Shown here piece by piece: positions 1-64,000 of a stretch of 64,000 nucleotides of DNA (its first letter is position 1; every line of letters begins with the position of its first letter). The stretch covers positions 8,577,383 through 8,641,382 of the forward strand of contig NC_135252.1 of the NCBI RefSeq assembly GCF_964204865.1. The letters run 5' to 3'. The notes under the pieces are model-generated. The model made no database searches and was not told the DNA's origin. It saw only the letters and a program-made list of their open reading frames with translations. Source of the DNA: Styela clava. Lineage: Eukaryota; Chordata; Ascidiacea; Stolidobranchia; Styelidae. The translations under genes and the position numbers were made by a program.

Positions 1-18
1 CCGGAATTATTTTCAACG

Positions 19-312
19 ATGTTGAAAAATTGGCGACCTATTGCAAACTTAAACGTTGACTACAAGATCATGGCAAAAATTATATCAACCTGCCTTAAAA
101 AAGTGCTGGATGGTGTTATCACAAAGACCCACGAATCGACCCAGACTGGAGGATCTATCCAAAACTTTCACAACAACCTATACACTGTAATACGTCATTC
201 TCGTGAGAAGAACCTCTCAACATTTGCCATGACGGTAGACCAACTTAAAGCCTTTAACATGGTCGACCACAAGGTTGCCAACTTTGTGTTAAGCCATTCC
301 GGGACACCTTAA
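19..312 (+). pseudogene. LINE reverse transcriptase fragment
   Basis: An open stretch of about 97 codons resembles the start of a non-LTR retrotransposon reverse transcriptase: the NWRPIANLNVDYKIMAKI block, then a Q-x-G-G-S-I segment, and a palm-like FAMTVDQLKAFNMVDH that corresponds to the usual D-x-x-K-A-F-D-x-V-D-H (the last Asp is Asn here). The catalytic YxDD region is absent because the sequence stops matching near 300. I see a truncated L1-like or related LINE copy that has lost its active-site parts; the clade is uncertain. The element may extend left of the window. Confidence 0.75.
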
Positions 313-361
313 TGTATAACCTTAGTGTTTGAAAGTTGATGCGACAGAAGCTTGTGAACAC

Positions 362-504
362 GAATTACATCAAAAGCAACAGTGCGCGAGGGATGATCGT
401 GAAGCGTTATTTTCACAAACTCCAAGCTTCTAAATAATTTGAAGTTGGTGTGAAAATAACGCTTCACAATCATCAGTCGCGCACTGTTGCTTTTGATGTC
501 ATTC
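362..504. repeat. Long imperfect hairpin (MITE-like)
   Basis: The two halves are inverted copies of each other: the left arm begins gaattacatcaaaagcaaca and the right arm ends with its near reverse complement, with a loop near 430-440. No coding capacity. The foldback structure fits a small non-autonomous DNA element; no convincing target-site duplication was found. Confidence 0.7.
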
Positions 505-599
505 GTCTTTGGGAGATAAAACCAAAAAAAAAACAAGAAAATTGTTAAAGTTGTACTGAGTAGATTCAATTATTTCACAATAAAAAAACGCAAAATAAC

Positions 600-1511
600 A
601 TTCTTTCTGGTATTTAAATTTGTATTTTTCTTGGGATTTTGCCGCTTTAAGAAGATCTTAGTCATTGCTGATAAGCTCGTAAAACTCATTGCATGACATA
701 TGAAAATTTAATTTCATCATCAGTTCAGCTTTCACAAGATTAGAGTTTAGTTTGTTTCTACTATTGGTTCAAAGCGCATTCATAATACTGAACACTCTTT
801 CACAAATCGCGTGTGATACTGGAATTGACAGGACAAATGACAAAGACGTAACAGTTGTGTATCTTCTGGCTGCTGAGTGGCAAAGAACTTCACCCATCTG
901 TTTGAAACGTCACAAGTCGATCGTAAAAGTTCACTGCGAACCTTTCTCAGTGCACACAGTTCTTCATACAATTTATCGAAGTCGAGACTTATGCCCAAGC
1001 GTTCAACGAGTGAAAACAAGCCTGTCCATCCAAGAGCAAGTGGGGCTATGTCCTTGAAAAACGAATGCTCATAATCCTACCATCTATGTACGTATGACAA
1101 ACTACGTTGAAAAAAATGCTCAAATGCTTGCGTGAATTTCTGCCTATCAGAAAAATTGACTTCGACAAAAATTAATAAGTTTTGTAGCATTGCTTCCATA
1201 AAACTTGTCTGCATATCGCTGCTGTAACTTTTACTCAAAACTCATCATTATTTCATGCAGTTCTGTGGCAGTTGTAGAATTTGATTCGAGCCGTTTAATG
1301 GCTTCTTCAAAAATATTCAGTACATTTTGTACAAAATTCAAAATACAATGTGGCAGAATGTTAAGGCTTTCTTCACAAGAAAACCCTGTTCATGTAATGT
1401 CAGCTACATTGTCTTCCCCATGCGATATAAAATATGATTTTAGCGCTGGCCAACACAATAACAGTCTATCAATAGCAGGTATTAGACTTAGCCACATTGT
1501 AGGTACATGTA
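600..1511 (-). pseudogene. Decayed hAT transposase (C-terminal part)
   Basis: Read on the minus strand, several blocks match the C-terminal half of a hAT-superfamily transposase. Near 1390-1511 is a [11 protein letters not shown]...WPALKSYF block, which in relatives begins with TRW but reads TMW here. Near 780-1019 is a segment with DKLYEELCALRKV and WVKFF, ending where the hAT dimerisation domain should carry its SIP-S-N-A-x-V-E-R-x-F-S motif, which is corrupted. Near 610-690 the tail reads EFYELISND-stop-DLLKAAKSQ. Stops and frameshifts separate the blocks, so this is a dead copy with no recognisable terminal repeats. Confidence 0.75.
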
Positions 1512-1662
1512 ATAACTCGCTAATTATACGACATAATTCGCCCAAAATCAATAGGCTTCTGGTCCGAGATATGATGAATGTACATAAAAATTCTGGAGCA
1601 GATTCAATCTCGTTTTCGTGAGATATCGCGTGCATCTAACATACAGACAGACAAATACCTAA
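1512..1662 (-). repeat. Dispersed repeat, copy 1
   Basis: This stretch is the reverse complement of 7131-7290, with high identity over about 150 bp. It includes a gtctgtctgt microsatellite followed by tagatgcacgcgatatctca. It abuts the hAT relic, so it may be part of an element end or a separate insertion. No coding potential of its own is visible. Confidence 0.8.
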
Positions 1663-2050
1663 GTTGTCAGAGCATATGGCTTGAAATTTTCTTAAAAAGA
1701 GAAGTGGTTTTCAACATGGTTCTGTGACATTTTAGGGTTCCGCCGGTACGGTCCAGGGATTCTAAAAGCTCACATTCAAATCTACTTTCATTCATTCATC
1801 ACATTCAGAGTCTATATTAATATATGTACAATGTTTAAAAAAAATCAAACATAATAAACTTGCTACACTTTGAAAAACAATTTGTTCAGTACTTTTGCTT
1901 ATAAATATATATATATAGTATATATACATTTATGGTTTCAAATGATGTTCCTGTTTCATCTGGGTTGAAGTCTTGAGTCAAGTTGAGTGAATTACAGGGG
2001 TACGTTTCACTTGCAGTCAGTTGATTGAGTCTAGAGGGGTTGGTAGCATA
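1663..2050. other. Unassigned intergenic DNA
   Basis: AT-rich sequence with a short alternating TA tract near 1905-1930. No gene or recognisable element is seen. Confidence 0.6.
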
Positions 2051-2059
2051 AAAGTCATA

Positions 2060-2370
2060 TTGGGGGTGTCAAAATAGGGCTGACGAAATCCAGTCGTTGC
2101 GTGTCAAAATGGGAGTGACAAAATATGTTGGTCGTCGAGTCAAGTTAGGGGTGGCGAAATACGGTCGGTGCGGTCAGATTGGGGTGACGAAATACGGTCG
2201 TTACGTGTCAGATTGAGGGTGACGAAATACGGTCGTTGCGTTGTGTCAGGTTAGGGGTGACGAAATACGGTCGGTGGTGGTGCCAGATTAGGGGTGACAA
2301 AATACGGTCGGGGCGTGTCAGAACTCAGAATGTAGATGACAAAATATGACTGAGCGTGTCAGATTACCGT
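2060..2370. repeat. Degenerate minisatellite, ~35-45 bp unit
   Basis: At least seven imperfect copies of a unit built around gtgacgaaatacggtcg followed by a variable gtgtcagatta-like spacer. Unit length drifts between about 33 and 45 bp and the copies differ by substitutions and small indels, so the array is old. It lies just upstream of the SprT-like remnant. Confidence 0.85.
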
Positions 2371-2520
2371 AAATCTGGCAGTAGGGTGCCGGTACGCAAT
2401 CAGTGACAGCGAGCTGGATGAATCAAGGATCACTAAAATTTGAAAATGGAATTCGCCGAGTATTTATATGTTTATTGTAGCAATTGAGCCTCTGTTAATT
2501 GCTATCAACCTCAATAAAGA

Positions 2521-2830
2521 TGTGAGGGGTATACCGGTAGTGACGCCAGGAAATATAGAATTAAAAAGAAGTTATTTATGAAATCGATGATGACAAACCT
2601 TGAAAAGGTATTGGAAGGTATGATTCATGAAATGGTGCATGCATCCGGTGTTTTATTGCATGAATGAGGAACCGATCACGGACCAAAATTTCGGAAAAGA
2701 GCACGCCGTATTGTGAAAACAGTCAACGCTCAAAGGAACAATCTTCTCTCGGAACTTCGCGCCCTAGATGTAAAATTCAATGAAATTCAAAAAGTCAAAA
2801 ATGGAGGCACAGTTAGGAGGCCAACGGTAT
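2521..2830 (+). pseudogene. SprT-like zinc metalloprotease remnant
   Basis: In one frame the translation gives a helix with MIHEMVHASG (the H-E-x-x-H zinc-protease motif, codons 2626-2640), then an in-frame TGA, then TDHGPKFRKRARRIV, the downstream D-H-G-P-x-F segment typical of SprT/SPRTN/GCNA-like domains. The frame is closed upstream at about 2515 and ends near 2834. The active-site Glu and zinc ligands are present, but the stop between them and the absence of an upstream coding part indicate a pseudogene or a relic carried by a mobile element. I cannot say which gene it came from. Confidence 0.6.
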
Positions 2831-3079
2831 GAAATACATCTGCATATTTATTATCTTGTAGTACAATGTTGCCTGAAATACGTTTGTGTTCGTCGGGAGC
2901 TTCGAAACAAGATATGAAAAACGAGTAATAGAATATTTTACAGTTAGTTAAATTTGTTTTAAGAAAATTTCCATGTCCTCAAATAGTGTCAAACAATTTT
3001 TTTTCTATTTCTAATATTTTATGTGACTTAATTATGCATAGAAATAACATGAAAAAACATGTTTTATTTCATCGTGCAA

Positions 3080-3205
3080 AGTGATTGTGATTTAATTTAA
3101 ATTTGACGTACGACTGGGATCACTCTGCATAGAGAGACTAAACCTAACAAAATCTCTCTATGCAGAGTGATCGAGTCGTATGCCAAATTTAAAAAAATCA
3201 AAATC
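3080..3205. repeat. Near-perfect hairpin element
   Basis: Left arm atcactctgcatagagaga and right arm tctctctatgcagagtgat are exact inverted copies. The symmetry extends outward through gtacgact/agtcgtat to AT-rich ends. This is typical of a short foldback MITE. No coding content. Confidence 0.8.
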
Positions 3206-3261
3206 AGCTCGAAATAGTAACAGATTTCTCATATTTTAAGTAGAGAGCTTATTTGTTTTGT

Positions 3262-3373
3262 CGGACCTCCTGAAGTATCCGCACCAAGATGGCGCACAGC
3301 CTGAACTCAGGTTGTGTACCAGGATAGGGTTCAGGTTATGCGACATCTTGGTGCGCATGCTTCAGGAGTACCG
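3262..3373. repeat. Foldback MITE, caccaagatggcgcac family
   Basis: An inverted repeat: the left arm contains gcaccaagatggcgcacagcc and the right arm its reverse complement, with tcctgaagt / cttcagga at the outer ends. Related ends recur near 14127-14300, 31912-31960 and 40032-40235, so this is a dispersed family. Confidence 0.75.
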
Positions 3374-4097
3374 TTTTGTCAAACAGAAAACAATAACACG
3401 ATAAAATATAATTGTAAGCAACAAATTCTCGGTATGGACGGTATAGCAACTGGTATCAATACGATCATGTAAACATCGAGATCAGTTACCAGTACTACTT
3501 AGTATTTATAACGTGAAAGACAAGGGCTTTAGATGTGATAAGCCATTTAGGATGTGATATTGTAGGTTTGTCCGAAACCATCAATAACTTTCAATGGAAG
3601 AATAATTTAGTTGACATGCGTTCGGGATGATATAAGCAGTAATTAAATATATATACCTAGATACAAATTCAGACAAATTACCTGCTTGATCAATTATGAT
3701 ATTAACGAATTTGACATTTTTTATTGATGACTAAAATAATAGGCGAAAGTTTACATGTGAGTGTATGGCATTGGTTACTTAAAACATGTAAATGGTGAAT
3801 GACTCAAAGTAACGTCTATATAGGGGTATTAAAACGTCACTGCAATAGTCAAGTTGTTCAAGTGTTAAAGATCGGAGCAACGAAGTCGGTATAAAAAAGC
3901 AATCATATGAAAATTGGGCTTAAATGTTTTCGTATGAATAAGGTCTACAAGCATCATATAAAATATCAGGAAGAATACCCATGTTAGAATGTAATTTACA
4001 CTGGTTTTTCATTCTTTTAGTAAGGAACCGAATTCTATGAGAATGTCTTTAAGAGATGAAACGCTATTCAAAAGACGTTAAGTCAGTGAAACGCATT
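3374..4097. other. Intergenic DNA without recognised features
   Basis: No gene, repeat pair or conserved motif recognised. Confidence 0.5.
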
Positions 4098-4105
4098 CTT
4101 TAGTG

Positions 4106-4803
4106 CAGGGTGGTCCAACCTTTTTGGCCGAAGGGCCACATTTAGTTCACAAATGATCGCGCGGGCCACTTGACATGGTGGTTATGTTCTAGTTTTTACT
4201 TCGCCGACTGCAGATTAATGAAAAACAAACAAAACCCGCAAACCAAAATTATAAGCACAATGAAAATACGAAGATACAGTAAAATCAAAAGTTTTTACTA
4301 CGCATATATATTTCAATGTCAAGTATGACACCGCTTTTATCTAATAAGTTTGTCAATATTTGGTGCGATGGACGAGGTGGCAATGCAGAGCAAATTTTTC
4401 ATTAGCGAAATTAGTGATCTCATGGGGGATTTGACATGGTCCATCTGTGAAAAAACTTAGCACAAGTAAGTGCTGTCAAATATTAAGGTCATGAAAACTG
4501 CCACCCTTAGCTTCGCAGAAAAAAGACAGAAAATCAGATTGAAATACATGGCAGACGATAAAAAATAAATTCAAGCATTTCTCTCCAGATATTACGCCCA
4601 CAAATGGACATAAAAAAAGCTCTCGATAGCTGGATGGTGCTTCTCGCGTGTTAAACGACGAGGAATAACTTTTTATTAGATGTTTCAATATTGGCTCAGA
4701 TTTATGAAAAACATTGGGATTCGAATAATATCGCGCGGGCCATTCGGAAACCTTTGGCGGGTCACATGTGACCCGCAGGCCATGGGTTGGTTGGACGACC
4801 CTG
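4106..4803. mobile_element. Non-autonomous hAT element A1
   Basis: Begins cagggtggtccaacc and ends with the inverted form ggttggacgaccctg. Subterminal gcgggcca/tgacccgc motifs lie inside both ends. The flanks ctttagtg (4098-4105) and cattagtg (4804-4811) form an 8-bp target duplication with one mismatch, the hAT hallmark. Length is 698 bp, with no transposase. It belongs to the same family as the copies at 18652 and 27990 and the right end at 33039. Confidence 0.85.
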
Positions 4804-5055
4804 CATTAGTGCCACCCACATATATATTCCATCTGATGCATCTAAAGATGTACAAAGTCGAAATGAGAAAAAGTTTTTGAAAGAAATGGGTCCAATCAGA
4901 AGATTGCACTCGAAATGTTACGGAGAATCTTTTAAATGTTTATGTAAATATTTAATGGTAATTATACGGCTATGTGCTAATCGGTGGAACCTTTTAAATT
5001 AGTCCGTTAAATTCTAGATTCGCTGGATAACATTGGATGCCACATTTGAAATATA

Positions 5056-5281
5056 CAGGGTGATCGCTATAGAAAAGCAGAAATTTGGAAGCTCGAATGA
5101 GATCAGGGATAAAATGCATTCTTATTAATTTCTTGGACTAAGATACTGCTATGCACAGACGACATTTTTAGCATTCATGGATGTAATATAGCATATGCTT
5201 TTAATTAATAATTTTATTAAAGTTATTCTTTGTAAAAATTAAATGTTTGATAAATTTTCTGCTTTTATAGCGACAACCCTG
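5056..5281. mobile_element. Small MITE with ~28-bp terminal repeats
   Basis: The left end reads cagggtgatcgctatagaaa and the right end is its near inverted copy, ending tatagcgacaaccctg. The interior is AT-rich and non-coding. The target duplication is unclear (perhaps TA), so the superfamily is not assigned. Confidence 0.75.
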
Positions 5282-5369
5282 CAGTTCGCATAGACAAGCA
5301 ACAGTAGCAATAAATAAACTGTAAAACAAGTATTATGAGAATGATTGATTACAGTTGATCTAATGACTC

Positions 5370-6740
5370 GTTTTTAGGCAGGTATTTCTCGATGACTTCC
5401 AATAGAGCCAACATTACGACATATTTAAAGAAACCTTATAGATTCGATTTTATTATGATGGCAGAACAGCAGCATGGTTCAACATGGTCCTATATATTGC
5501 CAAACATAGCGCATATTCAAATAATTTAATGAAAAATATAAATGTATCATAGTTTATGAATAAATTATGTAACTAAATTTACTAAAAATTGAACAAGTAT
5601 CTTTTTACTTTGATACTGAACTTTTAATACATTTAAAACAAGTATCGGAGAGTATAAAATAAATATAAAAAAAAAAATTTCAAGCCACTTCGTGAATTCT
5701 TTAGAAATGTAGAAAAATTGCAGTTTTGAATGAGCGATTTTTCGAAAACCTACTAAAAAGCCAGCATTACAACATATTGGGAGAAAAAAAGAAATCTTGT
5801 AGATTCGAATTTATCGTGGCAGAATAGTAGTAGTACGTTTTAACTGGCCATATATAATACCAAAAACATAGTGTATATTCCGATGATTTTATGAAAAATA
5901 TATATTTATCATAATTAAAAGTGGTTTTGTATTTCAAATAAATTTAATAAATAATTGAAAAATTACCTTTTTTACCGTATTATACACCGATACGGAACGT
6001 CTAATACACTTGGAATGAGTTAGGAATGGTATAAAATAACTATAAACATTATACGGCCTCTCGTGGATTTTATTTTTAATAATTACAGTTTTGGTTGGTC
6101 GATTTCTTGAAAACCTCCGATGAAACATTACGAAATATTAGAAAAAAGTAGAACCCTTCTAAATTTCATTTTATCATAGCAGAACAGTAGCAGCACGGTT
6201 TGATATGGCTGTATATAATCCCAAACACAGCGTATAATGTTCGATTTTTTAGCAATTCGAAAAATATTTCAATGGGGTTTTGTGTTTCAACTCAAATTTA
6301 CTAAACACTCGAGTAAATATTTCTTAAAACTATAGTCTAAATTTCGTGTTCTACGTCTAACAAGTTGTTGTAATTTGCGTAAATTACAATGTAATAGTAG
6401 AACAATTTACGCCCTCTTGCGGATTCTTTGAAAAAAATTCAATAGTAAAAATAGGTCTTCTTCAAACAGCGATTTCTTAGAAATTTCAAATAAAGGCAAC
6501 ATTAGGACACATTGGGAGAGAAGGAGAACCCGTCTAAATTCCATTTTATCATGGCAGAACAGTAGCAGCCCGGTTTGACAAGGTCATATATAATATCAAC
6601 CGTAGCGTATATTCTTCGATTTTGTAACTTAAATGTAACTTATTTTAAAGAGGTTTCGTATTTCAACCAAATATTCTGAATAATTGAACAATTATCTTTT
6701 TAACTTTGTCATAAATTGACACTGGAAATCTACCACCCCT
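5370..6740. repeat. Tandem array of four ~360-bp units
   Basis: A landmark, gcagaacagnagcagc with slight variation, recurs near 5462, 5818, 6178 and 6552, giving spacings of about 356-374 bp. Each unit also repeats a gatttcttgaaaacct-like block before it and a gtatattc-like block after it. The copies are diverged. The array ends about 160 bp upstream of the HPS4 start codon. Confidence 0.8.
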
Positions 6741-6901
6741 GTAGTTATCGTCGACTAAAATACAAGAGCCACTCGGATCAAGCGTGGACAGGCCGTCGTT
6801 CCCGTCTTCGCTGCAATCATTCGACGCTGCAATAGCTTGACGCGCGCTGCAGCGTTTTTAGCTGATCTGTTCCATCAACAAAAGCTTACGCTTACAGCGA
6901 T

Positions 6902-9900
6902 ATGGAGAGTTTTGATTGGATATTTTTCATTTATGATGATGACTTGATTCTGACAGAAGAAGATGATCCCGCGGAAGCGATATCATATTTTTATCCACAG
7001 TCGGTGAGTCGTAGCCTAATCCTGTAAATGCTAAAAGGGTCGAGCATAGGGTCCAAGGGTCCATGCCTATCATGTTGCTATACTTTGTTTATCGTTTATT
7101 ACTTATCGATCTTAAGATCGGTAAGTATATTGATAGGTATTTGTATGTATGTCTGTCTGTCTGTTAGATGCACGCGATATCTCACGAAAGCGAGATTGAA
7201 TCTGCTCCAGATTTTGCATGTGCATTCATCTTATTTCGGACCAGAAACCTATTGATTTTGGGCGAATTATGTCGTATAATTAGCGAGTTATCAATCAATT
7301 ATTTATATAGTGATCTAGATTTTTGTAAAGCGAGAGAATTTTGAAACCCGCCGAGTGTGTGTGTGCGATGCGCAGTGCGCAAGTTACAAGAGCGGATGAA
7401 TCGAAACTGCAGTTTCTGTTTTGGGGGATCCCCTAACTATCGATCGATAAGTCTTCGGTTTCCAACCGATATTCTCGTAATTGTGTATTGATAATTATTT
7501 ACGGTATATTGCGAAAATAAATCCAAATTAATGTATTTGTAGTTAAATCGGCAAATTTTCTTAGGTTTTGGTACGAATAAGTCCAGAAGTCCATGCATCT
7601 GAAAACAAATAACTGGCTTAATAATTCCATACTGAACATGGACTGGTACAAAAGACTAAATAAATATTGTATATCATCTATAGCTTATTCCTGTATTTTT
7701 GTCACATTCTCATGTAAATATCTGCCCACAGATTTGTCTTGAGTCTTAGTTGATTTATCAGAGGAATAAGTAAAGTCTTTTCCAAGGTTTCTTCTATTCA
7801 ATCATGAGGTGCTGTAAAGGCATGCGTACATGCCTTTACTTTTTTACATTCACGACTCGACTCAAGAATTGGAATCTTTGGAAAAATCTGACATGTTTGG
7901 CCTTGTTTGCTAGTTCATTAATCGAAATACATGTTGATGATAATGTGACTCTTCTCAAATTCTTTCCTTTAGGAATAGACTGTCTTAGATTACTAAAAGA
8001 ATCGCATATTAAGTTCCAGCCTGCTGTGTTCTATAACTGTGTTATTTGCCTATATATGCTGACATAAAAGTAATGCATTACAGCATTTTGATCCATAATA
8101 CAGTTGTACGTAAGCCATTATAAAATTGGATATATTGATATAATAAGTTTTGTAACGAATATAGCCTACATATAGCCTCGGATTTTCTCAAATTCTTTCG
8201 GTGGAAGGACATCAATAATTAACTTAATATGTTTGCTGCGCTGGAACTTGTACTGATTTTTATTGAAAAATTACTTTTAGATGACAATGGATTACCAACG
8301 TTTATTAAGTGGACATTTGATTGGTCTTTACAGAAGTGTTACAAAACTGCTGGGTAGTCCACCTGAAATCATAAAATTTGGAAAAAAGAAGTTTACTATG
8401 TTAAAGTCTGAAAAGTTTGCTATTGTAAGATGTACATTGTGCTTTAAAATATTTGACTGTTTTAAAACTTGCATTACTAGAACTAAACACAATTAACCAA
8501 CATACATATATCAAACAGCTGAAACTTGTAATAAATGTTGCAAATACTTGTTTATTAATAACTACTACTAAATATTATTCAAAAACACATAGTATAGGTA
8601 GTTTAAACAATACTATGTGTTGTAATCGATATATCAGTTTCTAGGTGTTCCAGTGGACAAACATTCTGACATGGCAACTATAAATATGTGCGAGTTCATT
8701 GTTGATGTACTTTTGTTTTTTAATTCATCGATCAACTATCTAATAGTGAGTTAACCTTATTTTATATCAAGTTAATCATTAAATTGGCTCAAACTAGCTA
8801 CCCAAGCAGCCCAAAGGTCTCGTAATAGTTGAACCAGAATCAGTAGGTTGTTGATACTATATATTTTCATGAGTCTCATCAAACTACGACATAATCATAG
8901 GCTATGGAATTAGTTAGCCAGTTATTCGTTTCAGATGCATGGATGGTAGTGGTCGTAAAACCAACCTATGGGGATGAGGAGTCCAGCAATCCTGTCACAC
9001 ATTATTATTTCCCACAGGATGCGAACCAACGCACCTCCAAGCTGATATTCCAATGTTGGTTGTGGATGGTCTAAAAACAAAAAGGTTGATAAATCTCTAT
9101 ATCTTTAATATGATTCATTGATGTCAATATTGAGTTCAGTTTCTTCTCAGCTTGTCCGTATTTTCATAATTTCGAAAGTCATGAAAGCAGCATTCATCAA
9201 ACTTACTAGCAATTTATTTTATTCGTGTCTTGAAAGAATATTACCTGTATTGCAGGAATCAGAATTCGAAGAAAATCGGATTGATTTAATTCTGGATAAA
9301 ATATTCTCAAGTCATTGGATATTTTTAGAATTTCAGGCTTCATCTTTCATCAGTTATAATGGGGTAAATATAATTCATTTAAAAATTGAAAAAAACACTG
9401 TTCATGAAATTCTAGCGTTACGTCCTGCTGGCTCCCTGTACCAGTCTTATTTGACATGAAGTATTCCAAACATCCGCTTATTGCAGATCATTACCCCTTG
9501 AAGATAACCGTGCTTTGCTCGCTTTTTATTGCCTCATAAATGAGATAGGGACAGACAATTTTCAATTCACTAGTAAGTGTTCCATCAAACGGCACCAATG
9601 ATGGCACCAATCTCAATCAATACGGCCTCTATGTTGCTGTCTCAAATGTCTTGTTTTCACATAACAAAATCCCAAAAGCAACTATGGTATGTCACTGTCA
9701 TAAATCAAATCATGTAAACTGTTGGAGCTAGCTGAAGGAAGTCTAATCTGGTGGCTCCACTTTCTCTTCACAAAACATTTTCTTTCCTAGTTAAACCAAT
9801 CCATTATGTTGAAATGTGCAAATATACTTGACTTCTGCTCTAGACACAATGGAGTGTTTGGTAGTTGTTTACTTTTCCAAGACAGGTATTTTAAAAATGA

Positions 9901-11988
9901 AAGATTCCGGATGAAATGAAGAGTTGTGATTTGCATGAAATTGTGTTTAAAGCGAACTTATAATTGCCAATATTGAAAGTTGGAAATTTTATCAGTATAA
10001 TTCATTTGCAATCTAAAACAAATGAATACATTGATTACATGGTGTTGAAAAATACTGAATGATAGCAAGGAGGTCAATACTCAAATTCCCAGTGAACCAT
10101 CTAACATATTTCAAAAAGTTGTTTGGTCCAGTTGTTGAAAATATTGTGCATACACAAATACACCTCAAAATTCCACCTGTAAAAAAGTTTCATATGCGAA
10201 CTATTTTCTAACTGTTGTGTCTAGAAATGGCTATATAATGTCTTGTGATGGCTGCTAAATATTTGAACCAACTTGTTATAAATATCTTACTTCCAGCATT
10301 GTACAAAGTTTAATAAACTCAAAGTTAACAAGGCTTGCGCAACTATGTGTTTCATGTCCTGGTGCTTTTAATGGACAGTGCAAACAGCTTGGTTCTCAAG
10401 TGTACAGGTATTTATTGAATCGCAAATACCATTATTAACATTCTAGATGTAAGCTTATTCACTAATCATCTTACTCCATGACAGGTTTGTGCCTGTCTTT
10501 GTGACAGTGGAAGAATACAATGCAATTGTTGCTAAACAGAGGAGAAAATATGGTGATATTGAATGGGAACCACATACCTGGGTTGGATATTGTGCAAGGT
10601 AATTTCATATTATTCTGCATTGCTTCAGTGATAAGCTAATTGGCATGGTACAAATCGCACATAGAAGGCTTTGTCTCTTCACATTGAACTTGCATACCAA
10701 TTTCAATATAAATTATCAAAAACTATTCCAGTTATTCAGCACTAGCTCATAAGTGGTGTAAATGTTGTGTATCTAGTGCCCATTTGGTTTCATCCTGGTC
10801 CTTGCTCACTGGGGTTGTTGATCAGAAGTTGGAACATCCAATTGTAAATAACTAAGCCTTCTAAGAAAGAGCAGGGATGCCAATACACGTCAATGCTTTT
10901 TCAGCTCAGGAAGTGATTCTCCAAAAGATATGCCAGCCGAACAGACTGCTGAATCAAAGGCCCAGACAACTGGTATGTGTAGACATCACAAAGAGACATC
11001 ACATGTAACTACATGGTTTCAAATGTGTATTGCTTACATTTCTGGTGTGGGGTATCTCACTTATGCCATGTCATTGCCGCAAAAATTCAAATAAAAGTAT
11101 AAGGGAATTATCCAAATAAAATACATTGTTGTTTCTTACAGATAGTCAAGAAATGTTGGCATGTTCAAATACCAAAGAACTTTCATTGCTTGTTTTTAAT
11201 GAAGAAAAAACAACACTGCTTATTCTCATGGACGAGTTTTCTGATCAATATAGCTTGAACCTGACAAAGGAAATGGTAGATCATCCTGTTTTTTTTTGCG
11301 TATGGGGCTGGCACTCTAGTTTGTGACATTATCAAAGCTTCTGTGAGATGATATTTTCAAATCTGAAATTTCCAAAATTAACTATGGCAGCGAAATCTTT
11401 TATACCCAACTGCTTCTCCGAATCAAAATTCTGCACTAAATGTCACAACTAATTACAGGTGGATGAATGCTTACGTGATTTAAAATGTATAGCTCAGGAA
11501 CTCGATCCCGAACTTCGGGGAGAACAAAAGGTAAAGACAGTGTGTATAATCAATAATTCAGAAACACAATGGTTGATGAAATAAAAACTGTCATTTAATC
11601 CTTCAGGAAAGACTTGTTGTGGCTAGTTCGTCCATGTCTGGAAAACTGCAGGCCAATTTTGTGGATGACCACATGGGAAATGAAGACAAGGCTCTAGTTT
11701 CTGCTTGTCAGGATGATTTCAATATAAATGATACTTTTGAGGAAATGACGTTGACGTAAGTAACAGCATCTGCCTGTACTGAATTTAATTCGCCTGGGTT
11801 TATCGGAGTTTTGTAGGGCTCGGTAGACTGTGTTAAATATCAATAATGAAACAAGTAGTTTGTGGGTAGAATGCATACGTATAAAGAGTCTCTCTTTTTA
11901 CAGTGACACTAAAGGAGTCCTCAGGTTTGAAAAAAGCTTTTACTGTTCTAAATTTTCATTGGATAAGGGGATGAACGGAGGAGAGTAA
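6902..11988 (+). CDS. HPS4: HPS4, BLOC-3 complex subunit (12 exons)
   Basis: HPS4 pairs with HPS1 to form BLOC-3, the guanine-exchange factor for Rab32/Rab38 in lysosome-related organelle biogenesis. Exons read: 6902-7003, 8281-8424, 8638-8745, 9151-9363, 9791-9885, 10297-10407, 10485-10598, 10905-10972, 11142-11275, 11459-11530, 11607-11755, 11904-11988; phases join and give about 464 residues, shorter than the ~700 of human. Recognisable HPS4 pieces are the N-terminal longin start (WIFFIYDDD...AISYFYPQS), FLGVPVDKHSDM, DKIFSSHWIF, NGVFGSCLLFQDS, VPVFVTVEEYNAI, and the C-terminal DTFEEMTLTDTKGVLRF. The conserved ends are kept and the low-complexity middle of the vertebrate protein is reduced to a short linker (exon 8). 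Exon 4's start at 9151 is the least certain join. The start is the first ATG before the longin strand. A shared repeat sits in intron 1. A poly-A signal lies 93 bp past the stop. Confidence 0.88.
7131..7290 (+). repeat. Dispersed repeat, copy 2 (HPS4 intron 1)
   Basis: A plus-strand copy of the repeat found inverted at 1512-1662, beginning with a gtatgtctgtctgtctgt run and ending near tagcgagtta. It lies inside the first intron of HPS4. Confidence 0.8.
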
Positions 11989-12058
11989 ATGGGATCTATT
12001 CATTCCTTTCACCCAGCTGCTGCAGTTTTATAGAAGAACAATCTTGTTTACAGCCTAT

Positions 12059-12064
12059 TTTATT
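12059..12064 (-). terminator. MRM1 poly-A signal
   Basis: AATAAA on the minus strand (plus strand tttatt), 47-52 nt beyond the MRM1 stop codon. It lies inside the inferred HPS4 3' untranslated region. Confidence 0.6.
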
Positions 12065-12080
12065 ACAAAATCAAAAGTGC

Positions 12081-12086
12081 AATAAA
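12081..12086 (+). terminator. HPS4 poly-A signal
   Basis: AATAAA about 93 nt after the HPS4 stop codon. Cleavage 10-30 nt later would fall at or inside the MRM1 stop codon region on the other strand. Confidence 0.65.
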
Positions 12087-12110
12087 TGAATGTATGTATT
12101 ACTTGTATTC

Positions 12111-15100
12111 TCATTGAATCCTTTTTTTCGTCATTTCATGGAGTATGACGGCTGTAAAATAGCAAGTGGCGGTATAAGGGTTTATAAATCCTAGAACATA
12201 ATGATCGATTTTTTTTAGGAAGCCAGGCATGTTCTTGATTTCGATAAAACCTTTTTAGTTCAGCACCAGGAAAGCAATTTGGGAGATTGAAGATACAAAT
12301 GAGGAATTTTTAAAACATTCACGGGTGCCAAGTCATAAAAGTTTCAACAATTACCTGCCGCTGTAGATACATTAAGACTTCCAACAAGGTTTCTTAATGA
12401 TTTCTGGTGGGAATCTTGTTCAATACATGGTGGTGAAGCTTTAATTGAAACTAACATTGTACAAAGGTCTAGTAGCTCGGCTGGAATTCCTGATCCTTCA
12501 TTTCCTGTTACAAAATGAAGAATTTTACATTACAGCCAGTGAAAAATAGCTTAGTCGAATTTAACTACTGTTATTTACCGAATATAATAATTGAAGGTTT
12601 TCCAATATGTGCATCACTAATATCAAGCACTGTGGGCGAGTTCTTAAGACTGTTGTCGAATTGCTGTTCTTCGGATACAGTTCCAACAATGTTCCAGTCT
12701 GTTTTCCTGAGAAACTATATAAGATAAATTTACTATAAAAAGTCTTGTTGAATTTGTGCAGTTGGTATTCGAGGCATTTGTAGCTACCTATATTAAAAGC
12801 GTTTTTTTTTTGTTTTATCTACATTTAACCCATTAGCTTTAGACCGGACCAATCGGGGGCTTTAAATTTTGCGCTATAGGCTAACTTTGTCATTTTGCAT
12901 TTTACTCTTCTGGTTGTGAAAAAAAAAATCACTTTCGTGTTACAAAGAATCAAATTTTACAGTGGTTAAAGATTGTTGTTGTCGCGGAAATTACAGTACC
13001 TCTATGGAATTATTTTTTCACTTCAAATTTCTGTGTGAAGACGTCTTCAAAATCACACCGTGCCATGACCCCATTTCAGCGATCTCGTCAGACTAACAAA
13101 AGTTTCACATTCATCTTAATAGCAGCAAAAATACCACAAAGACTTATCCCAATTTAGGCCTTCTGTGTCAAAAAATGTTGATATTTTTTCCATTACATCT
13201 GCATGCACTTTTTGCAGTTGTTTATATTCATAAATATATCGCATAAAAACAAGTAGTTGTGAGCATAACGCTAAAAATTCATTATCCTCTTCGTCTCCAC
13301 CTAATTAATTTATGTAAAAAGAAGTTTTCTATACTTGTTCAAATCAAGATGAAAGCAAGGAACAAACTTCACGAGATAAATCAGTAAGCTATTTCTGTGG
13401 CGTACGTGAGAAGTGGAAGCTAATTTAAACATCGTCCAAATAGCCCTATTCTATGTTCTTCTACTGTGTTTTCGGTTCAAAAATTGGGGGTCCGCAGACA
13501 CATAAAGTTTGAGAACCACTGCTTTCTATACCTTAACGAGGTAATCTGGATCATCTGTAGAATGAACTTGAAGAATTTCTGCAGCTCCGCTACTTGCTTT
13601 GCTGAGGACTGGTGTGATGGGAGCACTATATGAAATATAAAATGCTGTCAGATATCACAAGAATAACTGTTAATCCCACTGCTAGCCTTTCTTGTATACT
13701 TACCAACCAGTTGTTGCTATAACATTGTCCACATTGAAGTACAGACATGATCTCAAAATTGCACCCATGTTCATTGGATCTATTATACCAACCAGCAAAA
13801 TCCATATTGGAATTTTTGAATGATGAGTAGCAGTTGTACAGAGGGTTTTGCAAGATTCTTCATCCAAATTTACATATGGAAGTTCTCCGACTTCCAAGCA
13901 AATACCCTTGGATTAGTGAATCAGTGTTTAAAGAAAACAGACTAAATCAGGGTCTCTAAAATGGAAATTGGCGCTGGAAATATGGATACAGAGTGTAAAT
14001 GTCAATAGCATACATAAGTTTGTAGTAGTTTAAAATGGAATTATCTCTTGGAAGGCTATAAGTAATATTTTTTATAGTTTCCTCTGGTCCAAATATTCAA
14101 CCATACATATTTTGAACAGATTTAGGCGCTCCAGAAGTGTATGTACCAATATGGAGATAACTAGTTTTGTTCCCCTACCTTACATTAAGTTGTGTGAAGC
14201 CTATATTCACTTCGCTAACACAGACAGTCCCCGAACTCGTAATAGAACCAAAATAAGGAAAATTGTGGCCTAAACTGGCCCATGGCCTACGGGAGTACCA
14301 ATTTTTCCACTAACAAATTTGTGTCCCATATTTAATCTATACATATCGCCTTTGCCCTGGTGTTGATTTTTGAGGATGCATGCCCAATCATAAAATTGAG
14401 GTAACTGCCAAACCAACCTGATGTGGGCGATGTGATGACATATTATCAAGTGTTCGTCTATCTTTATATGATGTTGGTATTCCTCTTTTACTTGCCAATT
14501 CTATAGTTTCCAAAACTCTTGAATCCGATGGTTCTGAAGTCTCCCATAATTTCAACAAATGTAATCTAAGGAAAATGACATTCTGATTAATATCATTGTA
14601 AACAAGGATGTAGACCAGTTTAAAAAATGGTCATTTCAAGCACTTGACATCCTACGTTAATATAACAAAAAATTGACCTCATCATTCTCCGGCTGATATT
14701 GGAGAAGTAGCTGCTACCAGCCAAGAAAATGTTAAAGACCCGCCAATAGAAAGTCCAAATTCAATTACTTCCTGAATTAGGCTAGGACAAATTGAAAATG
14801 TCAAATACTTACCGAAAAATTGGTCTTCTCGATATCTGCAAAGCTATCTTACATACTGAACGGCCATAAAGTACTTCATTTTCCAGAAGACCTGCATTTT
14901 GTAATATATTGTCATTTGTCACATTATTTTGTGATTTGTCCAACAAATAAAAATAAACTTTGAATCAAATATACCTTTAAAACTTTTAATTTTATATCTG
15001 ATCTTTCCACTGGCACTATATAATCGTAGAAGTCTCACCTGCCAAACAAAAATGTATCAAACAAGTCCATCGAGTCAACATTTCGGTGGGTTTAGAAAAG

Positions 15101-15164
15101 AACTCACCTTAGGAATAAACATGTTTGAAACTTTGCAGCAGATGGGATAAGTTCGAAAAAACAT
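12111..15164 (-). CDS. MRM1: MRM1, mitochondrial rRNA 2'-O-methyltransferase
   Basis: A SpoU/TrmH-family enzyme that in mammals methylates one guanosine ribose of mitochondrial 16S rRNA. Exons in transcript order: 15164-15108, 15038-14975, 14891-14813, 14565-14418, 13906-13704, 13625-13532, 12714-12579, 12504-12355, 12151-12111; the sum is 972 nt (323 residues), close to the human protein. All three SpoU motifs are intact: DPMNMGAILRS (motif 1), IIIFGNEGSGI (motif 2, across a splice) and SLNVSTAAAVILHEM (motif 3). GCAPITPVLSKASSGAAE and RPHQGICLEV also match MRM1. The first exon, MFFRTYPICCKV, is basic and amphipathic enough to be a mitochondrial presequence. The 13532 exon ends only about 10 bp from the right end of a hAT element. 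A cttcag six bases upstream of the ATG could be a splice acceptor. Confidence 0.92.
12800..13521. mobile_element. hAT-type element end inside MRM1 intron
   Basis: The right end, with tttgagaaccactg at 13508-13521, is a classic hAT/Charlie-type terminus preceded by gggggtccgcaga. The left end was not located, so the left boundary is a guess. No transposase is seen. It lies in MRM1's largest intron. Confidence 0.5.
14127..14300. mobile_element. MITE copy in MRM1 intron
   Basis: Starts gcgctccagaagtgtatgta and ends cctacgggagtacca. The interior carries cacagacagtccccgaactc and cgtaatagaac, shared almost exactly with 40032-40235. The terminal inverted repeats are imperfect. Confidence 0.75.
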
Positions 15165-15441
15165 AGTGTCTGAAGATATGATCAGGTTTGTGGCAAGTTA
15201 TACTCAAACAGGTGCTCAAATATGTTACCTAAATATATAAGATTATTATCAAACGAGTCATTCGAATTATCCTAAAAGCAGCTTCATTCTAGCCTACCGA
15301 GCTAATTCATAATTATCAAAAACACTAAAATAAATTCGGTCACTCAAGACTTATTTTGAAGGCTATTCGAAGCATTATTGATTAAAATAATGTAAAGTGT
15401 GAACCTGTGAGATTTTGAGTTTGAACTACTGTATTGATGAG

Positions 15442-15884
15442 TCACTCTGTGTGTTTCACAGTTGATTTTTCCTGATTTAGGTTCTTCTCCTCTTCTGCAA
15501 TAAAATCGTCTGTATCGTAAATTACTTTGAGAACTAATGAACAACTTGGGCAAGTTGCTTCTTCTTCACCAGCTTGCAATGCTTCTAATGAAATTTCAAA
15601 CCTAAATAAGGAACAGAAAGACAATGACAAGGCTGTTAAAGCTGTAGTTTTCAAATCTTCAATCAAAATTTTACTCCTGGGATTATAGTTTCCTTACATT
15701 TTACATTCTTCCAAGTGATCAAATAATGATTAATAAGGCTTGTTATTTGATAATATAATATAAACATATTCAAATTTGATTTCTTCATTTACCTGTCTCC
15801 ACAAGGACATGGATAATAATACATCTGATCATCTTCATCAAATTCAAAATCTTCAATCTCTACTTCGTCATGATAGATAGACAT
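15442..15884 (-). CDS. DPH3: DPH3, diphthamide biosynthesis protein 3
   Basis: A small CSL-zinc-finger (Kti11-type) protein that donates electrons to the DPH1/DPH2 radical enzyme in the first step of diphthamide synthesis on elongation factor 2, and also serves Elongator. Two exons: 15884-15793 ([20 protein letters not shown] and on to PCPCGDR) and 15601-15442. They join in phase to 83 residues, against 82 in human. The four zinc-binding cysteines are in YPCPCGD and ATCPSCSL, followed by KVIYDTDDF. The C-terminal tail is charged and variable. It lies 278 bp upstream of MRM1 and about 470 bp downstream of the lipase stop, all on the same strand. Confidence 0.95.
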
Positions 15885-16353
15885 TTCAGATTAATATAAA
15901 TTTACTTTCCAAATCAGATAAAATCATTATAAAATGTTTCTAAAATAGAATTTGGTTCAAAATATTATCATAAATTCAAAGAAATAAAATGTTATGAATG
16001 ATAAACTGGGAATAAAATGGTATATGTATCATAAATGACGCCTGCATTCAACAGATTTAGCAATCCAATGAAGTTTTTCATTGGAAAGTCAAATTTATTA
16101 GTTAAGTTTAAATATTGCATCCATGCAGAGAATACTTTTGACATTAAAATATTCAATAAAACATACAAAGCAGTGAGTGGGCATGCATGGAAAATGAGGT
16201 ATTGTGTAAAAAAGAATGAATTGGAGCATTGTAACTAAAAAAATTGTTTAAAATATATCATATTTTGGGACTTAAAATATACATGTACAACTGCCATTAA
16301 CTATTACATTCACATTCAAAAAGTAATAACGTGATAAATAAATATAGCTTAGT
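15885..16353. other. Spacer between lipase and DPH3
   Basis: AT-rich 5' flank of DPH3 and 3' flank of the lipase. A 67-codon plus-strand open frame at 16035-16238 has no recognisable similarity. Confidence 0.5.
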
Positions 16354-19300
16354 TTACAAATCAACATGTCTAGATTCATAATTTTGAAATTCGATTTCAA
16401 AGTCTTTTATCACTTCAGCCAATTCTGTGTATAATGTATCTGCTGCTTCTGAACCATAAAGAAATTCTAAATGATCCCAATCTTTCAGTTCTTTTGTTTT
16501 AACCAATGTTTTCAACCGTGGTAGTATAGACAGAACATCTTCTGAATCTGCAAACCAATCATCAGAACCCCAATACAAAGCAATAGGAGTTTTTATTGCA
16601 CCCAAGTCATATCCTGGTGGAACAGCTGATCCATATTTTTCTATATTTGATTCCTCTGTATCAAATCTGTATTTTCTAGTTTCATTATGCCATATCATCT
16701 GTACAAATAAATTCTATTTAGTATGAGAATTTGCTTTTAACAGAAATCTTCTTCTAAACTTACTTGTGCAAAATGTATGATATTTTGTATCGATGTTCCG
16801 GCAGGAATGTGAGAAATATACACAGGTAAACGATCCCTGCAGTATCGTCTCGGGCTAAAACCTGCTATATTCAGCAACATGTTTTCCCCATGGATTTTTA
16901 CATCAGGATTTCCTTCAATAAAATTGTGCAATTTTGTTCCAAGCCATTTACCTGAAAAAATGCAAATATTACTCTTTCGAAAGATTCACTAAAAATAACT
17001 ATGAGAGATCCCCTCTCATACAGACACTGACATATACTAGTGGTTGCCGTTTGAAGATTTTGAGTAACTGAATATGAAGTTACGACAGCAAAAAACAAAC
17101 ACCATCTTATCAGCGAATTACCTTCAGTCGCATTTCGAAAACATCAAAACAAAACAATACCAACCTGCTTCTGAGTTTGGCAGCAATTCAGCCCCACCCA
17201 TCATCCACTGGCCCATCTCCAATGTATTGTAAAATTGAGCTAGATATTTTATGGGACTTTTTATTCCTTTCAAATTGAAAACAGGACCAAGGCCAATAAA
17301 CAAATGAATTTTTTCATTGAAATCTGGATCTTCAGCTAATCTTGCAAACATGATTAATGTTCCCTGAAAAACAAGTTTGTGTAATTTGTTAATATTAAAT
17401 AAAGCAGATGGATATTAAACAGAATCCCATTTATACCAGTGTCGTGAATATGTTGCTCAATAGACAATAGGCATAAGTATAAATTTTGATGTGTCATAAA
17501 AATTTTACTGAAACGCAAGTTGTCTTGTCTTAAAGGATATGCATAAAGGACATAAAATCACAGCCCATGCAGGTTATCTAAATAACTACTTGAGGATTGA
17601 AAGTTTTATACATTTTTCAGTTATCATATCAATGTTAATACCTGAGAGTGGCCAATATAATAAATTTTCTTATTTCCTGTTTTTTCAATTATGTAATCGA
17701 CCATTGCTGGGAGATCAATCTCAGAGAACTGTTGCCAACTATATCTCCAAAACTTTTCATCAACATTTGGATCTAATTTCACATGACTTCTAGAGTATGT
17801 GTTTCCTCTGACATTTCCCAACCAAACATCCAATCCTGTAAATATGGAATCTCTTTGTTTATTTCATGTATTGCCTAGCAATAGTTTTCACTATTTATCA
17901 TGGGGGATATATAATTAAGTTCGAGAGGACTAATGAGTCTACACTGTCATAGTGTCACGGTTTTTCCCACCATCAAGACCATGCATATCAAACAAATGTA
18001 AATAACATGGGCTGGTAACTGCAAGAGAGATCGTGGCTTGCAATATGATGAAACATCCTTTTTTCCCTTATGGGATAAATCAACGAAAAAACATTATGGT
18101 AACTTGCCATAATCCGCTAGCAGAAATGCTAGACTGTCGTTTCTTCCATTCGAAACCCAGTTGGCAGAATCAGCAAGTAGTCCATGTTGTAGTAGAACTA
18201 CTGGTTTCTGAGTTAATTTCTTATCTTCTGCCTCGTCTTTGCCATGAGGTATTCTGTGAAGACCAAGATTATAACCATCACTCGTCATCACAGTGTGAAG
18301 TTCGAATGGATAACCTGCAAATTTTGGAACAAATTATATAATATCCATTTGAAACTTGTCCTCAAACATACATAGGCAACTAGAGCTAATATTTCACAAG
18401 TACACTTTATCTATGGCTCAGACCTCATACAAAATTCAGTCTAAGCCATCATAACGAGAGAGGCTTTTGAGTATTTCTGCTTTATGGGTTCGTGTTCCCA
18501 ATAACACCAGGTTAAAATTATTATTTAATATTTAAAGAGCCCATTCAGCTCAAGTGTATGATAAAAGTATGTAAATTGCTTGGGTAGGACTTTGAAAAGA
18601 TGTAAAAAAGCTTTTTAATGTGGGATAGATTTGATACAAGACAATCTAGATCAGGGTGGTCCAAACCCAGGCCCGCGGGCCACATGTGGCCCGCCGCTTC
18701 ATTATCTGTGGCCCGCGTCACATTCGGAGAGGAATCAAAAAATCGCATTTCGTCATAATATTAACCAAAAAATCTTTTGACATATCATTGCATGACTAGT
18801 GTTATGGCTTGCTGAGGCAACTTGCGAAGTCAAACGAGCAAAGTTTTTGGCATTATTGTGGCCCGCGGAGCTGCCAATCTTGGACCACCCTGATCTAGAT
18901 GTAGAATAAAAGCAGAAATGATTCTGTTGACAATATTAGTCAAACTTGTAGAATATAATATAACATGCTCACATCGGTCTTTAAATTTAGGTTTACCACA
19001 TGACCGTTCTCAAAATTTGGTCAAAAGAACACACCAGCATATTGTATGATTTCAGGAACTTTCATGAAACATTCAGGAGCCAGTTCTTTCTGATTATTTT
19101 GCCCACTATCAGACTGCTTTCCCCAATCTTCAATTTGTTTCTTCATTGAGAGGATATAATTTTCCAACGAATTATCATCTTCTGAAGATTGGGATTGATG
19201 GTTCACCGAGGCATCACTACGGAAATTGAAGTTTTATTTATGATTTTATAGAGTCATGGATATAACAAGAAAGCAAAAGACACAAATGCAATCGATTGTT

Positions 19301-20504
19301 AGTTGTTTACCTTGCTGTAAAACATTAACACATCGAATTTAATGACATAAAACTAAACATGATTACTAATGTTGAGCATCTAATGTCTTCACATGTATGT
19401 AAATCATAGCTAGAGGTTTGAAGCACGATATTGCTTGCTAGATTTAGAGTATATATGCGGATTTAACATGGTCAAAATATCTTAATTGAATCTAGAACAG
19501 TGCTCGTCAACCTTTTTTGATGTCGTACACCCTTTTATCGACCGAAAACATAATATTTAAAAGATAAACATGTTTACACCGACACAATATTTCGTTATTT
19601 GTTTGATGCGGTCACTGCTCCTTGGTTCCAGTTGTACAAAGTGAGGTAATAACCTCAATTCATGTGCCCCTCTCATTAATGTAACTTTTTATGAGAGCAG
19701 AAAACGCTTGTTAACTGTAGTTATATTACTGCCACCGAGACATCGTTGCAGTTTTCAATTTCCTGAGATTTCCCTTTGTGTCGAATTTGACCGTAATTCA
19801 AGTACACTATAGAGAAACTCCACAACACCAACAAAATCGCCCACAAGAATAATATGTTAGGAAAATTCAAAAACGAATGACATTTCCACAATTTACCATT
19901 TTTGAACAATTCAACAAGAATGAATCTATTTACAAAAGGCATTACAACAAGGCGATAACAGAAATTTTGGGAATCCCAGACATTCATTGTGTATGAGTTT
20001 AAACACATATATATTCTGTGCGTTATTTGTGACAAGTCGTCATTTTCTATGAATAAATTAGAAAATACCATATTGTATATTAATGTATAGCTTATGACAC
20101 ATAGTACACCCTCTGAAGTTTTTGGAACACCCTGGGGTGTACCACACACCCGGTTGACGAGCACTGATCTAGAAGTACCATTGTAGCAAAAATTTGTTCT
20201 TGTTTATATAGAGTCAATGAAGCGGAATAATAGCTTGTGTGGTCTAATACCCAGGTTCTCCTGTCAAGTTTCTAAATTTTGCCATGTTCATATCAGAAAT
20301 CCAAGTAAGTTTGATATGTGAATTATACAAAGATCTAACCATCTCTTGCATATAAAGTGTGCATGTATACCTACAAATTTAGATTGAAGTATACCTCTTA
20401 GCCATCAAAGTCCTTATGAAAAATCCACACAGGACACCAGCTGCAAAGATTATGCCTTCTTTTTTAAGGAACCGTATAGAAAGTTTTCCACCAGCGAACA
20501 ACAT
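16354..20504 (-). CDS. Acid (LIPA/gastric-type) lipase, 7 exons
   Basis: An alpha/beta-hydrolase of the lysosomal acid/gastric lipase family, which hydrolyses cholesteryl esters and triglycerides. Exons in order: 20504-20395, 19216-19035, 18314-18108, 17835-17642, 17363-17165, 16951-16764, 16698-16354, about 474 residues. Family blocks: [62 protein letters not shown], the nucleophile elbow GHSQG (Ser ~230, across a splice), [16 protein letters not shown], Asp in SDDWFAD (~407) and His in WDHLEF (~436), so the triad is complete. The N-terminus has a hydrophobic segment ([13 protein letters not shown], residues ~21-33) followed by a ~50-residue acidic/Gln-rich stretch that typical LIPA proteins lack; it could be a signal anchor. 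The intron after 18108 uses a GC donor (GCAAGT). Two hAT elements sit in introns 1 and 2. Which paralogue this is remains open. Confidence 0.92.
18652..18893. mobile_element. Non-autonomous hAT element A2 (lipase intron 2)
   Basis: Begins cagggtggtccaaacc and ends ttggaccaccctg, with multiple internal gtggcccgcg motifs in both orientations. The left flank atctagat (18644-18651) is repeated directly after the right end, giving the 8-bp hAT target duplication. About 240 bp and non-coding. Very little decay, so a fairly recent insertion. Confidence 0.88.
19498..20166. mobile_element. Non-autonomous hAT element B (lipase intron 1)
   Basis: The termini cagtgctcgtcaacc and ggttgacgagcactg are perfect inverted repeats, continuing with gtacaccc/ggggtgta. 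The flanks atctagaa (19490-19497) and atctagaa (20167-20174) are a perfect 8-bp target duplication. Length is 669 bp. A 147-codon minus-strand open frame crosses it but shows no transposase similarity. It is a different family from A1/A2. Confidence 0.9.
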
Positions 20505-21817
20505 TCTACTGAATATACAGATTCTACCAGTAAAATTGAAGATACTTTATTACGAAATTAATCCTTAACCCTTCGGCAACATCAAAAGTCAATAAATTGC
20601 ATGCAACTTATGTCTTCTTACTCAATAATTCTACACTTTAGGATCCCATAGACAACATGGCAGCAGTCCAAATTGGTATCACCACTAGCATGTTTTGGTT
20701 ATACAGTTTAGTTCATGAAGAATTCGTCCAGCTGCTAACAAATTTATCAACTGCTATCCCACACCTGTACACTGCCCTCGCCCAACTGTTTAGTCTATCA
20801 TCCACGCTCCTCTATCAGTCTATGGCAAATAAGAAGAGTACATTGACAAGTCAATCTCATAAAAAGAGCTATGAATACCCCCATTCCAAGCCCTATTTTA
20901 CATCTTGAACCTATGCTGCTTGTCATAGCAGCTCCAGACAATGAACATTATCTGTAGCCTATATACTGATATAAGATTTACACATTTATCCTGAAGAAGA
21001 AGAAAGTCGCCTAATCATGCGGGAGTACCATCACCCTCTCGTCCATGGCTGTATGGGATTAGTTTTTGTTATTTGTTTTCAGATGCCCAAGGAGTCTAAG
21101 AGTTTTAAATAAAATTGAAAAGATGTTCATACAAAATACCCGACGACAATTACCCTATTCCAGTATTCTGCTATTTGAAATATACCCTATCCAGACCACA
21201 GGACCAAAATGCTCCGCTCTGCTCCAGGCAGCCAGGGGACAGCTGGGTTTGCTTCCCGAGCAACAAGTTATTTTACAGGGGCTCTTTGTGAGACAGACCC
21301 AAAACGCTTCACACTCTCAAACACACCCTTTTAAACTGCAGTGTATGGTAAGTCTGCAAGCGCTTTCATGCTTTAGTGAGAATAACCTAATCTCGCGTCA
21401 ATGCTTTAGCAAACTGGTGAAAAATATACAGATATATCTGTATATCAACACTTCACAACACACTTTGTTAAGACAATTGAGCCTGCAAACCCCCAGGCCT
21501 AAATCTTAAGCTTTTCAGCCTGATGAGCAAACTAAGACCTGAAGACTGTACGACTACCGGTACGGTACCAAAGAAAATCAATCGAAATGCACTTGAAATA
21601 AAAATTGCAAATGAAAGTTCAGACAAAATAGATAGAGAAATCTGAAAAACTACCACCAGATCAGAAGAAAGCTGCTCATTTCAGCTGTATACCAAAATAC
21701 ACGGCTGTAACAGTCAGTTACTTGGCCTGCTGCCCGTCAGACTTTTGAGGTCAAACAGTAAAAGTCAAAAATCATGCAAAATATTTGAAGCGCTGGACAC
21801 CGGACATCAGGACATCG
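20505..21817. other. Intergenic stretch with SINE-like fragment
   Basis: Upstream of the lipase. About 20985-21095 matches part of the SINE-like repeat at 27478-29967 (shared cctctcgtcc and tatgggattag, then the tttgttttc block). Plus-strand open frames of 83 codons (20657) and 147 codons (21066) show no recognisable protein family and no splice-linked continuation; I do not call them genes. Confidence 0.5.
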
Positions 21818-22033
21818 TTAAGGTAGGACTGTACATTCTGTTGCCTGGGGACCTTTTTTCCCCGGCTCTGTGAACATCGCTACATTTTGGCCTTCTTCAA
21901 GCTTTTTGAATCCGTCCATCTTGATGGCAGTATGGTGAACAAAAACATCGTTGCCGCCATCGCTCGGGGTGACAAATCCGTACCCTCTGTCAGCATTGAA
22001 AAACTTCACTGTACCATTAATTGGTTGAGACAT
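21818..22033 (-). CDS. Single-domain cold-shock protein (bacterial CspA type)
   Basis: A 71-residue, single-exon reading frame that is one complete cold-shock domain and nothing else. RNP1 is KFFNADRGYGFVTP (residues ~10-23) and RNP2 is DVFVHHTAI (~29-37). The five-strand OB-fold core continues through LEEGQNVAMFTEPGKKGPQA to the end. Such proteins bind single-stranded RNA or DNA and act as RNA chaperones. Animal cold-shock domains usually sit inside larger proteins (Y-box, Lin28, CSDE1); this length and the short loops resemble bacterial CspA-type proteins. The start is the first ATG in frame, MSQPINGTVK. Flanking DNA on both sides is typical of the host genome, and no intron lies inside the frame. 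Whether it is an old animal gene, a transfer from bacteria or a retrocopy cannot be settled from the window. Confidence 0.85.
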   Translation of the reverse strand: MSQPINGTVKFFNADRGYGFVTPSDGGNDVFVHHTAIKMDGFKKLEEGQNVAMFTEPGKKGPQATECTVLP

Positions 22034-23712
22034 GATGGAGTTAATCTAATATCACTTCTTCTGATAATTACGTGGACTTCGCTAATTGAAATAACGAACA
22101 GTTGTACAAGCTGAAGCGTGAGTGACTGAAGCAGACGATCGCAGAAAAAGAGAGCACATGTGAATTTCGAAATCAGCGAACTAATGTGGCGCTAGAGCTC
22201 CACAAATTCTCACGTACTTCTAGTTTCTGGAAAGTCCGCAATACTTTTTAATTTTGATATATGGTAAATGAATACTGTTATACACTAGAAAAAAACAGAG
22301 CCATTATATAACGGTTCTGAAAAAACTATTGCTCACCTGAAAAAATAGAGCGGAATTTCGAAATTTTTCGCGACTCCTGTCACACCAGAGCCATTATAAT
22401 GGCTCTGGTCACACTAATAAAGTTAGTTATGTGTTGTCACAAAGGACGGTAAAATGATTGATAAAAGATAAGAGAAAATCGCACACATAAAAAGTGGGAA
22501 ACAAACATAAATAATAATAAATTAAATTGATGTCCCAAAGGCACTCACATTACTCTCACTCATATTAAAGTAAGTTAAATTTATTATTCTATCATTACAC
22601 ATGCACACGTTTATGATATTATTTTTTGCATATAAGAATGATAGTAAATGTGAAGGAGGCTGGCTGAATATGTGTAACATGACTTTAATTTTATCTAATT
22701 ATTCTGTGATTAATTATTATTCTACTTTTATTCTGTGATCTAATACATACACGCAAGGAGATTCAACAAACGAATTGTTTAAGCTTAAGCTGTTTCTCTC
22801 TCCTTCTCTCCAACTCGAAAGCAAAGAATTTTTGCAGGAAAGACAGAAAAAGATCAGTGGCCTGTCTCGTTTTGTAGAAAATTTTGTCAATTTTATTTAT
22901 GTGCAATTCATGATGTGGTCGTTAATGATTCGTATATGTTCGTCATTATTTGAACACTCATGTTTCAGCATATCTTGTAAAAGTTGGATAGTAGAATGTC
23001 TTTAATTTATAATAACTGTATATAAAAAAATAACTAGATTCTATCAAATATCTTACGCATTACGCGCAGTGAGGCCTAATTACGCATAATTTAAAAATAA
23101 TAATAAAAAAGAGACATAATTAAATGCAGCGCATTACGTACAGCGAAGCCACATTAGGAAAAGCGCATATACAATTGCTGATTGGATTTAAGATGGATAA
23201 ACTCAACTTCTGTGAACATATAATAGAATCATAGTTCACTAAATACAGTTCTCTCACGGCCGGTTCGCTACGCTAAGTGATGCGTTACTACGTCATCAGT
23301 TTGCTATATTTTAAAGCTTACGGAAGAGGATTTCCGTTTGAATTTATTTGCGTATTTGGAATGGTTTTGGTGGTTGAAATAACTGAAAAGATATACTCAG
23401 GCATTAGGATAGAGTAGCGTAGCGGGTCGTGGCATCTGTCAATCATCTCTGCGTCGGTACCATAAGTGATCAAAGTGGAGTAGGGGCAGAGTATTTCTGC
23501 TGGTATGTGATTGCATTCATTGGATGGTAATTAAAAATTTATACCAGGATTATAGCCCAAAGATAAGAATTCAGATACTCCCAAGTAAGGATGAGCGATA
23601 TAGAATTCAGAATTCGTAGGATTTGAATCTTTAGGACTCGATTTCCGCCTCTTCGGCGACGTGCGTCAATTTTTGTATTTCAGATTTATAATTTATTAAT
23701 CAGGGACGAGCG
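22034..23712. other. Intergenic DNA with palindromes and short repeats
   Basis: No gene seen. Contains the palindrome at 22384-22409, a related imperfect one near 22296-22320, and two diverged copies of a cgcattacg(c/t)(g/a)cagng(a)agcc block near 23055 and 23130. A 76-codon frame at 22775 has no similarity I recognise. Confidence 0.5.
22384..22409. repeat. Perfect 26-bp palindrome
   Basis: accagagccattataatggctctggt reads the same on both strands (13-bp arms, no loop). A decayed form, cagagccattatataacggttctg, lies about 88 bp upstream. Confidence 0.85.
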
Positions 23713-23848
23713 TTAGGGCCCGTTCACACCAACGCAATGCGTTGCGTTAGTTTTCTACGCAGTGCGTTGAACTTGTTCACACTGCGGTGCGTCAACGCAT
23801 TTTGAGTCAAAAGGTCATGTTTTAAAAGAAAAATTATGTAAATGAACG

Positions 23849-24335
23849 ATGCAAAACTATCAGCAGACTAAACTTTCGTGTTTCGCAGTGACAGAGTGTA
23901 AGACCAGATGGAGATCAACGAAGGATAGATTTAGAAAAGAGAAGCGAAAGGAAATAGAGGCTACGAGGAGTGGGGCAGCAGCGCGGGGATACAGGGCGTG
24001 GAAGTTTATGGAGATACTGAAGTTATTGGATGAACATGTTGACTTTAGAACGTATGTATTATTTGTTTATGTGACAGATGCAACAATATTGATAATCTCT
24101 AGCCTACGGAATGAAACTCCCTTTGTTTCAAAGAACGTCTTCAGATGTTGACGAAGACGTCACCCTCGTGGTGCTTGAAGATGCAGATAACATGCAAATA
24201 AATGGCGAAGCCGAAGACCTATCACGTGCGGACACCAGTTGGATGACATCAGCATCAGGTAAAGGTCCATTTACAAAACAACCCGACCTTGATGAAACTA
24301 TAATGAGTGTTGTCAACAAAGATATTCAATTCTAA
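23849..24335 (+). pseudogene. Harbinger MADF/Myb-like DNA-binding protein
   Basis: The block CKTRWRSTKDRFRKEKRK followed by EATRSGAAARGYRAWKFMEILKLLDEHV matches the MADF/Myb-SANT domain protein encoded by Harbinger elements, which helps the transposase reach DNA and the nucleus. A second piece from about 24111 (DVDEDVTLVVLEDADN) is acidic and likely a later exon. The N-terminus before CKTRW lacks the expected helix, so the gene is either spliced from upstream or truncated. Confidence 0.7.
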
Positions 24336-24639
24336 GGCCCTTAAACCTTTTTGTGTCACACAACAGATTTTCAATGTAATAATCATGCCTTTATTCACAT
24401 ACAGAAAGTGTTGATGCTAAAAAGTTTGCAATAAGCCTGGTAGATACTCTATGCAGGCTACCAGTTCAACGGTTTCAACTGGCGAAAGTTAGAATCCACG
24501 AGCTATTGTATAATATTGAATTTGGGGAAATATAAAAATATTTGAAAACATTTGTTCGAACTATTTGTAGTTTGTACTAGCGTATGGGACTTGTGACACC
24601 TCTCTATTTCATTAATCGCCCATACATTTGTTCAAAGAT

Positions 24640-25470
24640 CAGCAATGGTGCCTTTGCTAGCGCACAGCACCTTCCCTCGAAAAGTAGTTGCGAACCGAGC
24701 GAGCGTTCTGTGTTGCAAGGCCACCACTTCCGGGTATGTCATGCAGCAGTTGAGTGACCACTCTCACATCTTCGTCAACTGTTGCAGCTCCATCAACATC
24801 TCTCCTCAAAAAATTGTGGAGGCTTCATGTTGCTTTTATAACAGAGTTAATATTGCTGGGCTTCAAAGGTAGGCCTACTGGTCGGTGATAAACTCTCCAC
24901 TGATTGGCTAATATTCCAAATGTGCTTTCCACCATTCGTCATGCGCGTGATAAGCGATAATTAAAATTTTTCTTCTCTTGCAAAAGACCATTGCCAGGAA
25001 ATGGTCTCATCAAATATTCTTTCAGTGGAAACGCTTCATCACCAAGGTAAACAAAGGTAACAGTTGGCCCATTCGTTAATGGCAATGTCCTGAAAATAGA
25101 TATGCCCCAGTCAGACGGAAATACAAAATGAGGTTTAGGTACGAGGTTTTTCAGCATAAACATGCTTTATTATTATGGGTTATTAATAAGCTGTAAAAAT
25201 GATCAGCCTGTTTTACATTATTAATAAAGCAGATCAAACTGGATATTACTTGGGTGTAAAGGAAAATTAAAGCCTGTTCCGTTATAGAAAAAAACATCAA
25301 CAGTCATTAAGTCTAAGCGAAGTATTAGCTTAAATAACCCACCTTGGTGAGGGTGGACTCAAAGTTCCATTCTGCAGGCGACGCCCAAAACAGGAGTTTG
25401 CAAATATTCCCCCATCACTTGCTCTTCCGTAAGCGCCAATGTCCACCGCAAGGAATTTATAACTGGAAAA
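24640..25470 (-). pseudogene. Harbinger DDE transposase, with stops
   Basis: Read on the minus strand, the upstream block (about 25470-25345) gives FLAVDIGAYGRASDGGIF with the first catalytic Asp region. The next (25163-24939) gives FVYLGDEAFPLKEYLMRPFP, containing the second catalytic Asp, and NFNYRLSRA. After a TGA it continues RMVESTFGILANQWRV, then SVIKAT-stop-SLHNFLRRDVDG and a long C-terminal tail to about 24640. The order and motifs fit PIF/Harbinger (DDE_Tnp_4). The in-frame stops at the RA/RM and KAT/SL junctions, and possible introns, mean it cannot be translated as it stands. Confidence 0.88.
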
Positions 25471-25794
25471 TATAAATTTCATCGAGTTTTTGATGGCACT
25501 GTTTGGATTAAATGCCTATGTAGAATCCACACAATCATAATAGAAGATAATTGGTTTTCAATTTATTCATTCATATAAAGCAACCACGAGTGGTAAGTAA
25601 CAGAATTCATTTTATAAATACTAACTAGAGTGATACAAAACCAGGTTTAATATTTACCAAGCATCAACAATAGCCAGGAGTACAATGTTATGTGCTTTCT
25701 TGTAATTATAGTACAGGAAGCCTGCATTGTTATCATAACAGATAAACCTAGAACCATGCAAGTAGCAATTTCATTTTTGTTACAAACCACAGCA

Positions 25795-25905
25795 AATACG
25801 GTATCGTACAAGCATACCGGTGCCGGCACTGGTGCCAGGGCTGCAGAGTGCTGCCGTACCAGTGTACCGTACCGGTACAGACGGTACCGGTACTGGTAAC
25901 CACCT
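25795..25905. repeat. GGTACCGGTAC-rich insertion
   Basis: A dense patch of overlapping ggtacc/accggtac palindromes inside the Harbinger element. A short related motif is at 21555-21567. It probably is a small secondary insertion or a simple-sequence expansion. Confidence 0.55.
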
Positions 25906-26235
25906 CTAGTTTCTCTTCTCTGCAAAATAGGATGCACTCACCACCTTCTTATTTTCCATCTCCTTTTTTTATCCTCCCGTTTTCTCAACCACAACAGTAA
26001 ACCCAATCGTTGATTTTTGCTTAATGTCGTCTCCAAACCACAGAACAAACTCCTGAATCCAATTCAAATCTCGACTAACGCAGCGCGTCAACGCAAAAGA
26101 ATGTGTCCTCGAGAATTCGTTGCGTTGACGCAGTGCGTCGAAATGATGCGTTAACGCAGCAACGCACGATTAAGTTAAACAAACAAGGTTTGAAGGTGCG
26201 TCAACGCAGTGGTGCGAACAGATGTGAAAGGGCCC

Positions 26236-26820
26236 TTATTCTCTCGCGACGAAATCTCGTGTGATTATACTTGTGCAAAAACGGCATTATTGCACCATTT
26301 TATTTATTAGCATTGGTGCCGACTGCCATCTTACATACGATTTTTCGATAACAACAATCTTAATTATTTGGAATAGTAAAACATTCTTTGTTTTATATTA
26401 AATGAATTTCAGAGTTTTCCCGAAAAATGATTCGTACCCAACGTTAGATGATAAAACATTATTTGCGATTAATTTAATGCGCTTTGTCACAATCATTTTG
26501 CGCTCCCAATAAAATACATAAATCTAGGATTTTAAGTCACTGATGAATCCGTTCCTATCGCCCAGACTCGACACACGCCTGGTCGAGTGTCTGGCGGTAT
26601 TTTAGTCGACGATAAACTTAAAAAGTTGCGATGATAACTGGAACTTAACTTAATAATTTGGTAACAGAAATGAGTTTGTCTCAATATATTATTTTATGAG
26701 TTTTGCTCTCAGAAGCAACCGTTTTCTGTCAAAGGCAAAAGACATTCAAATAATATATAACCATATCATATCAGTCCGATAACTTACATCCTCCTTAGAC
26801 ATCGGCTACAGCCAGATAGC
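26236..26820. other. Spacer between transposons
   Basis: No gene or repeat family recognised. Confidence 0.5.
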
Positions 26821-27059
26821 CGAGGAGCTAGGGCTGCCACTTTTGCCTAACTGAAAACATCTAGTCTAGATTGACCTCGAAAAACATCTAGATTGAAAAA
26901 TAAAACATCTAGACATGAAGTCATTGAATTTAATGAAAATCAATGAAACAAGAGCACACAAAGTTTATTATATTCATAATATTAGATGTCGAAGAAGCAT
27001 CAGTTTTTGCTGTACCAATTTCTTGACAGCCGAATCAGCAAGTTATAAGTGCAACATTG

Positions 27060-27350
27060 TTTTGTTTAAATCAGGCCAACTGTAATAACCAGTATTGCAT
27101 TCAGCAAATCTATCTTCATGCTGTTTCTCGGTTTATTTTTTGCATAGTTCATAGCACTAAAAATTGAAGAAAGACAAATTCAGTAGCACTCAAATAACTT
27201 TACAATTTTCAAATTCTGCATAAGCAACTTGAACTACACAAATTATTCATAGCACTAAAAATTGAAGAAAGACAAATTCAGTAGCACTCAAATAACTTTA
27301 TAATTTTCAAATTCTGCATAAGCAACTTGAACTACACAAATTATTCTCAC
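27060..27350 (-). pseudogene. hAT transposase C-terminus with 98-bp duplication
   Basis: Minus-strand translation gives SSIFSAMNYAKNKPRNSMK and DLLNAILVI then stop, matching the hAT C-terminal dimerisation motif (F-S-x-M-N-x-x-K-x-x-x-R-N-x-M). Upstream in the gene direction, a block is present twice in tandem (27150-27247 and 27248-27345, 98-bp period, one or two differences), which breaks the frame. It probably belongs to the outer element. Confidence 0.7.
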
Positions 27351-27560
27351 CACTTCGCAACAATACAATACTGTAATACTAAGCACTGACTCATCGGACC
27401 AACGTCGTCCTTTCCATTTAATCAAAACGTCACATGTTCTAAACATAGGATAGGATTTACTTACATATATATCCCGAAGGAGAGGAAAGCCGATAATTCG
27501 GCTTATCCATATGGCGAACCACGGCCTCTCGTCCGGTTACCATTCCAAGTCGGGTATGGG

Positions 27561-29845
27561 CAGCGCCGGATTAACCATTAAACAATATAAGCACGTGCTT
27601 AGGGCACCAAGCAAAGAGGGGCACCACAGCAATTTTAGAGCAGAATTTCATATAGTTTATCGGTGTTTATTAAAATATTTTGAGTTCACCCGACGACTCA
27701 AACTTTAAAATGTTCGCCTAATTTTCGTCTTCAAGTATCCTATTACCCTTCTTTATTAAAAATAAACACTGAAACTTATTTTGACACGAAGTGGGCCTAT
27801 GAGTCGTTTTCTCAAATTGTGTTGTTTTTTCTTCTCAGTATCTTCCTTGTTGCTGCATTTTTATTTAAAAAAGATTTCTTTTCCCTTCAACAATTGGACT
27901 AATGAACTATTGCACTATGTGGCGGTTCCACGATCGCATTTCAACGATCTAGTGGTCAGCGAAGTCGGAAGTTTTTTGATAAGGTAGACCAGGGTGATCC
28001 AAACCCTATCATGCTGATACATTCCGTGCGGCCCACAGACCAATTTTAGCGTATATTTGTATCTAATAGCAGAACGTTTTTTCAGTTATTCCAACTGGGG
28101 TTGGGATCTCGAGATTCAAACCCTATTTTCTAACACTTTATGCCTTTATTTCAGTAAAAGCACTCCTCTGCTTTCAAGCGTGGGCCATGTGACAGTAGCG
28201 AAACACAGAGCCGACTTAACGCCGCGCAATCCAGTTTTTTTAGCTAGGTCCCGAAATACCAACTAAGACTTGGCTTGTAAATGTATTTCCTTGCCTATCA
28301 CACAGTGTCTAGTTGAAATCCAAAATGCGAAAAATACATCGGTAATTTTCGGGAATTAATTTCAAAATAACTGAAGACTTTATATATCTTCTTTAAAAGA
28401 ACGCCACTCATGCAACATAATAATAGTCTGATTAAAACGGTAAACTCTCGTTGTTTATTAACAACGCAGCCGGATGGCATATACATATATAGTTTAAATG
28501 TAGTATTATTAATGCCTAGTCCAAAGGTATTTATGGTGTTTTACGGTTAATGTTCAATGGTGGAGTAGTATGTTTCACGAAAAAGGGACTCCATCTTTGC
28601 TATAAATGCCAGTTCTATAAATAGCATCGATTTGAAAATCGTCCTTCAGATATGTGAAATCGTTGATATGACTCAGACGGGAAATTACCTACCATAAACT
28701 TCTTTATAATTGCTTAGTATTGGTTTGTCATGTACTTTTAGTTATACATTCCATCACTGGCCCTGTGATGTTTTGAAAAATATGATTTCGACTGCACCAT
28801 ACCTGGCAGAGGTATAGAGATTTTTTCAAACGTGAAAAACACGTAACATGAATGGTAATTTTCACTCGTAACGGCGCGCATTAGGATGTTTACGTCTTTC
28901 AACGCGCATTTCCGTCGAAAAAAGTAACATTTTTGCATTGAGGGTGGGATGTGCAGTAATAATCAGAGGTGTGACGTCATCAAAATTATCAATTGAAGCC
29001 TCGAACTTGAATATTCTGTAAATACAATCGTGAATTTAAGAGTAACCATTCTTGCTATAATAGTGGTTTTGGTGTTGTTTTGTTGGAAAATAACACAAGA
29101 AAACGTTGAAATAAAATTAATTAATTAGAAATAATTATTAACCCTCTACTAGACACAAAATCTCGCAAGTTCAGTAGAAATTTTGGCGTATAAAACATTT
29201 TTTTTTAGAGAAGTGCGTTTTACATATATTGCTGAATATAACTCTAGCACACGACATTAAAAAGTCATGAGTGAATCTTTTGGGCTTAATGGTTGACAAA
29301 AAAAGTAATCCATGTAAAATGGCACCAGACCGACCGGCTGGGTTGGGTTAAATTAAAGGCTCGCAATATTTTGATCACTTTTGGGTTTTCTCCGACTTGC
29401 GGCCCGCGAGATCTCCTAAAAAGTTTTTGCGGTCATTCAACCTAGCAACCTTAAACCACCCTGAGGTAGACTACTAGGTACCGGCAACTACAGTTGTGAC
29501 TTGTTCCTTTGGTATTTTGATTCACGAGACTGGAGGCATGAATCTTTATTGTTACACGCCCTCAGCATTAGAGCTCAACCGATATATCGGCCCGATATTG
29601 CGTGTTTGGCGATATATCATATCGGCTGTGACCGGCCGTTATATATATATATATCGGCTATATATAACAGTTAAAAAACCTAGAAATGTTCGTAAAAGTT
29701 GTTTTATTTACTGTTGGTTGTGATTATTTTTAATGGATAATACACAAATGGGGTTTATTTTAATGTTTTTATAAATAAATTACACATAAAGGGGGCACCA
29801 AAGTCTTCAGTGCTTAGGACACCGAAGGGGCATAATCCGCCCCTG
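27561..29845. mobile_element. Middle hAT element (inside SINE)
   Basis: Begins cagcgccggattaacc and ends with the inverted form ggcataatccgcccctg. Flanked by perfect 8-bp duplications ggtatggg (27553-27560 and 29846-29853). Both ends carry gtgcttaggncacc in inverted orientation. About 800 bp of own sequence remain after removing the inner element. No transposase. Confidence 0.88.
27990..29463. mobile_element. Innermost hAT element A3
   Basis: Begins cagggtgatccaaaccc and ends ttaaaccaccctg. Flanked by perfect 8-bp duplications aggtagac (27982-27989 and 29464-29471). 1,474 bp. Subterminal gcggccc motifs place it with A1 and A2. Its interior at 28130-28270 matches 32245-32395 in another copy. 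No transposase reading frame. Confidence 0.9.
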
Positions 29846-30321
29846 GGTATGGGATTAGTTATGTTGTTTGTTTTCGGAAGCATGGACTTGGTGGTGGAGA
29901 GTAATTAGAGGTGCGGTGGCGAGCGTATTCTTAACGCTTTGCCCGTTGAGCCACACCGCCGCGCCCATGTTTAATTCGTTATTCGAATAATTTAATTACA
30001 TATGGTACCGGTCAGCCGTTAAACGAATACAATATAGATGAGTTCTATCAATCTTATATCCATATATACGACTAACTATTAAGTAATAAATAATATTTGT
30101 TCACATATTACAGTCTTATACACATTACTTTATTTATTTCTCACTGGATAATATTCGGAAAGTTGAAAAAAATATATCTAGATTTATAGCTAACATCTAG
30201 ACTTGAAATTTTACATCTAGATCTTGAAAAAAAAAATCTAGTAGATCTAGCTATAAAACATCTAAAGTGGCAGCACAGAGAATGATCGTTGACCCTCTAT
30301 AGTGGCAGCCCTGCCGAGGAC

Positions 30322-31240
30322 TACACGCGCCACAATATCGCGTAGAAAGAATACCATGACACATCACTCAAGCGTAACGAGAGAACAGTGTAACATAACT
30401 AAACGAAGACGTAAAAAGCTTGACCGTATTAAGTCAACTATGATAGAATATACTAATAACTAAATTACATTACACACGTTAGTGGTCGCATGGTCTTTGT
30501 TTCTATTTGGGTGGCGTATTAAGGGTTGTAGACGGTGGAAAGAAAAAAATAATGAAAAAAAAGGGTTGTAGACGGTATAGTTTAGTTCTTGTACCTATTA
30601 TTGTAATTAGGCGACCAGTCTGCCAGTCGAGATAGGACAACACTATAAGGCTGAAGGAAGAAACGGATGAAGTGGAGGAAAAACGGAAGTTGAAGTGTTC
30701 CCTATGGTGAAAATGAGAAAACACTAAAAAGCTGAAGGAAGTAGAGGATGGAATTGCTTCCGTCGGGTCCTGGGGTGGTGAGGTGGCTGAAGTCACTAAA
30801 AAGCTAAAAGGAAGAGACCGGTATTGGATTCTCCCCTTCGTTTTAATTTGCTGTGGTAGGTATTCTATTCGAAATTTTATCCTAGGTTAAGCCTAAGGTG
30901 CTGCTGTGAAGTTAACGTGAAGGCCAACATACGAATGGGAATGGATAGTGTGGTTTGGGAGTTTTTGCATGGCTTTCTAGAAATTTACACTGTGTCTCAA
31001 CCAGAATTCAACTCAGGTCTTTCAACTAGCGGCGTCTCCTTAAAACTAGGCTTTTGCGAATTCAGGCACTTTGATATATTTTATTTTTACTGTACGTCAT
31101 TGGATTTTCATATTTACTTGACAAAATAATTGGACTTTAAATAAATTTTTTGCATTCCTATATCGCAATAAAACAATATTATTCTCAGTTTATTAGGGTA
31201 TAATTAGTTTTTCAATAGTAAAATGTGGCAACATTGATTA
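30322..31240. other. Intergenic, purine-rich repeats
   Basis: Contains agggttgtagacggt twice (30523 and 30562) and a purine-rich stretch (30650-30820) with repeated aaaagctgaaggaag-like units; the long minus-strand frame there is low complexity. No gene recognised. Confidence 0.5.
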
Positions 31241-31244
31241 CAAA

Positions 31245-31880
31245 ATATAGAAATCAGGCACTTGTGAAGTTTCAGGCACTTGGTCAAAACCTATTTTACA
31301 ATGTATCTGATTACTTTAAAGCAAAAAATTGAATATACACACTTTGTATGATTTAATTTACAACATTTTGGTAAAATACAATACCATTTGTAACTGATGG
31401 AGACGTGTCATATTTTGCAAGTGCCTGAATTTTCTCGTTGACAGTTGCCATATTTTTTTGCAATTATTTTCTTAAATTATTTGCGTCAGAACTTACTATT
31501 TTTTGCTTTCTAACGCAAATTCGTTGTTCCACAACAATTTGAGCATTTTTAATAATGCAATGAACAATACCATTTGACAACATATGGTCAACCATCGTAC
31601 TTTTTGGATTTATTTGAGATTGAATATGAATGATGAAATCTGGCAACCCCAAGCACAAAATACTAAAATCAGGCACTTGTGAAATTTCAGGCACTCCGTA
31701 AAAACCTATTTCCCGATGATTTTACTTTGAAGCAGAAAACTAAAATATACACATTTTTTATGATTGAAATGACGTCCTTTTGGTAAAAAACAAAAACGAT
31801 TGGGACTGGTGATGAGGGGTCAAATTTTGCAAGTGCCTGATTTTTCATTTTTTTTGACAATAGTTGCTATATATTTTCGC
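31245..31880. repeat. Two diverged ~430-bp direct repeats
   Basis: Each copy starts with aaatcaggcacttgtgaa and ends with ttttgcaagtgcctga. The sequence caggcact and its inverse agtgcctg therefore bracket each unit. The copies begin near 31250 and 31670. Further caggcact occurrences at 31061 and 31275 suggest an older array. Confidence 0.7.
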
Positions 31881-32196
31881 AAAATATATTAAGCAAAATC
31901 AAAGAAATTTAGAAGCTCTAAAAGTATGTGCACCAAGATGGCGCACAACCTGAATTTAAAATTTTAAAATTTGTTAAAGTTCTGTTGTGTTTGGTTTTAT
32001 TGCTTCTTCGCGCAGAGTACGGTTGCAATAAACGCACCTTGATTCCGCAAAGGTTTTCGCTGGTGAGAAAATAGTCCGTGGCCAAAAAAGGTTGGGAAAC
32101 GCTGCTATATGGGAATAAAGTCCTGTGATTGGTACCAGGAAAATGAATTGTCGTGTGCTAACAGGACCGCGCCGTTGAGATGAGTCGTGCTTTCTA

Positions 32197-33039
32197 TCTA
32201 AACTTCAAACTTTAAGCTCGCGTCGAGTAACTTCTCATTTAAAGAGACGTTTTGTGCCTTTATTTTAGTCAAAACACTCCGTTATTTGCAATTGTTGGCT
32301 ATTTTGACAGCAGTGTCGAACCGCGGAGCTGACTTAGCGCCGCGCGATCCAGTTGTTTAGTTGGGTCCGGAGTCCCAACTCAGACGGACTTGATTTTTCT
32401 TCGACAATAGCACCTTGGATTCTCACGCTACAAGTAATAAAATTAGCCAAATATAACAATTCATCATACAAGAAGTGTAATAAAATAGGTGACCGAGGTA
32501 AACTGGGAGGAAACGTATTTCCTTACCCACAACAACGTTAAACCACAGTGTCTTGTGTGTTTTCAAGTAATATGTGTCACGAAACAGTATACTTTTAAGG
32601 GTTCTATTACATTTGAACCCACGGCAATTGCACCTGCATACTATTGCACCTATGGAAATTTTTTTGTTTTACGGATATTTGAACCCTTACTAACCCTAAC
32701 CCATGGGTTTTAGCAACCGCATATAGATTGAACCTGCGGATATACACATGGGTTATGGGTTCAAATGTACAGTCACCACTTTTAAGACATTACAAAACCA
32801 AACACGAGGAAAGATACCAAACATACCACGTTATTTCTTGGCAAGCAATTTAATAACTAAAGGCTTTATATATCCTCCTCAAAAAACTGATTAGAGCGGT
32901 AAAATCCCATTCATAAATATATTTAAAGTGAGTAAATTCGCTATGTTTTGATCACTTTTGGGTTTTCTCCGATTGCGGCCCGCGAGACGTTTTCAAAAGT
33001 TTTTGCGGCCCGTCAACCTCGCAACACTGGACCACCCTG
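32197..33039. mobile_element. hAT element A4, left end missing
   Basis: The right end ggaccaccctg (33029-33039) with gcggcccgcgag and gcggcccgtc just inside matches A3. The interior 32245-32395 is homologous to 28130-28270. The left terminus was not found, and a separate hAT-like end (ggttgggaaacgctg, ending 32103) lies just outside. The MITE at 32607 is inserted within it. Confidence 0.65.
32607..32772. mobile_element. Short MITE with tacatttgaaccca ends
   Basis: tacatttgaaccca at the left and its inverse tgggttcaaatgta at the right bracket about 165 bp that hold further inverted gggtt/aaccc motifs, including one ccctaaccc. Non-coding. Confidence 0.7.
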
Positions 33040-33554
33040 GTTTAAAACCATATTATACAAATATATACTGGAACACGAACAGCAACATAAAGTCAAAATT
33101 GTACAGTAATGCTTATGATAAAATATGATTGTGATATATAGAATGTATTGGAAATGTTTAAACATGTCATCGCTTGAGATTATTGACATTGAATTCCATA
33201 TCAGCCCAATTTCACACCTTAATTTAATAATAATTATTGAATCTGGAGAAAATCTTGTCGGGGCAAGTTGAATCAAATTGGCAATGTATTCGTACATCTC
33301 TAGTCTAAATTTGCACCTTAGAATATTCTTATAGCTATTCTAGAAATGATCCAAATAACCTGACATCGATAGTTGTTTTACTTCATGCAATATTTAGATT
33401 AAAGTATTTTATATTCGGTAACATATATTTATTATATTTCACTGGATTGAAAGCGTCCTACTGTCCTAGTTTGACTGTACAGGCGCAACAGTAAAAACCG
33501 TCATTATATAAAAGTTGGTTGCCCGTACAAAGAATATTTATTAAAGACACCAGC
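33040..33554. other. Upstream region of PSENEN
   Basis: AT-rich sequence, presumably containing the PSENEN promoter. No TATA box or other control site can be called with confidence. An in-frame upstream TTG gives no plausible longer start. Confidence 0.4.
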
Positions 33555-33860
33555 ATGAATTTGGATAAGGCCACTAATGAGGAGAAATTGGATTTATGCC
33601 AAAAATATTACTATGGAGGATTTATATGCCTGCCATTTTTGTGGGCTGTGAATGTTGTATGGTTTGCAAAGGAGGCATTTATTAAACAACCTTACGAAGA
33701 ACAACCGAGAATTCGTACTTGTGTGATAAGATCAGCAATAGGAGCTACCTTATGGATTGCAGGACTTTTGACTTGGATTATAATATTTCAATTGAACAGA
33801 GCTAGTTGGGGAGCCTTTGCTGATCAAATATCTTTTATAATACCACAAGGTATACCTTGA
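33555..33860 (+). CDS. PSENEN: PSENEN (PEN-2), gamma-secretase subunit
   Basis: The smallest subunit of gamma-secretase, needed for presenilin endoproteolysis and activity in endomembranes and at the plasma membrane. One exon, 101 residues, the same length as human. The start [20 protein letters not shown] matches the family N-terminus, so the ATG at 33555 is chosen. The hydrophobic segments are [17 protein letters not shown] (about 19-35) and [17 protein letters not shown] (about 62-78). The C-terminal functional motif, DYLSF in human, reads DQISF here, followed by IIPQGIP against IPLGTP. Vertebrate orthologues are split by introns; this one is not. It lies 1 kb upstream of the voltage-sensor gene on the same strand. 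Confidence 0.97.
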
Positions 33861-34861
33861 TTGATGGGTTTTATCTTCATTCAAGCATTTGGTGGGCAGG
33901 ACATTCTGATGGTGGAACTGTTACTTTAATTTTGCCGATGTTTTTTTAAAATAATGCATCTCTATGTCTACACTTTGTAGTACTGGAAATACGGATTCAA
34001 GTGAACTGTATATAAAATTTTGAATATGGCTTTTCTATTTATATTATCGTATATAGCCTATATATAGGGGATGTCACTTATGTTTACATGATTGTTCTAT
34101 AAAACCATATATGATTCTATTGAATTCAAGAGAATTGACATTGATTTTACTACATTTCCATATTCTCCGATTGTCAACTATTCTACACTAATATCATGGA
34201 TTTGAGATGTAGAATTATTAGATTGTGGCGTTGGCGAACTGAATGTATTATTATGAAAAAATAGTCAAATTAGCCATGGTATGTCATTCCAGAATATCAA
34301 ACCTCATCGCCTTCGAATAGTTCCTTCTTTATTACTTGTATATTATGATGTTACTTTTCGAGTTTAATAACATCAAGATTAGCTTTCTTCTCTTGCATTT
34401 TTTGCATAATATTTGAATCAATTTTTAGTTTTTCTGTGAATTTATTCAAAGGGTTTTATATGCCTCTTCGATAATTTTATAAGATATTAGTAGAGACTAT
34501 TTGGATGTATATGTGGTATATATTTTTGATGATAAAATTGACTTCTCAAATTCTGATGTTGGTGATTACTGGAAATAGCAAAACAGTTGAAAGCAAGGGC
34601 ATGCTTATAAATTTTGAAGCGGAATTATTTTAACTTTTGTAGTTGAAGAATTTTAATCCTTAGCTTACATTACCTCTTCACATAAGCTATGTCTCTTTTC
34701 CTATTATTCAGTAGGTCCTCTTCAATACTTTCCAATATATTTATTAAAATTATGCTTGATTGTTGGATACAATTAACATATCACAAATTGTATATTCCTA
34801 TCTATACATCTTTTTGTTCTTACATTTTGATTTTTACATGTTATAATAAAGTAATTTTGAT
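33861..34861. other. PSENEN 3' flank to next gene
   Basis: No gene recognised. The only clear AATAAA (34845-34850) lies just 12 nt before the next gene's ATG, so the PSENEN transcript may run across the whole interval. Confidence 0.5.
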
Positions 34862-37800
34862 ATGAATACAAACAATGATGCAGTCAGAATCTATGGAGAT
34901 CCTGATATTGTTGAAGAGATCGGAAAAACCAGTCTGTCTGAAGAATTACCAAAAACTAAGGAGTTAGAAACTAAAGATGTCATTCAACAAAATTCTCCAG
35001 TGAATGACCATAGTTCCAATAAGCAAAAGTGAGTTTCTTTCAAACATTCAGAGCATTTCTAGTCGGTAAAATATATCCAATTTCTCAGTAATTAGGTTAT
35101 ACGATTTCTCGTGGGGTGGTTTCAACCAGGGATGTCCAGTACGAGTCGGATTTTTGAATATATTCGAAATTCATTATAATATGGCATGAAAAAATTTGAA
35201 TTTAGGAACAATTCAGAATATAGCATTCTGAGCCATCGTTTTGGATGCAGTCAACAAAGATATAGTTTTGTGTAATTTTCCACATAAACTTGCCCCCAAT
35301 TTAGAATGTATTCAAATTTTATTTCTCGGAGTAGTGAAATATTCGATCTTGGCCATCCCTGGTTACAACTTATAGGACTAGGGCTTTTATTCCAATAATT
35401 GGTATGGTGTATGCCTGGACTAGTAAAACGACTAAATTTCCACTTTTAGTCGAAGATTTTTTTTGTAGCAAATTTTCATGAAAATAATCCATTGATGATG
35501 TAAAATTCTCACTTAGAGATATTGTCTGTATAGGAACACTGTGATAAAGAGTGTTCTATCATGTAATATTAGCAATACCTATTCCTTCTGGAGTTATGTC
35601 AAGTGCTTTGTTGAACAATGAGGACAAAATTTCAAAGCTCTTTAATTTTAGTTTTAACACAATTAGAACCTACTGTACTTATGGTAAAAAAAAGCACACT
35701 CTTCAAGTAATGGAGATACTTAGAATTTACAAAAAATATTTGTTGTACGTTGAGTTTATCTCCAGGCAGGAAAATGAAGAAAAAAGGTCACTTCTGAGAT
35801 TATTAGTCTTATAGATTTTTAAATACTATGATCCATGGTCCTTTACCAGAGACACTCAACACTTGGGGCCCCCTGCATTTTTACAGCATATCAATCAGTT
35901 ATTTATGTGCCCGATTTAATAATAAAAAGCCAATTTGGGGGGCACTTCAATCTCCTTTTGAAAGCTATTTAATTGATTCCTAATTCAGAAACATAACAAC
36001 ATTGTGTTGTTGTGGTCAATCTAATGATGAGAATGATTCTGCTAGTTTGGAACCTGCTGGATCAACTGCTTTATATCATCAACAAGTTGAACAAACGGAA
36101 AATAAGCAACAGAAAGGTATATTGTTATCATTATTAAGATTATGAAATACTGAAATTGTATTGAACTTGGCGAATACAATTATGGAAGTTAGGCTTAATA
36201 ATACAATATATGAAATTCAATGAAGCTCAAGTTATCCCTATCCCTGAAAAAAAAGTTTTGTATTCTAAGTAAATAAGCATATCAATGTGTAATTGGTTTT
36301 TGAATGTAGACGCATGAAGTTGTACATTGCTATTATTAAAGATTTAGAACTACTAGACTTACTGGCATTAATAATTAATCGAATTTAAGCTACCGGTAAA
36401 TAAACATGACCTACACAGTCAGCTTAGTAAATGACTCTCTCAAAAAAGTATAATGTAGTCAAAGTTAATTAAAATATGTATATCAAAATAGTCGGATTAG
36501 TTTTTGAATGCAAGTGCATGAACTGGTTTACATTGTACATTGCTAGAAGACAAGTGGTTTGCAACCCTTGCAATGGACCTTTTAATGATTGGTCGTGAAT
36601 TCCTTTCAATAAAAACTTATAATATTGTTGAGTAGTGCAAACGAAACTGGGTAAAACGTTTATATGAACTTGATTAATAAAAACTTCTTGAATAGTTCTC
36701 AGAATGAAATGGACCCTTCTATATATGAATAATATCTTGGTTACATTGTGGCTGGCTAATGGTCATTTTACCATTTAATTTTTAACTTATGGATGCCTCA
36801 AGATCTATCTGTGGAACACTGGAAATCCATGGACCTCCACTGTACTAAAGTTACTTTTATTAAAAGATTATATTTTACTCTAATTCCAGATTTTTCGTTT
36901 GAAATGAGATCATTCCTGGACAGTCCTGTCTACTACATATATGTGATAATTGTTTCTTTCACTCTTTCAATTCTTTTATTGGTCGAACTTTTCATTGATG
37001 CAGGACTATTTCATGGTAAGTTGGTTATTATATTTTCATTTACACACCATTGATCTCTTATTACATAATTGGCGAGTTAAAACATAGGTAAGAACGTTCA
37101 TGTGAGATATTCGTTCAACAAACTTTTCAATTCGTTTCTAATATTTTAAGTATGGATATCATTATGGAATATTCATATATTGGTTTATCAGATACTTTTG
37201 ATTTTGAATAATATAGGTTTTAGCATGATCGAATATATTATGACTTGCTCCTGCTAAAAATCAGTAATTTTGATTTTTCCAAATCTTGAAAAATATCTTT
37301 CGCATTCGACTCAAATTAAAATTTTAAATCTAATCCTTGAGGTTTTTTTTTTATCTTTTTTAATACAAACTGCGTTTTAATAATATTGTTCAGTGGATGA
37401 CTCTGAAGCAATCCGACAATCAACCCCACAACATGACAATACTAAAAGTGTGTCAACAGCTCTTCATTGGTTTTCATTTGCTTTGCTGGCAATATTTTTC
37501 ATTGAGGTATGTATTCATTTTTTTAGCATATTTTCATATTATGTATGCTATGTTTTCAAAAATACCTCGGCATCATTATGATATCTGAACATAATTTGAT
37601 TGACTTTGATTCGAACCTAAGTAATAATATCATTTTAGAAATTTGTAAACATCTGAGGGTGGCTATTCTTTTTTTTTTATTCACATGCAACATGATGTTA
37701 CCCTTGATTTCCAGTTTGATTCTTCATGAAATCCCATGTTCAAAATTTCATGAAATGTGTTTGAGTATACCATATATATAACCTGACAGAAAATTATTTG

Positions 37801-40800
37801 ATGCCACTTTGGTATGCGATCTCACTTGGTTAACGTGATCTCACTCGCATTTCAAAGTGGCACCACAATTGGTCTCATAATGAAATTCTCTTCGAATTCA
37901 GTTATTAATCCCAACACTAGATAAAATTACTGAGATCGCATACCAAAGAAGCACCAATTACCACCAAGTTATTTTGGAAAATCTTTATGGTCTGATTTTT
38001 TAGGATCTGTTTTCTTCGTTGCAATTTATATCATGAATCACGAGTCTCAGATGATCCAGTAAATTTGTTTACTGTCGTTATGAAATATTTATCGCCTCAG
38101 GGCTCAGTTGAATATTGTTTTTTATTCATATTAATCATCCCAAATTTTAAAAAATATCTCATAGTTGAAAAGCCTAAATCCCATGCTTTTGGATTTTTTT
38201 TACTTTTGCACTCATATTTCTTTTTTGATTTCCTTGGTTTTTGATTGAATATTCACTAGTCGCTACCTGTATCCATGACACAAATGTAATCCATTTAATT
38301 CATCATCCTCAGTATCTGAGGGGTCTTTATAAGATTTTCAATTATTAGTTTTTAGTGAGTGAATATAAATGAATCAAAGTATTTTGCTCACTCATAATCT
38401 TATTTTGTTTTAAGATTATAGTTCGAGGAGTTGCATGGAGATTTGCTTTAGCAAGAGATTTTGTTTCGGTTAGTATTTTTCTTACTTAAAATCCTAACTT
38501 TTACTTTCATTACTCTCTTGGTGGCAAATATGACTCTGTTTCGAAATAAGCTTAATTTTCGTTTTGTTCTCATTCTAACTGTAAAGTAAGGTAATAAGTT
38601 AATAACTGATCCAATTTTGTTCTTCATTGTCAGATATTCGACTGCATTGTCGTGTTTGTTGCATTTATATCGAATCTTTGTGTATCATTGATAGCAGGGG
38701 CTGATAGTCCAATTGACGGGATAAGCTTGATTATAATCTGCAGATTGATACGAATTCACTCTTTAATCAAAGGTAAGTGAAAATCTTGTAATGCGTTCGT
38801 ATGTAGTGTATTAAGAAGACTGTGGGTCATATTTTTTCAAAGTTTGCATCAATGACAAACATGCTTTTGCTTTTCATCCGCAAGTCTTATAATACTTGGC
38901 TCATGGCTGGTAATGTGTAATTTTAACCTTCACACATGTCACATCTATACCTTGACTGGGGCAATTTCTCATTTTATGGAATCTATGCAAAAAAATATGT
39001 AATGGGTTATTAAGGGCGCAATTCAAATCTGTTGAGTCTGTGACATCATAAATGGAAATACAAAAGGCACATCTTCGATAGAGTTGTAACACTGCGCACT
39101 TGTCAACATAAGCCTTGTCTATATCTATTTTCCAAGCGCTGTTGTAGCAGTTGAACTATTTTAGGATGTATGTTTCTATATTTCTTTCTTTGTTTTTGAT
39201 ACCAATACATTGACGATTGTCACCATGGATTCTACATTGACTTTCGTTAATTTTGAGCACCCATCGGGTGATTTGTTATCTCTCAATTGTAGGGATGGGC
39301 CGGGATTCGGATCCGGACTCGGATTCGAGTCGAATCCAGGCATTTTTTGACTCGGATTCGATTTCGAGTCCACATCATTTTTACTGAGTCCATAATCAAT
39401 TCTGTTTTTACTAATTTACGCCTATGTTTGTAAAAATCCCACTACATACCTTAACTAGTAAAATTCAAAGTTAGATCTGTAACAATATCCGTCGTGTGCA
39501 TTATAAACACTCCTAATAAAACGACGACAGATATCCAGATAATATAACGCAAGTTGAAATTATTGATCGCTTATAACAATGATGTTGCGCCAGTCGCCTT
39601 CAAACTATCTATCCTTTTCGGTATACATGTGGTACACAATAAAATATGTGTTAAATATTGTGTTATATCAAAAAGCTACTGCAATACACAATTTCGACAA
39701 ATATTGTTTTGCACTACCTCTAATTTAGTATTTATTTTTCTTTATGCAAGTTAAAGTAAGAATGGTGAAGAGAAGATATGAAGCACGACTGCAGCAAAAT
39801 GAAAGAGAACTATATACTGCAAACTGTAAAATAAGCACTCAATACAGACAAATTAAAGAAAAAGATGTGAGTACTGAATACTACTGATACTGATATATCA
39901 AACCTAGTTGCGTCTGGTATGTAATTAAATGATTATTTCTAAACAAAATCAATTGAATACAAATTTAGATATAAGATTAAACACTGATATTGAAAAAAAT
40001 TAAGAAAATTAATTTCTAATAAAAGATGGGATGGCTCCAGTAGTATGTGTACCAACATGGAGTTTTTTCGCCTACCTCACATCAAGTTGTGTAAAGGGAC
40101 GGAAGCCTGTGGGCCGGGCGTATATTTACTTGGCTAACACAGACAGTCCCCGAACTCGTAATAGAACTAAGATAGGAAAATCAGAATAAAATTATGGCCT
40201 AACGCTAACCTGGTACACCTACTATGGGAGTACCCGAAATGTTATTTAATTGACTGCTTGGTGACTGTAATCCAATATTACCACAAAAGCTTGTTATCGT
40301 ATATATATATATGAATATGTATTATCCAGATTCAATGTAAAACTTATCAATTACTGGTAGTCGAAACTGGTTATATCATGCTTAATTGCTACTTTGATGT
40401 TTGTAATCTTATAGTGATAATTACCTGACAGCGTAATTATATTGTGTAAAATGAAAAAGGTCAAACGAGGTTGAATTTTTGAACTTGAAGGTGTTGTTAT
40501 GTTAGATTCAAAAACTTAGCCTTGAGCTGTTTATTTCTTTATTAGGAGTCTGGATTGTTTGATAAGTTTATCGATAGTCACCACATAAACCGTAAGAAGA
40601 CAGTGTTACAGAAATGCGATATGCAAACTTAAGTTGTTGTTCCAAATGCTTTATAAATAAATCTTTTGTGCTGTCAATAATTGTTAAAATAAATGAAAGT
40701 TTAAAAATTGAAACATGGTATGGACTTTCAATTCATTTATGAATTTGTCGTGGTAATATTATGTTTTTGTTATTCCATTTTTTTCTTGATGAAAACAACC

Positions 40801-42952
40801 TGTAGCGCACTATAACATGAGTACCGAATATTACAGCATGTAACAATATATATTCCCTGTTTATGGGTTGCTGGGATGCAGAAATTACATGCCTGTGGAC
40901 TGTGGTATATATACAAAAATACCAATATACTCTTTTCCTTGCCTAAATATTCCCTTTTCTTCTAGTATGAAATCAAACAACTCCAAGCCTACCTTGGTGG
41001 AGGCACTTTGTCTGGTGATCCTCAGTTCATCGAAGCAATGAAGTCAAATTTGGATAATGATAAAAGCAAAGGTGCTACTGCTGATACAGACTTGGAAATG
41101 GCTCTTGCCCTGAGCAGGCAGACATTTGATGAGGTATGAAATGTTATAAATGAATCAAATGAGATTATCAATATTCGTTTAGTCTTGAATTGAATTTATA
41201 TTGCTTGGATAGGTTTTACGTATTTATCCCAGGAAAACGGAGATTTGTTTCAGATGCATGGACTTGATGGCTTGGAAATCAATTTCTACTTAGATTGTGA
41301 GCCACAATGCCAAAGGTGTATCAAATTATGTCATTAATTTTTCTATGTAGCGCAATGTGTTATTGTAAGGAACAGTAACTTTTCTGCATTATGGTGAGTG
41401 CAGTGAAACTATGTAAGGAAAACTCATTGAACCATTTTCTAGACTTTTATCGACTCAACCTTCACTGCTATACTAAAATATAAAAATTAAAATTTACAAG
41501 ATGTAGCAATCTTGATGCACGCTAACAGGAAAAAATACCAAGACTCGCTTTGCCACGTTACTATTAAGGTAAACAGATCACTTGGCCACATTAGGTGACG
41601 CCAATTCAATTTCATCACAGTAAACTTGACTGCAAATTTTTAGAGAGAATTAAGTGATAATGCTCATTATCTACCGTAATATAAGTAATCCGGCATGCTA
41701 ATTCATGATTTTCTTATTTCGTGTCATCCATAGGAGATTGGTGGTGGCGTTACAAACAAAGCATTTTCTCTTTCTAATGGCAAAGAACCATCAAATAATT
41801 ATACGAGCGATGAAGATCTCACAATCTTAGTTCATGAAAAACCTATTAGGATAAACAGGTATGCTAAAACAGCTATCTTGAACCATATTAGATTTTACTA
41901 TTCTTGAATATAGCCTCTTTAAAAGATCAAATTTTACAATGAATTCCAATGTCTGACTTTTCAGCCGAGATTCAGATGCAGAATCTAGTATGAAGGAGGC
42001 CAGCAATAATGATGATTTGTCACAGCCAATGAAAAACCTATTATCTGGTATAGTAGTATTATTAAAAATTTTATTCATCTTAATTTTCAATATTCTACCT
42101 AATTGGGAGTATCTGTGATGTGGAGTCGGGGAGAAAAGTTTTATCGAAGTCTGATGCCAAGCCATTCGAAAGGCTGAGTCAGAAGTTTCCTTGAAGAAAT
42201 TTACTCTAGGATTAAAATCATTCGGACTCTAATACCCAACCTCGGAAATCGGAATAACATAATTTCAATTCCAAATCTTAGAAATTTCGAATCTTGTATT
42301 TTGTTTAAAAAAATTAAGGTATAGTAATTTTTTCTGAGTAGTTCAAAGTAATAACTTCTATTTTTATGGCTTTGAGAACATCTGTATGTTTTATTTTTCA
42401 GATGATGCGTCTGTAAATCCTGATTCTGGCGCGATTCGAAAGAAGAAAAATTACAATTATATTACAAACTTAAACAGCAATAACAAAAATGGCATTGATA
42501 GTTTTGAAATATTAAAAAATAATTCTTCTATTCTTAATAATCCAGAGCCAGTCACAATATGCATTGACCCTAATATTTTAGAGTGCGCTGGAGAGGACAG
42601 TCTGTCCAATGGAAAATTACAAGATGACTGGTCAAGTTTACGTCATTGTGATTCGCTGACCAACAATCCAGATTTTAGTTCTCCAATCAATGACCATCCT
42701 CGGTCAACATTAAGCTCACCTCACAGTGACATGGGCTCTTCTGACGATTGTACTTTAGACTCCGTCACAACTCATAATGAAGAAAATCAAATTAAAACTT
42801 CGACAAAAATCTTGAAATCTGGAGATAAGAATTCCGGTTCATCTCTTAGTTCAGAATCAGGATATCTGAGTGAAGATATATGCCATGATAAAAAGTTGTC
42901 AATGCTTTCTGCGACTGATCACAAAAATGATATTGAGCTTGATGTCCTCTGA
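34862..42952 (+). CDS. Voltage-sensor-only protein (Hv1/TMEM266-like) with UIM
   Basis: Eleven exons: 34862-35028, 35989-36116, 36890-37015, 37394-37506, 38415-38468, 38634-38772, 39751-39866, 40966-41133, 41734-41858, 41965-42047, 42402-42952; all phases agree, about 589 residues. Domains: polar N-terminus (1-~105); four-helix voltage sensor, S1 ~113-135, S2 ~166-183, S3 ~197-218, S4 ~226-242; a coiled coil directly after S4 (~243-292) as in Hv1; DLEMALALSRQTFDE (~322-336), which fits a ubiquitin-interacting motif; then a long acidic Ser/Asn-rich tail. Aligned by eye with human Hv1: E119, D123, H140, E153 and D174 are kept and K157 is Arg; D112, the proton-selectivity Asp, is Leu124; D185 is Asn210; S4 has Arg233 and Arg236 but Ser239 instead of R211, and Lys242 for N214. 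There is no pore domain. The family is clear, but the subfamily (divergent Hv1 or TMEM266-like) and any current are not. Confidence 0.85.
35127..35361. mobile_element. Small hAT MITE in voltage-sensor gene intron 1
   Basis: Begins cagggatgtccag and ends ggccatccctg. Subterminal tattcga repeats occur in both orientations. Flanks gtttcaac (35119-35126) and gttacaac (35362-35369) form an 8-bp duplication with one mismatch. 235 bp. Confidence 0.8.
37803..37953. repeat. Inverted-repeat element in intron 4
   Basis: ccactttggtatgcgatctca at the left and tgagatcgcataccaaag at the right are inverted copies; a partial third copy (tcgcatttcaaagtggcacc) lies inside. MITE-like, about 150 bp. Confidence 0.7.
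39293..39390. repeat. Possible hAT-like end, gattcggatccgg-rich
   Basis: tagggatgggccgggattcg followed by several gactcggattcga repeats in both orientations. It resembles the left terminus of a short hAT element, but no matching right end was located in the same intron. Confidence 0.35.
40032..40235. mobile_element. MITE copy in intron 7
   Basis: Starts ggctccagtagtatgtgtacca and ends with the inverted form ggtacacctactatgggagta. Shares cacagacagtccccgaactc and cgtaatagaac with the MRM1 intron copy at 14127-14300. Confidence 0.8.
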
Positions 42953-45900
42953 GAAGCACCATCTTATTGTCATTAATAGATTTTACTAACACCTCACAAT
43001 CATGTTTGTTCTATATGCAGCCAGATTTTATCTCTTGTTTAGGTTTATATTCTGCTAACTAAGATTAGTACTTAATCTATTTCATTGTGTAATGTTTTTT
43101 TCCACCATCTGGGGTTTTAATTGTTCACCTATCAGTCAGAAATGTAAATTCAAGTAAGAACATATATTACATTTAGCGAAATTGCGAGTTTTACTTTGGT
43201 ATTTTGCTTTTATTGCTTCAATACTACTCATTAATTTTGCCACTTATTATGCGACCTATGTATGTATTATTCTTGAAAGCTATGAAGTGTATGTGCAAAA
43301 AGATCATCTTATTATTCATGGAGCTTCAGTTATCTACTTCGCTATTTTTTACTTCTCTCAAGACAGTTATATCTGGTTTGGATATGTTTTGATAAATACC
43401 TAATACGACAATCTGCAATATTGTGTGTCCTGCCTTGGCAATCACATTAAATTACACAATTTCTGAACATATTTTTTTATATTTATCTTCCAAAAATTTT
43501 GCTCAATATTGGTACTTTGCTATATACACAACGTTCTTATTTTCGTAATTTTTTTTACCTAATGAAGTGTTCATTGTTCTTAGCCCTTCTAATTACATTG
43601 TTGAGTATTTGTGCCAATTTAAATGCTGCTTTGCATAGGTATTCTATACCTCCTAATTGTTGATCTATTGAATGCCTTTCGAATGTTTCTATACTGCAAT
43701 ACTACTTAAATTAATTCAAAATAAAATTTCATACTTTTGATCTCTAGTTTTGCTTTCCATTCATATCTCATCCATACCAGTGGTAGCTCAACTGTAGCCT
43801 TGTGCGAAGCGGGTGTAAGAAAGTTTCGAAAAAGAACGGCGAAAAGAAAGGCGTTGATGGGAAAAACCCTGTCAGGATGTTCCTATGTGTTGGTTATTAC
43901 TTTTCCTCGTGTTAGTTTTCTCCTGGCAATAATATATTTTCATTCCTCCAAATCCAGTAATATTCCGTTATGTTTGCCCTGCAGCAGCGTCTGGTGGTAG
44001 CGTACTAGCGTTGTCGACAATCAAGTTCTGCTTATCGGGTCTTGATAGCTATTTTTCTATTACGGTGAACACAAAACCCTAATTACAGCAGTTTGCTAAA
44101 GCCTTAGGAAATTCAACAAAACTATGCTATATATAATTCGTGAAAGTCTCGAGGGTTTCAAGTGGGGAAATATGTTTGCAACATCCTTAAATATCTGTGC
44201 AACAAGCCAACAACATCGCACTGCCGCGCACTTATTTTGTCGTCTGAGGTTATACTTATAGGGGTATCTAGTCCGCGTGCAGGGTTAGTGATCGAGTCAG
44301 TATATATAAAATGACGCTAATTTCCGGATGCTATTGAGGTTTGTATTTACGATACCAGTATCTTATGACTAATGAGTTCAGCTTTTTCAATTAAAATTGA
44401 TTCCTAGTTTAGTATCGCCCTAGTACCGTACACGAGACGGTATTTATTATATTTCCATGAAGCTTTCTTATGATAAAACTAATGTTATTTGACTGATTTA
44501 TTTCAGCATAACCGAGGATAAAGTAATGGTAAAAACTGATAACTTTCATTTGTATACCTACAATTACAAGATCGCATGGAATTAAAGTACGGTATTATTC
44601 TGATATTAGTGGGCGTTTATTCAGTTATTATTAACCTACCGTATTTCAAGTCACTGTGAAAACAGCTAAGATTAGGTTCAGAAGTTATAAGGTATACCCC
44701 GTCTTAAATGATAATTGTAAATTTTTATTTTATTTTTTTATTCCAATTGATCGAATTATTAGTTAATTAGTTCCCATCCAAATTTGATTTGATCCCATTC
44801 CCAGAAAATAAACATTTGCATAGAAAAATCATGAGGCAAAAAAATTGTCAATTTATTTATTTCTCACTATCACGAGACGAATAAACATACATATATCTTT
44901 TTAAATGCCTAATATTGTATATTTAAGAAGTTCAAAGCTTTTTTTTTTCTTTTTATGCCAATTGATCGAATGAATAGTTAATTAGTTCCAATCCAAATTT
45001 GATTTGATCTCGTTCCCAGAAAACAAAACATTTGCATAGAAAAATCATGAAGGCAAGAGAATTGTCAATTTATTCATTTCTCACTATCACGAGACGAATA
45101 AACATACATATATCTTCTAAATGCCCAATGTTGTATATTTAAGAAGTTCAAAGCAAAGGAGAATCAAATTTTTAAAGGCTTTTTAGACCATGCTGCCACG
45201 CATCTTAGTCAAGCAAAACTGTAAAGATTCTGGTCATTTAAAAATAGTATTTTCAGAGATTGTCACATATCAGTGGAAGTGAAAAAACTGTGTAAAAAAA
45301 TTTCTGGCACACGTGACAATTGGGTACTACTGTACTAGTACAAGAAATTTCTTCTAGTTGATGATGTTGCATTATCATTGATATTATCCTAGTGCTATTG
45401 TAATTTTGTATTTTATTCCTACTGAATGGTGAAATTACAATGAGCAACTGCATGGTCAAATCTTGTGTTTTGCGATATCCAAATGAATACAAATTAAATC
45501 TTCACTATTATTCTGAATCTATCCGGAATATCGAACCTTATTATATTCAGTAATACTCTACATTGGCTGCATCAGGAGATATTGCAACTTATCAAACCAA
45601 ACAGGACCATTCATTACTTATGATAGGCACCAATGTCATAATGTTAAATGTTAATATAATGCCATAGTCATATTGGAAATTTTCATCAATAGCTTAATAG
45701 TATGGTTTGGTAAAGATATCAAGTAAAACTTCCTCAAAGGCTCTGACTAGAGTCATTCTGGCATTCCATGCTCTCATCAATAATTCATTTCATATAATAT
45801 ACCACTTCCAAATCTGGTATGGAGAATGTAGAACTCTGTGTAGTAAATATACTGTATTCATTTACATGCTTGGAGACATATTGAATGAGTGTTTCGAATT

Positions 45901-46690
45901 GTTTTCTGTTAGGGTTCTGAAGTTGGGGTGTATAGGTGATTTGATGGTTAAGATAGGGATTGTACAAATTGTATGACTATGAATGGCTAATGGAATTCGG
46001 ATATCAAATAATCGATAAACTTTTGCATCACATTTGGTAATGTTATCTCAGTTTGCAATTTGGAGAAATAAATATTCCTGTATTAGTTATTGGCACAAGA
46101 ACTAAAATAAAATCAAAACTCAGCTCTGATTCAATTGTATATGATCCAATAGAGCAGGTCATTTTTGTTAAAAAAAAACTGACTAAAAAATTGATAATTG
46201 AGCTGAATAAATACTGTGCTTTGATTACTAATTTTCCATGTATTAATGAAGTCCTGATTCATTATAGGGTGTTAGCATGTCGAAAGATTTGGCTATTTAT
46301 TTTGTACTGATAGTTTTTTATAATAGTGTTATATATAGTATCCATGACATTATTTCGAGGAAATAGCTTGTAGAAAGTGTGAGCCATGACAACATGAGAT
46401 ATGGTAATCAGAGACAGAGTCACTAATACTCCTGCAAAAATATTAATCTCTTTGTCCAGAAATCCTGATTTAATATTGAGAATGATATTTTTAATTTAAA
46501 AACTTGCTGCTGTCTTTTTTGATTCGTTAACTTGAATATCGGTCCAAAGTATATTTGAACTCATTTTTTATAGAATGGGGAGGAGCTGATGAATGATTTA
46601 ATCATCATTTCTTTGTGCTATTATATTCATTTGGCTTTGATTACTTTGAAAGTACTTTTATATATTTTTTTAATTTTTATGTTTTGTCAA
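42953..46690. other. 3' flank of voltage-sensor gene and intergenic DNA
   Basis: The 3' untranslated region may reach an AATAAA near 43720. Beyond that no gene is recognised; open frames at 43182, 45707 and 46053 (73-89 codons) are AT-rich with no family similarity. Confidence 0.45.
44745..45156. repeat. Tandem duplication, ~215-bp unit
   Basis: Two adjacent copies beginning aattgatcgaat (44745 and 44960), each with ctcactatcacgagacgaat and ending aagaagttcaaagc. They are about 90% identical by eye. Confidence 0.85.
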
Positions 46691-46963
46691 ATTAGCATCA
46701 TATTGCTTACATTGGGGTATCGTTGTACTTCTTAAAGATGTATGTATGTTTATTTGCGGTAATTAGTACTGGTAGCTAATGGTGTAAAAAATGAATATGT
46801 AAATATGAAGCCAGCAAAGACCAATCTTGTCTAATAAATATATAGTATAGAAAAACAATACATTAACCATGTAACCTGGGATACACACCACTAAGTGTGG
46901 AAGGTCGTTATATCCCACAGCTCCGATAGTTTGTTTTTCGTGATCAATTCTTGTATACCAAAA
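46691..46963 (+). repeat. Dispersed direct repeat, copy 1
   Basis: Matches 49301-49566 over about 270 bp with small indels. It starts tagcatcatattgcttac and carries acattaaccatg and cctgggatacacacca. Non-coding; family unknown. Confidence 0.85.
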
Positions 46964-49300
46964 TTGCACTGCCGCGCAAATTTAAACCGCATACAAGACT
47001 AATCAATGTAGCCCATTGGCTTGAAGTGACGTAGCTTCCTGTGGAAAACAACTTTGATCACAAGTTGTGCCAGAGAGCAAGGCTAATAGCTAGATTGGAT
47101 TTCTTTTCCTAATCAAATTAAACGTGCTCGGTTTGGTTCGTTCGTTACATTTATTTTTATATCTGACAATGAGCAAAACTTGGTTTTAGATAATATAAAT
47201 GAAGTACATCAGTGAAATGAATACGGTAATCTACCCAATGACGACGCTGAATAACACAGATTACCAGAAAATTTTTGATCAACAATTCTCACATGGAAGG
47301 TTATCCGATGAGAATCCACCGATTTTGTTATTTAGGCAAGCTAGTACTTCCAACTGTGTGCGACGCCGCCGAAACACCGTAAAACTCTGATACAGTATTC
47401 TTTTTAATATTTACGGCATATGGAGAGGTTATTTTTAAGGGGTGCAGGACTTTGATAGGTTAAAAAAACGAAACAACAATTAGGATAGCTGTATGTAATT
47501 TTATTAAATATGTTTCTACCTAAAATTTTTGGTAGTGGTAATGTTATCTGTGCTTCATCTTCCTACGTTTTCCTTGTCTCCCATTAAGTATTCACATTAC
47601 CATTAAGTATCTCATGTTCGGATGGTTTATTCCAGGGGTGCACAACTCAAATCAGGTTGCGTGTCTAAAGTTTTCAAATTAATCTTGTCGCGGGCCACGC
47701 CACGTCTGAATAATTGTTGTTATAATTTATAAACACGTAACAACAAACTTCACTAGAGCACACAATAACGCATGTCATGTTCGATCTTATGACGTGCCAC
47801 ATTGGGTACCCCTGGTTTATGTCAATCATTTGAAGTTCATTAACAGTGAGTAGTAGAAATAACATTATTTATTCTTGCGTTAAGGAGTATTGTTACGAAG
47901 TAATAAATTACGATTCATTTTTTTAAATGATGAAATGTGAATATTTCCTCTAAAAGTCTACGAATGGAAAGCATCGTCGAAGCATGTTTCTACTTGAGCT
48001 CATGCATGATCAAGTTTGATGCGCGTAGTAACAGCATAATAGATAATACATTACGTCATTTCATATTTGTTGAACAACTCATGACCACTGATTCTCAATT
48101 TGTTCAAACAAAACGGATAAATCCTATAGTTAACTGTCAGCGGCATATTGTTGACATCCTTATGCCATATGGGTTACCTCATTCCTCCCTTACGTCATCA
48201 CCCATTCGCTCTAATTTGTTATTTTTGCTAACATCGCTTTTCGTCGCTATATTATCTTTGAAATATGTTTCGGATAAGGAGAAATTACGTTTAATTTAAG
48301 TTTCAAATCTAATTACAACTTATTAAAACCTTTTAAACTGTTGATGGTTGTTATATTGGCCTCGCCGTCGGCAATATAATATATGAAGCAAGCCATAGAA
48401 ATATCGAAAAATAAATGTTACGACTATGACTCTCATTTATTGCCAGCTTACTTTACTTGGCTTGGCAATTATAAATACATTTTTATTCATACTATAAAAA
48501 TACCTGCGTTATTTCGCAAAATTCACCATCCAAGCATTTTAATGATAAAATATGGCGAGACTCTGAAGACAACCCAAAGTTAGATCAATCAATCCTCTTT
48601 CGATGCATAATTTATAATTAAAATATTATACAATAGTAATTTTTATAAATCGAATGCACGCAGCAGTATAAATCATTCTTTAATACGGTGACATACGAAC
48701 AAACACGGTATTGCGGTACTTCTGTTTTTTTGCCATCGTAATTGTGGTTGTTCGTTATAAATGTCAACAATCACTTTGCTTTTGTTTTCTGCACTCTTGT
48801 GGTGTACCGGTATCTAATATTCATATGGTATATTTCGCCGCGGGCTGATTTGAAACAAATTACAATCAAGTAGTCAATTGGATTAAAATCGACATTTCCA
48901 GATTAAATACGTAATACGCTAATGTTAACGTACGAGCTATAGCAGTTTAAGTACCTATTTGATGAAAATTTTTACAACTATTCTGTTTCATGCTTTTGGT
49001 TTTTGTACATTTTTTCAGAACTCGTGAAACGAGCAGAACCTTATATCTGCCAAGTTTGTACTTTTATGTCGAAAGCGATTCCATATTATTTCGAATCATG
49101 TAGCAATATGACGAGCCCTATGCATATTGTTCGCCTATCGCTGCGCTTTTTAGCACTTTTTGGACACGTTTAGTGGACATAACGATCGTTTTGTTGTTAT
49201 CTTGTTCTTGTTGTTTTTTGACACTTTTTGGACACCTAGTGGAAAATCTAAAAAATCGCTTTTCTCTTTGATTACTGGACCAATTTTTAGTGGTTGAAGT
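46964..49300. other. Unassigned stretch with orphan reading frames
   Basis: Contains the small hAT element at 47633. Open frames at 47199 (63 codons), 47937 (120 codons) and 48383 (66 codons) lack recognised domains, and I could not link them by splicing. Confidence 0.4.
47633..47814. mobile_element. Short hAT-like MITE
   Basis: Begins caggggtgcacaac and ends gggtacccctg, with cgcgggccacg and acgtgccac inside. Flanks gtttattc and gtttatgt agree at six of eight positions. 182 bp. Confidence 0.65.
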
Positions 49301-49566
49301 AATAGCATCATATTGCTTACATTCGCGTAGCGATGTGCTTCCTAAAGATGTATGTACGTTCATTTGCGGTAATTGGTACTGGTAGCTAATGGTGTGAAAA
49401 GTGAATATGTAAATATGAAGCTAGCAAAGACCAATCTTTCTAATAAATAAGTATAGAAAAACAATACATTAACCATGCAACCTGGGATACACACCATCTG
49501 GGTCGTTATATCAACTGCATGGACCAATAGTTTATGTTTTTCGTGATCAATTTTTGTATATCAAAT
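49301..49566 (+). repeat. Dispersed direct repeat, copy 2
   Basis: Second copy of the 46691-46963 repeat, in the same orientation, about 2.6 kb away. Confidence 0.85.
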
Positions 49567-50893
49567 TCCAAATATATGCTATTCCATAAGGCTATTACTT
49601 TTAATAATTCAAATATTTCTGTTAGCTCTGTGAGATTTGTCTTTGTTTGCTATGACGTCGCTGAACGTTCTGGACGCCATTTTGTGTCCAACTGTACTGC
49701 TTCGCTTGGTGTGAATATATTTGTAGACTGTGATCTGACGATACGGTAAACCGTACTGTACTGCGAACAGACGTGTCCATATATTTGGGCGTAGCTCTCT
49801 TGTTTTTGTAATTAGCCTTTTGCAAAATTTTCACAAGTATATTCATGTATATTTTTGCGACTTGATACCATTATATATAAGCTGAGTTTTACTCGAAGAA
49901 ACTCTATACTTTCTCAAGTTCATGCATGGCAAATTTTTCTTATTGTGTCACGTGCATAATACATTGTGTATATTATTATCACCCATCGAAATCTGTGTGT
50001 GTGACATTGTCGACGGTATTCAAGGAGTACGGGCGAGCATAACAAGAAACGTTTTAGAGACTTTGTTTTTGTGCTTCCGAACTGATTTGACCTCTCCCGT
50101 CGTACGGTACGGTGAATCACAATCTGCACGCAGCCAAACAAAAATCGGCTTCAAATGACGTCAGTTGCATTAATGGACACACTGACCAAATGGATAATCC
50201 TGTTGACATCACAGTAGAATTTGTTGCTGTGAACTCTTCTTTACATTTCATGACAAATATAAAAAATAATTAATATAGAAAATATCCAGCTTCTGGCCGC
50301 CATGCCTAAATCGAAGTATAAATATAAACTAATGACTTTTCGCTGGTATAATCTCTATTTTATACAGTGTCACATTTATTTAGATCAAAGAAATCAAACT
50401 CATTGCGCAAAATTCCCAACAAGCTGTGCTGATGTTTCATTTTTGGCGATTTATATTAAAATAATGAAGATATCTTTTTTGGTAGCATTTTTGAAAGTCC
50501 TAAATGGCCTGCTTTGTCGACAAAAGCGTCTCATTACAAATTTTAAATTCCGCAAGTGCTTTAATGTCTTGTATTTGCTGTTAAACATGATCAAATTCCA
50601 ATAAAATACGATACCGCTGACGTTTTATTCTATATGTCAGAATGTTTATTATGCCTACTTTATTACATTCGATAACGGTTATGTCCGGACATGCCAAAGT
50701 AACTTTCCGCTATTGGTTAGATTCACGATGTTATTTCATTTTATTGGATTAACCATATCGTTGAGAATTTTGCAATATTTAGAAGGTGGAATTGTACAAA
50801 CTAACGTTGAATACAAAATGATGTTACGGTGACATCAACTACGAACTGTTATTTGTGAAACTAGGGCGTTAAATGACGTGATAGAGTAAACTT

Positions 50894-50965
50894 TAAGGAA
50901 TTGTAATACCAACGAATGGACCCGATGAGTAAGGAATTGTAATACCAACGAATGGACCCGATGAG
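50894..50965. repeat. Perfect 36-bp tandem duplication
   Basis: Two identical adjacent copies of a unit that begins taaggaattgtaatacc and ends ggacccgatgag. The identity suggests a recent event or a sequencing/assembly duplication. Confidence 0.9.
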
Positions 50966-53900
50966 TGTGCACAGTGCGGTATTTAAACTAGGGAGAAGTG
51001 AATTGGACGATATAAGCTGTCATGCTCGCGAGCTTATCCCATATGATTTTTTAGGATGCCATTTAGTGAAGCCGAAGTTGTGGTGCAAAGATGTGAAATG
51101 AAATTTGTCAGTAATCGTTATATTGATACAGGTGATAGTCTGATAGATGTTCGTAGCTCATTTTGAGATTATCACCGTTTTGGGATCTTCTGTACAAAGT
51201 CCCAGCCAACCCTTAAAATAGAAAAATTAGTAAATAAATATCCAGTTAAAGACAGGAATGATGATTGCGCTGGAAATTCAAATTTTCAAACCATTGCTAA
51301 CCCAAACTGGGTATTTTGCAATTTGCGCGGCCTTTTTGTACAGACGATCTCCGTTTTGTTTCAAATCGGTGTCAGGATAGAAATATATCTTATTTGGTTT
51401 TTAATTTCAAAATTAGCGGATATTAAAAATTGGATTTAAATTATCATGATAAGTTGTATAAATAGCATGTTTATAGTATGGTTGCTGTTAACGTGAAGCG
51501 ACGAATATCACGGTCGTGAATTGAAATAGAAAGACGTTCAACAGAATAGAATGCCATTTATTATAGATCAACTGACAAATTATTCAGTTCCGTTTGTAAA
51601 AGCCTATCATATTATCACGTAATAACATGTTTCAATAATAATACATGGATTCTAAAAGCCGATGTTTTTTATGTTACTATGCCCTTTGTCGCGTATGGTT
51701 TATACATGGATTGCGCTATCAAAGTGCTCACCATTTTTGACCATACATAATTAAATATGTCTGTAATTGTGAAGTTTAGCAAAATTTGCCACTGGAAGCG
51801 TAGTCAGTGACAGTTCAAGGCACAAGTTTTACTAATTGGTTGGGGTCAAGTTATGGCAGTTTAGTATTTTCTTGTTCGAAGGTTCTATAGCTCATACTTA
51901 ATTACTCAGTTACCGTGCTATTAAAATATATTTGCTCTATTAAGTCGTTAGTATACAATATACAACACACATGACGTGAAGCAGATGTTTCATTCGATAA
52001 CTTTCTTTAAATTGATTTTACGCATCGGAGCGCTTTCCCAAAATATTTATGGTAAAAACAACTTGCTCTCAGGTCTCAGCTAAATTTTTCGGTGGCTTCT
52101 TTTCGTGTCTGCAAGGTCGCATAAAGGAAAGTAAGCCCTTTCTTACATTTAAAATTTCGTCTTAGATATCATCTAACGCAGAGATGCGTCATTGCTACTT
52201 ACGAAGGCGGGATTAGTTGTGGATAAGTAAGTGTACGTTACTGAATGTTACAGTTGCTTTAATTTGAATAAATTTGCCTTTATATTAGCAAAGTATGCAA
52301 AGGCGGAAATTTGAGCAAAGTGGTTAGTTTTGGTATGTGTTGAGGTTTTTCGTTTGCACTGAAGGTCCATCGACAGTACCTAGCGTTACTATCTAAATTG
52401 AGGTTGCTAAAATGGCGCTTAACGACGTGGTATTTCTACAAAATTATTGAAAGTATTCCTTTTATTAAACTAAATTGGCGACATTTGTATTATGTTTTCT
52501 TCCGGGCATAGAAAAAGAATCGTAATACTCAAATTATGTGGTCGAGTGAACAGACGTCATATTCCTGAGGTTAAATGGTTTCCTGTAGATTAAATTTGAG
52601 ATACTTTAGTATCTTTTATACGAGAGATTTGTCTTTTTTGTATTGTATCAAGACAGGCCCGTGTCTAAGTTTAGATCCATGGTCTGTATCAAAATGTCTC
52701 GCGTACGATCGATATTCAACCATTGCTTCGCGTTCGAAATGGTAATGTCGCCCTGTATCTTAGATATGTTTGAAAAGCAAAAATATAAATCGTTCTGATT
52801 TGTTAGAATTTGTATCATAATGTGGACAAAACTCCAGTTTGTAAAATTGACGTAGCCCATAAATCGTTAGTTTGTTTGTTATTTTCAATATAAAAACCAT
52901 TTACTAATTTTTTTATTATTTGTATTTGGTTTGAATGTTTTCAATAAAATTAGATTATTCAATATCCGGCTACATAAAAAGAAAAGAATTCAATGTGTTT
53001 AGTCATTCCAGATATTTCGATCACCCACAAGTGTCATTGTCATTGATTTGTGGAAGAATGTTGAGTGTCTATGAGTTGGGTTTTAATAAACATTTTTTGT
53101 GTAAATACAGTCCTTGACCGCCAATCAAGCAGCCCCTTCATTTCTTACCCGATGATGAGAACGGCATTGGAATGTAGATTTGATATACCTTTTAACATCT
53201 AAGTCTATATGAATCTGGAATGCAATGCTCTCTAAATAGCATCTCAATAGCCTCAATATATGATATCTATATTTACTTTGTAAGTGTTTGCTTCCCCTTT
53301 CCTATCTCGTAATAACTAATCATAAAATATTTTCCGTTACTTTTTTTGCGCGGGCAAGTGTCTAAATTGATCAGAACGATTGATTTTGAATTCGTCGAAT
53401 GGCTCAATTACTGATTTCAAGTATTTGCAAGAAATCGAATATGCGGCATTTCAAAGGAACAACTGAATTTTTTCGAATTTTTATCAACCCGTTAATGTTC
53501 ATGTTAGCAGAATTATTGCAGATTCCAATTAGCAATTGCGATTTGGCATACTCGTTTTTCGTTAAAATTAGACCGGTAATTATTACTGATGAATTAAAAA
53601 GAAAGTGAATAGTAAATAAATCATTCGTCGATGAAACTCGTTTGTTCACAATTAACAATTAAATTACTTTCTGGTCATTGGGAAGTTTTCGTGGAATTTT
53701 AATTCATCAATAGGGGTACAATTAATTTGGAGCTATTTAGAATCAATAGATTACAAAAATGATTGCGAGAATTATATTAAATCATTACTGATGTATTATC
53801 CGTTTATTTACTTAATTATAAGCAATAAATTATTGATTTATGTCAGCTTTCATTAAAAGTTTGGCATGTCGTAATTCTATGTGATGCAGATCGATATGAA

Positions 53901-54875
53901 TTATGATTTTTTTCATTTATTGCTGTAGAGTGTAGATTAACGAGTTTGAGGTTCGGATAAGTTACTGATTACTTTTGATGTATAAAAAAGCCACTAGTTG
54001 GCAAATACGTCATAGTATATTGAGGTAGGTAAACGGACGGGAATGCGTCAAGAATGCACCGTCATATATTCAATGCAAACGTTGTAATGTAAGGCATGAT
54101 CTGCTTGCGTTGATTCATACAACTGGGAACTAGAAACTAGGAAGTTTGCAATTTCTATCAATGGCGCTTTCCATTAAAATTCCCACCTAAGTAGGTAATA
54201 TTGTACGCTAAAACTGAGTTTTTTAATGGTGTATGAAATGAACACGGACCGAGTGCTGATGCTGGTGAAGATTGTTTAATTTGAACATTTCGAAATATGA
54301 ATTGAATACGAATCAGACGCAATTACTTTGATCATTTCAAAATTTGATTATATTCTTAGAATTTGTTAATCTTTCGTAATATATTTAATGAAAAAATGCC
54401 TAATCGACCATTGCATTAAATGGCATAAATATTGATATGAGTCTCATCACAGTTATGTTAAATTTGTTTTTCGTTATTCACATTTGATGTGATATTTATA
54501 GCGGGACATTTTTTTCTATCGACGACGCTGTTGCCTTTGGCCTGTAAACAGGAAAATTCAATTTGTATTGAATTGTATATTACCTCATGGACGGTGAATA
54601 ATAATCTCATTGAGCAATATTGTTTGTCGTCGTCGGAAACGCGGTAATTGTCTCAAATATAATCCTTCAAAATGAAACTAGTTTGTCAGAACGTCGTTTT
54701 ATCTTTCTGTTCTGTTTTCTGGTTTATTTAATATAGATAAGATAAAAGTATGAGGTGTAATACCAGAGTGTGATAGCCAGTATAATAAATAATTTAATGA
54801 ATTTGGTCAAATGAACGCAATCGTCACTGCAATAAACATTGTAAACTTCATTTGAAAAACTGCAACAAATCCAAG
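50966..54875. other. Upstream flank of LIMK
   Basis: About 3.9 kb of AT-rich DNA with no recognised gene or repeat. It should hold the LIMK promoter. Short open frames here (60-84 codons) show no similarity. Confidence 0.45.
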
Positions 54876-63831
<8,956 letters not shown>

Positions 63832-64000
63832 TAGGTAGAAGTAAAAAATAGTTAGCAATAATTTGTTTCATGGCCTTGAAGTTGGGTGTTATTATTTATG
63901 ACAGCGCTAATTTTGATAAATATAGTAATAAATGTAGGAAATAAACCCACCTGTTGCCCTCTCTCCCTGAGTATTGAGTTTGTAAACTTATAACAATCAT

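What the first reader, a model, noticed from the sequence alone, without database searches (positions are those of the whole stretch)
34862..42952. Voltage sensor fused to a coiled coil and an apparent ubiquitin-interacting motif
The gene encodes a pore-less voltage-sensor domain followed directly by a coiled coil, as in Hv1, and then DLEMALALSRQTFDE, which fits the UIM consensus (acidic run, hydrophobic, A-x-x-x-S). I know of no described Hv1 or TMEM266 protein with a UIM. If real, it suggests a membrane voltage sensor that binds ubiquitinated cargo or is itself regulated by ubiquitin, with a ~250-residue acidic Ser/Asn-rich tail for further contacts.
Basis: partly seen in the sequence, partly recalled or inferred. 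Interest (0 to 1): 0.75.

Follow-up and report, generated by a model that had tools for sequence, protein, structure and literature searches.

The report
Ascidian voltage sensor with ubiquitin-binding-like motif
A sea-squirt gene makes a pore-less membrane voltage sensor carrying a short helix that looks like a ubiquitin-binding motif; the core of that helix is unchanged in the six sea-squirt proteins found, so it is probably functional, though binding has not been tested.

Summary
Window 34862-42952 (+) encodes an 11-exon, 589-aa protein, 585/589 identical to Styela clava LOC120342161: voltage sensor, coiled coil, UIM-like helix (aa 321-337, exon 8), acidic Ser/Asn-rich tail.

The UIM core A-x-x-L-S is invariant in 6 of 6 ascidian proteins, in the best conserved stretch of an otherwise diverged tail. 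A 23-residue profile finds ataxin-3's UIMs first in the PDB (E 1.2e-5; best single repeat 0.0016); Pfam UIM matches 6 of 6 segments (E 0.00084-0.16); column shuffles find no UIM. Against: nothing reaches Pfam's 21-bit cut-off, and whole-protein scans are weak or empty; but 4 of 9 recalled UIM peptides also miss it.

The protein is nearer TMEM266 than Hv1 (92.4 vs 63.8 bits; human sequences recalled) and lacks Hv1's selectivity Asp in 6 of 6. TMEM266 was reported as vertebrate-only. Likeliest: a non-conducting dimeric sensor presenting two ubiquitin-binding helices for ubiquitin-dependent sorting or self-regulation. Ubiquitin binding is untested.

The parts
34862..42952 (+). Whole coding region, 11 exons, 589 aa (Styela clava LOC120342161 isoform X1-like)
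36925..37011 (+). S1 (aa 111-139, ends chosen by eye): E131 and D135 kept, nonpolar L124 where Hv1 has the selectivity Asp112
37453..38441 (+). S2 (aa 161-187, spans the exon 4/5 intron): H165, F175, E178
38466..38699 (+). S3 (aa 196-218, spans the exon 5/6 intron): D199
38715..38771 (+). S4 (aa 224-242): R233 and R236 kept, third Arg replaced by S239
38772..40995 (+). Coiled coil continuous with S4 (aa 243-291, exons 6-8)
40966..41133 (+). Exon 8, 168 nt, phase 0-0: end of coiled coil plus UIM-like helix; Pfam UIM E 0.0079, 16.4 bits on the exon alone
41014..41061 (+). First UIM-like element (aa 298-313), poorly supported: Pfam UIM_2 in 1 of 7 segments; window has N309 where P0001 has S309
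41083..41133 (+). UIM-like helix DTDLEMALALSRQTFDE (aa 321-337); core LEMALALS at 41092-41115
41746..41766 (+). G-x-x-N-x-[AGS]-[FY] element (aa 342-348), 6 of 6 proteins; resembles PTB/NPxY-type sorting signals (label recalled)
42851..42877 (+). SESGYLSED (aa 557-565), kept in 5 of 6; resembles a beta-TrCP phosphodegron (label recalled)

Best explanation
A TMEM266-like, pore-less and probably non-conducting voltage sensor of ascidians. It dimerises through the coiled coil that continues S4, so each dimer presents two UIM-type helices just under the membrane. Shown by sequence: the order of parts and the conserved UIM core. Inferred: dimerisation, non-conduction, and weak ubiquitin binding with the dimer adding avidity. 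The likeliest use is endocytic, as in Eps15-type proteins: the UIM either draws in ubiquitinated partners at the plasma membrane or brings in an E3 ligase so that the sensor itself is ubiquitinated, internalised and turned over. Because S4 and the coil form one helix, membrane voltage might change how the UIM is exposed; that last step is speculative.
For: UIM core A327/L330/S331 invariant in 6 of 6, with L or M at 324 and I or L at 328. Most conserved 11-mer of the tail between the groups P0001-P0003 and P0004-P0006: mean BLOSUM for aa 320-338 2.19, against 1.92 for the sensor and -0.50 for the tail. The segment profile's first PDB hit is ataxin-3's UIM pair (whole-sequence E 1.2e-5, best single repeat 0.0016); two USP25 chains follow weakly at 0.11 and 0.68. 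Pfam UIM matches 6 of 6 segments, E 0.00084-0.16. Two column-shuffled profiles give no UIM: 0 PDB hits and 0 of 6 in Pfam for the first, ERCC-6 chains only in the PDB for the second. Nine recalled known UIM peptides score 16.2 to 30.8 bits, one not at all; Styela 18.5. Both AlphaFold2 models make the motif the last long helix before the disordered tail (pLDDT about 55-63 in the Styela model). Nearer TMEM266: 92.4 vs 63.8 bits over sensor plus coil, coil alone 20.6 vs 2.0; nonpolar at Hv1 Asp112 in 6 of 6. Human TMEM266 dimerises through its coil-bearing C-terminal part (passages of PMC6392501). Eps15 joins a dimerising coiled coil to UIMs, and its UIMs are needed for its own monoubiquitination (passages of PMC2767346). 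Possible sorting-type elements in the tail (labels recalled).
Against: No UIM score reaches Pfam's cut-off of 21 bits. Whole-protein scans of P0004 and P0006 list no UIM and that of P0005 only E 6. The PDB search listed only 4 distinct sequences up to E 10, one of them (CAL1) of unknown UIM status, and not the other UIM proteins of known structure that I recall. The acidic patch before the core is thin in Phallusia. The third S4 arginine is lost in 6 of 6, so voltage sensing may be weak. Human TMEM266 (recalled sequence) shows no such motif in the alignment (not scanned with Pfam). No binding, localisation or expression data exist here; models have low confidence (mean pLDDT 44.4 and 42.3).
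Confidence: 0.5

Rival explanations
1. The helix is a conserved amphipathic segment with another job, such as capping the coiled coil or binding a non-ubiquitin partner, and resembles a UIM only because UIMs are short and low in information.
For: Scores stay below the curated cut-off. A strict regular expression occurs by chance in about 2% of shuffled proteins. The profile also hits CAL1, whose UIM status I do not know, and few of the UIM proteins of known structure. Two relatives show no UIM in whole-protein scans and a third only E 6.
Against: The invariant positions are the UIM's Ala and Ser plus a neighbouring Leu; the best PDB hit is an established UIM protein; shuffled columns lose the UIM hits.
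Confidence: 0.25
2. The helix is a UIM-fold motif whose main ligand is a ubiquitin-like domain (for instance of ubiquilin or parkin) rather than ubiquitin.
For: Eps15 UIM1 is reported to prefer the ubiquilin Ubl domain over ubiquitin, and the parkin Ubl binds Eps15 UIMs (passages).
Against: Nothing in the sequence favours a Ubl; the closest matches are ataxin-3 and USP25.
Confidence: 0.12
3. It is an Hv1-type proton channel with an added tail.
For: Best PDB sequence matches are an Hv1 chimera and human Hv1 (3wkv E 1.1e-4, 5oqk 0.0027); Zn-site residues E, D and H are kept in 6 of 6.
Against: Hv1's selectivity Asp112 is L, I or V and the third S4 Arg is S or T in 6 of 6; TMEM266 scores higher than Hv1 in 5 of 5 proteins compared.
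Confidence: 0.03
4. Chance: an unselected look-alike in a disordered tail.
For: Single-protein chance of the motif is not negligible.
Against: Same aligned place in 6 of 6, in the best conserved block of a tail that is otherwise poorly conserved.
Confidence: 0.03

Closest known systems
TMEM266 / HVRP1 / C15orf27 (vertebrate voltage sensor, PMC6392501, PMC4148356)
   Same: Pore-less S1-S4; nonpolar residue at Hv1's Asp112; Zn-site E, D, H; segment before S4 of the form [ST]-P-x-[DN]-[AGS]-I-[SC]-L; coiled coil ending [FY]-E-[IV]-[KR]-Q-L-x-A-x-L; long disordered tail
   Different: 24.9-29.4% identity in the 5 proteins compared against more than 50% within the published family; third S4 Arg, K213, D217 and coil Cys252 not kept; tail shows no similarity (0.3 bits); UIM-like helix absent from the recalled human sequence
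Hv1 (HVCN1)
   Same: Voltage sensor followed directly by a coiled coil
   Different: No selectivity Asp and no third S4 Arg, no S4 Trp; weaker coil match; Hv1 ends at the coil
Ubiquitin-interacting motif (PF02809), as in ataxin-3, USP25, Hrs, S5a
   Same: Hydrophobic-x-x-Ala-hydrophobic-x-Leu-Ser core with acidic residues before it
   Different: Below the Pfam cut-off; sits in a membrane voltage sensor
Eps15 (PMC2767346, passages)
   Same: Dimerising coiled coil and UIM in one protein
   Different: Cytosolic adaptor with EH domains, no transmembrane part (recalled)

Membership tests
UIM (PF02809) | Hydrophobic-x-x-Ala-x-x-x-Ser core | tested here: met
   6 of 6 proteins
UIM (PF02809) | Curated Pfam score (21 bits) | tested here: not met
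   12.6 whole protein, 16.4 exon 8, 12.3-19.4 for six segments; 4 of 9 recalled UIM peptides also miss it, though one of those four (Rap80 UIM2) passes its own family RAP80_UIM
UIM (PF02809) | Acidic residues before the core | tested here: met
   at least one D or E within three residues before the hydrophobic position in 6 of 6; only one in Phallusia
UIM (PF02809) | Single alpha helix | tested here: inconclusive
   Helix 318-338 (Styela) and 303-324 (Ciona) in two models of low confidence built on the same six sequences
UIM (PF02809) | Binds ubiquitin | not testable with these tools
   needs a binding assay
TMEM266 | Sequence closer to TMEM266 than to Hv1 | tested here: met
   92.4 vs 63.8 bits for the profile; 5 of 5 proteins compared; human sequences recalled, TMEM266 checked at 17 of 17 printed residues and length 531
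TMEM266 | Identity above 50% as stated for the published family | tested here: not met
   24.9-29.4% in 5 of 5 compared (criterion)
TMEM266 | Charge-transfer centre F149, E152, D174 | tested here: met
   6 of 6
TMEM266 | Zn-site E118, D122, H139 | tested here: met
   6 of 6
TMEM266 | Three S4 arginines R-x-x-R-x-x-R | tested here: not met
   first two in 6 of 6, third is S or T in 6 of 6
TMEM266 | K213, D217, coil Cys252 | tested here: not met
   none of the three kept in any of 6
TMEM266 | Coiled coil after S4 | tested here: met
TMEM266 | Voltage-dependent movement without conduction | not testable with these tools
   needs electrophysiology
Hv1 | Selectivity Asp112 in S1 | tested here: not met
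   L, I or V in 6 of 6
Hv1 | Third S4 Arg | tested here: not met
   S or T in 6 of 6

The most novel reading that the evidence does not exclude
Voltage-controlled ubiquitin recognition: a TMEM266-like sensor whose S4 movement, passed along the S4-coil helix, changes exposure of its paired UIMs, so that membrane potential directly decides which ubiquitinated membrane proteins are held, sorted or internalised. This would be a new output for a voltage sensor besides pores, phosphatase and proton conduction.
Probability: 0.12. Interest if true: 0.9.

Novelty: new variant of a known kind. Interest (0 to 1): 0.6.

Why it matters
What TMEM266 does is reported as unknown (passage of PMC13095418; abstract start). 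A conserved, small, testable candidate binding motif in ascidian relatives offers a concrete lead to an output, at least in ascidians, and TMEM266-like proteins appear outside the vertebrates, to which the family was said to be restricted; Ciona makes it testable. If the motif binds ubiquitin, it links membrane potential to ubiquitin-dependent traffic.

Tried and rejected
A tandem UIM was considered because a first UIM-like element (aa 298-313) precedes the main one. It was rejected as unproven: 1 of 7 segments matches UIM_2 (E 0.0092; presumably P0003, which matches there); among 12 PDB sequences listed for its profile none is named as a UIM protein; its Ser is N in the window and absent in Ciona, Phallusia and Clavelina. 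A double-sided UIM like that of Hrs (recalled) was considered and dropped: the second face is not kept (sequence). Rfam on the window: 0 matches. The profile search with A1 brought no new protein. A literature search for the PTB-type signal found no paper with all four terms; 31 papers held UIM terms with 'ion channel', of which 20 were seen as a listing and none opened on that ground. No rooted tree was made, so orthology to TMEM266 is argued from scores and shared features only. A search of the genome for an Hv1 paralogue, and for other UIM exons as a calibration, did not complete.
Full report
Gene. The 11-exon model runs from ATG 34862 to the stop ending at 42952, all introns GT/AG, 589 residues. 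A protein search returned Styela clava LOC120342161 isoform X1 (P0001) over the full length; four residues differ, 585 of 589 identical. P0001 searched against the window's own genome (376.6 Mb, 379 contigs; 13 candidates scored) matched 11 pieces at E <= 0.001, all in this locus. Taxid 7725 is Styela clava, an ascidian tunicate of the order Stolidobranchia.

Relatives. Three searches gave six distinct proteins in all: P0001, P0002 (63%) and P0003 (41%) from unnamed contigs, P0004 Ciona intestinalis LOC100176869 (31% over 69% of the query), P0005 Phallusia mammillata and P0006 Clavelina lepadiformis (49% and 44% to the Ciona region). The profile search found the first four again. None of the three listed a vertebrate TMEM266 or an Hv1 at E <= 0.01; candidates are chosen by exact words and length, and were capped near 8000, so this does not show absence. 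P0002 and P0003 lie on contigs of 1930 and 2998 bases that hold the whole open frame, so they look like spliced transcripts (inference); that they are ascidian is inferred from similarity.

The motif. In alignment A2 the block reads DTDLEMALALS (Styela), DTDLQMAIALS (P0002), DADLEMAIALS (P0003), DDQLQKAINLS (Ciona), QSDMEKALALS (Phallusia), ESELERAIALS (Clavelina). A327, L330 and S331 are invariant in 6 of 6. Scoring each P0001 column between the group P0001-P0003 and the group P0004-P0006, the best 11-residue window of the tail is centred on residue 332 (2.95); residues 320-338 average 2.19, the sensor 1.92, the coil 1.31 and the tail 292-589 -0.50. The grouping is mine, by similarity.

Profile evidence. 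Whole proteins against Pfam: UIM in the window protein at 12.6 bits, E 0.13; P0001 0.12, P0002 0.07, P0003 0.23; P0005 only E 6; P0004 and P0006 none. Other weak families appear beside it in some of these scans, for example Tetraspanin at E 0.0082 in P0003 and SH3b_P2 at 0.066 in P0002, all below their cut-offs. Dividing E 0.13 by 24736 models gives a single-model chance of about 5e-6 for the window protein (my arithmetic). Exon 8 alone: 16.4 bits, E 0.0079. The six 23-residue segments: 18.5, 19.4, 19.3, 16.5, 12.3 and 13.9 bits, E 0.0017, 0.00084, 0.00097, 0.0073, 0.16 and 0.049, with UIM_2 as the only other family. None reaches 21. The 23-column profile against the PDB gave four distinct sequences up to E 10: ataxin-3 2klz 1.2e-5 (two repeats; the better one alone 0.0016), USP25 0.11 and 0.68, and CAL1 6xwt 0.48; other UIM proteins of known structure that I recall were not listed. 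Cutting the segment was guided by the motif, so these scores favour it. The controls are two column shuffles, which gave no PDB hit and five ERCC-6 chains at 0.34, and for the first shuffle 0 of 6 Pfam matches; the second was not run through Pfam. A strict expression occurs by chance in 325 to 542 of 20000 shuffles per protein.

The sensor. A profile of sensor plus coil from the six proteins scores it at 92.4 bits against 63.8 for human Hv1 (also recalled; its sensor part agrees with the 5oqk alignment); sensor alone 56.9 against 44.4; coil alone 20.6 against 2.0; tail 0.3 against none. Pairwise, 5 of 5 proteins compared score higher with TMEM266 (77.0-98.6 bits) than with Hv1 (27.3-43.1); P0002 was not run. 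In one search, in 6 of 6: E131, D135, H165, F175, E178, D199, R233 and R236 are kept; Hv1's Asp112 is nonpolar; the third S4 Arg is S or T; TMEM266's K213, D217 and Cys252 are not kept. PMC6392501 states that TMEM266 orthologues are restricted to vertebrates and share over 50% identity; these proteins share 24.9-29.4% over the aligned part. I therefore call them TMEM266-like, and orthology likely but unproven. PMC10377628 (section 16 read; passages) mentions other tunicate sensor proteins; its main text names Styela once, for a phosphatase, and not this locus; its supplement was not read.

Mechanism. Shown: order of parts, conserved UIM core. Supported by related work: human TMEM266 dimerises through its coil-bearing C-terminal part (passages), and Eps15 combines a dimerising coil with UIMs that are needed for its own monoubiquitination (passages of PMC2767346). 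Inferred: two UIMs per dimer under the membrane, weak ubiquitin binding, a role in sorting or self-ubiquitination. Two further conserved elements would fit such a role: G-x-x-N-x-[AGS]-[FY] shortly after the core in 6 of 6, which reads GFVNPSF in Phallusia and GIFNPAY in Clavelina, and S-E-S-G-Y-x-S-[ED]-[ED] in 5 of 6. Their labels as PTB-type signal and beta-TrCP degron are recalled and come from no call. Voltage control of the UIM is a guess resting on S4 and coil being one helix in two low-confidence models, and the missing third arginine speaks for a weaker sensor.

Print. No paper held 'voltage-sensor domain' with 'ubiquitin interacting motif'; one held 'ubiquitin-interacting motif' with 'voltage sensor', on KCNQ1 and engineered deubiquitinases (listing only); 12 held TMEM266 with ubiquitin, none about TMEM266 itself by title (listing); 7 held TMEM266 with Ciona (listing); the word ubiquitin does not occur in the main texts of PMC6392501, PMC13095418, PMC4148356 and PMC10377628. 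These cover open-access papers only.

Verdict.

Noticed in passing
window 33495-33857 (+): An open frame holding a full-length PEN-2 domain (presenilin enhancer 2, PF10251 E 3.1e-38) lies about 1 kb upstream of the sensor gene on the same strand.
   Followed up: partly
window 42851-42877 (aa 557-565): SESGYLSED, second best conserved block of the tail, kept in 5 of 6 proteins and lost in Phallusia; resembles a beta-TrCP phosphodegron (label recalled).
   Followed up: partly
window 41746-41766 (aa 342-348): G-x-x-N-x-[AGS]-[FY] in 6 of 6, NPxF or NPxY in two species: a possible PTB-domain sorting signal next to the UIM (label recalled).
   Followed up: partly
window 41818-41844 (aa 366-374): Invariant V-H inside a conserved element (VHHR in 4 of 6, followed by x-NSI in Ciona, Phallusia and Clavelina), unexplained.
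   Followed up: no
aa 239, window 38760-38762: The third S4 arginine is Ser or Thr in 6 of 6 proteins, unusual for a voltage sensor.
   Followed up: partly
aa 309, exon 8: Window has Asn where the public Styela protein has Ser, at the Ser position of the first UIM-like element.
   Followed up: partly
window 1-309 (+): Piece of a reverse transcriptase (PF00078 E 6.2e-9), probably a retroelement.
   Followed up: no
PDB 6xwt chain E, residues 736-753: Chain labelled Chromosome alignment defect 1 (CAL1, recalled) matches the ascidian UIM profile, including residues after the core (E 0.48); whether it is a known UIM was not checked.
   Followed up: no
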